From: Labilibaculum filiforme
Lineage (GTDB): Bacteria; Bacteroidota; Bacteroidia; Bacteroidales; Marinifilaceae
Length of the DNA stretch: 64,000 bases
Direction: 5' to 3'
NCBI RefSeq assembly: GCF_002843315.1
Contig: NZ_MVDD01000019.1
Span: 1 to 64,000 of the forward strand
In this document: one piece after another, positions 1 to 64,000 of the stretch
Position numbering within the stretch: position 1 is the first letter of the stretch
Layout of the letters: every line of letters starts with the position of its first letter
Made by a program: the position numbers and the translations under genes
Notes under the pieces: generated by a model
Database searches by the model: none
The model's input: only the letters and a program-made list of their open reading frames with translations
What the model was told of the DNA's origin: nothing

Positions 1-57
1 TTGATAGATATCATAACAGAGATCATCAAGGCATCGATAGGAAGAAGCCGTTTATAA
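1..57 (+). CDS. possible C-terminal end of an upstream gene (partial)
   Basis: Frame 1 is open from the first base to a TAA at 55-57, giving 18 residues rich in Ile, Lys and Arg. It could be the tail of a gene that begins left of the window, but 18 codons are too few to name it or to exclude chance. Confidence 0.2.
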   Translation: MIDIITEIIKASIGRSRL

Positions 58-471
58 TCTATAATATGGCAGCTTAAATTCAACTTAGAAAACAGAAATC
101 TTGGTCCAACAAAACGAGGGTACTATATACAGTACAAACATACTGCATTGTTTAGTTAAGTGCTTTTAATAGAAGTTAAAGAATGCTAAAAGGTACAGTT
201 TTTAAATCATGAAAGATTTATAAACAGAAAAAGCTTGGATCCCCACCCAAGCTTTTCTACTAACCACTATTTACTAACCTAATCTCTATGAAAAAACGGT
301 AACCAGCCGTCTACAGTACAAACATACTGCATTGTTTGGTTAAGTGCTTTTAACAGAAGTTAAAGAATGCTAAAAGGCACAGTTTTTAAATCTTGGAAGA
401 TTTATAAACAGAAAAAGCTTGGATCCCCACCCAAGCTTTTCTACTAACCACTATTTACTAACCTAATCTCT

Positions 472-537
472 ATGAAAAAACGGTTACCAGCCGTTTACTT
501 TACAAACATACTGCATTGTTTAGTTAAGTGCTTTTAA
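472..537 (+). CDS. 21-residue mini-ORF in repeat unit 2
   Basis: ATG follows a G-free leader and a terminator-like hairpin. The peptide begins MKKRLPAVYF and ends in FTNILHCLVKCF-type residues before TAA. The first copy of the array (ATG at 288) is broken by TAA after four codons, whereas this one is open. It may be a leader peptide, or the decapitated N-terminus of an outer-membrane receptor. Translation is not demonstrated. Confidence 0.3.
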   Translation: MKKRLPAVYFTNILHCLVKCF

Positions 538-655
538 TAGAAGTTAAAGAATGCTAAAAGGCACAGTTTTTAAATCATGAAAGATTTATAAACAGAAAAA
601 GCTTGGATCCCCACCCAAGCTTTTCTACTAACCACTATTTACTAACCTAATCTCT

Positions 656-721
656 ATGAAAAAACGGTTACCAGCCGTTTACTTTACAAACATACTGCAA
701 TGTTTAGTTAAGTGCTTGTAA
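656..721 (+). CDS. 21-residue mini-ORF in repeat unit 3
   Basis: This has the same length and start context as the copy at 472-537. It differs by CAT to CAA (His to Gln) and TTT to TTG (Phe to Leu) near the end, and it stops at the same codon position. Confidence 0.3.
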   Translation: MKKRLPAVYFTNILQCLVKCL

Positions 722-845
722 TAGAAGTTAAAGAATGCTAAAAGGCACAGTTTTTAAATCATGGAAGATTTATATACAGAAAAAAGCTTGGATCCCCACC
801 CAAGCTTTTCTACTAACCACTATTTACTAATCTAATCTATTATCT

Positions 846-911
846 ATGAAAAATTTTTTATTCTTTGTTTGCTTTACGAATATACCGCATTGTTTGGTTA
901 AGTACTTTTAA
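846..911 (+). CDS. 21-residue mini-ORF in diverged repeat unit 4/5
   Basis: The first half differs completely (MKNFLFFVC). The second half, FTNIPHCLVKYF, matches the other copies with synonymous third-base changes (ACA/ACG, AAC/AAT, TTA/TTG). The frame stays exactly 21 codons long. This pattern suggests that the segment was under protein-coding selection before or after duplication. After the stop the frame would continue QMLNDYKLK, so a TAA replacing a sense codon may have truncated a longer gene. Confidence 0.35.
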   Translation: MKNFLFFVCFTNIPHCLVKYF

Positions 912-1275
912 CAGATGTTAAACGATTATAAATTGAAATGAATAAGTTTTTTTGTGGAAAAAAACCTAGGCTCTCACCCAGGTTTTTAATCTAATCAATA
1001 ACCCTAATCTTAATCTATGAAAAACTTTCTTAACTGTCATGTTTTATAAATATACGAAAATCTTTGATAAACGTACATAAATAGATGTTAAAAATCCTTA
1101 ATGTGATGTAATTTTTTTTTAACACAATTAGGAATTAGAATTTTTGATTGATTTATATTCAAATTAATTCATCTTTTAAGCAGAATTTGTCCATCATAAA
1201 TAATAAGTTTTCCATAGCTCGGGGAATTTATCTAAATTAGGCCTTTAGCAAAAATCAAACTTCTATTATAACCCA

Positions 1276-4200
1276 ATGAATGAGTCGGTATTAAATGCTT
1301 TAATGCAACTATTTGCGATTGTTGTTGATGAACAACAACATGGTTTTGAGGTGGCCGCCAGAGAGGTTGTCTCAAAATATTTAGAGAAGCGCTTTAGTAA
1401 GGAATGGCATGAAAGGTATTTATCCAATTTCGATCGCTATCTAAAAGAGTCCTATTACGATAAAGGTCAAAAGGATACAATTCAAGATAAACACAAGCAG
1501 GTTGCTCAGGTTTGTGCAAAATTAGTCGAGGAAGTAGAACAGGAACAGAAAGTCTGGATCATGTTGCAGCTTCTTGAATTTATTGATGATTCGGAGTTTA
1601 CAGGGCCCGAGGAGTTGAGTTTTGTGAAAACTGTTTCGAAGGCATTCAAAATTCCTAAAGATGAATTTGAACACAGTCTTCAGTTTATTTTAGGAACCGA
1701 ATATTCAATTCCTTATAATCCGTATTTATTAATTGTTGATGCTAATGAAACCTTTGAGCATGAGGTGGTAAAGCATATTTGCAGTCCCCGACTGCGAGGA
1801 CGGCTATTTATTCTCCACTTAGAGAGTACCAATACTTTTTTGTTGAAATACTTTGGAGAGTATAACCTTTTTCTAAATGGGCATAACGTTAAACTAGATC
1901 GTACTTATCTGTTGTCTTATGGATCAGTGATTAGAAGTCATAGAATTGATCCGATTTATTATTCTCAGGTTGTATCGGTATTTATTGAGAGAAAAAATCA
2001 TTCCGATATTCGTTTTGTTGCTAAAAACATCGAATTTAAGTTTCCAGGTTCTAATAATGGTGTTTTCCCGGTTAATTTTCATGTTGAATCGGGCCAACTG
2101 ATTGGAATAATGGGAGGAAGTGGAACGGGGAAATCTACTCTTTTAAATGTATTAAATGGGAATTTGCCACTAAATCAGGGGGATATCTATATCAATGGTT
2201 ATAACCTTCATAAAGATAGGGAAGAGCTTGAAGGGGTTATTGGTTACGTTCCTCAGGATGATTTGCTGGTGGAAGAACTAACGGTTTACCAGAATTTGTT
2301 TTTTAATGCTAAGCTTTGTTTCGACAATTTAGACGAGGAAACAATCGAAAATATTATTGATGATACCATCGAAAGTTTTGACTTGGTGGAAGCCAGAGAT
2401 TTAAAGGTTGGGGATCCGATTAATAAGGTATTAAGTGGTGGACAAAGAAAGCGTTTAAATATTGCATTAGAATTGATGCGAGAACCTTCGGTTTTGTTTG
2501 TTGATGAGCCTACTTCGGGTTTGTCGAGCATGGATTCGGAAAAGGTGATGTTGCTACTGAAAAGACAGGTTTTAAAAGGAAAATTGGTGATGTGTAATAT
2601 TCATCAACCATCATCAGATATTTTTAAATTGTTGGATAAGTTAATCATTATGGATCAAGGAGGTAAAGTGATCTATTTTGGAAATCCGATTGATGCAGTT
2701 GTTTATTTTAAAACGCAAAGTCAGTATGTTAAGGCGGATGAAAGTGAATGTTTGACTTGTGGTAATGTGAATTCGGAGCAAATCTTAAGAATTGTGGAAA
2801 CCCGAATGATGAACGAGTATGGCAAGCAAATTAGAAAAAGAAAAAGAAGTTCCGACGAGTGGTACGAACTTTATAAAGAGAATATTGAGGCAAAGCATCC
2901 GGTAAAGGTTCCGAAGCGGAAAAGGTTAATTCCAATAAATTATTTTAGTATTCCTAAACGAACCGAGCAATTAAAGATTTATTTGGAACGTGATGTAAAA
3001 GCGAAAATCAGTAATAAGCAATATATTTTAATTACTCTTTTGGAGGCTCCTATTCTAGCGGTTATCTTGGGGTACTTTACGAAATATATTAGTGGTTCGG
3101 CCGACGATTCTACGGCTTATATATTTTCGAATAATGAAAATATTCCTTCCTTTATTTTTATGGCAGTGGTAGTTTCTCTTTTTCTAGGATTAATTATATC
3201 TGCAGAGGAAATTCTTCACGATCGAAGAATCATGAAAAGGGAATCTTTTTTGAATTTAAGTCGCTTTAGCTATCTGAATTCTAAAGTGATAATTATGCTT
3301 GTAATTTCGGCTATTCAAACCTTACTATTTGTTTTGGTTGCGAATACCATTCTGGAAATTAAGGGATTAACTTTTGAATATTGGTTAGTGCTATATACTG
3401 CATCGGCATGTGCTAATATGATTGGCTTAAACTTGTCGGCGGCCTTGAATACGGTGGTGGCTGTTTATGTATCCATCCCGTTTATTTTAGTGCCTCAACT
3501 CTTGTTTTCCGGAGTAATTGTGAATTTTACCAAATTACATCCAGCCATTACTTCACAAAAATATGTGCCCATTGTTGGCGATTTAATGACTTCGCGATGG
3601 GCTTACGAGGCTTTGATTGTTGAACAGTTTAGAAACAATGATTTTGAGGATCAGTTTTTTGATTACGAACAAAAAATGAGTGAGGCTTCGTTTCGATCCT
3701 CCTTTTATATACCGGAAATAAAACAGCGTTACCAAAATTGGTTGCAAACAAAGAATTTAAAGCAATTTCAGGTATTAAGGAATGAATTTGGAAAATTGGC
3801 TGATTTATATGAACTACCAAGTGGAGTAGAGCTAAGTGAAAACGGATTAGTGAGTTCTTCGGATGACTTAATGGATTGGTTGAAGAAAATTAAGCAAAAC
3901 GGATGGACTGACTATAAAACAGAGTCGGATAAAAGAGATCAGGCTTACCTAAACTTATTGGAACAATACGGAGGTAAAAAAGAATTATTTGAATTTAAAC
4001 AAAAACATTATAATGAAGCTATTGAGCAAATTGTTTTAAATCGAAGAGAGCTAAATAAAATTGTTGAATTTGAAAGTGAACTAATTCAATTAAAGGATCC
4101 GATTTTTCAAATTCCTTCGAATAAAGTGGGAAGGGCACAATTATTTTCTTCTCAGAAAAGACTTGGCGATTATTTGATTGATACTTTCTGGTTTAATGTG

Positions 4201-4344
4201 ATTATTGTTTGGTGCACCAGCATGTTTTTTTACTTTACACTTTATTTTGATGTAGTAAGAAGATTCTTGCTTCTGGTTGAAATATTATGGGTTAAAATAC
4301 TTCCCGAAGGTCATATTCGGATTACAAGAAAACGTCTGAAGTAA
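1276..4344 (+). CDS. ABCG-like transporter with TerB-like and FHA-like N-terminal regions
   Basis: This 1022-residue protein probably sits in the inner membrane and couples ATP hydrolysis to transport of an unknown substrate. Residues 1 to about 140 are helical and TerB-like. Residues about 165-245 are beta-rich and resemble an FHA fold (LNGHNVKL, LLSYGSVI). The ABC ATPase follows, with Walker A GGSGTGKST near residue 282, signature LSGGQRKRL near 386 and Walker B VLFVDEPTSGL near 405. From about 585 there are five hydrophobic segments of the ABC2/ABCG type, a long charged extracytoplasmic region (about 780-960) and a last membrane segment near 975. The ATPase-before-membrane order is that of ABCG half-transporters, so a dimer is expected. 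It stands alone and is followed by a terminator. Substrate cannot be inferred. Confidence 0.8.
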   Translation: MNESVLNALMQLFAIVVDEQQHGFEVAAREVVSKYLEKRFSKEWHERYLSNFDRYLKESYYDKGQKDTIQDKHKQVAQVCAKLVEEVEQEQKVWIMLQLLEFIDDSEFTGPEELSFVKTVSKAFKIPKDEFEHSLQFILGTEYSIPYNPYLLIVDANETFEHEVVKHICSPRLRGRLFILHLESTNTFLLKYFGEYNLFLNGHNVKLDRTYLLSYGSVIRSHRIDPIYYSQVVSVFIERKNHSDIRFVAKNIEFKFPGSNNGVFPVNFHVESGQLIGIMGGSGTGKSTLLNVLNGNLPLNQGDIYINGYNLHKDREELEGVIGYVPQDDLLVEELTVYQNLFFNAKLCFDNLDEETIENIIDDTIESFDLVEARDLKVGDPINKVLSGGQRKRLNIALELMREPSVLFVDEPTSGLSSMDSEKVMLLLKRQVLKGKLVMCNIHQPSSDIFKLLDKLIIMDQGGKVIYFGNPIDAVVYFKTQSQYVKADESECLTCGNVNSEQILRIVETRMMNEYGKQIRKRKRSSDEWYELYKENIEAKHPVKVPKRKRLIPINYFSIPKRTEQLKIYLERDVKAKISNKQYILITLLEAPILAVILGYFTKYISGSADDSTAYIFSNNENIPSFIFMAVVVSLFLGLIISAEEILHDRRIMKRESFLNLSRFSYLNSKVIIMLVISAIQTLLFVLVANTILEIKGLTFEYWLVLYTASACANMIGLNLSAALNTVVAVYVSIPFILVPQLLFSGVIVNFTKLHPAITSQKYVPIVGDLMTSRWAYEALIVEQFRNNDFEDQFFDYEQKMSEASFRSSFYIPEIKQRYQNWLQTKNLKQFQVLRNEFGKLADLYELPSGVELSENGLVSSSDDLMDWLKKIKQNGWTDYKTESDKRDQAYLNLLEQYGGKKELFEFKQKHYNEAIEQIVLNRRELNKIVEFESELIQLKDPIFQIPSNKVGRAQLFSSQKRLGDYLIDTFWFNVIIVWCTSMFFYFTLYFDVVRRFLLLVEILWVKILPEGHIRITRKRLK

Positions 4345-4356
4345 GAGATTTATATA

Positions 4357-4386
4357 GAGGTTGATTTTTAATCAGCCTCTTTTTTT
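4357..4386 (+). terminator. terminator after ABCG-like transporter
   Basis: A hairpin with arms GAGGTTGATT / AATCAGCCTC (one G-T pair) is followed by a run of T. Confidence 0.75.
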
Positions 4387-4516
4387 ATGAATTGTTTTTA
4401 CTAATCGATTACTAAGACTCATTCTTAATATCGCCACAGTGTAATAAAAAGCGATTTCCATGTGTTATTTTAGTCGTATTTGGTCAGTGTTGTATCCTAT
4501 TTTTGTAAATAGAATT

Positions 4517-5410
4517 ATGGGTAGAATTACACAAATACAAAGTATGTCCCTTCACGATGGACCCGGAATAAGGACAACAGTCTTTACCAAAGGGTGCAAT
4601 ATGCGTTGTGCTTGGTGTCACAACCCTGAAACGTGGAGTTCAAAATTACAAATTCAATTTCTTAAAAATAAGTGCATTGATTGCAAAGCTTGTTACCCGT
4701 CTGCTACTACATCCGATTTTACGCCAAGTTTATTAGTGAGGCCAAATCAATATTCTATTTCGGAATCGATTACAATTGCAGAATCTTGCTATACAGGTGC
4801 TTTAGAAGTTGTTGGAAAAGACGTGTATGTTGATGAGTTACTAAAAACAATTGAAAAAGATCGCGAATTTTTCGATGAATCGGGTGGAGGAATTACAATT
4901 TCAGGCGGAGAGCCATTACTGCAAGCTGAATTCGTAATCGAAGTATTCAAAAAGTGCAAACAAAAAGGAATTCATACCGCTATTGAAAGCAACCTACATT
5001 CAAATTCCGAAATTGTTAAAAAAGTAGCTGAATATACCGATTTGTTTATGGTTGATATTAAATTGTGGGATTCGGAAAAGCATAAAAAATGGACTGGCTT
5101 AGGAAATGAATTGGTGCTTGAAAATATCAAGCTTTTAAATGTGCTTGGAAAGAAATTGATGATACGCACTCCTGTTGTTCCTGGCGTTAATGATAATGTG
5201 GAGGAGTTGAGCTCGATTGCAAAGTTTGTGAATGAATTAGATTGTTTGGAGACCTACGAATTGTTACCATACCATAGTCTTGGAAATGGCAAATACATAG
5301 CCTTAGGAATGGAGAATGAAATAACGAAGTTCGATCAAATCAGTAAAAGTCATTTTGATTATTTACAGGATGAAATGGCCTTGCTGTGCAAAAAATTTAA
5401 AAAGAATTAA
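4517..5410 (+). CDS. glycyl radical enzyme activating enzyme (radical SAM, PflA family)
   Basis: This enzyme uses S-adenosylmethionine and a [4Fe-4S] cluster to install the glycyl radical on the enzyme encoded 12 bp downstream. The radical SAM motif is C27-N-M-R-C31-A-W-C34. SMSLHDGPGIRTTVFTKGC is a family signature, and the glycine-rich GGGITISGGEPLL follows. Between them lies a ferredoxin-like insert that is reduced here: CIDCKAC is present but only one further Cys (SCYTGAL) is seen, so the second auxiliary cluster may be incomplete. The frame is open 19 codons further upstream (4460), but the family start is the Met at 4517 (MGRITQIQSMSLHDGPG). It is the first gene of the GRE operon. The gene neighbour, not the sequence, tells which GRE it serves. 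Confidence 0.9.
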   Translation: MGRITQIQSMSLHDGPGIRTTVFTKGCNMRCAWCHNPETWSSKLQIQFLKNKCIDCKACYPSATTSDFTPSLLVRPNQYSISESITIAESCYTGALEVVGKDVYVDELLKTIEKDREFFDESGGGITISGGEPLLQAEFVIEVFKKCKQKGIHTAIESNLHSNSEIVKKVAEYTDLFMVDIKLWDSEKHKKWTGLGNELVLENIKLLNVLGKKLMIRTPVVPGVNDNVEELSSIAKFVNELDCLETYELLPYHSLGNGKYIALGMENEITKFDQISKSHFDYLQDEMALLCKKFKKN

Positions 5411-5422
5411 GAAAGATATATC

Positions 5423-7579
5423 ATGAAGACAAAGTACGACGATAGAATTGCTGTGTTGAGAAAAAAGAAACAGAATCAGACTGAGGATAAGATTCAAATT
5501 GAAGGTTTGTTGGATGAGGATGATTATGGAAGAATTGCTCCTCCGAAAGAAGGTGCTTGGGAGATTATTCCCAATCATGAAGATGGATCTTTTTATGGTG
5601 TACAAGGTTGGACTGATAATTTTTGTGATTTAATGGAGAAACATCCTACTTATGTTGATCCTAACGATGCTTTTGCCGGAAGATGGATGTACTTCATGTC
5701 TAAAATGAGACCTAATCTATTCAAACCAGAATTTTCATACGATCATCTAAAACCTGAAATTGAAAAATACAACATTATTGATGGTATTGGCTTTGATGCT
5801 CATTTTGCTCCTGATTACGAATTAGGGTTGAAATTAGGCTGGGGTGGTATCTTGGAAAAAATTAGAAAATACAGAGATGTAAATGCCAAAGATGAAGAAA
5901 CTAAATTGTTCTACGATTCGCACGAAAGAGCGGTTTTGAGTATTCAAATTTGGATTAAAAATACAATTAAAGAAATTAAGCGTAAGATTGATAGTGAGAT
6001 TGATGCTGAATTAAAAACTAATTTAGTAGAAATGCTTACGGTAAATGAGAACATTTTGAATGATGCTCCTCAATCTTTTCGAGAAGCTTGTCAGTGGATT
6101 ATTTGGTATCACCTGGCATCAAGAACGTATAATCGTGATGGTGCTGGCGGACAGTTGGATACACTTTTATATCCATTCTATTTAAAAGATAAAGAAGCCG
6201 GAATTATAGATGATGAAGCCGTGGTTTATCAATTGGCTTGTTTCTTAATTAATGATCCAATTTATTGGCAAATGGGTGGTCCGGATGGTAAAGGGGGAGA
6301 TATGACCAATCATTTATCTTATTTGATTCTTGAGGCAGGTGATAAGGTGAATACCTCTTTAAATTTAACCATTCGTGTTCACGATCAATTGGATCAAAAA
6401 TTCTTGAAAAAATCAGTAGAATTACTCATAAAAAATAAGAATGCGTGGCCACGTTATTCGGGAGACAAAGCGCTTGTTGAGGGGTTTATGAGAAATGGTT
6501 ACAATGAAGAATTAGCAAGGAAAAGAATAGCAGTAGGTTGTAATTGGATGTCGCTTCCTGGTTTGGAGTACACCATGAACGATTTGGTGAAAATTAACAC
6601 GGGAAGGGTGTTTCAAGTCGCATATAATGAGGTGATTGATGGCGGTTTTAAAGAGGCATCCACCGATAAATTGTATGCTATTTTCCAAAAACATTTGGTA
6701 ATTGGTGTAAAAGCAACTGCAGATTGTATTCGCTTTCAATTAGAGCAACAGCGATATAATGAGCCTGAATTACTATTAAACTTGTTGAGTTACGGTCCTT
6801 TAGAGAAAGGCTTGGATGCAAGTGCAGGAGGTGCAGCATATTATAATCTGGCAATTGATGGGGCAGGATTGGCAACAATAGCAGATTCATTTGCGGCACT
6901 TCAGCAGAGAATCGAGGAGGAAGGTAAAATTACTTGGGAAGAACTGGATTATCATTTAAAAGGCAATTGGGAAGGAACCGATGGGGAGAGGATTCGTCAA
7001 TTAATGAATCGCAGTGATCGTTACGGACAAGTAGATTCACGTGGTGATATTTGGGCAAAAAAGATTTCGGAAGAATTTTCTCAATTAGTAAAAAATGAGT
7101 CGGATGAGGAAAAAGGTCATTGCTTTATTCCTGGCTGGTTTTCATGGGCAAATACGGTTGGTTTGGGAAAGGCTTTAGAAGCTACACCTAACGGACGATT
7201 TGCTAAGGCGCCAATTTCTCACGGTGCTAATCCACATCCAGGATTTTCAAAAGATGGTGCGGCCACTTCAATGGCTAAATCAATTGCGCAAATTCAGCCA
7301 GGATACGGAAATACAGCTCCAATGCAATTAGAATTGGATTTATCCATGGCAAAAGGCGATCAGGTTGATAATTTTATCGCTTTGATAAAGACTCACTTCA
7401 AGTTGGGAGGAACTTTAATCAATGTAAATATTGTTGACCAGAAGAAAATATTGGAGGCACACAGAGATCCATCCAAATATCCTGATTTGGTAGTGCGTAT
7501 TACGGGATTTACCGCCTATTTTGCGATGCTAACTCCTGAGTTTCGGCAACTGGTTGTGGATCGAATTTTAGAAAACTAA
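5423..7579 (+). CDS. glycyl radical enzyme (PFL-like family) of unknown substrate
   Basis: This is a 718-residue anaerobic radical enzyme. The glycyl-radical loop is near the C-terminus (VVRITGFTAYFAML, radical Gly695). The thiyl Cys is in VGCNWMSLPG (Cys373). Known GRE eliminases and decarboxylases have Gly-Cys-x-Glu here, and pyruvate formate-lyase has Cys-Cys. This protein has Asn-Trp after the Cys, so neither pattern fits and a PFL annotation would be unsafe. It is shorter than most diol dehydratase or choline lyase homologues (about 790-850). It lies directly after its activase. It is followed after one base by a cupin gene, then a sugar porter and a GH47 mannosidase, which suggests a sugar-derived substrate. 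That link is inference from context. Confidence 0.85.
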   Translation: MKTKYDDRIAVLRKKKQNQTEDKIQIEGLLDEDDYGRIAPPKEGAWEIIPNHEDGSFYGVQGWTDNFCDLMEKHPTYVDPNDAFAGRWMYFMSKMRPNLFKPEFSYDHLKPEIEKYNIIDGIGFDAHFAPDYELGLKLGWGGILEKIRKYRDVNAKDEETKLFYDSHERAVLSIQIWIKNTIKEIKRKIDSEIDAELKTNLVEMLTVNENILNDAPQSFREACQWIIWYHLASRTYNRDGAGGQLDTLLYPFYLKDKEAGIIDDEAVVYQLACFLINDPIYWQMGGPDGKGGDMTNHLSYLILEAGDKVNTSLNLTIRVHDQLDQKFLKKSVELLIKNKNAWPRYSGDKALVEGFMRNGYNEELARKRIAVGCNWMSLPGLEYTMNDLVKINTGRVFQVAYNEVIDGGFKEASTDKLYAIFQKHLVIGVKATADCIRFQLEQQRYNEPELLLNLLSYGPLEKGLDASAGGAAYYNLAIDGAGLATIADSFAALQQRIEEEGKITWEELDYHLKGNWEGTDGERIRQLMNRSDRYGQVDSRGDIWAKKISEEFSQLVKNESDEEKGHCFIPGWFSWANTVGLGKALEATPNGRFAKAPISHGANPHPGFSKDGAATSMAKSIAQIQPGYGNTAPMQLELDLSMAKGDQVDNFIALIKTHFKLGGTLINVNIVDQKKILEAHRDPSKYPDLVVRITGFTAYFAMLTPEFRQLVVDRILEN

Positions 7580-7580
7580 G

Positions 7581-8033
7581 ATGGGAGATTTAAAATTAAT
7601 GCAGGAATATGCGCATAAAGGGGAAGGATTTTCTCCTTTGTATATTAGTGGAGAGTGGCAGGTGGCGCAAATAAATTATGCTCCTAATCAAGCTATTGGA
7701 AGCATTACAAGTATCGATATTCATTTTAAAACAGATGAATTATTTGTATTGTTGAAAGGGACTGCAATTTTAATAGCTGCAATAAGAAATGATGGTAAAG
7801 TTCTTTCTTTTGAAACCACTCTGATGAAACAAGGTGTTGTTTATAATATACCTAAAATGGTGTGGCACAATATCGCACTTGAGCCAACTGCCGAGGTGCT
7901 AATTTTCGAAGATAAAAACAGTCATTTGGGAGAATATGAAATTGTGGATCTTTCGCTTGAGGAACAAAAAAGCTTAACACAACAACTTAAAAAAACTATA
8001 TTCGATAATACCCAAATCGGAGCAACTAAATAA
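7581..8033 (+). CDS. cupin-fold protein linked to the glycyl radical enzyme
   Basis: This 150-residue protein starts one base after the GRE stop, so it is probably translationally coupled. A single cupin barrel is visible: IHFKTDELFVLLKG matches cupin motif 1 with one of its usual histidines replaced, and IPKMVWHNI matches motif 2. There is no signal peptide, so it should be cytoplasmic. Cupins of this size can be sugar isomerases or epimerases, or only ligand-binding proteins. The depleted metal ligands leave catalysis uncertain. Its fixed place between a GRE and a sugar transporter suggests it handles the substrate or product of the GRE, which is inference. Confidence 0.6.
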   Translation: MGDLKLMQEYAHKGEGFSPLYISGEWQVAQINYAPNQAIGSITSIDIHFKTDELFVLLKGTAILIAAIRNDGKVLSFETTLMKQGVVYNIPKMVWHNIALEPTAEVLIFEDKNSHLGEYEIVDLSLEEQKSLTQQLKKTIFDNTQIGATK

Positions 8034-8053
8034 TACCCAACAATAACAAAACT

Positions 8054-9463
8054 ATGACATCTAAAACTCAAAAAACAAACAAAAGCTATCTATTGTTTAT
8101 AGCTCTGGCAGCTGCTTTTGGTGGCTTTCTATTTGGTTACGATACTGCCGTAATTTCTGGTACTATAGGATTCGTGAAGGATAAATTTGCATTGGATACC
8201 GTAATGGAAGGCTGGTTTGTAAGTTCAGCTTTGGTAGGTTGTATTGCAGGAGTTGCTTTTGCGGGAGAATTATCGGATCGTTTCGGAAGGAAAAAATCTT
8301 TAATCGTATCAGGATTACTATTTTCAATTTCAGCAATCGGTTGTGCCGTTTGTGGTAGCCATACAGAATTGATTATTTATCGATTAGTAGGAGGTTTAGG
8401 TGTTGGTGTAGCTTCTATGTTATCGCCTTTATATATTTCAGAAGTGTCTCCGGCCAACATTCGCGGACGTATGGTGGCACTTTATCAGTTCGCAATTACC
8501 TTAGGAATTCTTTGCGCTTATTTTGCTAATGCCTTGCTACTTGGTGATGGTGGTTCGGGTGCTTCTTTTACCGAAGGAAGTTTGTTGCATAAAGTTTTTG
8601 TAAGTGAGGTTTGGCGATCCATGTTTGGAAGCGAGGCTATTCCTGCACTTTTATTTTTTGGAGCAATGTTTTTGGTACCCGAAAGTCCAAGATGGTATGC
8701 ATCAAAAAATAAAAATGATGAGGCTGGTGCAGTCTTAGTGAAAATTCATGGCGAAGATGTTGCTAAAAAAGAATTAGAAACTATTAAAAAGGCAATAGCG
8801 AAAGAAGGAGATAGCTCATGGGCATTACTATTGCAACCAGGAATTAAAGTTGCTGTTTTGGTAGGTGTTGCTTTGGCCTTATTATCACAGTTTACCGGAA
8901 TTAATGCAATTATTTATTACGGTCCCAGAATTATGGAGGAAGCGGGCTTAAAGTTAAGTGATGCTCTTGGAGGACAGGTAGTTATTGGCACGGTGAATGT
9001 GGTAGCTACCATTTATGCGATCCTAAAAATTGATAAGTTTGGGCGTAAAAATTTAATGAAAGGCGGAATCACAGGAATGTTTCTTTCTTTAATTGCCGTT
9101 GGAGTATTATTCCTCTTAGATCTCACTCAGGGATATTTGTTGATTGTTTTCATATTAACCTTTATTACTTCATTTGCTGTCGGGTACGGACCGGTTATTT
9201 GGGTATTGTTATCTGAAATTTATCCAACTAAAGTTCGAGGTCGCGCAATGTCTGTTGCTACTCTTTCAGTTTGGGTTGGAACTGCTATTATTGGTCAGGT
9301 GGTACCATGGATGTTAGATACGCTTACACCAGCAGGAACATTTTTTATTTTTGCAGCATGCTGTATTCCTGTTCCATTTATATTGAAATTGATTCCTGAA
9401 ACAAAAGGAGTATCCTTGGAAGATATTGAGAGTGCTTGGGTGAAAAACGAGAAAAAGTCATAA
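8054..9463 (+). CDS. MFS sugar transporter (sugar porter family)
   Basis: This 469-residue inner-membrane protein has twelve predicted helices and belongs to the sugar porter family that includes XylE, GalP and AraE. Family motifs are clear: GFLFGYDTAVISG in helix 1, DRFGRKK in the loop after helix 2, PESPRWYASK before the central loop, FTGINAIIYYGPRI in helix 7 and the terminal PETKGVSLEDIE. These transporters usually import a monosaccharide with protons. It begins 20 bp after the cupin gene and is in the same operon as the GRE, so it most likely brings in the sugar released by the mannosidase downstream. Which hexose or pentose it prefers cannot be read from the sequence. Confidence 0.85.
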   Translation: MTSKTQKTNKSYLLFIALAAAFGGFLFGYDTAVISGTIGFVKDKFALDTVMEGWFVSSALVGCIAGVAFAGELSDRFGRKKSLIVSGLLFSISAIGCAVCGSHTELIIYRLVGGLGVGVASMLSPLYISEVSPANIRGRMVALYQFAITLGILCAYFANALLLGDGGSGASFTEGSLLHKVFVSEVWRSMFGSEAIPALLFFGAMFLVPESPRWYASKNKNDEAGAVLVKIHGEDVAKKELETIKKAIAKEGDSSWALLLQPGIKVAVLVGVALALLSQFTGINAIIYYGPRIMEEAGLKLSDALGGQVVIGTVNVVATIYAILKIDKFGRKNLMKGGITGMFLSLIAVGVLFLLDLTQGYLLIVFILTFITSFAVGYGPVIWVLLSEIYPTKVRGRAMSVATLSVWVGTAIIGQVVPWMLDTLTPAGTFFIFAACCIPVPFILKLIPETKGVSLEDIESAWVKNEKKS

Positions 9464-9583
9464 TTCCGTAAGCTTTCTGCAATTAACGCATTTTTCGAAA
9501 GATTAATCTATAATTAAAATAAACTTAACCGATTGATCATTAAATTACTATTGAAATATTAAAGAATGCAAACCTATAATAAA

Positions 9584-11014
9584 ATGAAAAAACAAAATTA
9601 TTTATTTCTCCTGATTGTATTGCTTGCCGTAGCCTGTCAACCAAAAGTGGAAAAGAAAGAAGATGTGAAAATTAGTCCTGTTGCTCAGGAAGTAAAAGAT
9701 GAATTTGTGAGAAGTTGGGATGCGTACAAAAAGTATGCATGGGGCCACGATGTGTTGTTGCCTTTATCTAAATCTCATCAGGATTGGTACGAAGAATCTT
9801 TGCATATTTCTCCAATTGATGCCTATAGTACTATGAAGGTCATGGGATTGGATGCACAGGCAAAAGAGGTGGAAAACTATTTGATAGATAGCATTAGCTG
9901 GGATAAGGATTTGTTTGTGAAGACTTTCGAAGTTAATATCCGTATTATGGGTGGTTTATTAGCTATGTATGAATACAATCCAGATGCTAGAATTCTTAAA
10001 AAAGCAGAAGATTTTGGACAAAGAATGTTGAAAGCTTTCGATTCGCCAACCGGAATTCCTTACTATTGGGTGAATTTAAAAACAGGTGCAACCAAAGGTG
10101 CTAAAATTAATTTGGCCGAGGCTGCTTCCTACATGTTCGAATTAGGAATCTTGAGTTACTATACGGGGAATCCCATTTATTATCAGACAGCGAAAAAAGC
10201 AAATCTGGCAATTTGGGAACGTCGATCGGATTTAAATTTGGTAGGTGATTTAATTAATGTGGAAACAGGGGAGTGGCTCAACGATCATTCTCATATTTGT
10301 GCTGGTGCTGATTCTTATTACGAATATTTGTATAAGAGTATGCTGTTGTTTGGAGACAAGGATTCGAAGAAAATGTGGGACGAAAGTATTGTTGCAATCA
10401 ATAAATATGTTGCTGAGGAAACAGATTCTACTTTGTGGTATGGACGTGTTAACATGTATAGTGGTGCAAGAGATTGTATTGATCCTCACAGTGGAAGACA
10501 ATTTGCTAGTATTGTAACTTTATACGATGCATTTTTTCAATCAATTCTGGCTTTGGATGGTGATGTAAGAAGAGCGGAAAAAACGCAGGATACTTGGAAT
10601 GGACTTTGGAATAAGTATGGTTTAGAACCAATGATTTACGATTATAAGCAAGAAGAACCAACCTATCCGGTTTACGATCTGAATCCTGAAATTATTGAAT
10701 CGGCTTACTACTTGTATCACATTACCGGAAAACAAAAGTATTACGATATGGTGACTCAGTATTGGTCTGATATTAAGAAACACTGTAGAACAGAAGTTGC
10801 TTTTTCTTCTGTTGAAGATGTAAGAACAATGGAAAAGAAAGATTATATGCCAACATTCTTTTTTGCAGAAACAATGAAATATTTGTACCTAACATTTACC
10901 GAGGAAACTGGTGAGTTTAATCTAGATGATTATGTGTTTAATACAGAGGCTCATCCATTTGCAAAAAAATCTTTCGATCCAATAAAAGTGAAGAAGAATT
11001 TAGGACTTGAATAA
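9584..11014 (+). CDS. GH47 family alpha-1,2-mannosidase, lipoprotein
   Basis: The mature protein should be anchored in the outer membrane or facing the periplasm: a short signal peptide ends in the lipobox LAVAC. The start at 9584 (MKKQNYLF) is preferred over the open frame from 9566 because it gives a normal lipoprotein signal. The body is an (alpha/alpha)-barrel of the GH47 type with the family opening WDAYKKYAWGHDVLLP, then SPIDAYSTMKVMGLDA. GH47 enzymes are inverting alpha-1,2-mannosidases best known from N-glycan trimming in eukaryotes, with a smaller bacterial branch. At 476 residues the length is normal. It lies 120 bp after the sugar porter and before a terminator. Substrate specificity in this bacterial branch is inference. 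Confidence 0.75.
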   Translation: MKKQNYLFLLIVLLAVACQPKVEKKEDVKISPVAQEVKDEFVRSWDAYKKYAWGHDVLLPLSKSHQDWYEESLHISPIDAYSTMKVMGLDAQAKEVENYLIDSISWDKDLFVKTFEVNIRIMGGLLAMYEYNPDARILKKAEDFGQRMLKAFDSPTGIPYYWVNLKTGATKGAKINLAEAASYMFELGILSYYTGNPIYYQTAKKANLAIWERRSDLNLVGDLINVETGEWLNDHSHICAGADSYYEYLYKSMLLFGDKDSKKMWDESIVAINKYVAEETDSTLWYGRVNMYSGARDCIDPHSGRQFASIVTLYDAFFQSILALDGDVRRAEKTQDTWNGLWNKYGLEPMIYDYKQEEPTYPVYDLNPEIIESAYYLYHITGKQKYYDMVTQYWSDIKKHCRTEVAFSSVEDVRTMEKKDYMPTFFFAETMKYLYLTFTEETGEFNLDDYVFNTEAHPFAKKSFDPIKVKKNLGLE

Positions 11015-11036
11015 TTCTATAAATTAAATTTTAGTT

Positions 11037-11067
11037 GGGCTGATTTTCAAAAATCAGCCCTTTTTTT
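11037..11067 (+). terminator. terminator of the GRE/GH47 operon
   Basis: A perfect hairpin GGGCTGATTT / AAATCAGCCC is followed by seven T. It separates the operon from the AraC gene. Confidence 0.85.
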
Positions 11068-11114
11068 CGAATAAAAAATTCTATTTTGCAAGGAATAAAT
11101 CACCTAAAGCCAAT

Positions 11115-11948
11115 ATGAAATTTAATCTGGATGCTTTTCTTACCGATCCCAAAGAAGTTTTTCACCTAGCGCGCATTACATTGCGCTCCAAAAGTGATAT
11201 TCAAATGCATACGCATGATTACGCGGAAATTTTCTGGATTGAGGATGGGGAAGGATTTCATTTAATAAATGGAGAGCGAGTGAAAATTTCTCCTGGTTAT
11301 TTGTGCACGCTTCGTCCGACTGATAAGCATACATTTATAGCAAAATCAGCAACAAAAGGATTAACAATTACTAACCTGGCATTTAGAAGTAGCACATTAG
11401 ATTATTTTCGCGAGAGATATTTTCCTGATACCAATCTTTATTTTTGGAGCAAAAGTCATTTGCCTTTTAGTTTTCGAGTTCCAAAAGAAGAGTTGTGTTT
11501 GCTTAGTGGCAAGGCCGATCAGGTTATTAATCAACGAAAGAACAATATTCATTTGGACAGATTGCTCTTGTTTATTTTCGAGATTATAGAACCTTCATAT
11601 GCTAGTTTTAATCCAGAAATGCCTTACTGGCTTCGGTCAGCTCTCGAAAACTATAATTCGCCAGTTCAGTTTCAAAAAGGAGTTGATGGTTTTCTATCTC
11701 AAGCAAATAAGTCTCTCGATCATTGCAATCGAATTTTAAAAAAGCACACAGGAAAAACCTTAACGGATACCATTAACGAATCGAAAATAAAGTACGCAGC
11801 TCGTTTATTAGTGATGACAGATGCTTCGGTAAAAACAATTGCATCTGATTGCGGGTATGGAAATATAGGATACTTTTATCGGGTATTTAAAACACATTTT
11901 AAGATGTCTCCAAAAGATTACCGAATTTATAATAAAAGGATTATTTAA
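11115..11948 (+). CDS. AraC family transcriptional regulator with cupin sensor domain
   Basis: This 277-residue regulator has an N-terminal cupin-like ligand domain (MHTHDYAEIFWIEDGEG, residues about 31-47). The C-terminal AraC-type DNA-binding domain has two helix-turn-helix units: residues about 190-225, and 235-270 with SVKTIASDCGYGNIGYFYRVFKTHF. The proteins of this family usually bind a small sugar or sugar derivative and activate a neighbouring operon. It follows the GRE/GH47 operon behind a terminator, so it has its own promoter, and that operon is its most likely target. It ends in a terminator shared with the opposing peroxiredoxin gene. Confidence 0.85.
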   Translation: MKFNLDAFLTDPKEVFHLARITLRSKSDIQMHTHDYAEIFWIEDGEGFHLINGERVKISPGYLCTLRPTDKHTFIAKSATKGLTITNLAFRSSTLDYFRERYFPDTNLYFWSKSHLPFSFRVPKEELCLLSGKADQVINQRKNNIHLDRLLLFIFEIIEPSYASFNPEMPYWLRSALENYNSPVQFQKGVDGFLSQANKSLDHCNRILKKHTGKTLTDTINESKIKYAARLLVMTDASVKTIASDCGYGNIGYFYRVFKTHFKMSPKDYRIYNKRII

Positions 11949-11980
11949 ATCGAAAGATGTGTTCTTTTTAGGAGAAATAA

Positions 11981-12017
11981 AAAAAGGTCATTAAGTTCGC
12001 TTAATGACCTTTTTTTC
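11981..12017. terminator. bidirectional terminator between AraC gene and peroxiredoxin
   Basis: AAAAAAGGTCATTAAG and CTTAATGACCTTTTTT pair around a TTCG tetraloop, with A and T runs on both sides, so it can end transcripts from both strands. Confidence 0.9.
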
Positions 12018-12029
12018 TTCGGTAAAGTT

Positions 12030-12611
12030 TTACAAATGTTTCAAAATTTCCTCAGCATTCGATCTGTTTTTGTAATCGGGATCGTATTGAACGTATTTCA
12101 CAATGCCATCTTTTCCAATTACATAAGTTGCAGGAACAGGAAGTGTTTGGGTATCATTTCCGTTGGCAACGGCTAGGTCAATACCATATCCTTTGTATTT
12201 TTCCTGTAATTGCTCGGGCAATACAAAATCGACACCATATTGCTTCATTATCTTGCTGTTTTCATCGTAAAGAATAGAATAGCTAGCCTTTGTTTTATTT
12301 ATTGTCTTTTCTACATTCACAGTAATTTCGGGGCTTATTGCAACCAATCGCGCACCAGCTTGTTTAAAATCGTTAATATGATCTTGTAGGTGAGAAAGGT
12401 GCTTGTTGCACAGCGGACACCATTGTCCTCGGTAGAAGACCACAATTAACTGTTCGTTCTCTAATATTTCATCACTTATAATTGTTTTTCCATTTTGATC
12501 TATAGCCTTAAACATAGGCGCTTTTTGTCCAGCCACTATGCTACTTTGTTCTTTTTGTCCAAAACTTATAAAGCTAATCAGCAATAGTATTGCTGTGAAT
12601 AATTTTTTCAT
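12030..12611 (-). CDS. exported peroxiredoxin-like protein (AhpC/TSA, thioredoxin fold)
   Basis: This 193-residue protein has a signal peptide (MKKLFTAILLLISFISFGQ), so it acts outside the cytoplasm. The thioredoxin-fold body carries FYRGQWCPLCNKH, a Cys-x-x-Cys active site typical of the peroxiredoxin-like group. A late cis-Pro region follows (PVPATYVIGKDG). It should reduce peroxides or act as a thiol-disulfide oxidoreductase. The start at 12611 is chosen because the eleven codons upstream in the open frame would precede the signal peptide. It lies next to an OsmC-type gene on the same strand, but a terminator separates them. Confidence 0.8.
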   Translation of the reverse strand: MKKLFTAILLLISFISFGQKEQSSIVAGQKAPMFKAIDQNGKTIISDEILENEQLIVVFYRGQWCPLCNKHLSHLQDHINDFKQAGARLVAISPEITVNVEKTINKTKASYSILYDENSKIMKQYGVDFVLPEQLQEKYKGYGIDLAVANGNDTQTLPVPATYVIGKDGIVKYVQYDPDYKNRSNAEEILKHL

Positions 12612-12721
12612 GTTGCTTGTGTTATCATTAATAATAAAATACAAATTACTCTTTTATTTTTCACTATTCAAACAACTGTATGGTTTTAGAGGCGTTAATG
12701 ATTTGTTAATGCGATAATTGC

Positions 12722-12752
12722 AAAAAAAAATCCCTTGCGCAAACAAGGGATT
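12722..12752 (-). terminator. terminator after OsmC gene
   Basis: Read on the minus strand, AATCCCTTG / CAAGGGATT forms a hairpin followed by a T run. Confidence 0.85.
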
Positions 12753-12774
12753 AGACTACTGATTTAGTAGCAAC

Positions 12775-13188
12775 TTATGCTTTTTGTAATTTTTTAATTT
12801 TATAAGTGGTGTTTACGCCAGCTTGGTGAAATAAAATACCTACCGGACATGTTTTTAAAGTTTGTTCCAAGCACTTGTTAATTTTTTCTTCGCTTGCTTC
12901 CGTTTCAATTCTTAATTCAATTTCTACGTCAGTAAAGGTGGGCGCATCATCTTTTTGAGATCCGATAGTATCTACTTCAAGAGCAGTAAAGTCAATTCTC
13001 ATTTTTTTTGCAACGATATTGAAAATTGTATTCACACATCCCGAGTAACTCATTAAAAGTAATTCTAATGCGCTTGCTCCGGTATCTGTTCCTTCTTTTT
13101 CTTTCGGAATATCCGATATCACTTCGTGTCCTCGATTATTGGTGATTTTAGAGGCTAAGCCTTCTGTCCAAGTTGTAGTCGCTTTCAT
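12775..13188 (-). CDS. OsmC/Ohr family protein
   Basis: This 137-residue cytoplasmic protein of the OsmC family reduces organic or inorganic hydroperoxides with two cysteines. One Cys is in MSYSGCVNTIF (residue 51) and the other in LKTCPVGILFHQAG near residue 114, the positions expected in this family. The N-terminal segment TTWTEGLASKI and the middle DVEIELRIETEASEE are also typical. It is monocistronic between its own terminator and the divergent clpB. The general OsmC/YhfA-type branch is more likely than a true Ohr, but the substrate is not decided by the sequence. Confidence 0.85.
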   Translation of the reverse strand: MKATTTWTEGLASKITNNRGHEVISDIPKEKEGTDTGASALELLLMSYSGCVNTIFNIVAKKMRIDFTALEVDTIGSQKDDAPTFTDVEIELRIETEASEEKINKCLEQTLKTCPVGILFHQAGVNTTYKIKKLQKA

Positions 13189-13453
13189 CTTGTATTTTTA
13201 TTTGTTATATATTTTACCTTGTAAATATATATAATTATGTAGATGTAACTAATGTTTTTATTTATTTAACAGCATATCAGAAATGTTTTCAGTTAAGTAA
13301 TTGATAATATGTCAAATTGACAGGTATTTTTTAATTATTCAGACATTTTTTCTATCTGTTGATCAAATGATAGGTTTGGCAAATATTTTGAACGACTAGC
13401 TTCGAATTGCAATTAGTCATATTGCAAAAAATAAAGTAGTAAAAACAAAAGGT

Positions 13454-16045
13454 ATGAACTACAATAATTTTACAATCAAATCGCAACAAGCAATTGAAAA
13501 AGCATTTCAAATTGCTGCAGGAAAACAACAACAGGCTATTGAAACAGGGCATCTATTAAAAGGTGTTTTGGTGGAAGGGGAGAATATTACCAATTTTCTT
13601 TTAAAGAAGATGGGAGTTAATGTGGAGCACTTTTCCGTAGTGGTCGATCAGATTTTGGAAAGTTATCCAAAGGTAAGTGGTGGTGAAGCTTATTTATCCA
13701 GAGATGCTTCCAATGTTTTGCAGGCAGCAACTGATATTTCCAAAAAAATGGGAGATCAGTTCGTTTCGCTTGAGCATATTTTATTAGGCCTTTTAAAAGG
13801 GAAGGATCAAATTTCAAGCCTATTAAAGGATAATCAAATTAATGAGAAGGATCTTACGGTGGCTATCACTGAACTACGAAAAGGAGCAAAGGTCGATTCT
13901 CAAACGGCTGAAGATACTTTTAACTCTTTGCGACGATTCGCTGTTGATTTAAATGATAGGGCTAGAAATGGGAAATTAGATCCGGTTATTGGTCGTGATG
14001 AGGAAATTCGGAGAATACTGCAGATTTTATCGAGGAGAACGAAAAATAATCCAATTTTAATTGGAGAGCCAGGTGTTGGAAAAACTGCCATCGCCGAAGG
14101 TTTAGCGCATCGAATTGTGAAAGGCGATGTGCCGGATAATTTGAAAAACAAACAGGTTTTTTCTTTGGATATGGGAGCACTGATTGCAGGTGCAAAATAC
14201 AAAGGAGAATTCGAGGAGCGTCTTAAATCTGTGGTGAAAGAGGTGGTAGAATCGGATGGAGACATTGTGCTGTTTATTGATGAAATTCACACCTTGATTG
14301 GTGCCGGAAAAGGCGAAGGTGCGATGGATGCAGCCAATATTTTAAAACCGGCTTTGGCAAGAGGAGATTTGAGAGCAATTGGTGCTACTACTTTAGATGA
14401 ATATCAGAAATACTTCGAAAAAGACAAAGCTTTGGAGAGGCGTTTTCAGAAGGTAATGGTGAACGAGCCCGATACTTTAAGCGCAATTTCCATTCTTCGT
14501 GGATTAAAGGAAAGGTATGAGAATCATCATAAGGTTCAAATTAAAGATGAGGCAATTATAGCAGCTGTGGAGCTTTCTCAGCGATACATCTCAGATCGGT
14601 TTTTGCCCGATAAGGCAATTGATTTGATTGATGAAGCTGCTGCAAAATTACGTATTGAAATGAATTCCTTGCCTGAAGAGCTGGACGAAATTGAAAGACG
14701 TATCAAGCAATTGGAAATTGAGCGAATGGCAATTCAGCGGGAAGGTGATATCAAGAAATTGGAAGATTTATCACGCGAGATCGCTGAACTAAATGATGAG
14801 CGCAATAAGTACCGTGCAAAATGGGAAGCCGAGCGAGAGGTGATTGATGGTATTCAGAAGAATAAAGAGGAATTAGAAAATCTGAAGTTCGAATCAGAAA
14901 AAGCGGAGCGGGAAGGCGACTATGCCAAAGTGGCTGAAATTCGTTATGGCAGAGTTAAAGAAGTAGAGGCGGAAATCGAGCGTTTGAACGAACAACTGAA
15001 AATTAATCAGAATTCCGATGCTATGATTAAAGAAGAGGTTGGAAGTGAAGATATTGCTTATGTCGTATCTCGCTGGACGGGAATACCGGTGAATCGAATG
15101 CTGAAAAGCGAAAGACAAAAATTGCTCGGTTTAGAAACTGAACTTCATAAACGTGTGGTTGGACAAGAGGAGGCAATTGCAGCTGTTGCCGATGCTGTTC
15201 GTAGAAGTAGAGCCGGATTGCAGGACGCGAAACGACCAATTGGTTCGTTCATTTTTTTAGGCACAACGGGAGTAGGTAAAACAGAGTTGGCGAAAGCATT
15301 GGCCGAATTTCTGTTCGATAATGAGAACTACATGACTCGAATCGATATGTCGGAATATCAGGAACGTCATTCGGTATCACGATTAATTGGAGCGCCTCCG
15401 GGATATGTTGGTTACGATGAAGGTGGACAATTAACCGAAGCGGTTCGCAGAAAACCTTATTCGGTGGTTCTTCTCGACGAAATCGAAAAAGCGCATCCCG
15501 ATGTTTTCAATATTTTATTGCAGGTTTTGGATGATGGACGATTAACGGATAATAAAGGTAGAGTGGTTGATTTTAAAAATACCATTATCATCATGACTTC
15601 GAATGTTGGTTCTCACCTAATTCAGGAAAAAATTGCGAAGATGAATGCGAATAATAGAGGAGAATTAATTTGGGAAGCCCGAAATGAAGTCCTCGAATTG
15701 CTTAAGAAAAGCATTCGTCCTGAGTTTTTAAATCGTATTGATGAAACTATTGTGTTTACTCCTTTAGACAGAGAAGAGGTAAAACAGATTGTTCGCTTAC
15801 AATTTGAGATGGTAAAGGTGATGCTATTAAAAAACGAAATTAGTATTGAATTGAGCGAAAAGGCTGTTGCTTATCTTGGTAATGTTGGGTTCGATCCGCA
15901 ATTTGGTGCTCGTCCAATTAAAAGAGTATTGCAAAGAGAGGTGCTTAACGAATTGTCAAAGCAACTTTTGTCGGAAAGCATACTGCCAAATCAACGTATT
16001 TTAATCGATGCGGAGGAGGAAGGTTTGGTTTTTCGAAATCAGTAA
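13454..16045 (+). CDS. clpB: ATP-dependent disaggregase ClpB
   Basis: This 863-residue Hsp100 chaperone rescues aggregated proteins together with DnaK. The order of parts is normal: an N-terminal Clp repeat domain (1-145), a first AAA+ module with GEPGVGKTA near residue 205, a coiled-coil middle domain (about 400-525), and a second AAA+ module with GTTGVGKTE near 604. The C-terminal D2-small domain includes GFDPQFGARPIKRVLQREV. The start MNYNNFTIKSQQAIEKA matches family members. The length is normal and nothing is missing. It stands alone with a terminator behind it. No HrcA/CIRCE operator was found upstream, as expected for this phylum. Confidence 0.97.
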   Translation: MNYNNFTIKSQQAIEKAFQIAAGKQQQAIETGHLLKGVLVEGENITNFLLKKMGVNVEHFSVVVDQILESYPKVSGGEAYLSRDASNVLQAATDISKKMGDQFVSLEHILLGLLKGKDQISSLLKDNQINEKDLTVAITELRKGAKVDSQTAEDTFNSLRRFAVDLNDRARNGKLDPVIGRDEEIRRILQILSRRTKNNPILIGEPGVGKTAIAEGLAHRIVKGDVPDNLKNKQVFSLDMGALIAGAKYKGEFEERLKSVVKEVVESDGDIVLFIDEIHTLIGAGKGEGAMDAANILKPALARGDLRAIGATTLDEYQKYFEKDKALERRFQKVMVNEPDTLSAISILRGLKERYENHHKVQIKDEAIIAAVELSQRYISDRFLPDKAIDLIDEAAAKLRIEMNSLPEELDEIERRIKQLEIERMAIQREGDIKKLEDLSREIAELNDERNKYRAKWEAEREVIDGIQKNKEELENLKFESEKAEREGDYAKVAEIRYGRVKEVEAEIERLNEQLKINQNSDAMIKEEVGSEDIAYVVSRWTGIPVNRMLKSERQKLLGLETELHKRVVGQEEAIAAVADAVRRSRAGLQDAKRPIGSFIFLGTTGVGKTELAKALAEFLFDNENYMTRIDMSEYQERHSVSRLIGAPPGYVGYDEGGQLTEAVRRKPYSVVLLDEIEKAHPDVFNILLQVLDDGRLTDNKGRVVDFKNTIIIMTSNVGSHLIQEKIAKMNANNRGELIWEARNEVLELLKKSIRPEFLNRIDETIVFTPLDREEVKQIVRLQFEMVKVMLLKNEISIELSEKAVAYLGNVGFDPQFGARPIKRVLQREVLNELSKQLLSESILPNQRILIDAEEEGLVFRNQ

Positions 16046-16071
16046 CTATCAAATTGATTTAAAATAGTATG

Positions 16072-16100
16072 CCTGCTTACATTGTGAGCAGGTTTTTTTT
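16072..16100 (+). terminator. terminator after clpB
   Basis: The arms are CCTGCT and AGCAGG, followed by eight T. Confidence 0.85.
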
Positions 16101-16283
16101 ATCGAAAAGTATGGGAACTGGAAAATTTAGTGGTGATTTTTACTATTTCTTTATTATTTCAAACCATTGCGTAGATTTTTTGCTGTTTTTCAGAAGCAAT
16201 TTTTATAAATTGAAATTTAATTCAATTTCTTTGTTAATTGATAAGTTTTGAAAACTAGTATTGTAACTCTTAAATAGGAACAA

Positions 16284-17717
16284 ATGTCTTCGATAGAATT
16301 AAAAAGCAAGTGGCTTGAAAATTATAAAACAGCACCAGCTCAGTTGCAAAAAATGGGCAAAATTAATGGATTAATTAGCGCTTTTAATGCCAATGTTGAT
16401 GCTGTAATTAAAGTAAACGGTGCAGGCATTCAAAAGCTAATCGCCGAAAACAAGCTGGATATAGATTTGATTCTTGCTGATGGTGAAAATAGTATTCGTT
16501 CTAAGGAGGATGCAATAAGGGGGTTTCTGAATTGTTTTAAAAATGGAATTGCCGAAGAGTGGTTGATTGAGGATGTAGAGGTTTTTGAATGGCTTAACAA
16601 GCATGTTGGCTACGATAAAATGCAAATGGGAGGCCAAGGAGGTATTGTGGCCAATGTAATGGCTGTATGTGGTGTAAACTCAGTTTACGTGCATTGTGCT
16701 TCTGCTCCTAAAGATCAATCTAAATTGTTTTTAGATTTGCCAAATTTGTTAACTAATGATGAAAAGGGTGAAATTAAGCAGGCATCTAAAGTGGATCGCT
16801 CTTCCGATTTAGCCTTAATTCATTGGATTATTGAATTTGATAAGGGAGATTCGATCAGCTTGAATGGTGAAACTTTTGTATGTCCGAAAGCAAACCGTTT
16901 TATTGCTACTTACGATCCATTAAATTTTAAATTGCATATCGACGAGAATTTTGCAAACAGAATGTCGCAAAAAGATATCAATCCAGAATACATCATTTTA
17001 TCAGGTTATCAAATGCTTCACGAAACTCTTCATGATGGAACAAAAGGAGTTGAAAGAATCGACTTTTCGAAAGCAATGATTGCCAAATGGAGAGAATCTT
17101 GTCCTGAAAGTCTATTGCATCTCGAAGTTGCATCAACTCAGGATAAAGTTATTCGTAAGTATTTAATTAATAGTTTGGTGGAAAGTGTTGATAGTTTGGG
17201 TTTTAACGAACGCGAATTAATTGATATTTTAGAAGTAATAGGTGAGGATGAATTGGCACAGAAATGTGAGGAAAATACAAATAGTTCGAACTTGTTTGAG
17301 GGAATGTTGAAAATATATGAATATACGAAATGCTCAAGAATGCAATTGCATATGTTTGGTTTGTATCTAACTCTTCAGAAAAAAGAATTTAAAGTGACTC
17401 CTATTCAGAATAGAGATGGAATGCAGTTAGCGGCTACTGTTGCAGCAGCTAAAGCAGGTACAGGAGCTATCGATAAAAAAGAGGTTTTACTTTGGGCTAA
17501 AGATCATAAAGTGTCCGATGTTGGTTTAAAAGAGTTATCTAGTCTTTCGGAAACTGTATCTAAGTTATTTGGAGCAAATGAATTAATGGAAACGGGGATT
17601 TTTAGTAATGAGAAACTGGAAATTATTGCAGTTCCAACTATATTAATTGAAAAGCCTGTTACGCTGGTAGGTATGGGAGATACGATATCTTCGGTATCAC
17701 TGGTTGGCGCTCGTTAG
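16284..17717 (+). CDS. ADP-dependent phosphofructokinase/glucokinase family sugar kinase
   Basis: This 477-residue ribokinase-fold enzyme belongs to the family that phosphorylates glucose or fructose 6-phosphate using ADP instead of ATP. Family marks are SAFNANVDAVIKV at residues 32-44, the glycine-rich QMGGQGGIVANVMAV near 115 and VGMGDTISS near the C-terminus with catalytic Asp466. The family is best known from archaea, with scattered bacterial and animal members. Glucokinase and phosphofructokinase activities cannot be separated by eye, and other sugar substrates are possible. It is monocistronic between terminators. It sits between clpB and a GH92 mannosidase, about 5 kb from the GRE sugar operon, so a role in the same sugar metabolism is possible but unproven. 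Confidence 0.75.
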   Translation: MSSIELKSKWLENYKTAPAQLQKMGKINGLISAFNANVDAVIKVNGAGIQKLIAENKLDIDLILADGENSIRSKEDAIRGFLNCFKNGIAEEWLIEDVEVFEWLNKHVGYDKMQMGGQGGIVANVMAVCGVNSVYVHCASAPKDQSKLFLDLPNLLTNDEKGEIKQASKVDRSSDLALIHWIIEFDKGDSISLNGETFVCPKANRFIATYDPLNFKLHIDENFANRMSQKDINPEYIILSGYQMLHETLHDGTKGVERIDFSKAMIAKWRESCPESLLHLEVASTQDKVIRKYLINSLVESVDSLGFNERELIDILEVIGEDELAQKCEENTNSSNLFEGMLKIYEYTKCSRMQLHMFGLYLTLQKKEFKVTPIQNRDGMQLAATVAAAKAGTGAIDKKEVLLWAKDHKVSDVGLKELSSLSETVSKLFGANELMETGIFSNEKLEIIAVPTILIEKPVTLVGMGDTISSVSLVGAR

Positions 17718-17745
17718 ATCAAAAAGAAATATACTACTTATGACT

Positions 17746-17789
17746 AAAGGAAGATTCGAAATTAGATGGTTTTGGAACTTCCTTTTTTT
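17746..17789 (+). terminator. terminator after ADP-dependent kinase
   Basis: The arms are AAAGGAAG and CTTCCTTT around a long loop, followed by T residues. Confidence 0.55.
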
Positions 17790-17800
17790 GCAGAATAGGG

Positions 17801-17832
17801 AAAAAAATAGCCCCGGTGGTACTTCGGGGCTA
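17801..17832 (-). terminator. terminator of GH92 transcript
   Basis: On the minus strand the arms TAGCCCCG / CGGGGCTA are followed by seven T. It lies 89 bp past the GH92 stop codon. Confidence 0.75.
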
Positions 17833-17838
17833 AATTTT

Positions 17839-17919
17839 GAACTACTTGTGTGGAATAGTTCTTACTAATCTAAATCACTAACTAACTAACTAATCTTTAT
17901 CCTATTTAAATATCAAAAT
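17839..17919 (+). other. leader-like motif: hairpin plus G-free CTAACTAA stretch
   Basis: GAACTA (17839-17844) and TAGTTC (17856-17861) can pair. After them come 58 nt without any G, containing TTACTAATCTAAATCACTAA and repeats of CTAA. The sequence around AGTTCTTACTAA recurs at 20671, on the other side of the GH92 gene, and the layout is like that of the units at 134-1100. No coding gene follows on this strand, so it may be a relic leader. Confidence 0.35.
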
Positions 17920-17920
17920 G

Positions 17921-20197
17921 CTAATTGGTATTACTCATCGAATAGGGAAGAAACTTTGGATTGGTTCCCCATGTTTTATTTGGTCTTGGACCCATTTCTA
18001 AAATTAATTTTGCTCCCTCAATAATAGTGGAGTGTTCAAAATAAGGACCATCTAATGCTGTGCCATTCAATAGTGCCGATTGAATGTATTTATTCTTTGC
18101 AGAACAGTTTTTAGCTTGAATTTCTAGCTTTTTGCCATTCCCTAAATCCATTGTAATTTCTTCAAATACCGGACTACCAATATTGTATTCTGGTACGCCT
18201 GGTGTTACCGGATAAAATCCCATAGCCGAAAAAACATAGAATGCCGATAAACCACCGCCATCTTCATCTCCGCATATCCCAAAAGGGGAATTGGTGTACC
18301 ATACTTCCATAAGGGAGCGAATTCTTTTTTGTGTTTTCCATGGAGCTCCCGAATAGTTATACAAATAGGGAATATGCAAACTAGGCTCATTTCCCATTAT
18401 AAATTGTCCGGTTAAGCCGGTTGCATCTGGAAAAATATCCCAATAATCCCATTTAGGAATCCCGAATGGTTCTACAAATAGCTGATCCAGCTTGGTGTTA
18501 AATTTTTCATTTCCACCCATTAAATCTATTAATCCGGCAATATCGTGCTGAATGTCCCAAGTGTAGGTCCAGGCATTATTTTCGGCAAAGTAATCTCTTC
18601 CTCCCAATCCGCCCGATAATTTAGGGTCAAATGGTTGAATCCATTCTCCATCTGCCGATTTAGGAGCCATAAATCCTATTTCGGGATTAAAATGGTTTTT
18701 ATAATTATTTGCTTTGTTTGAGAAAAGTTGTAGGTCTTCTTTTTTATTCAAATCCTTTGCTAGTTGAGCAATGCACCAATCGTCGTAACTATGACCTAAT
18801 GTTAGAGCTACAGCTTGGCGTTTTTCCCATTTATGTACTTCTTTTACCCATTCTTTTTCGCCAGGTTTAAGGGCTGGGAAAAAGCCATTTTTGTGATAAA
18901 AAGTATCCAATTCTGTGGCAGGACCGTTTTTCCATGGCAACATGGTAGCTTCTAGTTCATTCTTTTTTAGGCCTTCAAATGCTTTATCGACATTAAATTC
19001 TCGTATATTTTTAAAGTAAGCATCTGTAATAATCGAAGCGGCATGATTTCCATTCATACAGGTATGATCGCCTGTAAATAAAGGGAAGGATGGCATCCAA
19101 CCACCTTGCTCATACATTTTAATGTAGGAAGTTATTTTTTTGCTTTGGTTTTCCGGATCAAGAAGAAGCATTAATGGATGCGTGGCTCTGTAAGTATCCC
19201 AAACCCAGTCGTCAACAAAAAAATCAACACCATTATCGGAATGTATTTTCTGATCGTAATTGCTAAAGTATTTGCCGTTTTCAGAAATATTCACCATTCT
19301 TTCATAACAGCGGTACAATGCTGTGTAGAAAACTGTTTTCTGGTCTTCACTTCCCCCTTTTACAAGTATTTTACTTAAAGCCTTGTTCCATATCTGCTTA
19401 TGCAATTCTTTATATTTTTCGAAATTCCAATCTGGTGTTTCAGATTCTAGATGATTTTCAGCTTCACTAGTCGAAATATACGAAACCGCTATTTTTAGTT
19501 GTAGTGGTTTCGAAGTATCGTCAAATCTAAAAAAAGTTCCAATTTGATTTCCTGAGATTTTTTTACTTTTTGAGTTTAATTTATTTGAGTCTAAAGTACC
19601 ATATTCCGATAGGTTTTGGTCAAATTTTATGGCAAAATATACTTTTACAGGATGTTCAAGATCAACACCATCAACAGCAGTAATCATATCAAATCCCGTA
19701 ATCGTTTTCTCTTTTGGGGAAATATGAAATTCTCCATTATTTCTACTCTGTAAGTATAAATTGGCAGGCATATCCTTTGTAAAAGTAAATCGAGAGAAGG
19801 AAACATGCTCACTTGCAGTTAGTTCCATTTGCATGTCAGATTCTTCTAAAAGAACCGAATAGTAATAGGGACTTACTGTTTCCTGATCATGGTCGTAATA
19901 GGACTCCCAATCTTCAGCTCTAGGCGAAGTAGGATTCTGTGAAATCATGAATTTTCCGATTGTTCCTTTTCTATGAGAAACAATAGAGAATGGAAAATGG
20001 GTAATTTTTTCGCTTTGATATCCTTTCGGTTCTTTGGATATTCGCATCATACTGTTGGGAAGATGCACCAACGGAATTGTTGGTTCTAGCATATGACCGA
20101 TGCCTCCGATATTTGGATTGACATAGTCGACAACGCTCTTTTGACCAAATAGAGTCAAAGAGAAAAGTAGAGAGAGTAGTAGTGTTACTTTTTTCAT
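17921..20197 (-). CDS. GH92 family alpha-mannosidase, exported
   Basis: This 758-residue enzyme has a signal peptide ending in LTLFGQ and should act in the periplasm or at the surface. GH92 enzymes are calcium-dependent exo-alpha-mannosidases, mostly alpha-1,2. Visible family parts are VDYVNPNIGG at the mature N-terminus, WVWDTYRATHPLM, GNEPSLHIPYLYNYSGAPW with the presumed acid Glu604, and GDEDGGGLSAFYVFSAMGFY (Asp644-Glu645-Asp646). In the common form these last motifs read EPSHH and NDDxGxMSAW, so three positions near the active site are altered. Together with GH47 it supports growth on mannose-containing glycans. It is divergent from the citrate lyase cluster and has its own terminator. 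Confidence 0.88.
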   Translation of the reverse strand: MKKVTLLLSLLFSLTLFGQKSVVDYVNPNIGGIGHMLEPTIPLVHLPNSMMRISKEPKGYQSEKITHFPFSIVSHRKGTIGKFMISQNPTSPRAEDWESYYDHDQETVSPYYYSVLLEESDMQMELTASEHVSFSRFTFTKDMPANLYLQSRNNGEFHISPKEKTITGFDMITAVDGVDLEHPVKVYFAIKFDQNLSEYGTLDSNKLNSKSKKISGNQIGTFFRFDDTSKPLQLKIAVSYISTSEAENHLESETPDWNFEKYKELHKQIWNKALSKILVKGGSEDQKTVFYTALYRCYERMVNISENGKYFSNYDQKIHSDNGVDFFVDDWVWDTYRATHPLMLLLDPENQSKKITSYIKMYEQGGWMPSFPLFTGDHTCMNGNHAASIITDAYFKNIREFNVDKAFEGLKKNELEATMLPWKNGPATELDTFYHKNGFFPALKPGEKEWVKEVHKWEKRQAVALTLGHSYDDWCIAQLAKDLNKKEDLQLFSNKANNYKNHFNPEIGFMAPKSADGEWIQPFDPKLSGGLGGRDYFAENNAWTYTWDIQHDIAGLIDLMGGNEKFNTKLDQLFVEPFGIPKWDYWDIFPDATGLTGQFIMGNEPSLHIPYLYNYSGAPWKTQKRIRSLMEVWYTNSPFGICGDEDGGGLSAFYVFSAMGFYPVTPGVPEYNIGSPVFEEITMDLGNGKKLEIQAKNCSAKNKYIQSALLNGTALDGPYFEHSTIIEGAKLILEMGPRPNKTWGTNPKFLPYSMSNTN

Positions 20198-20652
20198 GAA
20201 AAACGTATTCTGTGTAATAAATTCGGTTCAAAAATATACGAAAGCAATTAATTTTAATTTAATTGTAGATTAACTTGATAAACTAAATTATTAATCAATA
20301 GTAATTGTATCGTTTAGCATTCCTATAATCAGGTAATTGACTTGTGTTCGATAAACGAAATAATTTTTGCGCTAAATTTAAGTTTGTAAAACTATTTAAA
20401 TATTTCTCTTCAGAGAAATATAGGTTTCAATATGGATATTGGTTTTAGTAAAGAGGTGAATTTTTATAATATTTAGCCTTAAATATGGTATTCGGATTGT
20501 TTTTATTCGGAATAAAAGAAAAATGGGTAGTATTGAGTGAGAAAAAGATGAAAACGTTTGCGTAAACCAAATATTTACACTTATATTGTGAATTCTTTGT
20601 GAGAAAAACGAAAAATACCATTTGTAATCACATGGAATCACACTTTTTTTTG
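20198..20652. other. long intergenic region upstream of GH92 and the cit cluster
   Basis: No convincing coding sequence was found. A dyad with 10-bp arms, ATATTTCTCT / AGAGAAATAT, lies at 20400-20421, about 15 bp after a perfect -7 type box TAAGTTTG (20379-20386) that lacks a matching -33 element. The dyad could be an operator or a 5' hairpin of a transcript running to the terminator at 20743. Confidence 0.4.
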
Positions 20653-20743
20653 CTCATCATTTATTTGATGAGTTCTTACTAACCACTAACTAATCACTAA
20701 CAAGTAGATCCTGTTTATTCTAAATAAGCAGGATCTTTTTTTT
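20653..20743 (+). ncRNA. candidate small RNA or orphan leader ending in a strong terminator
   Basis: This has three parts: a hairpin CTCATCA / TGATGAG (20653-20672), a 31-nt stretch with no G (TTCTTACTAACCACTAACTA and on to 20703), and a terminator with arms AGATCCTG / CAGGATCT and nine T (20707-20743). The G-free part resembles those at 17862 and in the 184-bp units. A stable 5' hairpin, an open linker and a terminator is the usual shape of a small RNA. It could also be an attenuator ahead of citD. Confidence 0.4.
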
Positions 20744-20982
20744 TATCTTTTTATTCAAATTACCTTTACTCCCAATTTTAAAACTTTTAAAAGGAAAAAA
20801 ATTCTGATGAGGAGTTTCTGTTGTAAATGTTTCTTTGATAAAAATAAAGCTTTAGGAAATCAAATTGTAAGATATATAAATACTTACGAAATTAAGTTGG
20901 ATTAATAACAGGTTGATTTGCAATCGTTTCCAATAGGTGTTTTATAACACTAAAGATTTCAGGTAAAAATACCCGAAAGTGC

Positions 20983-21013
20983 TTTGAATTGTATCGAAAG
21001 ACACCAAAATTTG
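20983..21013 (+). promoter_or_regulatory. candidate promoter of the cit cluster
   Basis: TTTG (20983-20986), a 19-nt spacer and AAAATTTG (21006-21013) match the Bacteroidota primary-sigma pattern with one mismatch. The predicted start lies about 45 nt before citD, in a leader almost free of G. Confidence 0.55.
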
Positions 21014-21067
21014 CAGTAGCAAATAATACATATCACACAAAAACTAATTAACAAATATCTACTAACA

Positions 21068-21355
21068 ATGACACCCAAGTTTAAAGCGCAAGCCGGAACT
21101 TTTGAATCAAGCGATATTATGATTCTAATAGAACCTCTTGAAAAAGATTCTGGTCGCAAAGTTGATATCTCTTCTACTGTAATGTTACAGTTCGAAGCTG
21201 ATATTAAAGCTACAATAAACAAAGTACTTGATACGCTTCAAGTTAAGGATCTTCACCTTATTGCTAAGGATAAAGGAGCATTAACTCAGACAATTGAAGC
21301 ACGAGTTGAAACAGCAGTTAAACGATCTTTAGGTATTCAGGAGGGGACAATGTAA
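21068..21355 (+). CDS. citD: citrate lyase acyl carrier protein (gamma subunit) CitD
   Basis: This 95-residue carrier holds the phosphoribosyl-dephospho-CoA arm that shuttles acetyl and citryl thioesters inside citrate lyase. The modified serine is Ser14 in AGTFESSDIM, the expected place. The middle VDISSTVMLQFEADIKATIN and the C-terminal ALTQTIEARVETAVKRS are also typical. It is the first gene of the cluster and its stop overlaps the start of citE (TAATG), so the two are probably co-translated. The leader before the ATG contains almost no G, like that of citC. Confidence 0.95.
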   Translation: MTPKFKAQAGTFESSDIMILIEPLEKDSGRKVDISSTVMLQFEADIKATINKVLDTLQVKDLHLIAKDKGALTQTIEARVETAVKRSLGIQEGTM

Positions 21356-22251
21356 TGGTAAAGAAAAAAAGACGTTCAATGTTGTATATTCCTGGTAATA
21401 ACCCGGCAATGATTCAACAAGCAGGAGTTTATGGTTGCGATGCAGTACTTCTCGATTTAGAAGACGCAGTGGCCTTAAATCAGAAGGATGCTGCGAGAAT
21501 ATTGGTTCGCAACATGCTTAAAACAGTTAATTTTTACGATACCGAAGTATGTGTACGTGTAAATAATTTTCATACTCCGTTTGGATTGACAGATTTGGAG
21601 GAAATCGTGCCTTTGCAACCAGATAATATCCGTTTTCCAAAAACGGAAACGGTTGCCGATGTTAAGGAATTTATGAAAGAAGTTCGACGCATCGAAAAAG
21701 AACATGGCATTAAGAATCCAAGCATGACTATTCATGTGATGATTGAAACGGCTAAAGGAGTTGCAAATGTATACGATATTGCAACTGCCGATCCTAGAAT
21801 CGATGCTATTACTATTGGAGGACAGGATTTAACTGCTGATATGGGAATCATTAAAACACCAGATGGTGTTGGAATCGATTATGCACGTAAACGAATTGTG
21901 ATGGCTGGAAAAGCCAACGATTTAGACGTTTTAGATACTATTTTTGCTGATGTGAACGATGATGAAGGTTTGCGTGAGGAAACTGAATATATTAAAAAAA
22001 TAGGTTTTGCAGGAAAAGCACTTATTAATCCACGTCAGGTGGATGTTGTTCATGAGGTGTTTAACCCTACCGAAAACGAGGTGCGTAAAGCGTATCGTGT
22101 TTACTCTGAGTATATTAAAAATAAAAAAGCTGGCATTGGAGTTTTTGCAATTGATGGCAAAATGGTAGATGCTCCGGTTGTTCAAAGAGCAATTACGGTT
22201 TTGGAATTTGCCAAAATAGATTTGAAAGAAATTGAAAAGAATGCTGGTTAG
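21355..22251 (+). CDS. citE: citrate lyase beta subunit (citryl-CoA lyase) CitE
   Basis: This 298-residue TIM-barrel protein cleaves the citryl thioester to oxaloacetate and the acetyl form of the carrier. It opens with RRSMLYIPGNNPAMIQQA. It has DAVLLDLEDAVALNQKDAAR with the acidic metal ligands, and later ITIGGQDLTADMGI. The length matches authentic CitE rather than the shorter stand-alone CitE-like proteins. It overlaps citD by one base and is followed by citF after 30 bp. Confidence 0.95.
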   Translation: MVKKKRRSMLYIPGNNPAMIQQAGVYGCDAVLLDLEDAVALNQKDAARILVRNMLKTVNFYDTEVCVRVNNFHTPFGLTDLEEIVPLQPDNIRFPKTETVADVKEFMKEVRRIEKEHGIKNPSMTIHVMIETAKGVANVYDIATADPRIDAITIGGQDLTADMGIIKTPDGVGIDYARKRIVMAGKANDLDVLDTIFADVNDDEGLREETEYIKKIGFAGKALINPRQVDVVHEVFNPTENEVRKAYRVYSEYIKNKKAGIGVFAIDGKMVDAPVVQRAITVLEFAKIDLKEIEKNAG

Positions 22252-22281
22252 TTTTTAAGCTTAGATTTAAAACGTAGACAA

Positions 22282-23841
22282 ATGAAAAATGCAATAGGAG
22301 TTGAAATTCCTGAATATATAGAAGGCCTTGGGAAACTTGAACCTTTCCAGGGAGTTTGGAAAAGTATTATTGAAGATGAAGTTCCATCAACAAATATTTC
22401 GAGAACCCTTAAGGCTAAAAAACCGCATGCATCCAAACTTTGTAAAACTTTGGAAGAAGCGATTAAAAAATGCAAGCCTTTTGATGGAATGACAGTTACT
22501 TGTCATCACCATTTAAGAGGTGGAGATGGTGTGTTGATGAAAGCCATTCAAATATTAGATGAGATGGGGATCAAGGATATTACCTTAGCATCTTCTTCTC
22601 TTACCTCGGCTCACGATGGCTTAGTTCCTTACGTCGAAAAAGGAATGATTACTCGAATATTTACTTCGGGTATTCGTGGTGCTTTAGGCGATACAATATC
22701 AGTTGGAAAGTTAAAATATCCTGCAATTATTCATTCGCATGGTGGTCGCGTGCGCGATTTCTTAACTGGAAGAATTAAACCCGATTTGTCGGTATTAGCA
22801 GCTTCTGCAGCCGATGAAGAAGGAAATGCAACTGGTGCTCATGGACCATCCGCTTTTGGATCTATGGGATATGCTGATATTGATGCCCGATACTCTAGAA
22901 ACGTAATTGTTGTTACCGATAATTTGGTAGAGTATCCATGTATTCCTTCTACAGTGCGTCAACATTTTATCGATTATGTGGTAAAAGTGGATAGTATTGG
23001 TGATGCAACAAAAATTGCTTCGGGAACTACTCGTATTACCAATTCGCCAATGGATTTACGTATTGCACGTATAGCAGCAACTGTAATCGAACATTCAGGT
23101 TTGTTCAAAAACGGCATGTCGTTTCAGGTTGGTGCTGGTGGTGCTTCATTGGCAGTTGCCAAATTTCTTCGCGAAGATATGAAGCGAAAAAGCATAATCG
23201 GTAGTTTCATGATAGGTGGAGTAACTTCCTATGGTGTTGATATGTTGAACGAGGGTTTATTCCATTCTATTTTTGATGTGCAGTCTTTTGATGCCGCAGT
23301 AAGTTCATCGGTATTAAATAATCCAAATCATATCGAGATTTCCTGCGATCAATATGCAAATCCAAATAACTGTGGATCCATGACTAATAAGTTGGATGTA
23401 GTTGTTTTAGGAGCATTGGAGGTAGATGTAGATTTCAATGTAAATGTAATTACTGGTTCATCGGGAGAAATTAGAGGTGCTTCGGGAGGACATTCTGATA
23501 CCGCATCGGGAGCAAACCTAACAGTTGTTGTTTGTCCTTCGTTTCGTGGTCGTTTACCAATTGTAAAAGATCGCGTTCACACCGTTGTTACACCAGGCGA
23601 AAGTGTTGATGTTATTGTAACTGAAAGAGGCGTATGTGTTAATCCAGCGAAACCAAATTTGGCCGCGAAGCTTAAGGAAGCTGGGGTAAAGGTAGTCGAT
23701 ATCCGCGACCTGAAGGAGGAAGTGGAAAAAATGACGGGAATACCAGCCGAAAAGCAATTAGGAGATCAGATTGTAGCTTTGGTTGAATATCGCGATGGAA
23801 CAATTATTGATGTTATATATAATGTGAAGAATCTCTCTTAA
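22282..23841 (+). CDS. citF: citrate lyase alpha subunit (citrate:acetyl-ACP transferase) CitF
   Basis: This 519-residue CoA-transferase-like subunit exchanges acetyl for citryl on the carrier protein. Typical stretches are GMTVTCHHHLRGGDGVLMKA, HSHGGRVRDFLTGRIKPDLS, GHSDTASGANL and the closing GDQIVALVEYRDGTIIDVIY. The length is normal. It is the third gene of the cluster, and a strong hairpin without a T run (23873-23905) lies in the 87-bp gap to the next gene. Confidence 0.95.
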   Translation: MKNAIGVEIPEYIEGLGKLEPFQGVWKSIIEDEVPSTNISRTLKAKKPHASKLCKTLEEAIKKCKPFDGMTVTCHHHLRGGDGVLMKAIQILDEMGIKDITLASSSLTSAHDGLVPYVEKGMITRIFTSGIRGALGDTISVGKLKYPAIIHSHGGRVRDFLTGRIKPDLSVLAASAADEEGNATGAHGPSAFGSMGYADIDARYSRNVIVVTDNLVEYPCIPSTVRQHFIDYVVKVDSIGDATKIASGTTRITNSPMDLRIARIAATVIEHSGLFKNGMSFQVGAGGASLAVAKFLREDMKRKSIIGSFMIGGVTSYGVDMLNEGLFHSIFDVQSFDAAVSSSVLNNPNHIEISCDQYANPNNCGSMTNKLDVVVLGALEVDVDFNVNVITGSSGEIRGASGGHSDTASGANLTVVVCPSFRGRLPIVKDRVHTVVTPGESVDVIVTERGVCVNPAKPNLAAKLKEAGVKVVDIRDLKEEVEKMTGIPAEKQLGDQIVALVEYRDGTIIDVIYNVKNLS

Positions 23842-23872
23842 GCTAAGCTTGGTTCATGCATATGAAATAGTT

Positions 23873-23905
23873 TACACCCTATTTGTTAAGAACATTTAGG
23901 GTGTA
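23873..23905 (+). promoter_or_regulatory. intercistronic hairpin between citF and citXG
   Basis: TACACCCTA (23873-23881) and TAGGGTGTA (23897-23905) pair perfectly over nine bases with a 15-nt loop. No T run follows, so it is more likely an mRNA processing or stabilising structure than a terminator. It may set subunit genes apart from the maturation gene. Confidence 0.55.
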
Positions 23906-23928
23906 TCTGTAAACAGGAAGCACATAAA

Positions 23929-25320
23929 ATGGAGAAAGTAGTAAGAGAAATTTTAGAGGCTAAAGATAACAGGTCGAAAGAGAGGCAGAAGTTAGCCGAA
24001 AAGGGTGATGTTTCGCTAAGTCTAACTATTAATATTCCTGGTATTCCAAAATCGAACGATCAGATTAATATGTTTTTTTTAGATTGTTTATCTGATTTAA
24101 AGCGCTTTTTACTTTCTTATCGAATTATTATTGATGAAAAAAGAGAAATTACCCTTTGCGACGCAGCGGGGGATTTTTATTTAGTTCCTATTCTGAGTAA
24201 AGAAATTTCTGCAATTAAAATAAAAGAGATTGCAGAAGTTTACGAATCAGAACATTCTTTAGGCAGACTTATAGATGTTGATATTACAGATGAAAAAGGC
24301 AATCCTATTTCATCTGAAAAAGCCAAGATCTGCTATTTTTGTAAGCTACATCCTGCCGTGTTTTGCATGAGAATGCAAACGCACAAATATGAAGAAATGA
24401 GAAAGGTTATTGCGAATGATATTTCTTACTTTTTGCAGGAAAAAAGGAAAAATAGAGTGTGTAAAGATTTGTCGGCATTTGCATTAAAAGCAATTCTTCA
24501 TGAGGTTTCTCTTTCACCTAAGCCTGGATTGGTGGATCGTTTTTCCAATGGATCTCATTCGGATATGGATTTTTCAACATTTTTAAACTCAAGTGCTGTA
24601 TTGTCTGTCTATTTTAAAGAAATTGCTGAATTCGGTTATGCCTATTCATCAGAGAATTGTAAAAATGCTCTGCCAAAGTTAAGACAGATTGGTTTGCAAA
24701 TGGAAGAGGATATGTTCATGGAAACTTGTGGCGTTAATACGCATAAGGGAGCGATCTTTTTGTTGGGTTTTTCGCTGTTTGTAAGTGCTAATTTAATCAG
24801 CAATCAAAACTTTTCTTACCATTCGTTTGTTAATCAGATAAAGGAGCTAAATGGTAATTTGGTGGAGAAGGAGTTGGGAAAGAAACTATACAGCAATAAA
24901 AAAACACATGGAGAAGAGTGTTTTGAGAAATTTGGAAATAAAGGGAAAGGAATTCGAGGCGAAATTCAGGCTGGATTGCCTTGTGTTTTTAATTATGCAA
25001 TTCCTGTTTTAAGTTCTCATTTCGATAATATGACTATAGCAAGCAATGAGCTTATTAAGAATGGATTGCTGCAAGCTTTGTTACTATTAATTGTACACAA
25101 CAACGATAGTAATATTTTGTATCGTAAAGGAGAAAAAGTACTTAAAGAGTTAAAGGATATTGCTCAGCAGGCATTTAATCTCTATGAGACTGAATATTTT
25201 AGTGCAAAATATCAGGATTTAGTTTATTATTGCGAAGAGAATAAAATATCTCCAGGTGGTTCTGCCGATTTACTAGCGGTTACTTTTTTTATCTATATGG
25301 TGAATAAAAAATACAATTAG
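23929..25320 (+). CDS. citXG: fused CitX-CitG: citrate lyase holo-ACP synthase / triphosphoribosyl-dephospho-CoA synthase
   Basis: This 463-residue fusion makes the prosthetic group of CitD and attaches it. Residues 1 to about 175 are the CitX part (LSLTINIPGIPKSNDQINMF, VDVDITDEKGNPIS-like region). Residues about 185-460 are the CitG part, with LHEVSLSPKPGLVDRFSNGS, CGVNTHKGAIFLLGF, RGEIQAGLP and SPGGSADLLAVTFF. Separate citX and citG genes occur in Escherichia coli, while fusions are known in other bacteria. Its place after citF fits a dedicated maturation role. Confidence 0.88.
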   Translation: MEKVVREILEAKDNRSKERQKLAEKGDVSLSLTINIPGIPKSNDQINMFFLDCLSDLKRFLLSYRIIIDEKREITLCDAAGDFYLVPILSKEISAIKIKEIAEVYESEHSLGRLIDVDITDEKGNPISSEKAKICYFCKLHPAVFCMRMQTHKYEEMRKVIANDISYFLQEKRKNRVCKDLSAFALKAILHEVSLSPKPGLVDRFSNGSHSDMDFSTFLNSSAVLSVYFKEIAEFGYAYSSENCKNALPKLRQIGLQMEEDMFMETCGVNTHKGAIFLLGFSLFVSANLISNQNFSYHSFVNQIKELNGNLVEKELGKKLYSNKKTHGEECFEKFGNKGKGIRGEIQAGLPCVFNYAIPVLSSHFDNMTIASNELIKNGLLQALLLLIVHNNDSNILYRKGEKVLKELKDIAQQAFNLYETEYFSAKYQDLVYYCEENKISPGGSADLLAVTFFIYMVNKKYN

Positions 25321-25501
25321 AATTGGTTCAATACAAATAGCAGTCGAATAATAAAACAACATTTGTCATACTTTATGCACCTGTAAATACCTTTCATAAC
25401 ATATAAATAGAAGAGAGGAATTGTTCTGAAATTCATATTATTGAATATTGAAACAAATGAAGTTAATCACACAAATAAACTACTAAAACTAACAAATAAG
25501 G

Positions 25502-26575
25502 ATGGGAGTCGAGAATACAGATTATAGGGAAGAGTCTTTGGACTTACAAAATCCTTTTGATATAAAACTGGTCTCAGAATTTATGGAGCCATTGGGTTTT
25601 GAATTCGATCCTGAAGACGTTGATTACACCATGATTCTTTATAATTTGAATCAGGAGGTAATAGGAACCGGGTCGTATAAAGGGAGAGTGCTGAAATACG
25701 TTGCAGTCTCTCCAAAATTTAGAGAAGGAGCAGCCTTTGCTCAAATCGTAACTCATTTAATCGAATTGGTTATTAACGAGCATAAACATATTTTTGTTTA
25801 TACAAAACCACGCAATTTAGAGGTTTTTAAGGGCTTAGGATTTACCGAAATTGCGACGGCAGAACCTCTTTTTTCTGTTTTGGAATTTGGGTATGAGAAT
25901 ATTAAAACTTATCAAGATTATTTACGATCGATAAAAAGAGATGTGAGCGTAGGGGGCATTGCATCTATCGTAGTAAATTGTAATCCATTTACAAAGGGGC
26001 ATAAATTCTTAATAGAAAAGGCTTGCGCGGAAAATCGAGTTGTATATTTATTTGTGGTCGAAGAGGATCGATCAGCATTTACTTTTGATATTCGATGGAG
26101 GTTGATTGAGGAGGAGCTGGGACATATTAAAAATCTAGTGATGGTAAAAGGGGGAAATTATGTGGTTTCAGGAACCATTTTCCCGTGTTATTTTTTAAAA
26201 GAAGAGAAAGAGTGTGATATTGCAGCGAAGCAGGCTGAATTGGATGTAATTACTTTTCTAAATTATATCGTCCCAATTTTAAATATCAACAGAAGATATG
26301 TTGGTACTGAAATGTATTCTCCGGTTACTGCAGCTTATAACGAGGCTATGATTAAGTATTTGCCGACTAATGGGGTGGAGATATTAGAGATTCCTAGAAT
26401 CACTCAAGGTAGTGCTGATAATTACATTTCGGCATCGAAAGTAAGACTGGCGATTCGGGAGGATAGATTGAGTGATATTCTGGATTTCTTGCCCGATTCA
26501 ACAAGGAAGTTTTTGTTGTCGGAGGAGTCTGCAACAATTTTAGAGAATATAAGAAATACAGTTTCCAGGCATTAA
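25502..26575 (+). CDS. citC: [citrate (pro-3S)-lyase] ligase CitC
   Basis: This 357-residue protein acetylates the citrate lyase prosthetic group with acetate and ATP, turning the lyase on. The N-terminal third (to about residue 135) is GNAT-like. The rest is a nucleotidyltransferase domain that begins ASIVVNCNPFTKGHKFLIEKA, where TKGH is the HxGH-type motif. It also has YVGTEMYSPVTAAYNEAM and ISASKVRLAI. The gene is last here, whereas citC comes first in many clusters, and it follows a 181-bp gap. Its leader ATCACACAAATAAACTACTA resembles that of citD, so it may have its own promoter. It ends at a terminator. Confidence 0.93.
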   Translation: MGVENTDYREESLDLQNPFDIKLVSEFMEPLGFEFDPEDVDYTMILYNLNQEVIGTGSYKGRVLKYVAVSPKFREGAAFAQIVTHLIELVINEHKHIFVYTKPRNLEVFKGLGFTEIATAEPLFSVLEFGYENIKTYQDYLRSIKRDVSVGGIASIVVNCNPFTKGHKFLIEKACAENRVVYLFVVEEDRSAFTFDIRWRLIEEELGHIKNLVMVKGGNYVVSGTIFPCYFLKEEKECDIAAKQAELDVITFLNYIVPILNINRRYVGTEMYSPVTAAYNEAMIKYLPTNGVEILEIPRITQGSADNYISASKVRLAIREDRLSDILDFLPDSTRKFLLSEESATILENIRNTVSRH

Positions 26576-26578
26576 ACA

Positions 26579-26612
26579 AAAAGGTCGGATGATTATCATC
26601 CGACCTTTTTTT
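26579..26612. terminator. bidirectional terminator between citC and PQ-loop gene
   Basis: AAAGGTCGGATGAT and ATCATCCGACCTTT pair almost perfectly, with A and T runs on either side. Confidence 0.92.
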
Positions 26613-26625
26613 ATCTTTCGTAATA

Positions 26626-26943
26626 TTAAAAGCCTATTCTTTTTCTGATTATGGAAAGTGTAGTAGGTTTTGAATTGTAACTATACTTTGCAAATATCAA
26701 ATAAAAAAGCAATAGCAGGTTAAATATATAGTTGAAATACAGTGGAATGTGATAGTTTTTACTGGCTAAATCATCAATGAAAATATAGCATAGAGTAAAC
26801 ACTTCTCCCCAGAACCAAAGCCATAAAAATAGTTCGTTCAGGTCATCTGTTTTTTTTGTTCTAAATGTGTGGATTACTTGTGGTAGAGCACAAATTGCAA
26901 AAAGTATGCTTCCAAGCCATCCAATAAGTTCATTTGCTTGCAT
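26626..26943 (-). CDS. PQ-loop family small membrane protein (SemiSWEET-like)
   Basis: This 105-residue protein has three hydrophobic segments and a PQ motif at residues 21-22 in the first one (FAICALPQVIHTFRTKK). This three-helix unit is the half-size form of SWEET or PQ-loop transporters and would work as a dimer. Substrates of such proteins range from sugars to amino acids, and nothing here decides. It lies just downstream of the signalling operon on the same strand, with 56 bp between. Confidence 0.7.
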   Translation of the reverse strand: MQANELIGWLGSILFAICALPQVIHTFRTKKTDDLNELFLWLWFWGEVFTLCYIFIDDLASKNYHIPLYFNYIFNLLLLFYLIFAKYSYNSKPTTLSIIRKRIGF

Positions 26944-26999
26944 GTTGTTGTATTTTCATGCAAAAATGAACAAAAAAAGCAGAAATATAAGAAAATTGC

Positions 27000-28562
27000 C
27001 TAATTTCTTTGAATCAACAATAAGGTGCGGTCATCATCAAACTTCGATACATTGTAGATTTTGGTTAGTTCCAATTCTACATCTTTAGGTTCTATAACTT
27101 CTTTTTCTTTGTTGTTGTCAAGAATGTAGAACATCGCTTCATCGCCAATCATTTCACCGGTTTTGTCATTAACAGCTTCGGTGTATCCATCGGTATAAAA
27201 GAATAGTTTATCTCCTTTATTAAATTCGTGAACCAGACTTCGATATTTACCTTCCTTTACAACGCCCAATAGGGTTCCTACAATATTTAATTGGGAGATA
27301 GTTTTTTCTACTCCATCGTAAAGAAAAGGGCGAAGAGCTCCTGCCGAAGCAATACTAACTTTGTTGGATGAAGTACAGAGTGAAATTATACTTAGAGTTG
27401 TGAATACTTCGGTAAGTTGAATGTCTCTAAAAAGATATTCATTAATCACATCGAGAAATTTACCCGGCGATTCAACGAAATCAAGCTCCTGCCGGTTTAC
27501 GAAAAAATTGATAGTGCTTCGAATATAAGCGATATAGGCGGGAACAAAGAACCATGCATCCCATTTTTTTCCCATAACATCGCCCATAATTAAAATTTTT
27601 CTATTCTGATCTACATCAATAATTTCGTAATAATCCCCTCCAGGTAATTTATCGTATGGTTGATGAAGAATTTGAATGTTGTAATCTCGTATGGTATCTT
27701 GAAATTCATTTTCGAAGCGAATAGGAGATCGTTTTGCTGCAGAGTTAAGTGCGTTTAAATATTTGGTTTTTAAATCGTGCTCGCGTTGAACATTCGAATT
27801 AATTTGGTGGATAATAAGTTTAGGATTTAGATTTTTGAAAAGGAAACCACTTATTTTAGATCGTAATAGTTTTTCTAGCTTTTCCATATCATTGGCATCC
27901 GAAACCAAGATATTTATCGGAATATGATTCGATACAATTTCTGTTATCTTATCTAGAATAGCTATAGCCCAGTCAGCCTTGTCATCAATTATAATACCCC
28001 AAGTATTGGTATCCTGCAGTGCCATGAAAAAGTCCGAGTCGGTATAAACGGCAGTAATTTTGGTTTTGAGATGTTTTCTTGGAAGTGGAAATGGTTTTAT
28101 TCTGTTGGCACAATAAATCAAATTTCCTTTTTCGAAGCTGATATCATCTTTTCTTGCACCATCAAGGATATCTTTTCTTAAATAAGCTTTCTTTAAATGA
28201 GATTTGATCTTCGAAATGAAGATTTTTTGTTTGATTGGTTTGGTGATAAAATCATCAGCACCATCATTTATGTTTTTAATCCAGGTATCTTCCTCGTTGT
28301 TTCCTGAAAGAAAAATAAAAGGCGTGTGTTGGTATTCAGGTGTTTGTCTTAATCTCTTAATTAGTTCGTTACCATCCATTAATGGCATGTATAAATCCGA
28401 AATAATAAGATCGAAATGCTGCGTTTTAGACTTATCCAAAGCTTCTATGCCATTTTTTGCAAGAACGGTTTGGTAACCTAATCCTTTTAGAGTAAACTCA
28501 ATAAATTTCAGGACAACGATATCATCATCAACGACTAGTATATTTGGCGAAACTTTTGCCAT
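27000..28562 (-). CDS. response regulator with SpoIIE/RsbU-type phosphatase output
   Basis: This 520-residue cytoplasmic protein has a receiver domain at residues 1-125 (VVDDD, phospho-acceptor Asp in LIISDLYMPLMDG, Lys in DFITKPIKQK). A second region at about 165-270 looks like a degenerate receiver with no acceptor Asp. A C-terminal PP2C-like serine phosphatase runs from about 300 to 520 (PGGDYYEI, MGDVMGK, FFYTDGYTEAVND, DDRTLLLI). Such proteins dephosphorylate STAS-domain antagonists in partner-switching systems. It is nine bases from a STAS gene, which is its probable substrate, and an Hpt gene upstream may feed phosphate to the receiver. Confidence 0.88.
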   Translation of the reverse strand: MAKVSPNILVVDDDIVVLKFIEFTLKGLGYQTVLAKNGIEALDKSKTQHFDLIISDLYMPLMDGNELIKRLRQTPEYQHTPFIFLSGNNEEDTWIKNINDGADDFITKPIKQKIFISKIKSHLKKAYLRKDILDGARKDDISFEKGNLIYCANRIKPFPLPRKHLKTKITAVYTDSDFFMALQDTNTWGIIIDDKADWAIAILDKITEIVSNHIPINILVSDANDMEKLEKLLRSKISGFLFKNLNPKLIIHQINSNVQREHDLKTKYLNALNSAAKRSPIRFENEFQDTIRDYNIQILHQPYDKLPGGDYYEIIDVDQNRKILIMGDVMGKKWDAWFFVPAYIAYIRSTINFFVNRQELDFVESPGKFLDVINEYLFRDIQLTEVFTTLSIISLCTSSNKVSIASAGALRPFLYDGVEKTISQLNIVGTLLGVVKEGKYRSLVHEFNKGDKLFFYTDGYTEAVNDKTGEMIGDEAMFYILDNNKEKEVIEPKDVELELTKIYNVSKFDDDRTLLLIQRN

Positions 28563-28571
28563 CTCAGTAAG

Positions 28572-28922
28572 CTATTCTACTGATGAAAAGCTGTTGACAC
28601 AAGAGGTTTGGTCGTGCGAAATATCAAAAATAGAATCTAATTGCATTAGTTCAATTAATTCCATCACATCCTTATTGATATTGCAAAGTTTTATAAAACT
28701 TTTATGCTCTTTCGATGTTTTAAGGGCCGATAAAAGTGCTCCAAAACCAGAGCTGTCGATAAAGCTAATTCCGTCAAAATCAACAATTAATTTGGATTTA
28801 GGTTGAGATAAAAATTCATTCATTTTTTCCTTTGCAATATTTGCATTAAGGGCATATAAACGATTGGTTTCTCCTAATTTCATTATTGTAATAGAGTTCA
28901 CCAGTTTGGTTTCAATATTCAT
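28572..28922 (-). CDS. STAS-domain anti-sigma factor antagonist-like protein
   Basis: This 116-residue single STAS domain is of the SpoIIAA/RsbV type. The conserved phosphorylation loop is FDGISFIDSSGFGALL, with Ser57 or Ser58 as acceptor. I start it at 28922 (MNIETKLVNSITIMK) because a longer frame from 28994 would overlap the preceding Hpt gene. It lies between the Hpt gene (23 bp) and the phosphatase gene (9 bp). It should switch a partner kinase or target between bound and free states, but no RsbW-like kinase is in the window. Confidence 0.82.
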   Translation of the reverse strand: MNIETKLVNSITIMKLGETNRLYALNANIAKEKMNEFLSQPKSKLIVDFDGISFIDSSGFGALLSALKTSKEHKSFIKLCNINKDVMELIELMQLDSIFDISHDQTSCVNSFSSVE

Positions 28923-28945
28923 AGCGGTAAAATATGGTTTCAGTA

Positions 28946-29401
28946 CTATAGTTGTTCTAAGGTTTCTTTTAATTCGTTTATTGCTAAAGGGCATTGTGTT
29001 AAAAACTCCTCCACTAATAAGGGAATGTGTTTTAACTCAATGTCATTCATGGTTTCGCTTTTTACATTATTCCAGTTTTTTTCATCTTCAGGATTAAATT
29101 CAATGCCTTTTTCTTTTTTTTGTTGTAATTCAAATTTTAAATTTCCTTTTGAAAAATGTTCCAACTGTTCCAAACAATCTCCCGAATTTTCCATTCCCAT
29201 GGTTCGCATCGATGATTTTGCCTTGTGTGCAATGGCACCTAAATCTTGCCAATCCTGAACTTTTAAACTTCTAGCAATTTCTTCTTCAAACTCTGGTATC
29301 TGTTCCAGAAATATATCAATCATTTCACCAATGATGCTTTTATCATTTCCCGACATTTCCCTTAAATAGGACAGATCAGTAATTTTTTCACCTTTAGTCA
29401 T
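28946..29401 (-). CDS. histidine phosphotransfer (Hpt) domain protein
   Basis: This 151-residue helical protein is made of one Hpt domain. The phospho-acceptor is His59 in LGAIAHKAKSSMRTMGM, followed by the usual helix ending in LEQLEHFSKG. It relays phosphate between a hybrid kinase and a receiver. Here the neighbouring receiver-phosphatase is the obvious partner, while the kinase is elsewhere. It is the first gene of the three-gene operon. Confidence 0.82.
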   Translation of the reverse strand: MTKGEKITDLSYLREMSGNDKSIIGEMIDIFLEQIPEFEEEIARSLKVQDWQDLGAIAHKAKSSMRTMGMENSGDCLEQLEHFSKGNLKFELQQKKEKGIEFNPEDEKNWNNVKSETMNDIELKHIPLLVEEFLTQCPLAINELKETLEQL

Positions 29402-29728
29402 TCAGCAGGAATAAGCTTATTCGATTTAACTTTTGTTTATCTGTAATGGTAAATTCAATTTTTATTTCCTAAGAAATAATAGGCTAAATAAAGAGTAAAA
29501 CCTTGATTGTCGCATATGCAATAATACTAATTTATTTTTAATTTACCTATTGCGTTACTTATTCTGTTAGTGCTTTAAATCCTCGTATTTACTGAATATT
29601 TGTTGATTATAATTCTATAAGTTTACTATTGTTTGCTTCATTAATAATTTCAATTAAGCTCAACAAAAGATTATTTTTCTCGTAACATTGTTTTTTAAGG
29701 AATTTATCTGAACACAACTTAGAGCCAA
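29402..29728. other. intergenic region between divergent genes, nothing recognised
   Basis: These 327 bp separate the Hpt gene and the PD40 protein gene and must carry both promoters. I see no RNA, strong dyad or repeat. A weak -7 type box (TACTATTG) lies near 29624. Confidence 0.3.
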
Positions 29729-31492
29729 ATGTCTATGATCTGGAAGTCTACTACTGCTATTTTTTTATTTGTTTTTTTAGTATCAGGGAATATAATTGGG
29801 CAAGAATTATTGTCCGTTAAAAAATCTGAATTCATTGATAATGTGCCTGATAGGAGGTCTGAATTTGCTCAGGTGAAAGAGGCGGGAGATCTTTATCAAA
29901 AAGGGATAGGATATGTAGCGCAGAGTTTAAATCTGTTTTTGAACGCTCACAAATTAAACAATTATAACCCTGAGTTAAATTATAATATTGGTGTTTGTTA
30001 CTTAATTGCAGGTCCCAAAGAAGAGGCGCTGTCTTATTTGCTTGCTGCCCAGACCGAAGATGCCGAAATTAGTGCTGATATTCATTTTTTAATAGGTCTT
30101 GCTTATAAGTATCAGAATAATTTTTCGGATGCAATTATTCATTTTAAAATGAATAAGGAAGTCATTCAACAGAAGAAATATAAAGAGCATCAAGAGCTTT
30201 TGCCTATTAGTGATAAACACATACAAGAATGCCGAAATGGTCGAGATTTGTTAGAAAATAGCATAGATATAAACTTAAAACTTGTTGAAGGGAATGTGAA
30301 TTCAGAATTTGATGAATTTAATCCTCAAATTATAGATAGTAGTTTGTTTTTTAGTTCGCGCAGAGGAGTGGAAAAAGATAGTAGATCGCCAGAAGATCAA
30401 AAGTTCTTTGAGAAACTATTTAAATCTTCAACAAATAATCTATCGATAAAAGAGGTTAATAAAGAAATAAATAATTGGAGCGAAAATGTAAATTCTACAT
30501 TATTAGCAAAGTTTGACAAGGAGCACTTCGTATTTTATAGTAGCGATTCTGGCTTAGGGGATTTATTTTTTGCTGAAAAAGTGAAGGGTAAATGGCAACT
30601 AGGGAAGGCAATAAAATTTATTAATGAAAAAGATTCTCGCGAAAGTTCGGCAAGTTTGCCACTATCGGGCGATGAAATTTATTTTGTGAGTAATCGTAAA
30701 GGAGGATTTGGTGATTGCGATATTTATTATTGCAAGAAAGACTTGCATTCAAAATGGTCCAAGCCAATAAACATAGGTGGGGATATCAATACAGAGTTCG
30801 ATGAAGGAGATGTATTTGTAAGTGCGGATGGTTCTAAGTTGTTTTTTAGCTCGAAAGGACACAATAGTATGGGTGGTTACGATATCTTCCAATCTGATCG
30901 TTTGCAGGATGGATCCTGGGGTAGCCCACAAAATATGGGATTTCCAATTAATAGCGCTACTAATGATATTACTTATTCTGAAGATGAAAATGGTAATTTC
31001 TATTTTGCATCCGAGCGTAGCGGAGGCAAAGGAGGATTTGATATTTATTGCAATAAGCAACCCGAACCTGTAGTGAAAGAGGAAGTGGTAGCTGAAGTAG
31101 AGGAACCGGAAATTCCTGCTGAACTTATTCCTGAAGTAAAAATTGATGTTCCGCTTTCTCTTCCGCTTGCAAATTTAAATAGCGAGACGGTTGTATTGCC
31201 AGAAACACCTGTTAAACAAGAGTTGGTCGAGGAGGATTTTGTTTACAGAGTTCAAATAGCAGCTTCAAGAAAGGAAATGAATCCTAACGATCTTTTTAGT
31301 AGATATAAAGGAGGTGATGTTATTGATCACTTATTTGTAGAAAATTGGCATAAATATACTATTGGCGGGTTTTTAACTTTTAAGGAGGCGGCCCAATATC
31401 GAGATGCCTGTGGTGTAAAGGATGCTTTTGTTGTTTTGTTTAAAGGTGGTTATCGATTGGGAATTGCAAGAAGACCTTTTGAGGCAAACTAA
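29729..31492 (+). CDS. envelope protein with TPR-like, PD40 beta-propeller and SPOR-like regions
   Basis: This 587-residue protein is probably periplasmic or outer-membrane associated. A signal peptide ends near VSGNIIGQ. Residues about 40-170 look like tetratricopeptide helices (NYNIGVCYLIAGPKEEALSY). Residues about 200-450 hold PD40/WD40-like blades, each with a pattern such as IYFVSNRKGGFGDCDIYY, LFFSSKGHNSMGGYDIF or FYFASERSGGKGGFDIYC. A Pro/Glu/Val-rich linker follows, then a SPOR-like C-terminal domain (FVYRVQIAASRKEM) that could bind peptidoglycan. The layout resembles Bacteroidota envelope and gliding or type 9 secretion accessory proteins, but no defined partner is nearby. Confidence 0.65.
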   Translation: MSMIWKSTTAIFLFVFLVSGNIIGQELLSVKKSEFIDNVPDRRSEFAQVKEAGDLYQKGIGYVAQSLNLFLNAHKLNNYNPELNYNIGVCYLIAGPKEEALSYLLAAQTEDAEISADIHFLIGLAYKYQNNFSDAIIHFKMNKEVIQQKKYKEHQELLPISDKHIQECRNGRDLLENSIDINLKLVEGNVNSEFDEFNPQIIDSSLFFSSRRGVEKDSRSPEDQKFFEKLFKSSTNNLSIKEVNKEINNWSENVNSTLLAKFDKEHFVFYSSDSGLGDLFFAEKVKGKWQLGKAIKFINEKDSRESSASLPLSGDEIYFVSNRKGGFGDCDIYYCKKDLHSKWSKPINIGGDINTEFDEGDVFVSADGSKLFFSSKGHNSMGGYDIFQSDRLQDGSWGSPQNMGFPINSATNDITYSEDENGNFYFASERSGGKGGFDIYCNKQPEPVVKEEVVAEVEEPEIPAELIPEVKIDVPLSLPLANLNSETVVLPETPVKQELVEEDFVYRVQIAASRKEMNPNDLFSRYKGGDVIDHLFVENWHKYTIGGFLTFKEAAQYRDACGVKDAFVVLFKGGYRLGIARRPFEAN

Positions 31493-31644
31493 TGTGCTAA
31501 TGCAATCGATATCTGAGAAAATTTTTTACATTTGCAGAAGCTAACGCAAACATAATTTAATAACTTTTTTCTCAGGTAAATCTTCAATAAAAAGGAAGTG
31601 CTTTTTATGATTACTTGAAGATTTTGCCCAAAATACGTAAACAA

Positions 31645-32748
31645 ATGAAAAGAACTGCATTCACAAACTTTCATGAAGAATTAGGTGCGAAAATGGCACC
31701 ATTTGCTGGGTACAATATGCCTATTGAATATACCGGAATTAACGATGAGCACAAATGTGTTCGCGAAAAATTAGGGGTTTTTGATGTTTCTCATATGGGA
31801 GAATTTTGGGTGAAAGGTCCAAAAGCTTTTAGTTTTGTACAAAAACTAACCACTAATGATGTATCCGTACTTGCTGATGGTAAAGTGCAGTACACTTGTT
31901 TTCCGAATGGAAAAGGTGGTATTGTTGATGATTTGTTAGTATATCGCATGGATGCAGAGACTTACTTGCTAGTTGTGAATGCTGCAAACATTGAAAAGGA
32001 CTGGAATTGGTGTGTGAAGAATGCCAGCGAAATGGGGTTAACCGTTGGAACCGAACTTTATAATGCTTCGGATGAAATATGTCAGTTGGCAGTGCAAGGT
32101 CCTTTGGCTTTGAAAGCGATGCAGAAAATTGTTGATCGTCCTATTGAAGATATGGAGTATTATACATTCCAGAAAGTGACAATAGCAGGTATCGAAAATG
32201 CTATTTTTTCTACTACTGGTTATACTGGCTCAGGAGGATGCGAAATATACGTATCCAACAAAGATGGAGTAAAACTTTGGAATGCCGTAATGGAAGCAGG
32301 TAAAGAATTTGGATTGCAACCAATTGGTTTGGCAGCTCGTGATACCTTGCGTTTAGAGGTTGGTTTCTGTTTGTACGGAAATGATATTGATGACGATCAT
32401 TCGCCAATTGAAGCAGGTTTGGGTTGGATTACCAAATTTGTAGAGGGAAATGACTTTATCGATCGTGAGTTTTTTGAAAAACAACAAGAAGAGAAACCTA
32501 AGCGCCGATTGAAAGGTTTTGAATTAATTGACAGAGGAATTGCTCGTCATGGATATAAAATTGAAGATGCTGAAGGTAATGAAATTGGCGAAGTTACTTC
32601 AGGAACAATGGCTCCAATGATTGGGAAATCAATTGGTTTGGGGTATGTTAAAGAAGGGTTTTATAAAGTTGATACCGAAATCTTTATTCGGGTTCGTAAT
32701 AAAGCCGTGAAAGCTAAAATCACAAAAATTCCTTTTTACAAAGCGTAA
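31645..32748 (+). CDS. gcvT: aminomethyltransferase (glycine cleavage T protein) GcvT
   Basis: This 367-residue tetrahydrofolate-dependent enzyme of the glycine cleavage system takes the aminomethyl group from H-protein and releases ammonia and methylene-tetrahydrofolate. The start at 31645 ([17 protein letters not shown]) is the family start, and ten further codons upstream are open but unlikely. Marks are [46 protein letters not shown] with the substrate-binding segment, and [20 protein letters not shown]. gcvH and gcvP are not in the window. No glycine riboswitch was recognised upstream. A perfect -7 box TACATTTG is at 31527-31534. Confidence 0.95.
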
Positions 32749-32770
32749 ATAGAATTTTATTGAACTAACA

Positions 32771-32807
32771 AAAGGCAGTTACCGTTGATGTAGCTGCCTT
32801 TTTTTTG
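32771..32807 (+). terminator. terminator after gcvT
   Basis: AAAGGCAGTTAC and GTAGCTGCCTTT pair with small mismatches before a run of eight T. Confidence 0.8.
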
Positions 32808-33185
32808 TTTTTCATTTAAGGCTTGGGTCTTTTCAAACATAAATCCTTATATTTGAAAAGGTTTTTTAAAGGAGATTAATTTCAAAAATTGAATTTGATT
32901 TTTCTTTTTGCCATTTAAATTCACAAAGATTACTCCGAACAATCCAAATATTTGGATTTTCTGGAAAAAACACCATCGCGTGAATGAATAATAAGTAAAA
33001 AATTCTGCAGGTTAAGTTTCTGTTTTTCAGAACGTAAATATTAATCTATATGAAGGGGGATAAGAGGGTTAATTATTTGTTTTAAAACATACATTTAAAC
33101 GGATAAAATCATCTTAAAATAAATTTTTATTTGCAATTTTGCCTCAGGATATGGAATAATACAAAAATTTAAAACGTTTGAAAAA
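32808..33185. other. intergenic region before serC
   Basis: No coding sequence is seen. An inverted repeat CTTTTCAAA / TTTGAAAAG (32829-32860) is followed by a T run and may be a second terminator. The serC promoter should lie in the AT-rich end, but no full consensus was found. Confidence 0.4.
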
Positions 33186-34262
33186 ATGAAAGTACACAAC
33201 TTTTCTGCAGGTCCTTCAATTCTTCCTGATTTTACAGTTGAAAAAACAGCTGAAGCAATTAAAAATTTTGCCGGAACAAGTCTTTCTTTGATGGAAGTGT
33301 CTCACCGTAGCAAAGAATTTGTTGCAGTAATGGATGAGGCTATCGCTTTGTTTAAGGAATTATTGAGTATTCCTGAAGGTTACTCGGTTTTGTTTCTTGG
33401 TGGTGGCGCCTCCACTCAGTTTTGCATGATTCCTTACAATTTGTTAGGAAAAAAAGCAGCGTATCTTAATACAGGTGCCTGGGCAAACAAAGCTTTAAAA
33501 GAAGCAAAACTATTTGGTGAAGTAGTAGAAGTAGCATCTTCTAAAGATACAGTTTACAACTACATCCCTAAAGGATATAAAATTCCTTCTGATGCGGATT
33601 ATTTTCACATTACAACTAACAACACTATTTACGGTACAGAGATTAAAGAAGATTTAGACGTTAACGTTCCTTTGGTAGCTGATATGTCATCTGATATTTT
33701 CTCTCGTCCAGTTGATGTTTCAAAGTATGCATTAATTTATGGTGGTGCTCAAAAGAACCTTGCTCCAGCAGGTGTTACTTTTGTAATTGTAAAAGATGAA
33801 ATTCTTGGAAAAGTAGATCGTCAGATTCCTACTATGTTGAACTACCAAACACACATCGATGGAGAGTCAATGTTTAATACTCCTCCAGTTGTTCCTGTTT
33901 TTGCAGCTCTTCAAACTTTGAAGTGGATCAAAGAACAAGGTGGTGTGTCGGCAATGCAAAAGCTAAACGAAGATAAAGCAGCAGTGCTTTACAACGAGAT
34001 TGACAGTAATCCAATGTTTAAAGGAACCGTTATTAACAAAGAAGATCGTTCATTAATGAATATCTGTTTTGTGATGAATGACGAGTATAAAGAATTGGAA
34101 AAAGACTTCTACGAATTTGCTACCGCAAAAGGGATGTCAGGAATTAAAGGACACCGTTCAGTTGGTGGTTTCCGTGCTTCTACCTACAATGCCTTGCCAA
34201 AATCAAGCGTACAGGCATTAGTTGATTGCATGAAAGAATTCAAAAGCATTCACGTAAAATAA
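33186..34262 (+). CDS. serC: phosphoserine aminotransferase SerC
   Basis: This 358-residue PLP enzyme converts 3-phosphohydroxypyruvate and glutamate to phosphoserine in serine synthesis, and may also act in pyridoxal phosphate synthesis. Family marks are [13 protein letters not shown] at the start, [15 protein letters not shown], and the lysine that binds the cofactor in [16 protein letters not shown]. The C-terminus [18 protein letters not shown] is typical. It is followed by the SerA-type dehydrogenase gene, so two of the three serine pathway steps are adjacent. No serB is seen. Confidence 0.95.
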
Positions 34263-34277
34263 TTATAATAGGAAATG

Positions 34278-34306
34278 AGCAGGAATGGCGAAATCCATCT
34301 CCTGCT
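34278..34306 (+). terminator. hairpin after serC (weak terminator or attenuator)
   Basis: AGCAGGAATGG and CCATCTCCTGCT pair with one bulge around a short loop. Only a weak T run follows, so readthrough into the dehydrogenase gene is likely. Confidence 0.45.
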
Positions 34307-34310
34307 TATT

Positions 34311-34377
34311 TGTCATTCGGTGCACGAGGAACGACTAAAGTAATGTATTCATTACTTCGATTTGGCTGGCAATGACA
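34311..34377. repeat. REP-like palindromic element between serC and the SerA gene
   Basis: The 67-bp element begins TGTCATTCGGTGCACGAGGA and ends GGCTGGCAATGACA. The outer arms TGTCATT / AATGACA pair, and a central hairpin AAGTAATG-TATT-CATTACTT forms the core. The outer sequence resembles the common intergenic TGTCATTGCGAGGAACGAAG type of repetitive palindromes. Genome copy number is not visible here. Confidence 0.6.
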
Positions 34378-34410
34378 TTTTATTTTTTCATAATTCAAAT
34401 ATCAAATAAA

Positions 34411-35334
34411 ATGACAAAAGTATTAATTGCAACCGATAAACCTTTTGCTCCTGCAGCTGTTGATAGTATCAGAACTGTTGTGGAAGGTGCTGGTTACGAA
34501 TTGGTTTTGTTGGAATCTTATACTGATAAAGCAGACCTGTTAGCGGCAGTTGCCGATGTTGACGCAATGATTATTCGTAGCGATAAAGCTACAAGGGAAG
34601 TAATTGAAGCGGCTAAAAAACTTAAAGTAATTGTTCGTGCAGGTGCAGGATACGATAATATCGATTTGGAGGCATGTACTGAAAATGGCGTTGTAGCAAT
34701 GAACACTCCAGGGCAGAATTCAAATGCTGTTGCTGAGTTGGTTTTTGGTATGATGGTATTTTTGGCAAGAAAAGGTTTCAACGGTAGCGCTGGTGTAGAA
34801 TTGCGCGGAAAGAAAATCGGTATTCATGCTTATGGAAATGTAGGTCGTTACGTTGGCGAAATAGCCAAAGGTTTTGGAATGGAAGTATATGCTTTCGATC
34901 CATTTGTGGCTAAGAAAACCATTGAAGCTGATGGAGTGAAAGTATTAGATTCTGTGGAGGAATTATACAGCACTTGTAACTATGTTTCTCTTCATATTCC
35001 TGCAAATGATAAAACAAAAAATTCAATCAATTTCGATTTGTTGAACAAGATGCCTAAAGGTGGGGTACTTGTAAATACAGCTCGTAAAGAAGTGATTGAC
35101 GAGGCCGGTTTGATTCAATTAATGGATGCTCGTAAGGATTTTGCTTACATTTCGGATATTGCTCCAGATTGCAAAGAGGAAATTGAAGCTAAATTCCAAG
35201 GTCGATTCTTCTTTACTCCAAAGAAAATGGGTGCACAAACTGCTGAGGCAAATATCAATGCTGGTATTGCTGGTGCAAATCAAATTGTGAACTGCATTAA
35301 AAATGGAGACGAAACATACCGGGTAAATAAGTAG
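34411..35334 (+). CDS. serA: D-3-phosphoglycerate dehydrogenase-type D-2-hydroxyacid dehydrogenase
   Basis: This 307-residue NAD-dependent enzyme oxidises 3-phosphoglycerate in the first step of serine synthesis. It has the split catalytic domain (VLIATDKPFAP at the start) and a Rossmann part with GKKIGIHAYGNVGRYVGEIA. It also has NTARKEVIDEAGL and a late SDIAPDC-KEE segment where the usual catalytic His region sits. It is the short form with no C-terminal ACT domain, so feedback by serine through ACT is not expected. The start at 34411 (MTKVLIATD) is chosen over the open frame from 34372. It follows serC, which supports the serine role over other hydroxyacids. Confidence 0.85.
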   Translation: MTKVLIATDKPFAPAAVDSIRTVVEGAGYELVLLESYTDKADLLAAVADVDAMIIRSDKATREVIEAAKKLKVIVRAGAGYDNIDLEACTENGVVAMNTPGQNSNAVAELVFGMMVFLARKGFNGSAGVELRGKKIGIHAYGNVGRYVGEIAKGFGMEVYAFDPFVAKKTIEADGVKVLDSVEELYSTCNYVSLHIPANDKTKNSINFDLLNKMPKGGVLVNTARKEVIDEAGLIQLMDARKDFAYISDIAPDCKEEIEAKFQGRFFFTPKKMGAQTAEANINAGIAGANQIVNCIKNGDETYRVNK

Positions 35335-35348
35335 TATGATAGATTGAG

Positions 35349-35373
35349 TAAATGAGATGTGAGTTAATGAGTT
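35349..35373 (+). repeat. left inverted repeat flanking the S23 pseudogene
   Basis: These 25 bp, starting TAAATGAGATGTGAG and ending TTAATGAGTT, are close to the reverse complement of 35757-35782. The two could form a long RNA stem enclosing the decayed gene. Confidence 0.65.
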
Positions 35374-35766
35374 AACTGAAATTACTAATCGCGACATTCG
35401 ATTTTGAAGATGTAAAGGGGTATCAAAAATCATTAGTATTTATTGATTTGGTATATGTACTCACTTTAAGATTTTCGAAGGATGAATTTTTGGTTTAACC
35501 AATCAATTTCGAAGAGCAGCCAATTCAATTGCCTTAAATTTAGAGGGAGGGTTTGGTGAAAGTATTGCTTTGAGTTTGAGATATCTTTGTATTGTCAGGG
35601 ACTTTATAGTGGATTGTGTTGTATGTTCTACAATTGCTAAATAAAGAAATTTCATTGATGAGAAGGAGGAATTAAAGACTCGCGAATTATAGAGGAATTA
35701 TCAAAGATGTCCATGGGATATAGAAAATATCTTGAAAGAAAAATTAATGAGGTGAAAACTCATTAA
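35369..35766 (+). pseudogene. decayed four-helix-bundle protein gene (S23 / 23S rRNA intervening-sequence family)
   Basis: Joining frames restores a typical S23-family protein. The pieces are ELTEITNRDIRF, then EDVKGYQKSLVFIDLVYVLT with SKDEF, then GLTNQFRRAANSIALNLEGG with FGES, later CVVCSTIAK, RNFIDEKEELKTREL, and ELSKMSMGYRKYLERKINEV up to TAA at 35764. The lesions are an extra T after RDIRF, a missing T after DEF, a nonsense TAA where Gln is expected, and a missing T after TREL. Three of the four are in T runs. Intact relatives encode small helical proteins found inside 23S rRNA intervening sequences and also dispersed in genomes. It is not translated as one protein here. Confidence 0.85.
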
Positions 35767-35782
35767 CACATTCACTCATTTA
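35757..35782 (-). repeat. right inverted repeat flanking the S23 pseudogene
   Basis: The 26 bp read AACTCATTAACACATTCACT and on to ATTTA. The reverse complement matches 35349-35373 apart from a few bases in the middle. It overlaps the last codons of the pseudogene. Confidence 0.65.
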
Positions 35783-35826
35783 TTATTGCACTAAACAAAC
35801 AAACACAACAAAAAACAAATAACGCA

Positions 35827-37077
35827 ATGGCTATTTTAAAACCATTTAAGGGCTTACGCCCACCAAAAGAAATATCAAAAGATTTGGCTTGCTTGCCATA
35901 CGATGTAATGAATTCAGAGGAAGCTGCTCAAATGGCTGAAGGTAAAGAAGTGTCTTTGCTTCACATCACTCGTGCCGAAATTGACTGTCCTGCTGGAACA
36001 GATGTTCACTCAGAAGAGGTGTATAAAAAATCTGTATCCAATTTAAAAATGTTCCAGGATAAGGGATGGTTGGTTCAGGACGAGGAAGCTAAGTTTTATA
36101 TCTATGCTCAAACCATGGATGGTAGAACTCAGTATGGTATTGTTGCAAATGCTGCTTGTGAAGACTACAAGAATGGTGTGATTAAAAAACACGAGTTGAC
36201 TCGCCCGGATAAAGAGGAAGATCGAATGATTTTGACTCGTTATACCGAAGCTAATTTAGAGCCAGTATTCTTTTCTTATAAAGCGGTTCCAGAGATTGAT
36301 GCTATTGTTGCTAATATTGTAAAGAACGAAGAAGCAGAGTACGATTTTGTTGCTGAAGACGGATTTGGTCATCATTTTTGGCCTGTAAATAATCCAGCAA
36401 CTAATAAGGAGTTGGAAGAGTTGTTCGCAACTAAAGTTCCTGCTACCTATGTTGCCGATGGTCATCATCGTACTGCAGCCGCGGCTCGCATTGGAGATGA
36501 ATTTGCAGCAAAAAATCCTAATCACACAGGTGATGAGGAGTATAATTACTTTATGGCTGTTCATTTTCCAGATAATCAGTTAGCAATTATCGATTACAAT
36601 CGTGTTGTTAAGGATTTAAACGGAATGACTGAAGTGGAGTTTTTAGCTAAGTTGGAGCAAACATTTGAAGTGGAGTGTATGGGAGCAGATACTTACAAAC
36701 CTGCTAAATTGCACGAATTCTCTATGTATCTGGATAATAAATGGTACAAACTAAATGCTAAAAAGGGAACTTACGATGATAAAGATCCTATTGGAGTTTT
36801 AGACGTAACTATTTTATCGAATCATGTTTTGGATAATTTATTAGGCGTTGAGGATCTTCGTACTACTACTCGTGTTGAGTTTGTAGGTGGTATTCGTGGA
36901 TTAGGGGAGCTGAAAAAACGTGTTGATAGTGGCAATATGAAAGTTGCTTTTGCTTTGTACGCTGTTTCTATGCAACAATTAATCGATATTGCTGATACTG
37001 GTAATATTATGCCTCCAAAAACAACTTGGTTCGAGCCTAAGCTTCGTTCGGGTTTATTGATACATAAATTGGACTAA
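35827..37077 (+). CDS. DUF1015 family protein
   Basis: This 416-residue cytoplasmic protein of the DUF1015 family has no established biochemical role. The family marks are clear: LKPFKGLRPPKE at the start, LACLPYDVMNSEEA, HELTRPDKEEDRMILTRYTE, the conserved ATYVADGHHRTAAAARI, and a C-terminal MPPKTTWFEPKLRSGLLIHK. It is often found beside serine synthesis genes in this phylum, as here after serC and serA, which suggests a link to serine or phosphoserine metabolism. That link is guilt by association only. A terminator follows. Confidence 0.85.
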   Translation: MAILKPFKGLRPPKEISKDLACLPYDVMNSEEAAQMAEGKEVSLLHITRAEIDCPAGTDVHSEEVYKKSVSNLKMFQDKGWLVQDEEAKFYIYAQTMDGRTQYGIVANAACEDYKNGVIKKHELTRPDKEEDRMILTRYTEANLEPVFFSYKAVPEIDAIVANIVKNEEAEYDFVAEDGFGHHFWPVNNPATNKELEELFATKVPATYVADGHHRTAAAARIGDEFAAKNPNHTGDEEYNYFMAVHFPDNQLAIIDYNRVVKDLNGMTEVEFLAKLEQTFEVECMGADTYKPAKLHEFSMYLDNKWYKLNAKKGTYDDKDPIGVLDVTILSNHVLDNLLGVEDLRTTTRVEFVGGIRGLGELKKRVDSGNMKVAFALYAVSMQQLIDIADTGNIMPPKTTWFEPKLRSGLLIHKLD

Positions 37078-37100
37078 GAAGTTAATTTTTTATAAGGATT

Positions 37101-37132
37101 AAAGGATGCCATTTGGTATCCTTTTTTTTTTT
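37101..37132 (+). terminator. terminator after DUF1015 gene
   Basis: The arms AAAGGATGCC / GGTATCCTTT (one G-T pair) are followed by a long T run. Confidence 0.85.
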
Positions 37133-37145
37133 CGAAATTTTATCA

Positions 37146-37270
37146 TTAACCATTTGGTTAAAAAAGTTTATTTTTTTTGTTGGAAAATAAAAAAAAGCGA
37201 TACATTTGCATTAACCAAACGGTTAAACCGGGTGGTTAATTTTTTGAGAGTCAGTTAACCAAATGGTTAA
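37146..37270. promoter_or_regulatory. array of TetR operators upstream of the efflux operon
   Basis: Three 16-bp palindromes of the form TTAACCannnnGGTTAA-like dyads occur at 37146-37161 (TTAACCATTTGGTTAA), 37211-37226 (TTAACCAAACGGTTAA) and 37255-37270 (TTAACCAAATGGTTAA). A degenerate fourth is at 37223-37239. They surround and follow the promoter at 37176-37208 and lie just before the tetR gene. This is the expected layout for autorepression. Confidence 0.8.
37176..37208 (+). promoter_or_regulatory. promoter of tetR-efflux operon
   Basis: TTTG/TTG at 37176-37182 and a perfect TACATTTG at 37201-37208, with an 18 to 21 nt spacer, match the Bacteroidota primary-sigma consensus. The start would fall inside the second operator. 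Confidence 0.7.
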
Positions 37271-37281
37271 AAAGAATAAAA

Positions 37282-37890
37282 ATGGATAAAAAGTCACTTG
37301 AAACCCAAGAGAGTATTCTAATTGCAGCACGAATTATTTTTGCACAAAAGGGGCTGGCTGGAGCTAGAATGCAAGAAATTGCCGATACTGCTGGAATTAA
37401 TAAAGCATTATTGCATTACTACTATAAAAGTAAAGAGAAACTATTCGAACAAATATTTGAAGAAGCCTTAGTGAAAATCATGCGACCACTTTCAACCTTT
37501 TTGGCGGATGATTCGGAGTTGTTTCAGAAGATTCGAAATATCTGTAATATCTATCACAAAGTGTTATTTGAATATCCATTTTTGCCCAATTTTATACTGA
37601 ATGAGGTAACGACTGATCCTTCGCGCATTTTTAATATCATGACTAAGGAAGATGTTTTGGAAGCAAAAGGTAAAACATTGCAGCAGATTAATAAGGCGGT
37701 TCAATCAGGAAAAATTAGAGCGATTGATCCTCAGGAATTGATATTAAATATCATCAGTTTGTCTGTGTTTCCCTTTGCTGCTCGTCCTATGGCCGAGGAA
37801 TTGCTATTTAAAGATGTTGATATGGACGAAATGCTTCAAACAAGAGCTGAGCGAGTTGCTGATTTTGTTATTCAATCGATAAAAATTTAA
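37282..37890 (+). CDS. TetR/AcrR family transcriptional repressor
   Basis: This 202-residue regulator has an N-terminal TetR helix-turn-helix (LAGARMQEIADTAGINKALLHY, reading through KSKEKLFEQIF) at residues about 22-58. The C-terminal ligand domain is helical and variable. It is the first gene of an operon with TolC, HlyD, two ABC ATPases and two permeases. The palindromes before it are its likely binding sites. It probably derepresses the exporter when a toxic compound or bile-like molecule binds, but the ligand cannot be inferred. Confidence 0.9.
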   Translation: MDKKSLETQESILIAARIIFAQKGLAGARMQEIADTAGINKALLHYYYKSKEKLFEQIFEEALVKIMRPLSTFLADDSELFQKIRNICNIYHKVLFEYPFLPNFILNEVTTDPSRIFNIMTKEDVLEAKGKTLQQINKAVQSGKIRAIDPQELILNIISLSVFPFAARPMAEELLFKDVDMDEMLQTRAERVADFVIQSIKI

Positions 37891-37899
37891 TTTTTTGAT

Positions 37900-39189
37900 A
37901 TGAGCACAATTTTTAGAAAAAGTAAATACATTTTTTTACTGATAATCTTTTTTAAGCTTCAGATAAGCTATGGACAGGATACTGTTTTGAGCTTGGAGCA
38001 AATCCAAAACGAGGTACAAAAGAATTATCCTTTAATAAAAGGAAAGGCACTTTTAAGTGAGTCTTCCGGTTTAAATGTTGAAAATTTAAAGGTTTCCTAT
38101 TTGCCTCGATTTTATGCCAACGGACAAGTAAGTTACCAATCGGAGGTAACTGGAATTAGTTTGCCTGGGGTAGATGCGCCAAAAGCTCCGAAAGATCGAT
38201 ATGCTTTGAATCTTGATATTGAGCAATTGATTTACGATGGAGGGAAAACCAAAAGTAGAATTAAGGTAGAAGAGCAAAATTCACAGGTTGAAATCAATGA
38301 TCTTGAAATTCAGATGTATCAATTGCGAGCACGAGTAAATGCTGCGTATTATGGAATACAGTTGGTTCGAAAAAGTAAATTGGTGCTTTTCGATAAGCAA
38401 AAAACGATTTCGAATCGCTTGCAACAAATTAAGTCGGCAGTAGATAATGGTGTTGTTTTGCCAGCCAATTTAAAAGTGCTACAATCGGAATTGCTTTTAA
38501 TCGATCAGCAAGTTCAGGAGTTAAACGCCATGGAAGAAGCTTCTTTTTCGGTACTTTCCGAATTAATGGGACGAAGTCTTAGTGCAGATGTGAAGTTGAA
38601 GGAAACTAGTTATGAGAATGAATTATTGCTTAGTGCCAATTTGGATCTTACACAACGACCAGAATATGTGCTATTTTCTAGTCAGAAATCCTTACTCGAA
38701 GCACAAAAAGAGCTTATAAAAAAGGATAGATCTCCGGTTATTACAGGATTCGGACAAGCAGGTTATGGAAATCCGACTTACAATCAATTAAAGGACGAGT
38801 TTGATACTTATTACATGCTAGGAGCAAAAATATCATGGAATATTTTCGATTGGAAGTCTAATCGGCGCAAGCAAAAAGAGATCGGAATACGAAGAGATAT
38901 AGTGGAAACTAAAGAGTTAAGCTTTACACAGAATCAGTTAATCGAAATCGGGAACGAAACTAGTAAAATTAAAAAATTCAATATTTTACTGGAAAAAGAT
39001 GATGCAATAATTGAGTTGCAGACAGCTGTGAGTAAAAGTGCGGCTTCGCAATTAGATAATGGTGTAATTACTTCCAGTGATTATTTGGAAGATCTGAATA
39101 AAGAAATTCAAGCAAAATTAAATAAGGAATATCATACCATTCAATTGCAACAATCAATAGCTGAATACAACAGAATTAAAGGAATTTAA
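37900..39189 (+). CDS. TolC family outer membrane efflux protein
   Basis: This 429-residue outer-membrane channel component of the exporter has a signal peptide ending near LQISYGQ. The rest is long helices in two repeated halves typical of the OEP family (LSLEQIQNEVQKNYPLIKGK, LDIEQLIYDGGKTKSRIKVE, SWNIFDWKSNRRKQKEIG). It begins nine bases after tetR and is followed by the HlyD-type adaptor after 12 bp. It would form the trimeric outlet for the ABC-2 pump encoded downstream. Confidence 0.9.
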   Translation: MSTIFRKSKYIFLLIIFFKLQISYGQDTVLSLEQIQNEVQKNYPLIKGKALLSESSGLNVENLKVSYLPRFYANGQVSYQSEVTGISLPGVDAPKAPKDRYALNLDIEQLIYDGGKTKSRIKVEEQNSQVEINDLEIQMYQLRARVNAAYYGIQLVRKSKLVLFDKQKTISNRLQQIKSAVDNGVVLPANLKVLQSELLLIDQQVQELNAMEEASFSVLSELMGRSLSADVKLKETSYENELLLSANLDLTQRPEYVLFSSQKSLLEAQKELIKKDRSPVITGFGQAGYGNPTYNQLKDEFDTYYMLGAKISWNIFDWKSNRRKQKEIGIRRDIVETKELSFTQNQLIEIGNETSKIKKFNILLEKDDAIIELQTAVSKSAASQLDNGVITSSDYLEDLNKEIQAKLNKEYHTIQLQQSIAEYNRIKGI

Positions 39190-39201
39190 AGAATTATAAA
39201 A

Positions 39202-40083
39202 ATGAAATTTACTACAATATTAGCAGTAGCCGTTGTATTCTTGACTTCGGCATGTAAACAAACTGGGAACGAGTCGGATGCTTACGGTAATTTCGAAGCA
39301 ACAGAATATATGATAGCCGCAGAGAATAATGGTAAAATAGTATCTCTGGATATAGAAGAAGGGGATGTGTTTTCTGAAGCAAAACAGGTTGGACTTATTG
39401 ATACAATTCAGCTGTTTCTTCAAAAAGAACAGTTGAAAGCTCAACGAGTTTCTATTGCTTCCGGAGTGCAAAATATTCTGTCGCGAATTGCTGTTTATCA
39501 GGAACAACTGTCCATTCTTAAAAAAGATAAGATACGTTTCGATAAGATGTTTGCCGATGGTGCGGCAACTAGTAAAGCTGTGGATGATATTAATGGAAAT
39601 ATTCTTGTGGTGCAACAACAAATACAGACTGTTAAAACAGAGAATGCCAGAGTGCTTGGTGATTTGGAAAATGTGACTCGGAAAATGGATGCTTTGAACG
39701 ACTTAATTGCGAAAAGTAAAATTTATGTACCAGAGGCTGCAACTGTTTTAGAAAAATATCATGAGGCATACGAAATGGTAAATACGGGAACTCCTTTATT
39801 TAAATTAGCCGATTTAAGATCTTTGGATTTACGTGTGTATATCAGTGGAGATCAACTATCCTCCGTTAAAATTGGTCAGGAAGTGAATGTGTTAATTGAT
39901 AAAAATGAGAAAGAGAACCATACCTTAAAGGGGAAAGTTATTTGGATTTCATCTCAATCGGAGTTTACTCCTAAAATTATTCAAACCAAAAAGGAAAGGG
40001 TGAAATTGGTATATGCTGTAAAAATAAAAGTTGCTAACGATGGTCTTCTGAAAATAGGAATGCCTGGTGAAGTTAGATTTTAA
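39202..40083 (+). CDS. HlyD/YbhG-type periplasmic adaptor, lipoprotein
   Basis: This 293-residue membrane fusion protein connects the inner-membrane ABC pump to the TolC channel. The lipobox LTSAC at residues 14-18 makes it a lipoprotein. The two halves of the lipoyl-like domain surround a helical hairpin (residues about 65-170). The second half has YVPEAATVLEKYHEAYEMVN and ends with a beta-barrel region (VYISGDQLSSVKIGQEVNVL). The gene order resembles the ybhG-ybhF-ybhS-ybhR system of Escherichia coli. Confidence 0.88.
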   Translation: MKFTTILAVAVVFLTSACKQTGNESDAYGNFEATEYMIAAENNGKIVSLDIEEGDVFSEAKQVGLIDTIQLFLQKEQLKAQRVSIASGVQNILSRIAVYQEQLSILKKDKIRFDKMFADGAATSKAVDDINGNILVVQQQIQTVKTENARVLGDLENVTRKMDALNDLIAKSKIYVPEAATVLEKYHEAYEMVNTGTPLFKLADLRSLDLRVYISGDQLSSVKIGQEVNVLIDKNEKENHTLKGKVIWISSQSEFTPKIIQTKKERVKLVYAVKIKVANDGLLKIGMPGEVRF

Positions 40084-40171
40084 TATCAAGTAGTATTTAA
40101 AAGGATGTTTAGTCGTATTTCATTAGTTTATTGACCTTTAGATATCTTAGAAATAGATGATATATAAAAAT

Positions 40172-41098
40172 ATGGATGCAAGTATACACATAGATAATTT
40201 ATCTAAAAGTTATGGAACAATACAAGCACTTAAAAATATTAATTTAGATATTCATTCGGGAGAATTATTTGGACTAATTGGTCCCGATGGTGCCGGGAAA
40301 ACAACGCTTTTTCGATTGTTGGCAACTTTATTACTGCCAAGTGAAGGTGTTGCCAAACTTTGCGGAATTGATAGTGTTGCCGAATACAAAAAGATTAGGA
40401 GTTTTCTTGGGTATATGCCGGGTAAATTCTCTCTTTATCAGGATTTAAGTGTGATTGAAAATTTGGAGTTCTTTGCAACGGTTTTTAATACAAGAATAGA
40501 GGATAATATGGATATGATCCATGATATTTGGGTGCAGATTGAGCCTTTTAAAAATCGTTTGGCAGGAAAACTATCTGGTGGAATGAAACAAAAGTTGGCG
40601 CTTTGTTGTGCATTAATTCATCAGCCGAAAATTCTTTTGCTCGACGAACCTACTACTGGTGTTGATTCTGTATCGCGAAGTGAGTTTTGGCAAATGTTAA
40701 AAGGACTAAAAAAGAAGGGAATTACAATTGTTGTAGCAACACCTTATATGGATGAGGCTAATTTGTGCGAGCGGGTTGCTTTGATTCAGGATGGTGAAAT
40801 TTTGCAAGTAAATAGTCCGGCCGAGATTGTAGAGCAATTCGAGAAAGACTTGTATTCAGTAAAAAGTGACGATAATTACCAAACGCTACTCGACTTAAGA
40901 GAATTTGAACATACCAACTCCGTTTTTCTTTTTGGACAAAACTTGCATTTTACGGATACCAGAAAGCAGTTTGCCGAAGATGAATTAAAGCAATATTTGA
41001 AAAATAAAGGACGATCGAATATTGTAATTGAAAAGATACAAGCAAGTATTGAAGATTGTTTTATGGCATTAAGCACAAAACCCGAAGCAAATGAATGA
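40172..41098 (+). CDS. ABC transporter ATPase (ABC-2 efflux, first ATPase)
   Basis: This ATPase of about 308 residues has Walker A GPDGAGKTT, signature KLSGGMKQKLAL and Walker B ILLLDEPTTGVD. The C-terminal extension (about residues 225-308) is typical of drug exporter ATPases. The start at 40172 (MDASIHIDNLSKSYG) is preferred, but an ATG at 40157 is also in frame. It overlaps the next ATPase gene by eight bases. Together they correspond to the two halves of YbhF, split here into separate genes. Confidence 0.9.
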   Translation: MDASIHIDNLSKSYGTIQALKNINLDIHSGELFGLIGPDGAGKTTLFRLLATLLLPSEGVAKLCGIDSVAEYKKIRSFLGYMPGKFSLYQDLSVIENLEFFATVFNTRIEDNMDMIHDIWVQIEPFKNRLAGKLSGGMKQKLALCCALIHQPKILLLDEPTTGVDSVSRSEFWQMLKGLKKKGITIVVATPYMDEANLCERVALIQDGEILQVNSPAEIVEQFEKDLYSVKSDDNYQTLLDLREFEHTNSVFLFGQNLHFTDTRKQFAEDELKQYLKNKGRSNIVIEKIQASIEDCFMALSTKPEANE

Positions 41099-41837
41099 GA
41101 AGGAGAAAGTGATACGTGTTAAAAACATGTACAAGAAATTCGGAGATTTTACTGCGAATAACGATTTGTCATTTGAAGTATCGAAAGGGGAGATTTTTGG
41201 TTTTTTAGGTGCGAATGGAGCGGGTAAAACAACGGCAATAAAAATACTTTGTGGCTTGTCTTTTCCAACTTCCGGCGAAATAAAGGTGGCAGGATTTGAT
41301 GTTTATACCGAACGGGAATCTGTTAAAAGAAACATCGGTTATATGAGTCAGAAATTCTCTCTCTACGAGGATTTAACGGTATTTGAGAACATTCGTTTCT
41401 ATGGTGGTATTTATGGTTTATCGAAAGCCGAAATAAATTCGAAAGCCGATGAATTATTGGATAAACTCGATTTGCAACATGCAAGAAATAAAATGATTAG
41501 CGCTTTGCCTTTGGGATGGAAGCAAAAGTTAGCCTTTTCGGTGGCTATTTTTCACAATCCGGAAATTGTTTTTCTCGACGAGCCAACCGGAGGAGTTGAT
41601 CCTGTTACCAGAAGGCAATTTTGGGATTTAATTTACGATGCTTCGCGTGCCGGAATTACTGTGTTTGTAACCACTCATTATATGGATGAAGCAGAATATT
41701 GCGATCGGGTTTCGATAATGGTCGACGGGAAAATAGAAGCGCTGGATACCCCTGAAAAGTTGAAAAAGCAGTTTAATGTTGATGATATGGATCAGGTGTT
41801 TTTGAGTTTGGCGAGACATGCAACCAACATCGAGTAA
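41091..41837 (+). CDS. ABC transporter ATPase (ABC-2 efflux, second ATPase)
   Basis: This 248-residue ATPase has a canonical Walker A (GANGAGKTT) and Walker B (VFLDEPTGGVD). Its signature loop reads ISALPLGWKQKLAFS instead of LSGGQ. The LPLGWKQ form is common in the second half of YbhF-like proteins, so one of the two ATP sites may be degenerate. It starts inside the end of the preceding ATPase gene, which implies coupled translation. Confidence 0.9.
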   Translation: MNEKEKVIRVKNMYKKFGDFTANNDLSFEVSKGEIFGFLGANGAGKTTAIKILCGLSFPTSGEIKVAGFDVYTERESVKRNIGYMSQKFSLYEDLTVFENIRFYGGIYGLSKAEINSKADELLDKLDLQHARNKMISALPLGWKQKLAFSVAIFHNPEIVFLDEPTGGVDPVTRRQFWDLIYDASRAGITVFVTTHYMDEAEYCDRVSIMVDGKIEALDTPEKLKKQFNVDDMDQVFLSLARHATNIE

Positions 41838-41863
41838 CGTTTATAAGTAAAATTGAAATACAG

Positions 41864-42970
41864 ATGAATCGATTTATCGGATTTTTAAAAAAAGAGTTCT
41901 ACCATATCTTTCGAGACAAAAGATCAATGCTTATTCTATTTGGAATGCCCATTGTTCAGATTTTACTTTTCGGATATGTAATTAATACCGACCTTAAAGA
42001 TGTTCAGATGGCTGTTTTAGATCATTCAAAGGATGAATATTCTGCAGAAATCATTAATAAAATTACTTCTTCGGGCTATTTTAAACTTACCGAAAATTTA
42101 GAGTCTTTGGAAGAAGCCGATGCGGTTTTTAGAAAAGGGAATGTGAAAGTAATATTAGTTATTGAACCTGATTTGGGTAAGAATCTAATCAAAAACACAG
42201 CTGGTAATATTCAAATTTTAACCGATGCATCGGATCCAAATACTGCAAATTTAGAGGTTAATTATCTACAAGGAATTCTTCAGAATTATAATTTGGAAAT
42301 TAATCGGGGGAAGCAAACTCCACTTTCTATTCAGGCCAAGTCACGAATGTATTTTAATGCGAATTTAGAGAGTGTATTTATGTTTATACCAGGAATTATG
42401 GCAACAATATTAATGCTGGTTTCAGCCATGATGACCTCTATTTCTATCGCCAGAGAAAAGGAACTGGGAACCATGGAAATCTTATTGGTATCGCCTTTAA
42501 ATCCTTTACAAATTATCTTGGGAAAGGTTGCACCTTACCTGGTTTTGTCATTTATCAATGCATTGGTAATTATAGGGATGGGTTATTTTATATTTGGAGT
42601 GCCCGTATTAGGTAGTTTTGCTTTACTAATGGCCGAGAGTGTTTTGTTTATATTTTTAGCATTATCAATAGGTATTTTTATTTCTACTGTGTCGAAAAAC
42701 CAACAGGTAGCTATGATGCTTTCCATGTTTGCTTTAATGTTACCTACAATTATCCTTTCCGGTTTTATTTTTCCAATAAGAAATATGCCAATTCCTTTGC
42801 AAGTGTTTAGTAATATAATTCCACCTAAATGGTTCATTATAATATTGAAAAATATTATGCTGAAAGGGGTAGGTATTGAATATATATGGAAGGAAACATT
42901 GATTTTAATAGCTATGACATTTGGTTTTATTGGTCTTAGCTTAAAAAAGTTTAAAACAAGGTTGGAGTAA
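41864..42970 (+). CDS. ABC-2 type permease (YbhS/YbhR-like), first subunit
   Basis: This 368-residue permease begins with a cytoplasmic FLKKEFYHIFRDKRSMLILFG motif region and one membrane helix. A periplasmic domain follows (about residues 45-175), then five C-terminal helices including FIPGIMATILMLVSAMMTS and the REKELGTMEILLVSPL loop that contacts the ATPase. It pairs with the following permease. The operon spacing is 26 bp upstream and 17 bp downstream. Confidence 0.9.
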   Translation: MNRFIGFLKKEFYHIFRDKRSMLILFGMPIVQILLFGYVINTDLKDVQMAVLDHSKDEYSAEIINKITSSGYFKLTENLESLEEADAVFRKGNVKVILVIEPDLGKNLIKNTAGNIQILTDASDPNTANLEVNYLQGILQNYNLEINRGKQTPLSIQAKSRMYFNANLESVFMFIPGIMATILMLVSAMMTSISIAREKELGTMEILLVSPLNPLQIILGKVAPYLVLSFINALVIIGMGYFIFGVPVLGSFALLMAESVLFIFLALSIGIFISTVSKNQQVAMMLSMFALMLPTIILSGFIFPIRNMPIPLQVFSNIIPPKWFIIILKNIMLKGVGIEYIWKETLILIAMTFGFIGLSLKKFKTRLE

Positions 42971-42987
42971 TTTAGAAAGAAACAGTT

Positions 42988-44106
42988 ATGCAAGTATTAA
43001 AATATTTATTACAGAAAGAGTTTTTACAAATTTTTCGCAACAAAAGTATGTTGCCAATTATTTTTGTAATGCCAATTCTACAACTTTGTATCCTATCTTT
43101 TGCAGCAACTTACGATATGAAAAATACAAATTTGTATGTTGTTGATAAAGATCTTTCAAGTCATTCCAGAGAGTTAATATCTAAATTTAACGGGTCCCCA
43201 TTTTTTACCGTTAAAGAAATTGGATTCTCGGAGGAAGAGGCCGAGGATGAGTTATTTAAAGATAATATTGATGCGATTCTTGTTTTTAACAATGATTTTG
43301 GGAAATCTGTCGATTTAAGAACACAGGCATCGGTTCAAGTTTTGGTTAATGCTATCAATGCTAGTTCGGCCGGTTTATACAACGCTTACATCAACTCGGT
43401 TATATTGGATTATAATTCAGGTATAAAACCGAATTTTGTAGGAGTTGCACAAGGTGTTCCGTACAATATTGTTCAAACCACTTATTCGCATCAGTTTAAT
43501 CCTGAGATGAAGTATATTCCTTACATGTTGCCTGGATTGCTTGTGCTATTGGTTACTGTGGTTGCCTTGTTTTTATCTGCAATGAATGTAGTGCGCGAAA
43601 AAGAGATCGGAACCATTGAACAGATAAATGTTACTCCAATAAGAAAGTCTCAATTTCTGATGGCGAAATTAATTCCTTTTCTGATAATTGGTTTTTTTGA
43701 ATTGGGACTTGGTTTGTTAATTGCAGCATTTGGATTTCAAATACCAATTTTAGGTTCTATCTGGTTAATTTATTTGGTTGCATTTGTGTATTTAATAGCA
43801 ATTTTGGGTTTTGGATTATTAATTTCGACACAAACCGACACACAGCAGCAAGCGATGTTTATTGCTTGGTTCTTTATGGTAATCTTTCTCTTAATGAGTG
43901 GTTTATTCACGCCAATTGAAAGCATGCCAGAATGGGGACAAAAGTTAAATACGCTCAATCCAATTGCTTATTTTATCAAAATTATTAGAATGATTTTATT
44001 AAAAGGTTCGGGATTTTTTGATATTCTAAGAGAGATAGTCATTTTGAGTGTGTTTGCATTGGTTTCGATTACATTTGCTGTTCGTATGCACAGAAAGGTT
44101 TCCTAG
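42988..44106 (+). CDS. ABC-2 type permease (YbhS/YbhR-like), second subunit
   Basis: This 372-residue paralogue of the preceding permease has the same layout: LLQKEFLQIFRNKSMLPIIF at the start, a periplasmic part, then MLPGLLVLLVTVVALFLSA and VREKEIGTIEQINVTPI. The two should form a heterodimeric channel for the export of a small amphipathic compound, as in YbhFSR. It is the last gene of the operon. A weak ATAGAT / ATCTAT hairpin follows at about 44144-44168. Confidence 0.9.
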   Translation: MQVLKYLLQKEFLQIFRNKSMLPIIFVMPILQLCILSFAATYDMKNTNLYVVDKDLSSHSRELISKFNGSPFFTVKEIGFSEEEAEDELFKDNIDAILVFNNDFGKSVDLRTQASVQVLVNAINASSAGLYNAYINSVILDYNSGIKPNFVGVAQGVPYNIVQTTYSHQFNPEMKYIPYMLPGLLVLLVTVVALFLSAMNVVREKEIGTIEQINVTPIRKSQFLMAKLIPFLIIGFFELGLGLLIAAFGFQIPILGSIWLIYLVAFVYLIAILGFGLLISTQTDTQQQAMFIAWFFMVIFLLMSGLFTPIESMPEWGQKLNTLNPIAYFIKIIRMILLKGSGFFDILREIVILSVFALVSITFAVRMHRKVS

Positions 44107-44241
44107 GGGCAATGGTTTCGAACTAATTGCAACTTACCGACTGATAGATTGCTTTTATCTATTTTTATCGGATTAATTAATCAGAACAGTGTTACTTTGA
44201 ATAAAATTTATACTCAATAATTCCAGTTTAACACGCAAAAT

Positions 44242-45528
44242 ATGTTAGGAGCACAGCATAAATTACACGAATCGTTACACCTCGAGTTTCTTAAAATTGA
44301 AAGAAAACGGGTTGGTGTTATTTTAATTCTTTTTCTGATTAGCTCATGGCTTATTCCAGTTTTGCATTACATCATTCCAAATTTATTAAGAGATTCCCTG
44401 AATAATAAAGAGTTTGTTTATACCATGCTGGTTTGGTGGCTAATTTTTTTCCTGTTCGAAGTTCTTGTTTTTATAAGGATGCATTGGCACATTAAAAACA
44501 ATCGCCCCCTTTCAAAAAAAGTATTGATTCCTAATTTACTAATGGAGTTTGCATTACCTGCAATTATTTTATTTAATGCAGTAAAATACGATAACTCACT
44601 TTTGGTACTGGAATACGATGGACTAACTTTTTATTTTTTGCTTTTGATGCTATCAGCTATGCACCTTGATTTTAAAATTTCTTTGGCCGCTGGGATATTG
44701 GCTTGTTTAGGATATTTTGGAGTTTCATATTGGGGAATACAGTTTTTGAAACCAGTGGGAGATATCGAGCAAATGATTGAAATTTATTCGATGCGGAGTA
44801 TGGGATTACTCGCGGCAGGGATAATTGCTGGTGTTGTAGCTGTGGAAATTCGAAAGAGAGTGAATAATCTATTGAAAGCGAAAGATACTCAGATTGAAAT
44901 GGAATCCCTTTTAGGCCAACAGTTATCTATTGATGTTGCCAGAGAACTAATTTTACACCCTAACGATAAGGTGGGACAAAAAATTATTGGCTCTATCATG
45001 TTTATGGATATTAGAAATTTTACAAGCATGGCCGATTTTCAGAGCCCCGAAGAAACCATCGCATTTCAAAATGCAATTTTCGATCCATTAATTCGTATTA
45101 TCGAGAAAAACAATGGGATTATTCACCAAATATTAGGGGATGGATTTATGGCTTCTTTCGGAGTTACTACAGAAAACCCAGATCATGTTCGCGATGCATA
45201 TCTTGCAGGTATTCAAATAGTAGAGGTGATTAGTCATTGTAGAAATGTAATCGATGGGAAGCAGACTCGAGTAGGAATTGGTCTTCACTGTGGTGAAGTA
45301 ATTACAGGTAATATTGGAAATGAGATTCGTAAACAATTTTCTATTGCAGGTAAAAATGTAATTATAGCTTCGCGAATAGAACAATTAAATAAGCAGTTCG
45401 ATTCACAATTCTTAGTGAGTAAAGCAGTAGCTACTCAATTAAATGGGAATCAAAATAATTTGCTTGATCTTGGAATGGTGAAAGTAAAAGGCATTGATGA
45501 AAAAATAGGAATTTTACAGGTGCTGTAA
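44242..45528 (+). CDS. membrane-bound class III adenylate cyclase
   Basis: This 428-residue protein has an N-terminal membrane region of about six helices (residues 25-210) and a cytoplasmic class III cyclase domain (about 250-425). The two metal-binding aspartates are present: Asp256 in IMFMDIRNFTSMAD and Asp300 in QILGDGFMASFG. RVGIGLHCGEVITGNIG and the FSIAGKNVIIASRIEQL segment complete the fold. Substrate choice between ATP and GTP is not decided, but bacterial members of this type mostly make cAMP. The gene is monocistronic. A sensor kinase with a cyclic-nucleotide-binding domain lies about 15 kb away. Confidence 0.85.
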   Translation: MLGAQHKLHESLHLEFLKIERKRVGVILILFLISSWLIPVLHYIIPNLLRDSLNNKEFVYTMLVWWLIFFLFEVLVFIRMHWHIKNNRPLSKKVLIPNLLMEFALPAIILFNAVKYDNSLLVLEYDGLTFYFLLLMLSAMHLDFKISLAAGILACLGYFGVSYWGIQFLKPVGDIEQMIEIYSMRSMGLLAAGIIAGVVAVEIRKRVNNLLKAKDTQIEMESLLGQQLSIDVARELILHPNDKVGQKIIGSIMFMDIRNFTSMADFQSPEETIAFQNAIFDPLIRIIEKNNGIIHQILGDGFMASFGVTTENPDHVRDAYLAGIQIVEVISHCRNVIDGKQTRVGIGLHCGEVITGNIGNEIRKQFSIAGKNVIIASRIEQLNKQFDSQFLVSKAVATQLNGNQNNLLDLGMVKVKGIDEKIGILQVL

Positions 45529-45901
45529 TCATTCGTAAGTTTGGTCTTTTGGTAGAAAATTACTGGTACGTTTTTCGCTCAAAATCTGAAACTTATAATT
45601 ATTTTTTAATTTTTCAGCCCATCTGTCCTAAATAATGCTTTCCTAAAGGCTCTAAAGTCAATTGGAATGCAATTTATTTTTTATTTTATATCGGCCCAAC
45701 AAACTTGTTTTGATGATTAAATGAGTTATATTTGTGATTAACGTCACTATTTTTACTATTTATAAATAGAGGCTAATTTAGAATGATATTTCGGAAAAAT
45801 ATAAACATTTTTGTATTCGTAATAGTACAAAGTATGTGTTGGCTTGTTGCCGGGATGATTTGTGTAGTTGAAATATAGCAAGTGGAATCAAATTACGTTT
45901 A
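45529..45901. other. intergenic region before serine hydrolase
   Basis: No coding sequence is seen. It holds the promoter at 45705-45734 and, about 15 nt after its predicted start, a perfect 14-bp palindrome CTATTTATAAATAG (45756-45769) that could be an operator or a 5' hairpin. Confidence 0.5.
45705..45734 (+). promoter_or_regulatory. promoter of the serine hydrolase gene
   Basis: TTG (45705-45707), exactly 19 nt, then a perfect TATATTTG (45727-45734). The 5' untranslated region would be about 160 nt. Confidence 0.7.
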
Positions 45902-47242
45902 ATGATTGCAAGAAGATTAGTATCAGTATTTATAGTTATAGCTCTGGTTATCATCGACCAGACATTTAGTTTCTCTTCTCAAGAAGCTCCCTCTGTACCG
46001 ATAGATAACAGCATTGAAGCTGTGTCTCATCGAATTTCAAATGAATTATCGGAAACCGAAGAAACGGAAAGAGCAGATTATTTGTTGAATCGCTTTTTAA
46101 ATAAGTGGGAGGTGGCAGGAGCGACTGTTGCTGTTGTTAAAGATGGCAAACTAGTTTTCGCGAAAGGTTATGGTTATTCCGATATTGATAAGGAGAAAAT
46201 TGTTGAACCTTCTAATTTATTTAGAATTGCTAGTGTTTCTAAACTGATTACCGCAACAGCAATTATGAAATTGCAGGAGGAGGGAAAGTTACATTTAGAT
46301 GATTTTGTTTTTGGAGAACATGGTATTTTGAATGATTCCATATATTCCGATATAAAAGATAGTAGAAGTAAAAGAATAACAGTAGAGCATTTGCTTCGTC
46401 ATTCTGCAGGTTATACAAGTAAATACGGGGATCCAATGTTTTTGCCTTTGGCAATTGCACAAAAAATGAATGTGGAGCCACCAATCGATGCCCAAACAAC
46501 CATACAGTTTGCTTTGTCAAGAAGATTGAATTTTACACCAGGTACAAGAGGTAGTTATTCCAATTTAGGATATGTAATTCTAGAAAAAGTAATTGAAAAA
46601 ATTGCAGACGCACCTTACGAAATGTATGTAAAAACTCATGTTTTAAATCCGGCAGGAATATATGATATGCATTTAGGACATAGTTTACAAGAGGATCATT
46701 TTCCCAATGAGGTGAACTATTACGAGCAATCAAATGCAGTGAAAATTGAGGCTTTCGATGGATCTGGTAAAACTGTTTTTAAAAGTAATGGTGGAAATAA
46801 TTTGGAAGTTTTAGGTGGTGCAGGAGGTTGGGTAGCATCGGCCGCCGAGCTTATTAAATTTATGATGGCCATTGATGGTGATGATACGCTTCCAGATATT
46901 CTTTCGAAAAAGAGTGTTGAGTATATGACTACACCAAATAAACTTGGCCATAGTCCAATTGGCTGGAAAGGCACTCGAGGTGATGGAACTTGGTGGAGAA
47001 CCGGAAGCTTAGCCGGAAGTTCAGCTTTATTAAAGCATGAACAAAACGGCTTAAGTTATGTAATAATTACCAATAGCTCTACTTGGCGAGGTTCTGATTT
47101 CACAAAGGATCTTAGCGCTTTAATGAGTCAATTTTTAAAATCAGTGAAGCAGTGGCCCGAACATGATCTTTTTAATCATTTCGAAGCACGGCAAGAGGTA
47201 ATAGCTCTTGATAAATTACCGGCCTATGATGACTGGAGCTAA
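45902..47242 (+). CDS. exported serine hydrolase, beta-lactamase/PBP4-like (class C fold)
   Basis: This 446-residue protein has a hydrophobic N-terminal signal and should act in the periplasm. The Ser-x-x-Lys motif is Ser111-Val-Ser-Lys114 in FRIASVSKLITATAI. The Tyr-x-Asn motif is in RGSYSNLGYVI. A third motif near WRTGSLAGSSALL takes the place of KTG. Members of this family are peptidases, esterases or beta-lactamases, and the motifs do not decide between them. It is flanked by its own promoter and a terminator. Confidence 0.8.
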   Translation: MIARRLVSVFIVIALVIIDQTFSFSSQEAPSVPIDNSIEAVSHRISNELSETEETERADYLLNRFLNKWEVAGATVAVVKDGKLVFAKGYGYSDIDKEKIVEPSNLFRIASVSKLITATAIMKLQEEGKLHLDDFVFGEHGILNDSIYSDIKDSRSKRITVEHLLRHSAGYTSKYGDPMFLPLAIAQKMNVEPPIDAQTTIQFALSRRLNFTPGTRGSYSNLGYVILEKVIEKIADAPYEMYVKTHVLNPAGIYDMHLGHSLQEDHFPNEVNYYEQSNAVKIEAFDGSGKTVFKSNGGNNLEVLGGAGGWVASAAELIKFMMAIDGDDTLPDILSKKSVEYMTTPNKLGHSPIGWKGTRGDGTWWRTGSLAGSSALLKHEQNGLSYVIITNSSTWRGSDFTKDLSALMSQFLKSVKQWPEHDLFNHFEARQEVIALDKLPAYDDWS

Positions 47243-47284
47243 GTAATTCATCCATTCTAATTTCTAAATCAAACAAAATTTTCT

Positions 47285-47326
47285 GAAACTACTTTCTAAT
47301 TGATTAGGGAGAAGTTTCTTTGTTTT
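47285..47326 (+). terminator. probable terminator after serine hydrolase
   Basis: GAAACTACTTTCT pairs with AGGGAGAAGTTTC with G-T pairs and a mismatch, followed by a T-rich stretch. The rest of the 330-bp gap to buk holds the palindrome GAGTTAACTC (47371-47380) and the buk promoter. Confidence 0.5.
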
Positions 47327-47502
47327 ATCTGAACTTTCTTTTAGTAAGTTTAGCATTTTGTTCTTAGTGCGAGTTAACTCAGTGCTTAAGAGTCATTAAG
47401 AAAGCACCTTCGTATTTTCTCCCATTTGTCGTGTTTTGTGATGATTTATTACTAAAAACCAAACTAAATAGATAAATTGAAGTAAAATGTCAGTAAATGA
47501 TA

Positions 47503-47531
47503 TTGAATTCTAATCAAGTTTGGTATTTTTG
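47503..47531 (+). promoter_or_regulatory. promoter of butyrate kinase gene
   Basis: TTG (47503-47505), 18 nt, then a perfect TATTTTTG (47524-47531). The start would be about 35 nt before the ATG. Confidence 0.7.
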
Positions 47532-47573
47532 CATTCAAATTGAATATTACACAAACACAAACATACTTAACAA

Positions 47574-48650
47574 ATGGAAACTCGTAGAATCTTAGCTATT
47601 AATCCTGGCTCCACGTCTACCAAAATCGCTGTATTTCAGGGAGATAAATCTGTTTTTTTGAAGAATATTAAGCATTCGAACGAAGAATTGGCTCAATTCG
47701 GTAAAATTTCGGAACAATTCGAATTTCGTAAGAATATTATTATGAAAGAGCTGATTGATGCTGAAATTCAAATCGATTTGATCGAAGCCGTTGTAGGACG
47801 AGGTGGTTTGGTAAAGCCAATTGAATCTGGAATTTATTCGGTAAATGAACGTTTAAAAGAGGATTTAAGGATTGGTGTACTTGGTGAACATGCGAGTAAT
47901 TTAGGTGGTTTGATAGCCGATAACATTGCCCAAGCATTACCAAAAGCGAAAGCTTATATTGCTGATCCTGTTGTTGTCGATGAAATGATTGATGTTGCTA
48001 GAGTATCCGGACATCCAGAATTTGAAAGAGTATCTATTTTTCACGCTCTAAACCAGAAAGCAATTGGTCGTGCATATGCACAATCGGTGGATAAAAAATA
48101 TGAGGATGTAAATGTGATTGTTGCTCATTTAGGTGGTGGTATTTCTGTTGGTGCTCATCGTAAAGGTCGAGTAATTGATGTAAATAATGCATTAGATGGG
48201 GAAGGACCATTTTCTCCTGAAAGATCGGGAACTCTTCCTGCAGGAGCATTAGCTAAGCTTTGTTTTAGCGGAAACTATACGCTCGAGCAGGTGAAAAAAA
48301 TGATTAAAGGAGAAGGTGGATTGGTTGCACATATAGGAACAAATGATGCTTACGATGTAGAGCTGAAAGCTAAGGCTGGTGATGAAAAAGCAAAATTAAT
48401 TCAAGATGCCATGTCCTATCAAGTTGGAAAAGCTATTGGAGAAATGGCTAGCGTTCTTAAAGGTGAAGTGGATGGAATTCTTCTAACAGGAGGAATTGCT
48501 CACAATCCTGACTTGGTTAACTATATTAAAGAAATGGTTTCTTTTATCGCGCCGGTAGTTGTTTACCCCGGAGAGGATGAAATGAAGGCTTTAGCAATGA
48601 ATGGATACATGGTTTTGCGTGGAGAAATTCAGCCTCGAGAATATTGTTAA
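47574..48650 (+). CDS. buk: butyrate kinase
   Basis: This 358-residue ASKHA-fold kinase makes ATP and butyrate from butyryl phosphate. Marks are RILAINPGSTSTKIAVF at the start, VGRGGLVKPIESGIY, VIVAHLGGGISVGAHRKG, and DGILLTGGIAHNPDLV. The length fits butyrate kinase rather than acetate kinase (about 400). Branched-chain fatty acid kinase activity is possible. The usual partner, phosphate butyryltransferase, is not adjacent on either side. It has its own promoter and terminator. Confidence 0.92.
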   Translation: METRRILAINPGSTSTKIAVFQGDKSVFLKNIKHSNEELAQFGKISEQFEFRKNIIMKELIDAEIQIDLIEAVVGRGGLVKPIESGIYSVNERLKEDLRIGVLGEHASNLGGLIADNIAQALPKAKAYIADPVVVDEMIDVARVSGHPEFERVSIFHALNQKAIGRAYAQSVDKKYEDVNVIVAHLGGGISVGAHRKGRVIDVNNALDGEGPFSPERSGTLPAGALAKLCFSGNYTLEQVKKMIKGEGGLVAHIGTNDAYDVELKAKAGDEKAKLIQDAMSYQVGKAIGEMASVLKGEVDGILLTGGIAHNPDLVNYIKEMVSFIAPVVVYPGEDEMKALAMNGYMVLRGEIQPREYC

Positions 48651-48670
48651 TACGATAACAGACTAATGGA

Positions 48671-48702
48671 TAAAGCCTTCGGTACTACCGAAGGCTTTTT
48701 TT
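48671..48702 (+). terminator. terminator after buk
   Basis: A perfect hairpin AAGCCTTCGGT / ACCGAAGGCTT is followed by seven T. The remaining 280 bp up to the hydrogenase genes show no coding sequence and no clear promoter. Confidence 0.92.
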
Positions 48703-48985
48703 GTGCTCAACAATCACTGTTTAAAAGAAGTCTAAATTCAAATAAAGCATGTTTTAGAACAGAGTCTGTTGAATATAAAGCTAAAATAGTTGAAAGTATT
48801 ATTTTCTAAAGCATTATATTTTGCAGGCTATCTATAAAATTAAAAATATTATGTGATGTTTAATTTTCGGCACCTGTTGTAAATGATTGATGGTTAGATA
48901 TTTTAATTTAATAGAGAAAAATTTCTTTAATTTAACTATCTTCAAGTAGAAACTCTATTATTATTAACTCTTAAACCATTACTTT

Positions 48986-49453
48986 ATGGATTTTCAAGAA
49001 AAATTAGTGCAGAATTTGGTTTCGAAATATGGTAGGGATCGTGAAAATTTGCTTCCAATTTTACAAGGAGTGATTGATCAGGAACGATATCTTTCAGAAG
49101 AAGTAATTCTTAAAATTGCAAAAGAAATGAGTATTCCTGCAGCCCATGTTTACGGTACTGCAAGTTTTTATTCGTTTCTGGATATAGAACCACGAGGGAA
49201 ATATGTTATTCGTGTGTGTAAAACAATTACATGCGCCATGAAAGGGAAGAATCAAATAATTCTTGCGATTGAGGATTTTTTGAAAATTAAAGTGGGTGAA
49301 ACTACAATCGATAAAAAGTTTACTATTCTTCAAACCAATTGTTTGGGATGGTGTCATAAAGCTCCTGCCATGTTAATTAACGATGAGGTGTATACAGAAC
49401 TAACCACGGAATCAGTTGTGGATATTCTTCGGGAGTATAAAGCAAAAGAGTAA
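48986..49453 (+). CDS. NuoE-like [2Fe-2S] subunit of NADH/[FeFe] hydrogenase (HydC type)
   Basis: This 155-residue thioredoxin-like ferredoxin carries one [2Fe-2S] cluster. The ligands are VCKTITCAMKG (Cys-x4-Cys) and TNCLGWCHKAP (Cys-x3-Cys). The N-terminal helical part includes VYGTASFYSFLDIEPRGKY. It is the smallest subunit of a three-gene set with a NuoF-like flavoprotein and the hydrogenase subunit. The set transfers electrons from NADH (possibly together with ferredoxin) to H2. It begins the operon. Confidence 0.9.
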   Translation: MDFQEKLVQNLVSKYGRDRENLLPILQGVIDQERYLSEEVILKIAKEMSIPAAHVYGTASFYSFLDIEPRGKYVIRVCKTITCAMKGKNQIILAIEDFLKIKVGETTIDKKFTILQTNCLGWCHKAPAMLINDEVYTELTTESVVDILREYKAKE

Positions 49454-49500
49454 ATAATATAATCGAAGCAAGCAAGACTAACATTTAAATACCCGATGGT

Positions 49501-50694
49501 ATGACAACAACAGCAGCTAAAAAACAACTTCATAGAATCGATTTGATTTTTAAACACGAGGATGATTGCAAAGAGATTCTTCGGAACGCATTTTCAAGAT
49601 CTGATCAGGAAATTGTTAATGAAATGGTGAATTCTGGTCTTAAAGGCAGAGGTGGAGCTGGATTTCCAACAGGTTTAAAATGGAAATTGGCAGCCGAATC
49701 TGATGAAAAAGAAAAATATGTAATCTGTAACGCCGACGAGGGGGAACCAGGCACATTTAAAGATAGGGAGATACTCTCGAGAGTACCACATAAAGTTCTT
49801 TCGGGAATGGCAGTGTGTGCTAAAATTATTGGTGCACAAAAAGGATATATTTATTTAAGGGGAGAATATAAATTCTTGGTTCCTGATTTGAATAAAGAGC
49901 TAGGAAAATTTCATGATATATTGGATGACCTAGGATTAGATTTTCGGGTGGAAATATTTTTGGGAAGTGGAGCATATATTTGTGGGGAAGAGAGTGCTCT
50001 AATTGAATCGATGGAAGGAAAAAGAGGAGAGCCGAGAAATAAACCACCTTTCCCGAGTGTTAGAGGCTTTAAAGGGAAGCCAACCGTAGTTAATAATGTA
50101 GAAACACTTGCGCACTCTTATACCATTCTAAAATTTGGTGCGAAAAAGTTTCGGGATCTTGGTGTGAAAGACTCACGAGGGTCAAAAGTGTTTTCTGTTT
50201 CGGGAGATACTCCAATACCAGGTATTTATGAGTTGGAATTGGGAATGACTGTTCAAGATTTTGTCGACGATTTTAGCGATGGTGATTGCAAAGCTGTGCA
50301 AGTTGGAGGAGCATCAGGTTTTCTGGTTCCGCGAAAGCGTTTTGGTAAAACAACGATTGGTTACGAAGGGAAATTAACGGGTATATCCTTACCTACCGGT
50401 GGATCAATGATGATTTTTAATAGTTCGCGATCCATGTATAATGTCCTAAATAATTATTTGGAATTTTTTGAGGAAGAATCTTGCGGACAGTGTACTCCAT
50501 GCAGGGTTGGTTGCCAACAACTTTTAAAAGGAATTCGAGCTGTAAAACGTGGTGAAAAACCAGCGTCTTACCTCGACCAACTACTCAAATTAACTGAAAC
50601 AATGAAGTTAACAGCTAAATGTGGATTGGGACAGTCTGTGGCGAATTCGTTTTCGTCTATTGTAGAAAATTTTCGTGAGGAGATGATTTATTAG
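49501..50694 (+). CDS. NuoF-like NADH-binding flavoprotein of hydrogenase (HydB type)
   Basis: This 397-residue subunit binds FMN and NADH. GLKGRGGAGFPTGLKW and CNADEGEPGTFKDRE belong to the FMN/NADH site, and SCGQCTPCRVGCQQL holds three ligands of a [4Fe-4S] cluster, with the fourth Cys in TAKCGLG. It lacks the extra N-terminal and C-terminal ferredoxin domains seen in some HydB proteins. This may mean fewer electron entry routes than in the Thermotoga enzyme. It lies between the NuoE-like gene (47 bp) and the hydrogenase gene (48 bp). Confidence 0.9.
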   Translation: MTTTAAKKQLHRIDLIFKHEDDCKEILRNAFSRSDQEIVNEMVNSGLKGRGGAGFPTGLKWKLAAESDEKEKYVICNADEGEPGTFKDREILSRVPHKVLSGMAVCAKIIGAQKGYIYLRGEYKFLVPDLNKELGKFHDILDDLGLDFRVEIFLGSGAYICGEESALIESMEGKRGEPRNKPPFPSVRGFKGKPTVVNNVETLAHSYTILKFGAKKFRDLGVKDSRGSKVFSVSGDTPIPGIYELELGMTVQDFVDDFSDGDCKAVQVGGASGFLVPRKRFGKTTIGYEGKLTGISLPTGGSMMIFNSSRSMYNVLNNYLEFFEEESCGQCTPCRVGCQQLLKGIRAVKRGEKPASYLDQLLKLTETMKLTAKCGLGQSVANSFSSIVENFREEMIY

Positions 50695-50742
50695 AAAGAA
50701 AATAACCAATCTGAAATTTGAACCATTTAAATCGAAATTGAT

Positions 50743-52533
50743 ATGGCAAACATGGTGAATTTAACAATTAATGGAATAGCTGTTAGTGTTGAGGAAGATA
50801 AAACCATTCTCGAGGCAGCAAAACATCTTCATATAAAAATTCCAACTCTTTGTTACCACAAAGACCTTTGTGTGGCAGGAAACTGTCGGGTTTGCGTTGT
50901 CGAACAAGTGGGAAATCATAAATTAGTGGCTTCTTGTGCAACTCCGGTTGCAGAGGGAATGGAAATCAATACAAACACTTTAAAAGTTAGGAATTGCAGA
51001 AAGCATATTATTGAACTTTTACTTACCGAGCATCGAGAAGAATGTACTAAATGCTATCGGAACGGACATTGCGAACTTCAAGCATTAGCAGCTGAATATC
51101 AAATTACTAATCAGGATTTTATTGATCTGGTACCAGATAAGAATTATACAATTGATATGTTGTCGCCAGCAATTGTAAAGGATGATAGTAAGTGTATTCG
51201 TTGTCAGCGATGTGTTCGTACATGTGCCGAAATTCAGAGTGTTGGAGCTATTGCGGTTGCTCATAAAGGCTCTGAGATGAAAATTTCCACATTTTTCGAT
51301 AGATCGTTGGATGAGGTTGTTTGCACGAATTGTGGTCAGTGCATTGTTCATTGTCCCACGGGCGCACTAACCGAAAAGTCGTACGTTGAAAATGTGTGGG
51401 ATGCTATTGCTGATCCAGATACGCATGTAATTGTACAAACAGCTCCTGCTGTGCGAATTGGATTGGGAGAAGAGCTTGGTTTAGGGATAGGAACTCGTGT
51501 AACAGGGAAAATGGTTTCAGCTTTAAAAAGGTTAGGTTTCGATTCTGTTTTGGATACCGACTTTACTGCTGATTTAACCATTATGGAGGAAGGAACAGAA
51601 TTGCTAACCCGATTAAAACGGGCATTGGTGGATGATGATCCCGAGGTTGCTTTACCAATGGCTACATCTTGTTCGCCAGGTTGGGTAAAATACATCGAGC
51701 ATAAGTATCCTGAATATTTACCAAATCTTTCTAGCTGTAAATCTCCGCAACAAATGTTTGGTGCTTTGGCGAAGACTTATTATGCTAAAAATATAGAAGT
51801 AGATCCAGAAAATATTGTTTCGGTTTCTATCATGCCTTGTACCGCCAAGAAATTTGAAGCAAATCGTCCTGAAATGAAAGATAGTGGTTATAAGGATGTT
51901 GATTTTGTTTTAACCACCAGAGAGTTGGCGGTGATGATAAGGCAGGCAGGTATCGAATTCGAAAAATTAAATGACGAAAGTTTTGATTCCATAATGGGTA
52001 TTGGCTCTGGTGCAGGTGTTATCTTTGGTGCTAGTGGTGGAGTAATGGAGGCAGCCTTAAGAACGGCTTACGAGATTGTTACAGGTCGCGAAGTTCCGTT
52101 CGATAATTTGGAGATTACTCCGGTTCGAGGTTTAGAAGGAGTAAAAGAGGCAACCGTTAAAATTGAGGGAACTATTGAAGCATGGAGTTTCTTAGAAGGT
52201 GTCGAATTAAAATGTGCAATTACAAATGGTCTCGAAAATGCGCATCAATTATTAGATGCAATTAGGAAAGGAGATAAGTTTTATCATTTTATTGAGGTAA
52301 TGGCTTGTCCTGGTGGATGTTTAGGTGGAGGAGGTCAACCATTTCCTGTCGATAATGAAATTCGGTTAAAAAGGATGAATGCTTTGTACGAGGAGGATAG
52401 AAATCTTCCAATTCGAAAAGCTCATGAAAATCCCGAAATTATACAGGTTTACAAAGAGTTTTTAGAGGAGCCTTTAAGTCATAAATCGCACAAATTACTT
52501 CACACTTCTTACGTGAAGCGAGAACAGTATTAG
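50743..52533 (+). CDS. [FeFe] hydrogenase catalytic subunit (NADH-linked, HydA/HndD type)
   Basis: This 596-residue enzyme reduces protons to H2 in the cytoplasm. From the N-terminus it has a [2Fe-2S] ferredoxin domain (CYHKDLCVAGNCRVCVVEQ), a His/Cys [4Fe-4S] segment (HREECTKCYRNGHCELQ), and two [4Fe-4S] clusters (CIRCQRCVRTCAEIQ and CTNCGQCIVHCPTGAL). The H-cluster motifs follow: TSCSPGWVKYIEHKYPE, MPCTAKKFEANRPEM and EVMACPGGCLGGGGQ. The order matches the NADH-dependent, often electron-bifurcating group. Maturases HydE, HydF and HydG are not in the window. Confidence 0.95.
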   Translation: MANMVNLTINGIAVSVEEDKTILEAAKHLHIKIPTLCYHKDLCVAGNCRVCVVEQVGNHKLVASCATPVAEGMEINTNTLKVRNCRKHIIELLLTEHREECTKCYRNGHCELQALAAEYQITNQDFIDLVPDKNYTIDMLSPAIVKDDSKCIRCQRCVRTCAEIQSVGAIAVAHKGSEMKISTFFDRSLDEVVCTNCGQCIVHCPTGALTEKSYVENVWDAIADPDTHVIVQTAPAVRIGLGEELGLGIGTRVTGKMVSALKRLGFDSVLDTDFTADLTIMEEGTELLTRLKRALVDDDPEVALPMATSCSPGWVKYIEHKYPEYLPNLSSCKSPQQMFGALAKTYYAKNIEVDPENIVSVSIMPCTAKKFEANRPEMKDSGYKDVDFVLTTRELAVMIRQAGIEFEKLNDESFDSIMGIGSGAGVIFGASGGVMEAALRTAYEIVTGREVPFDNLEITPVRGLEGVKEATVKIEGTIEAWSFLEGVELKCAITNGLENAHQLLDAIRKGDKFYHFIEVMACPGGCLGGGGQPFPVDNEIRLKRMNALYEEDRNLPIRKAHENPEIIQVYKEFLEEPLSHKSHKLLHTSYVKREQY

Positions 52534-52574
52534 TTTTTTAAATGAAGACTAATGAGTGGTAATTAGTAGGTGTA

Positions 52575-52605
52575 AAAAGATCCGGTATTGTTAGCCGGAT
52601 CTTTT
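52575..52605. terminator. bidirectional terminator between hydrogenase and kdsA
   Basis: AAAAGATCCGG and CCGGATCTTTT form a perfect hairpin with A and T tracts on both sides. Confidence 0.85.
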
Positions 52606-52613
52606 GTTTGTAT

Positions 52614-53432
52614 TTAAAATTGATTGATCACTTTTCGAATAGCAACCAGTTTGGTCAATAAATCTTCTAAATAATCCAAATGAAGCATATTGGCTCCATC
52701 CGATTTTGCGTTTGCCGGATCGGGATGTGTTTCAATAAAAATACCATCTACTCCAACAGCAATACCTGCTTTAGCAACTGTTTCGATTAACTCGGGACGA
52801 CCACCAGTAACTCCACTTGTTTGGTTTGGTTGTTGCAGTGAGTGAGTAATATCTAAAACTACTGGACAATTATTCTCCTGCATTACTGGTATTCCTCTGT
52901 AATCAATAATCATATCCTGATAACCGAACATATTTCCTCGATCGGTTAAAATTACTTGATTATTACCCGATTCACGAACTTTATTTACAGCAAATTTCAT
53001 CGATTCAGCAGAAAGAAATTGGCCTTTTTTAATGTTCACCACTTTTCCTGTTGCCGCAGCTGCAACTAATAAATCAGTTTGGCGACAAAGAAAAGCAGGA
53101 ATTTGTAATACATCCACATAAGCAGCCGCAATGGCAGCTTCTTCGGCGGTATGAATATCTGTAACTGTTGGAACCCCAAAAGTATCACTTACTTTTTTTA
53201 ATATTTTTAAGGCTTTTTCGTCACCAATACCAGCAAAAGAATCTAATCTAGATCGGTTTGCTTTTCGGTAAGATCCTTTAAAAATAAAAGGAATCTCAAG
53301 TTTATCTGTAATTTGAACAATTCGTTCTGCAATTTTCATGGCAATTTCTTCGCCTTCAATGGCACAAGGTCCGGCTAAAAGAAAAAAGTTACCACTATCT
53401 GTATGTTTTATATTTGGAATGTTTTTTATCAT
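52614..53432 (-). CDS. kdsA: 3-deoxy-8-phosphooctulonate synthase KdsA
   Basis: This 272-residue TIM-barrel enzyme condenses arabinose 5-phosphate with phosphoenolpyruvate to make KDO 8-phosphate for lipopolysaccharide. Family marks are FLLAGPCAIEGEE, FKGSYRKANRSRLDSFAG, VDVLQIPAFLCRQTDLL, VILTDRGNMFGYQDMIIDYRGI in part, and GIFIETHPDPANAKSDGANM. The length is normal. It is followed upstream on the same strand by rarA with 54 bp between, so they may share a transcript. Confidence 0.96.
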   Translation of the reverse strand: MIKNIPNIKHTDSGNFFLLAGPCAIEGEEIAMKIAERIVQITDKLEIPFIFKGSYRKANRSRLDSFAGIGDEKALKILKKVSDTFGVPTVTDIHTAEEAAIAAAYVDVLQIPAFLCRQTDLLVAAAATGKVVNIKKGQFLSAESMKFAVNKVRESGNNQVILTDRGNMFGYQDMIIDYRGIPVMQENNCPVVLDITHSLQQPNQTSGVTGGRPELIETVAKAGIAVGVDGIFIETHPDPANAKSDGANMLHLDYLEDLLTKLVAIRKVINQF

Positions 53433-53486
53433 GATATTCTAATTTATTTAGGGCAAAAGTAACATTTTTGCTTGTTTAAGTAGCAA

Positions 53487-54761
53487 TTAAAACCTGTTCT
53501 TCCACCAACTTTTTAATCTTTCCCAAATTTTTAATTCTTGAGCATTTTGTTGTGGCTGGTATAATCTCTGATTTTTTATTTGATCTGGAAGGTATTGCTG
53601 ATCGACAAAATTTCCCGGATAATCGTGAGCGTATAAATAATCCTTTTTGTAACCCAAATCTTTCATTAGCTTGGTAGGTGCATTCCGTAAATGCAGTGGT
53701 ACAGGTAAATTTCCTGTTTCACGAACCAATGCCTGAGCTTTACCAATTGCCAGATAAGAGGCATTACTTTTGGGCGAAGTAGCCAAGTAAATGGTAGTTT
53801 CCGATAAAATAATTCGCGATTCGGGCATTCCTACCAAATTAACCGACTGAAAACAGGCATTTGCCAGTAAAAGTGCATTTGGATTGGCTAATCCAATATC
53901 TTCACTTGCCGAAATCACCAATCTTCGAGCTATAAACTTTGGTTGCTCTCCACCTTCAATCATTCGCGCCAACCAATATACTGCAGCATCAGGGTCTCCA
54001 CCACGAATCGATTTTATTAGCGCAGAAGCAATGTCAAAATGCTGTTCTCCATCTTTATCATACATCGATGGGTTTTCCTGAAGCTCTCTCGTCACCATTT
54101 CGTTGGTGATGTTTATCGATTCGGTATTCTGAGAATTCACTACCAACTCCAGAATATTCAAAAGTTTTCGAGCATCGCCACCCGAAAATTTTAGCAAAGC
54201 ATCCTTTTCCGAAGGAACAATGTTTTTTTCTTTTAGATAGTTGTCGTTGGTAATTGCATAATCGATAAGCGCTTCCAGATCTGCTTTTTCCTGAGCTTTT
54301 AAAACATATACCTGACATCTGGAAAGTAAGGGAGATATCACTTCAAAGGAAGGATTTTCAGTAGTGGCTCCAATCAAAGTTACGGTTCCATTTTCTACTG
54401 CTCCTAATAGCGAATCCTGTTGAGATTTACTGAATCGGTGAATTTCATCGATAAATAAAATAGGGTTTGGAGTATTAAAAAACTTCTGTTTTTCTGCTTT
54501 GGCAATTACTTCTCGAACATCTTTTACGCCTGAATTTACAGCCGAAAGTGTATAAAATGGTCGGTTAAGTTGTTTTGCAATGATTTTGGCTAGCGTTGTT
54601 TTACCAACACCCGGAGGTCCCCATAAAATGAAAGAGGACACATTGCCTGATTCAATCATTTTTCGTAAAACTGCATTTTCGCCAACTAAATGCTTCTGAC
54701 CTAGATAATTTTTAAGATCCGTTGGGCGTAATCGTTCTGCTAAAGGTTGATTGGGTGTCAT
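53487..54761 (-). CDS. rarA: replication-associated recombination protein RarA (MgsA), AAA+ ATPase
   Basis: This 424-residue AAA+ ATPase is related to clamp loaders and acts at stalled replication forks. Marks are the opening PLAERLRPTDLKNYLGQKHL, Walker A WGPPGVGKTTLAK, Walker B ILFIDEIHRFSKSQQD, the sensor segment LIGATTENPSFEV, and the C-terminal tetramerisation part with ASEDIGLANPNAL and GYKKDYLYAHDYPGNF. The length is normal for the family. It sits 24 bp downstream of the TPR gene on the same strand. Confidence 0.94.
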   Translation of the reverse strand: MTPNQPLAERLRPTDLKNYLGQKHLVGENAVLRKMIESGNVSSFILWGPPGVGKTTLAKIIAKQLNRPFYTLSAVNSGVKDVREVIAKAEKQKFFNTPNPILFIDEIHRFSKSQQDSLLGAVENGTVTLIGATTENPSFEVISPLLSRCQVYVLKAQEKADLEALIDYAITNDNYLKEKNIVPSEKDALLKFSGGDARKLLNILELVVNSQNTESINITNEMVTRELQENPSMYDKDGEQHFDIASALIKSIRGGDPDAAVYWLARMIEGGEQPKFIARRLVISASEDIGLANPNALLLANACFQSVNLVGMPESRIILSETTIYLATSPKSNASYLAIGKAQALVRETGNLPVPLHLRNAPTKLMKDLGYKKDYLYAHDYPGNFVDQQYLPDQIKNQRLYQPQQNAQELKIWERLKSWWKNRF

Positions 54762-54785
54762 TTATATTCTATTTATAGCTTTTGT

Positions 54786-56762
54786 CTAGTCTTTATTACA
54801 GTATCTTTTTATTACGTTGTAGGCATCGATTAATCCCAATTCACCAGCTTTACTTAAATCTTCGTAAGCTAAATCTTTCTGATCCAGGAATAAATAAATT
54901 AAACCTCGGTTGTAGTAGGCCTCCGTAAAATTTGCATCCAATTGAATCACCCAATCGTAATCGGCAATCGCTTTTTTAAATTGTTTCGATTTTGCATAGG
55001 CGTTTCCACGATTATAAATGGAAAACAGAAAGGATGGGTCAAGTTGAATAGCTTTTGTGTAATCGGCAATAGCACTACTGTAATCAACTATTATTTCGTT
55101 TTTCTTTTTCTGTTGTTCTGGTTGAAGGTTCACAAACGATCCTCCCGTTTCACCAATAGATTGAATATAATCTGTCATTGCTGCAGATGCGTTTGCTCTA
55201 TTAAAATATGCAAAACAAAAGTTGTTTTTATTTTCTATTGCGATACTAAAATCCTCGATTGCATTATTAAATTTCTTGTCTAGCAAATAGTAAATTCCTC
55301 GGTGAAAGTAGCCATCTGTATTTTTTGCCTCAATTTGAGCATTGGCATTTGCAATTTGCTCATCAACTACCTTTTTCGGATATTTATAATGTCGGTTATC
55401 AATTGTAATTGCTGGATTGTAATTCTGTTGCTGATTGTATTTCATTATTGCCTGATCGTAATATTGAACTTTTCCAGCACGTAATGTATCAAGATCAAGG
55501 TGGGTGATGTGAAAATTATTTTCCAACTGAATGGTTACATATTTATCTTGAACTCGACCTTTAATAATTTCTTCGGTAAATGATTCTCTGGAATTTAAAT
55601 CGATTAGTTTTTGGAAATTTTCGGTAGTGTCAACAAATGCCGACATAGCACCTTCATTTTTCATTTTTTTATAGCGCTCGATAATTAGTAAAGCCTGATT
55701 CCTATCTTGAATAGAGCCAACAAGATTATTAAGTTGACGTTTTGCCGAAGCTCTTGCTAAATATGCTTTTGCAAAATCGGGATAAATTTTAATTGCTGTT
55801 GTGTAGTCGGCAATAGCTCCATTAAAATCACCAATATCCATTTTAACAAATCCGCGATTAAAATAAATGAGCATATTATCGGGATTCATTTCCAAAACAT
55901 TATTAAAATCTTCAATGGCCGAATTATAATCACCAATTTCTGATTTTAGTAAAGCTCTGTTGTAATAGCAATGTGCGTTGTTAGGGTCTAATTCCAATAC
56001 TTTATTATAATCTTTAAGCGCATTTCTTGGGTCTTTATTCGCATAGTTAGCAATCCCTCTACTCATAATTATCCGAGTGTTTTCCGGATCTATTTTTAGA
56101 GCGCGGTCGTAATCTTTTATAGCTTCTTCGTATTCTTTTTTCTTATATTTTAAATAACCTCTGTTTCCAAATGCATCGGTCGAAAATTCGTTTAGCTGTA
56201 CCGCTTTGTTGCAATCCAAAATAGCTGCATCAATATCTCCCATATTATCGCGAATAATTGCTCGATTAAGATAGGCACCCATTAATTCAGGATCTATTTG
56301 AATAGCTTTGGAGTAATTAGCATCTGCTTCTTTGAATTTTTTAAGTGCAGCCAAACTATTTGCTTTGCTAAAATAGATATCAGCATTGTTTGGTTTAAAT
56401 TCCAAGGCTTTTTCAAAATCTTTTAAAGCAGCTTCGTAGTTTTTTAGCTGAAATTGCGCGATACCTCGATATAAATAAGCAAAGGTATAGTTAGGGTTAA
56501 GTTCCAGTGCTTTTGTATAATCCACAAGTGCACCATTAAAATCTTCAAGATGAGATTTTGCCAGTCCTCTGAAGAAGAAAGGTTCGGGTAAATAGGGTTT
56601 TACCCTAATAATATCATTAAATTTTGTGATTGCTTCCGTATAGTCATCAAAATAAATAGCACTTCTACCTTTGTCAAATATATTTTCGGTGTTTAATTGT
56701 GCGCTTATTTGAGAAGAGCTTAAACCAAACAGGAAGAGTATCAAAAGAGTTATTCGGAACAT
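54786..56762 (-). CDS. large tetratricopeptide repeat protein, exported
   Basis: This 658-residue protein has a signal peptide (ending near SSQISAQ) and about a dozen TPR units. The repeats are strongly biased to the form YNRGLAKxxxGDYxGAIxDYxxAIxLxP, for example FRGLAKSHLEDFNGALVDY and YFNRGFVKMDIGDFNGAIAD. A break of about 100 residues without TPR (about 370-470) separates an N-terminal set of nine or ten from a C-terminal set of three or four. It probably acts as a scaffold in the periplasm. No enzymatic motif is present, and the partner is unknown. Confidence 0.85.
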   Translation of the reverse strand: MFRITLLILFLFGLSSSQISAQLNTENIFDKGRSAIYFDDYTEAITKFNDIIRVKPYLPEPFFFRGLAKSHLEDFNGALVDYTKALELNPNYTFAYLYRGIAQFQLKNYEAALKDFEKALEFKPNNADIYFSKANSLAALKKFKEADANYSKAIQIDPELMGAYLNRAIIRDNMGDIDAAILDCNKAVQLNEFSTDAFGNRGYLKYKKKEYEEAIKDYDRALKIDPENTRIIMSRGIANYANKDPRNALKDYNKVLELDPNNAHCYYNRALLKSEIGDYNSAIEDFNNVLEMNPDNMLIYFNRGFVKMDIGDFNGAIADYTTAIKIYPDFAKAYLARASAKRQLNNLVGSIQDRNQALLIIERYKKMKNEGAMSAFVDTTENFQKLIDLNSRESFTEEIIKGRVQDKYVTIQLENNFHITHLDLDTLRAGKVQYYDQAIMKYNQQQNYNPAITIDNRHYKYPKKVVDEQIANANAQIEAKNTDGYFHRGIYYLLDKKFNNAIEDFSIAIENKNNFCFAYFNRANASAAMTDYIQSIGETGGSFVNLQPEQQKKKNEIIVDYSSAIADYTKAIQLDPSFLFSIYNRGNAYAKSKQFKKAIADYDWVIQLDANFTEAYYNRGLIYLFLDQKDLAYEDLSKAGELGLIDAYNVIKRYCNKD

Positions 56763-56914
56763 GAAATAGTTTTTAAGGGTAAAAATTGTTTGGATTACAA
56801 ATTTAAGAAATAATACATTCCTTCTTAATAAATATTTACCCTATATTAAATAACACGCCAAATGATTTTCATTATTTCTTAAAAAGCCTTAAATTAAGTA
56901 AAGAGCTTAATTAA

Positions 56915-57640
56915 ATGGAGGAGGTAGAAATGGACAATATTTTGTTAAAGTACATGGGGAATCGGTTTCAACCCAAAATTGTTGATCCTAGAAAAGGCAT
57001 GTTTCGGGGCGGACCGGTAGTTACTATCTCTCGTGAATGTGGTTGTACCGCTATTAATATTGCAAATAGGATGGCGGAAAAACTTACGTTAAAAACTGGA
57101 AATAGGTGGACTTGTTTAACCAAGGAGATTCTTGAGCATTCAGCAAAAGAATTGAATTTAGCACCTGAAAAAATTGAGTATGTTTTTAATTCTCCTGAAA
57201 AGACGGCTTGGGATGATATTTTTGCCGCTTTATCGAGTAAATACTATCAAAGCGATCGGAAAATTAAAAAGACTATTTCGGATGTTATTCGTGGATTTGC
57301 ATCTAGGGGTAATTGCATAATAATTGGTAGAGGGGGAGTGGTTCTTAGTCAGAATATTCAACGATCATTTCATATGAAATTGCATGCTCCAATTGCATGG
57401 AGAGCGGCTCAATTACAGGAAATTTACAAGCTAAGTACCAAAGAAATGGTAGATTATGCAATGGAAATTGATAAGAAAAGAGAAATTTTGCGAAACTATT
57501 TTAATAAAGAACCTCTTTCGAATACTGTTTTTGATGTGATTTATAATGCTAAGAATTTATCAGAAGAGATGATTGCGGATGCCAGTATTCATTTGATGGA
57601 ATTGAAAGGAGTGTTGGGTAAACAAATGGTAATGCGATAA
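56915..57640 (+). CDS. cytidylate kinase-like family protein
   Basis: This 241-residue P-loop-type protein is of the cytidylate kinase-like group, not the housekeeping Cmk. The start region GGPVVTISRECGCTAINIAN takes the place of a Walker A loop and lacks the usual GKS/T, as is common in this group. RGNCIIIGRGGVVL and DKKREILRNYF follow. An alternative start is the Met at 56930. The true substrate is unknown. It is monocistronic and divergent from the TPR gene. Confidence 0.75.
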   Translation: MEEVEMDNILLKYMGNRFQPKIVDPRKGMFRGGPVVTISRECGCTAINIANRMAEKLTLKTGNRWTCLTKEILEHSAKELNLAPEKIEYVFNSPEKTAWDDIFAALSSKYYQSDRKIKKTISDVIRGFASRGNCIIIGRGGVVLSQNIQRSFHMKLHAPIAWRAAQLQEIYKLSTKEMVDYAMEIDKKREILRNYFNKEPLSNTVFDVIYNAKNLSEEMIADASIHLMELKGVLGKQMVMR

Positions 57641-57660
57641 GTTGGAATAGATTTGTGTTG

Positions 57661-57696
57661 AGAGAAATTGACCTTAGGTTGATTTCTCTTTTTTTT
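57661..57696 (+). terminator. terminator after cytidylate kinase-like gene
   Basis: The arms AGAGAAATTGACC / GGTTGATTTCTCT (with G-T pairs) are followed by eight T. Confidence 0.8.
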
Positions 57697-57780
57697 ATGC
57701 TTTATAAATTGATTTTAGTGCTTGTACAACTTGTACGGACTATATTTCATCGAAAAAACATATGAAAATAGCCTGTTGGC

Positions 57781-57810
57781 TTGCTTGTAAATCTGATTTT
57801 ATTACTTTTG
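57781..57810 (+). promoter_or_regulatory. promoter of the C1 peptidase gene
   Basis: TTG (57781-57783), exactly 19 nt, then a perfect TACTTTTG (57803-57810). The predicted start is about 30 nt before the ATG. Confidence 0.75.
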
Positions 57811-57847
57811 CAACCGTTTGAAATCAGAATATTAAAGCAAAAATACG

Positions 57848-59062
57848 ATGAAAATTAAATTCCTTAGTGTAATGCTTTTAGCTACAGGTATGATGCTATC
57901 TACCGCAGTTAAAGCAGAGAAAATAGAAAAAGAGGTGAAGAAAGAAGGGTATGTTTTTACCGATGTAAAAAGATTACCTGCAACCTCAGTTAAAAATCAG
58001 CACCGGTCTGGTACTTGTTGGTCTTTTTCTGGTTTGTCATTTATCGAATCGGAAATGATAAGAATGGGAAAACCAGCTACTGATTTGTCCGAAATGTTTG
58101 TGGTTTACAACTGTTATTCAGATAAGGCAATTAAGCATGTGCGATTAAACGGAAAATTTAACTTCGGTGGTGGAGGTGCATTTCATGATGTAACTTACGT
58201 GATGAAAAATTATGGTATTGTACCTGAAGGAGTTTACCAAGGTTTAAACTATGGAGAAGAAGGTCATACACATGGCGAGTTAGATGCTGTTTTGAATGAT
58301 TATGTAGAGGCGGTAATTAAAAATAAAAACAGAAAAATTACGCCGGTTTGGCACAAAGGTTTTGATGGTGTTTTGGATGCTTATTTAGGCGAACTTCCTA
58401 CTAAGTTTGAGTACGAAGGAAAAGAATTTACTCCAAAATCATTTGCTAACGACTTTGTTGGTGTAAACCCAGAAGATTATATTGAAATTTCATCTTATAC
58501 TCATCATCCATTTTACGAGAAATTTATTATTGAGGTTCCTGATAATTGGTTGTGGGATGAGGTTTACAACGTGCCAATGAACGAAATGATGGAAATTATG
58601 GAAGGTGCAATTATGAATGGTTATACCATTGGTTGGGCTTCGGATGTAAGCGAAAAAGGTTTCGCATACCGAAAAGGAGTTGCAGTTGTACCTGGTGTTG
58701 ATACTAAAAACATGACTGATTCGGAGATTTCTAAATGGGAAAATTTGTCGGAATCTGAACAAAATGGTAAATTATTTGATTTCGACGAACCTGGTACCGA
58801 AAAAGTAATTACTCAGGAAATGCGTCAGGAGGCATTCGATAATTATAATACTACTGATGATCATGGAATGCACATTGTTGGTATTGCTAAAGATCAGAAA
58901 GACAACAAATATTTTATCGTGAAAAACTCATGGGGTACCGATAATAATCCATACGAAGGATACTTTTATGCTTCCTACCCATTTGTTGCTTACAAAACCA
59001 TGTCTTTTATGATTCATAAAGATGCTTTATCGAAAGGAATGAAGAAGAAATTAGGACTATAA
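57848..59062 (+). CDS. exported C1 family cysteine peptidase (bleomycin hydrolase/PepC-like)
   Basis: This 404-residue papain-fold peptidase has a signal peptide (MKIKFLSVMLLATGMMLSTA, cut after KA). The catalytic residues are Cys57 in HRSGTCWSFSG, His342 in DDHGMHIVGIA and Asn360 in FIVKNSWGTD. The similarity is to aminopeptidase C, which is usually cytoplasmic. Here a signal peptide places it in the periplasm, as in a number of Bacteroidota homologues. It is monocistronic with a strong promoter and terminator. Confidence 0.9.
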   Translation: MKIKFLSVMLLATGMMLSTAVKAEKIEKEVKKEGYVFTDVKRLPATSVKNQHRSGTCWSFSGLSFIESEMIRMGKPATDLSEMFVVYNCYSDKAIKHVRLNGKFNFGGGGAFHDVTYVMKNYGIVPEGVYQGLNYGEEGHTHGELDAVLNDYVEAVIKNKNRKITPVWHKGFDGVLDAYLGELPTKFEYEGKEFTPKSFANDFVGVNPEDYIEISSYTHHPFYEKFIIEVPDNWLWDEVYNVPMNEMMEIMEGAIMNGYTIGWASDVSEKGFAYRKGVAVVPGVDTKNMTDSEISKWENLSESEQNGKLFDFDEPGTEKVITQEMRQEAFDNYNTTDDHGMHIVGIAKDQKDNKYFIVKNSWGTDNNPYEGYFYASYPFVAYKTMSFMIHKDALSKGMKKKLGL

Positions 59063-59092
59063 TTGTCTAATTGTTAAGATGGTAAAGCCTTG

Positions 59093-59119
59093 GTCGATTG
59101 ACTAAGGCTTTTGTTTTTT
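59093..59119 (+). terminator. terminator after C1 peptidase
   Basis: The arms AAAGCCTTGGTC / GACTAAGGCTTT are followed by TTGTTTTTT. Confidence 0.75.
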
Positions 59120-59251
59120 ACCTCTTTATAGGATAAATATTTTATAGGAATGGTAATAATCTTTATATTAGTGGCTGTTTATTAATGATGAAAGAAATAA
59201 AAATCCTTGCTAAGCGGGATTGATAATAACTTGAATGTAAAGATATTAATT

Positions 59252-59839
59252 ATGAAAAAGATTTTTTTAGTTGCAGTAATCTGTATGTTTTCAAGTGCTT
59301 TATTCGCACAATTGTCTTCGCCGATAAGTTTTGGTTTACACACAGGATTGGTTAGCACGAAGATGGATTATAAGGATGCCTCTGTTAATAATATCAGAGA
59401 AGAAAGTAAAAACGGAATGATGATTGGTGCTTTTCTTCGAGTTAATTTAAACAAATGGTATTTGCAACCAGAATTGAATTACGTTACTAGAAAAGCAGAA
59501 GTGGTACTGGAAGGAATACCATTTGATTTAAAAACTAAAAGTTTGGATGTACCTATTTTATTGGGTTATAAAATTGTAAAATTACCTGCTTTTAAACTAC
59601 GCGCATTTGCTGGTCCGGTTGCTTCATTTAAAATAGACGATAGCATAAAAAGTACTTTTGATGATAATATCGATGGTGACTTTAAGGACGCTGTTTGGAA
59701 TGCAAAAGTTGGTGCTGGTGTTGACGTTTGGAAATTGACTTTAGATGTTGATTATGAATTTGGATTGTCTGATGTTTCTTCGGAATTCTTAAAGAAAAAT
59801 AAAATGATGAATGTAACTTTAGGATTTAAATTATTCTAA
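59252..59839 (+). CDS. outer membrane beta-barrel protein (PorT-like family)
   Basis: This 195-residue protein has a signal peptide (MKKIFLVAVICMFSSALFAQ). The rest alternates hydrophobic and polar residues as in an eight-stranded barrel, with the family stretch WYLQPELNYVTRKAE and a C-terminal strand MMNVTLGFKLF that ends in Phe. The start at 59252 is used because fifteen more codons upstream would precede the signal peptide. Function is unknown beyond an outer-membrane location. It is monocistronic, with a terminator behind it. Confidence 0.8.
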   Translation: MKKIFLVAVICMFSSALFAQLSSPISFGLHTGLVSTKMDYKDASVNNIREESKNGMMIGAFLRVNLNKWYLQPELNYVTRKAEVVLEGIPFDLKTKSLDVPILLGYKIVKLPAFKLRAFAGPVASFKIDDSIKSTFDDNIDGDFKDAVWNAKVGAGVDVWKLTLDVDYEFGLSDVSSEFLKKNKMMNVTLGFKLF

Positions 59840-59861
59840 AATTACACAATAATTGATAGGA

Positions 59862-59893
59862 AAAACTGCTGATTTCGATCAGTAGTTTTTTTT
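59862..59893 (+). terminator. terminator after beta-barrel gene
   Basis: The arms AAAACTGCTGAT / ATCAGTAGTTTT pair around TTCG with one G-T pair, followed by nine T. Confidence 0.85.
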
Positions 59894-59964
59894 TGCGCGG
59901 AATATTTTTTTGGAATTGCTATATTTACAATTCTTCTAACTCTTGTTTAAATTCGATTTTAGCC

Positions 59965-61155
59965 ATGCTACTAAGTTCCACCGAAAAAATAGAACTCCTA
60001 AAAAGTCTCGATTTCCTTGCAGAACAAGATGTTGCATCTTTAAAGTATTTGGCAGGATTGGTGGATGAACTAGAAATAGCGAAAGGCGATACCGTATTTT
60101 CTAAGGATGATTTAGGTGGGGCTGTTTATTTAATTGTAGAGGGTTGCATTCAGATTCATGATGAAGGACATGTTTTTATTGAGTTGAAAAAAGGAAAAAG
60201 TTTTGGTGAGTATGCGTTAATTAATACTGAAACTAGAACGGCATCTGCAAGTGCTAAATGCAATTCAATTCTTCTTCGATGTACTGTCGATCATATCAAA
60301 CAGCTTGAAAATGAATTTAATTTGCGAATTATTGATAATGTGCTTCAGCCATTGCAAAATATTCGAAAAAGAATGGTGCTAAAAGACCTTTTGGAGGAAG
60401 AACTTACTACACAAAAGGCAACGATCGAAAAACAGAGAAAAGAATTAGAGGGGGTGAATGCTACAAAAGACAAATTCTTCTCGATTATTGCTCACGATTT
60501 AAAAAACCCGTTTGCTTCTTTAATTGGTGCTTCCGATTTATTGGTAGATAATGCCGATGAATTATCGCGGGAACAAGTAAAAACTTTCTCGGGAATTATA
60601 AATCAGTCGGCACGCCAGGCTTTTCGTTTGTTGGAAAATTTATTAACCTGGTCGCGAATGCAAACCGGAGCAATAGCATGGAAACCAAAAGAAATTGATT
60701 TATGGGATTTGGTGAACGAGGTGGTGATTCTGCACACCAGTAGTGCCGAAAATAAAAGTATCGATTTGCAGGCGACTGTTGATGAGGATTTAAGAATTTT
60801 TGCCGATCCAAACATGATTAATACTGTTGTTCGGAATTTAGTATCTAATGCCATAAAATTTACTCCACGGGGTGGGAGTATTATGGTCTCATCGAAGGTT
60901 GCAAACAATCAGGTTGAAATTTGCGTTACCGATTCGGGGGTAGGTATTGATGAATTGGAGCAAAAAAAACTTTTCAGAATCGACGAACAAATAACGAATT
61001 CGGGAACAGAAAATGAATCTGGAACTGGTTTGGGATTAATATTGTGCAAAGAATTTATCGAATTGCACAACGGAACTATTTGGGCCGAGAGTGAGTTGGG
61101 AAAAGGCAGTTCCTTTAAATTTTCGATTCCTATTTCTCAAGCTTCTTCGAAATAA
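59965..61155 (+). CDS. soluble sensor histidine kinase with N-terminal cyclic-nucleotide-binding domain
   Basis: This 396-residue cytoplasmic kinase has no membrane helix. Residues 1 to about 125 form a CNB (cAMP-binding type) domain with VYLIVEGCIQIHDEG and GKSFGEYALINTETRTASA, close to the phosphate-binding cassette. A coiled linker follows (about 140-165), then HisKA with His177 in FSIIAHDLKNPFASL. The HATPase part (NAIKF, DSGVGID, ESGTGLGLILCK) completes it. The start at 59965 (MLLSSTEKIELLKSLDF) is chosen over the open frame from 59893, which overlaps the terminator. It could read the cAMP made by the cyclase at 44.2 kb. Confidence 0.88.
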   Translation: MLLSSTEKIELLKSLDFLAEQDVASLKYLAGLVDELEIAKGDTVFSKDDLGGAVYLIVEGCIQIHDEGHVFIELKKGKSFGEYALINTETRTASASAKCNSILLRCTVDHIKQLENEFNLRIIDNVLQPLQNIRKRMVLKDLLEEELTTQKATIEKQRKELEGVNATKDKFFSIIAHDLKNPFASLIGASDLLVDNADELSREQVKTFSGIINQSARQAFRLLENLLTWSRMQTGAIAWKPKEIDLWDLVNEVVILHTSSAENKSIDLQATVDEDLRIFADPNMINTVVRNLVSNAIKFTPRGGSIMVSSKVANNQVEICVTDSGVGIDELEQKKLFRIDEQITNSGTENESGTGLGLILCKEFIELHNGTIWAESELGKGSSFKFSIPISQASSK

Positions 61156-61252
61156 ATACTTAAACATTTCACGTAACATCTTTTTGTATTCTTTATTTGA
61201 GCTACATTGTTCTATTTTAGGGCATTCTTATTTTCTAAGTAAAGATTCTTGT

Positions 61253-63652
61253 ATGAGGTATTTAAAGTATATCTTCTTCTCCGTGTTTTTGTTTGTTTCG
61301 ATTCATGCTTTTTCGATAGAACGAAAGAAAATTTTGGTGTTACATTCCTATCATCAAGGTTTAAAGTGGACTGAGAATGTTAATGATGGGATTCAAGAGG
61401 TGATGGACTCATTAGGAAATAGGTTTGAATTAGACTACGAATATCTAGACACCAAAAGAAATCCATCCCAAGAATATCTCGATAAATTAATTGAACTTTA
61501 CGATTTAAAATTACAGGGCGAGAAGTACGATGCTATTATTGTTTCTGATAATAATGCCTTATCCTTCGTGAAAAATCATGGCGATAAGTATTTTAGTAAT
61601 ACTCCTATTGTATTTTGTGGGATTAATCACTATCGAGACGAATTAATTGAGGGCATGACCAATATTACAGGTGTGGCCGAGGAGGTGGACTGGGATGGTG
61701 CTATTGATTTAATTCTGAAAACCCGACCAACTACCAAACAATTAGTGGTAATTAATGATAATAAAACAACAACAGCCAAGCTGAATAAGCTAATTATGCT
61801 GGAGTTGGAAATAAAGTATGCTTCGCAATTAAAGTTTAGTTATATAGAAGATGAAACGGTTCATGATCTTGTTGAAAACATTAAAACAATTGAAGGGGAT
61901 ACTGCAATTTTACTACTTACTTTTAATAAGGATAAAGAAGGTAAATTTGTAAGTTATCAGAATAATCTTGATTTGTTTGTTCCTGAAAGTAGAGTTCCGG
62001 TGTTTATTACATGGGCTTTTTTGGTTAGCGATGGAGTTGTTGGAGGGAAAGTAGTGAGTGGTAATCTTCATGGGAAAATGGCTGCGAACATGGTTAATCA
62101 GATTTTTTCGGGTGTGCCCGCCGATTCTATTCCAATTTTCCGGAAACCTTTGGATAGGTATGTGGTAAACTACGATGAAATTAGACGGTTTAATATCGAT
62201 AAAAAAGTTCTTCCAGATAGTACCTTACTGGTAAATGCACCACAATCTTTTTATAGCGAGAACAAAGAATGGATTCAATTAATTGGAGGAATTTCATTTT
62301 TATCGGGGCTTATTATTTTGGTTTTATCAAGAGCAATTTTACGACGAATTAGAGCAGAAAGAGCTCTAATTATTGAGCAACATCGGTTGAAAATATCCGT
62401 AAAGCACGAACGATTAATTGGTTTAATTGGGCGCTTGTTGAATGCATCGGAAGATTTTAAAAATGTACTGGATGATGTGCTAAAATTGATGACCGATGAG
62501 CTGAATGTGGCAAGAATAAGTCTTTATTCCTTAGTGGGACCAACCAATACCGCAGTAAAAATAAAAAGTCGGATTTCTTTAAAAGGGAAAAATATAAAGG
62601 ATGTTAATCAGTTTTACTTTACGGAAATTGATGAAATTATTTCGAGAGTGAAAATGAACAAGAGTATTGTTTCGCGCGATTTATCCAACTTAACAGAGAA
62701 AGAACAGGAATACTACAAAAAAAGAAATATTGGCGCTGTGGTTTTGCTCCCAGTAATGGTCGAAAATGAAGTAGTTGGTTTAATGGGATTTTCTCAAAAT
62801 AAAGCCTATAATTGGTCTAGGGACGAAATAAGTATCTTTTTTTCTACCGTGAATATGATTGCCAATGCCTGGGAACGTAATTCGCTGATGAACGATAGAA
62901 TTGAGGCAGAACAAAAGAATGTGGAAGCCTTACGAATGCTCGAAGAATCTTCACGCTTGGCCTCGATTGGAGTAATGGCAGCAGGAATTACACATGAAAT
63001 AAATCAGCCCTTAAACGCAATTAAAATTACTGCCGATAGTGTCTTGTTCTGGCAAAAAAGAAATCCCGGACAACTACCCGAAATGTTTACCAGAAAAATT
63101 CAAACTATATCCGAGGGAACCACTCGAATAGATTCCATTATTAAGCACATGCGTACCTTTTGGGAGAAGCCACACGTATCCGAGCACGAATCTATTAACA
63201 TGGTTGAAGGAGTCAATAGATCCTTATCACTGATAAAAAGGCAAGTGTCCGACCATAGTATTGAATTGATTGATGATTTGCCAAAGGTTGGCGTTCAGGT
63301 ATATGCCAATTACATCCAGTTCGAACAAATTGTGGTTAATTTAATTGTGAATTCGATTAACTCTTTGGATAAGGTGCAGAAGGAGAATAAAAAGATTAAA
63401 TTGAATGTTTATCAGGATTCTAAACATGGTGTACTGGAAATTCACGATAATGGAACTGGTATAGAATCGAGTATTCGGGAGAAAATTTACGATCCTTTAT
63501 TTACTACCAGAGGAAATGAAAGTGGTAGCGGTTTAGGAATGGCGATTGTAAAAACATTTATCGATAGGTTTCAGGGAGAAATATCCGATTATAATAATGA
63601 AGAAGGCGGAGCAAGTTTTATTTTGCGTTTTAAATTGATGGAAAATAGCTAA
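61253..63652 (+). CDS. membrane sensor histidine kinase with ABC substrate-binding-like sensor and GAF domain
   Basis: This is a kinase of 799 residues. A signal peptide is followed by a periplasmic domain (about 25-340) similar to ABC-type periplasmic binding proteins of the PF04392 kind (KILVLHSYHQGLKWTENVND, PIVFCGINHYRDEL). One membrane helix lies near residue 345, and a GAF-like domain at about 390-550. HisKA has His581 in MAAGITHEINQPLNAIKI and the HATPase ends in GSGLGMAIVKTF. The start at 61253 is preferred because the longer frame from 61091 overlaps the previous kinase gene. It is 49 bp from the response regulator gene, so the pair forms a two-component system. Confidence 0.88.
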   Translation: MRYLKYIFFSVFLFVSIHAFSIERKKILVLHSYHQGLKWTENVNDGIQEVMDSLGNRFELDYEYLDTKRNPSQEYLDKLIELYDLKLQGEKYDAIIVSDNNALSFVKNHGDKYFSNTPIVFCGINHYRDELIEGMTNITGVAEEVDWDGAIDLILKTRPTTKQLVVINDNKTTTAKLNKLIMLELEIKYASQLKFSYIEDETVHDLVENIKTIEGDTAILLLTFNKDKEGKFVSYQNNLDLFVPESRVPVFITWAFLVSDGVVGGKVVSGNLHGKMAANMVNQIFSGVPADSIPIFRKPLDRYVVNYDEIRRFNIDKKVLPDSTLLVNAPQSFYSENKEWIQLIGGISFLSGLIILVLSRAILRRIRAERALIIEQHRLKISVKHERLIGLIGRLLNASEDFKNVLDDVLKLMTDELNVARISLYSLVGPTNTAVKIKSRISLKGKNIKDVNQFYFTEIDEIISRVKMNKSIVSRDLSNLTEKEQEYYKKRNIGAVVLLPVMVENEVVGLMGFSQNKAYNWSRDEISIFFSTVNMIANAWERNSLMNDRIEAEQKNVEALRMLEESSRLASIGVMAAGITHEINQPLNAIKITADSVLFWQKRNPGQLPEMFTRKIQTISEGTTRIDSIIKHMRTFWEKPHVSEHESINMVEGVNRSLSLIKRQVSDHSIELIDDLPKVGVQVYANYIQFEQIVVNLIVNSINSLDKVQKENKKIKLNVYQDSKHGVLEIHDNGTGIESSIREKIYDPLFTTRGNESGSGLGMAIVKTFIDRFQGEISDYNNEEGGASFILRFKLMENS

Positions 63653-63701
63653 ACTGATAGTGGTAAGTGAAGTAGAGGAAGGAATATTAAATTAGAGAAA
63701 A

Positions 63702-64000
63702 ATGAAAATTCTTATTGTTGATGATGATAAATCGAGTGGAACAGCTGTTGCTGAATTTATTGAGGAGCAGTTGGCTTATTCCATTCGCCTTTGTCATAAC
63801 GGGGAAGAGGCATACAATGCACTAAAGAATGAGGATTTCCAAATGGTTATTTCTGATTTGAGGATGCCGGGGATTTCGGGATTGGATTTGCTGAAAAAAG
63901 TAAAGCTTTTGCCAAAAGGTGAAGAAATTGAGGTGGTGATTATGACCGGCTTTGGCGATATGGAAAGCTCTATTGAAGCATTACGAGGTGGAGCCTACGA
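63702..64000 (+). CDS. response regulator receiver domain (partial, runs off the window)
   Basis: Translation from the ATG at 63702 gives a receiver domain: ILIVDDDKSSGTAVAEFIEE, the phospho-acceptor Asp52 in MVISDLRMPGISG, then VVIMTGFGDMESSIEALRGG. The reading frame is open to the last base (99 codons). The sequence in this domain is of the NtrC-like type often followed by a sigma-54 AAA+ domain, but that part is outside the window. It belongs with the preceding sensor kinase. Confidence 0.85.
   Translation, partial: MKILIVDDDKSSGTAVAEFIEEQLAYSIRLCHNGEEAYNALKNEDFQMVISDLRMPGISGLDLLKKVKLLPKGEEIEVVIMTGFGDMESSIEALRGGAY

Follow-up and report, generated by a model that had tools for sequence, protein, structure and literature searches.

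The tandem array at the start of contig C19 of the Labilibaculum filiforme genome is very probably a row of minus-strand small RNA (sRNA) genes that are related to the FopS family of the Bacteroidales and would repress SusC translation. Each unit is predicted to have its own promoter and its own intrinsic terminator and to yield an RNA of about 85 to 95 nt. The window, that is, the whole stretch of 64,000 nucleotides that was analyzed, is the start of this 78.9-kb contig in a genome of 5.2 Mb. A tandem repeat with a period of 184 bp occupies 128-838 (3.9 copies, 96% match) and is followed by diverged units, just as the first-pass annotation of this DNA had described. R1, a covariance model built from sRNA copies of this genome, matches five copies in the window, which span 224-1025 on the minus strand. 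The features are listed here, with the coordinates of the promoter elements read from the sequence.

1-127, no strand: probable insertion sequence end that interrupts the array, with inverted ends shared with the right end of contig C26, as judged by eye
135-142, minus: orphan -7 box TATGTTTG, sRNA body cut off; the likely body is C26:45919-45997
224-312, minus: sRNA copy 1; R1 match 224-296, 92.7 bits; terminator 228-257
319-326, minus: -7 box of copy 1; TTAAC at 339-343 and 359-363
408-496, minus: sRNA copy 2; R1 match 408-480, 92.7 bits; terminator 412-441; fold z -4.1
503-510, minus: -7 box of copy 2; TTAAC at 523-527 and 543-547
592-680, minus: sRNA copy 3; R1 match 592-664, 92.7 bits; terminator 596-625; fold z -4.1; transcription start at about 680, placed from the position of the -7 box
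687-694, minus: -7 box of copy 3, TATGTTTG (TAnnTTTG); TTAAC at 707-711 and 727-731
777-870, minus: sRNA copy 4; R1 match 777-854, 93.7 bits; fold z -2.4
877-884, minus: -7 box of copy 4, TATATTCG, one mismatch; TTAAC at 897-901 and 917-921
955-1040, minus: sRNA copy 5, diverged, with a different terminator stem; R1 match 955-1025, 61.3 bits; RF04319 26.4 bits (gathering score 56); fold barely beats shuffles, z -1.35
1047-1054, minus: -7 box of copy 5, TATATTTA, one mismatch; TTAAC at 1087-1091 only
1276-4344, plus: ABC-2 type transporter gene, array flank in synteny and outside the sRNA system (synteny, Pfam)

Terminator-like sites (a hairpin followed by a T-run) were found three times in positions 1-1275, all on the minus strand, with 0.4 expected; the plus strand of the same stretch has none. 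One intact unit folded at two lengths gave z scores of -4.2 and -5.0, and the strong hairpin that had been claimed for every unit holds for the intact units (z of -2.4 to -5.0) but not for the fifth (about -1.4). In the 12-pair stem, pairing is kept by two-sided changes at 4 of the 12 pairs when 12 copies of the genome are aligned. The 5' part of the sRNA is made up of a U-tract/CAU seed and then a purine-and-U-rich stretch, and what had been described as a G-free leader is the antisense of this seed. At E ≤ 0.1, R1 has 15 matches in the genome, of which five lie in the window, another five on C26, and two on C24; C13, C8, and C3 have a single match each. On reading, 14 were judged convincing; the match at C3:63054 (L026) did not enter the set of copies, as no CAU is present at its 5' end. 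A copy on C24 (L023:1480-1580) has two successive seeds, CATAGAG...TTAGG and then TTTTTCATAG...TTTAGG, with one terminator. Another tandem array of this sRNA, at L005:1767-1996 (C26:39954-40183), includes a stretch of Ns, either an assembly gap or masking, and its copy count is uncertain.

The array appears to continue beyond the contig break. The right end of C26 (L007:1600-1728) carries a transposase-like start beside an sRNA body without a promoter, and the start of the window (1-142) carries the apparent other end of the same element, followed by an sRNA promoter without a body. A Pfam search with the 22-residue transposase-like stub gave no match. By its sequence, an insertion sequence has probably split one sRNA gene from its promoter. 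A GNAT gene precedes the C26 copies, and in 4 of the 13 loci searched in relatives (L057, L058, L073, and L063) such a gene borders the array on its far side. From the matching element ends, the split promoter and body, and the position of the GNAT gene in relatives, the most likely order, inferred across two contigs that are not joined, is C26:45725, C26:45919, the insertion sequence, and the five window copies.

The promoters were compared in 62 copies, 14 from this genome and 48 from relatives; the latter are 54 R1 matches minus four low-scoring plus-strand ones (antisense, at the same hairpins) and two at contig edges (L059:1 and L060:1). Of the 62, 50 have the strict box TAnnTTTG and 10 have it with a single mismatch. 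A TTAAC element precedes the box by exactly 37 nt in 54 copies and by 17 nt in 42, and 41 have both. As a comparison, we used 21 of the 22 R1 matches at FopS loci of the Bacteroidales (L129:1765 was left out). All 21 FopS promoters have TAnnTTTG just before the U-tract, at 7 nt in 20 of them and at 9 nt in one, which identifies the box as the -7 element and rules out the TATGTTTG element as a -33 box. In the copies studied here, the distance from box to U-tract is 21 to 24 nt in 53 of 60, which implies a longer 5' end of the sRNA. A conserved 5' hairpin in this extra leader is unsupported (mean z of -0.57; z ≤ -1 in 15 of 40 nonredundant segments). A canonical sigma-ABfr promoter, as used by FopS, combines TAnnTTTG with TTTG at -33. 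An identical scan at -33 found TTTG in 0 of 50 copies here versus 5 of 21 FopS promoters, and TTG in 0 of 50 versus 12 of 21. The FopS promoters (upstream regions of L126-L145) also often show GTTAA 53 to 55 nt before the -7 box, with 10 occurrences over the 21 promoters; GTTAA is TTAAC in reverse orientation, and the same regulator possibly serves both.

On the plus strand, every unit had been credited with a 21-codon frame whose second half was kept by synonymous third-base changes, which was taken to suggest selection on the peptide or decay from a longer gene. Such frames, alike in their second halves, are present at 472, 656, and 846, and of the 51 copies that could be tested, 20 have an ORF of exactly 21 codons (4 to 42 in the others), as might be expected of a 21-residue leader peptide or small protein amplified along with its leader. 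However, the frame of the first unit (ATG at 288-290) ends after 4 codons and that of the fifth after 10. The conserved box element was found in 44 of the 62 copies; it shares the register of the ORF in 29 of these and falls in one of the other two frames in 15. Among 17 nonredundant in-register copies, conservation at codon positions 1, 2, and 3 is 0.83, 0.76, and 0.82 outside the two promoter elements and 1.00 inside them; there is no third-position excess, and the conserved frame with synonymous bias of a peptide-coding leader was not found. Conservation that is confined to promoter elements and has no codon-position bias fits a promoter and not a peptide, and T-run terminators exclusively on the minus strand also speak against a plus-strand product, so that we consider a peptide highly improbable. 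FTNI...VK is the antisense of the -7 box and the -17 TTAAC, and the 21-codon ORF is, as judged from the aligned copies, an antisense shadow of the promoter. As this case illustrates, a promoter on the opposite strand can look like a conserved small ORF.

At E ≤ 0.001, R1 finds the sRNA in 24 of 56 genomes of the family Marinifilaceae, in 7 of 17 genera, often as arrays. The ABC-2 transporter encoded beside the array is 92 to 93% identical to copies in named Labilibaculum species. Of 21 ABC-gene loci found, 19 were searched, and 14 of them, in Labilibaculum and Marinifilum, have sRNA copies upstream; R1 found no sRNA at this locus in four Ancylomarina and one Splendidivirga. The first ~260 residues of this ABC transporter fusion lack any Pfam match. 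Farther along the window, 4460-8033 encodes a glycyl-radical enzyme (PFL-like, below the cut-off of all 12 NCBIfam models that it matched) together with its activase and a small protein that is weakly cupin-like. At the 11 uncut loci, there are 2 to 7 sRNA copies with a spacing of mostly 174 to 217 bp; unit number, which had been proposed as a check across strains, varies between species at the same locus.

Central copies within an array are 0.93 to 0.97 identical at four of five loci and 0.89 identical at the fifth, and the window copies share 0.63 to 0.83 identity with the copies of the other four loci; between the close species represented by L057 and L058, copies are 0.95 alike. High identity within arrays and low identity between loci suggest homogenization inside the arrays over longer times. 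The within-array identity would also fit recent unequal crossing-over in an inert or decaying mobile or interspersed repeat without function, and the array is indeed broken by a probable insertion sequence. Yet the promoter boxes, their spacing, and the seed are kept across genera despite diverged sequence between them, the stem covaries, and the units keep their place beside the ABC gene, all of which makes an inert repeat very improbable.

A search of the whole window with Rfam at gathering score found nothing. At a low threshold, minus-strand matches to two Bacteroides sRNA families, FopS (RF04319; 20.1 to 28.2 bits versus a gathering score of 56, E of 0.2 to 3.3) and BTnc231 (RF04180; 19.9 to 27.2 bits versus 80.4, E of 0.011 to 0.26), were obtained at each of the five hairpins, and in the FopS and BTnc231 alignments the 5' ends of related copies agree nearly letter for letter. 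Low-threshold matches to MicC, rimP, PsrR1, and others were dismissed as chance. RF04319 has no match in the L. filiforme genome at E ≤ 0.001. In the other direction, R1 picks out the FopS gene, weakly, at all 20 FopS loci that were fetched, which were the best-scoring ones, with E values of 0.0013 to 0.17 in 59 kb; it gives 22 matches in all, with about one expected by chance at E ≤ 1. This result indicates that the array sRNA and FopS are probably homologous, although under a strict threshold the members of each group escape the model of the other. In a sample of 295 genomes of the order, FopS was found in 66 and R1 in 3 (L. filiforme included) at E ≤ 0.001.

FopS as described in PMC11697453 is multicopy and has a 5' UUUUUCAU...AGAUUUAGG seed and a 3' intrinsic terminator. 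The array sRNA likewise has the R1' seed beside UUUUUCAU, a Rho-independent 3' terminator, and multiple copies, and it shares the TAnnTTTG box and predicted targets in SusC start regions; its scores stay below the RF04319 gathering score. It differs in being arranged in tandem (up to 7 copies), in a box-to-U-tract distance of 21 to 24 nt instead of the 7 or 9 nt of FopS, in having TTAAC at -37/-17 and no TTTG at -33, in a longer seed that adds AGUGGUUAGU, and in a genome without a detected RRM_1 protein. With BTnc231 it shares an almost identical alignment of the first 24 nt and then a terminator hairpin, but the 154-nt BTnc231 model has an internal part that is missing here, and the matches are subthreshold. 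GibS (RF04182) has a seed, called R1 in PMC11697453, in common with FopS; however, it has a PM2 promoter and a second seed, R2, and it scores only 22.3 (plus strand) and 20.9 bits here. Some FopS genes are also closely spaced elsewhere in the Bacteroidales (G187:C1:3141137-3141708 and L129), so that local amplification is not confined to this family. The word "tandem" is missing from the main text of PMC11697453 and from the searched passages of PMC7366714. Our literature searches found no report pairing an sRNA with Labilibaculum or Marinifilaceae and no title on tandem Bacteroides small RNAs and SusC paralogs.

The genome has 26 SusC genes over the family cut-off. Duplexes between the seed and the start regions (-60 to +30, longest-ATG rule in both sets) average -20.6 kcal/mol for these 26 and -13.4 kcal/mol for 304 control genes drawn from the window and from 20 further stretches (P = 1e-11), with several SusC start codons uncertain. 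All six sRNA variants tested are significant (P from 2e-5 to 1e-11), and 0 of 40 shuffled seeds matched the SusC difference for any variant (60 control genes were used in the shuffles). The main predicted pairing sites are AUGAAAAA, which pairs with the U-tract, and the leader at about -30 to -10, which pairs with GGUUAGU and AGUGGUUAGU. When the U-tract is removed and only leaders are considered, the difference remains against all control genes (P = 9e-7), against 103 signal-peptide-like genes (P = 3e-7), and against 30 with MKK, MKN, or MKR starts (P = 5e-4). This strong complementarity of the sRNA 5' region to SusC start regions suggests FopS-like repression of SusC translation as the likely function. 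The units had been suggested to be amplified 5' ends of SusC/TonB-receptor genes that could serve as recombination cassettes, attenuator arrays, or decoys. They are not such 5' ends, but a connection with SusC leaders survives, through complementarity, in mirrored form: the other strand is predicted to encode RNAs complementary to SusC 5' ends, and trans-acting sRNA genes take the place of those three roles.

The same complementarity could instead reflect a common type of leader, with the array acting as a sponge or on non-SusC targets. Some control genes, many with signal-peptide-like starts, do score high. Among other genomes, with leaders considered without the U-tract, G040, a second sRNA-bearing genus with 24 SusC genes, gave z of -3.5; of two R1-negative relatives with 30 SusC genes tested in each, G009 has no signal (z of +1.0), and G016, where no sRNA was detected, keeps a weaker one (z of -2.0). 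With the U-tract included, G009 gave -1.7 to -3.4 and G016 gave -3.3. Where the sRNA occurs, sRNA and leader are strongly linked; that this link is absent elsewhere is only partly shown. The missing SusC preference of shuffled seeds, the G009 leaders, and the action of FopS on SusC mRNAs in Bacteroides thetaiotaomicron reported in PMC11697453 all count against a sponge or other targets, a reading that we regard as unlikely.

The RNA-binding partner described for FopS in B. thetaiotaomicron is RbpB, an RRM_1 protein (PMC11697453). No RRM_1 protein was found in the L. filiforme genome at E ≤ 0.001, with the Bacteroides control positive. Among the 56 family genomes, R1 occurs in 24, RRM_1 in 28, both in none, and neither in 4; the 24 sRNA-bearing genomes thus lack a detected RRM_1 protein as well, and the RbpB circuit of B. 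thetaiotaomicron cannot be assumed here. Across the order, FopS and RRM_1 are unassociated (RRM_1 in 40 of 66 FopS genomes versus 156 of 229 others, P = 0.30); the pattern in the family may therefore stem from one clade event.

We propose that SusC repression by the array would work as follows. Each unit would be transcribed from its own TAnnTTTG promoter, which in most units has two TTAAC elements upstream, spaced 20 bp from each other, and an activator at these elements may switch the copies on together. The U-tract/CAU and the following seed would bind across the AUGAAAAA start and along the leader of SusC-like mRNAs and keep ribosomes from entering, and the tandem copies would raise the sRNA dosage. 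The enterobacterial sRNAs OmrA and OmrB target outer-membrane protein mRNAs. OmrA/OmrB (named in PMC11697453) and LhrC1-5 of Listeria, described in PMC6794450 as acting on surface-protein mRNAs, are likewise multicopy and are compared here only in how they work, as their sequences, phyla, and partners are unrelated. The blocking step is modeled on FopS-10 of B. thetaiotaomicron, which was shown experimentally to pair next to the start codon of a SusC mRNA and so to block its translation (PMC11697453).

Related sRNAs are known from gut Bacteroides; what seems new is tandem arrays in a marine group, seemingly without the known partner protein. For the Marinifilaceae as a whole, we tentatively envisage a FopS-like, RbpB-independent global brake on SusC-type glycan importers with a dosage tuned by unequal crossing-over, one regulator that fires all copies at once through TTAAC, and mutual exclusion of the sRNA and RRM proteins in the family, a combined picture that we hold at somewhat less than even odds. 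The finding would extend the range of FopS-type control over polysaccharide uptake to relatives where the FopS model of Rfam finds nothing, and it suggests that such control can exist without the described RNA-binding partner. With 2 to 7 units at one locus, these species would offer a natural copy-number series bearing on why bacteria keep many copies of an sRNA.
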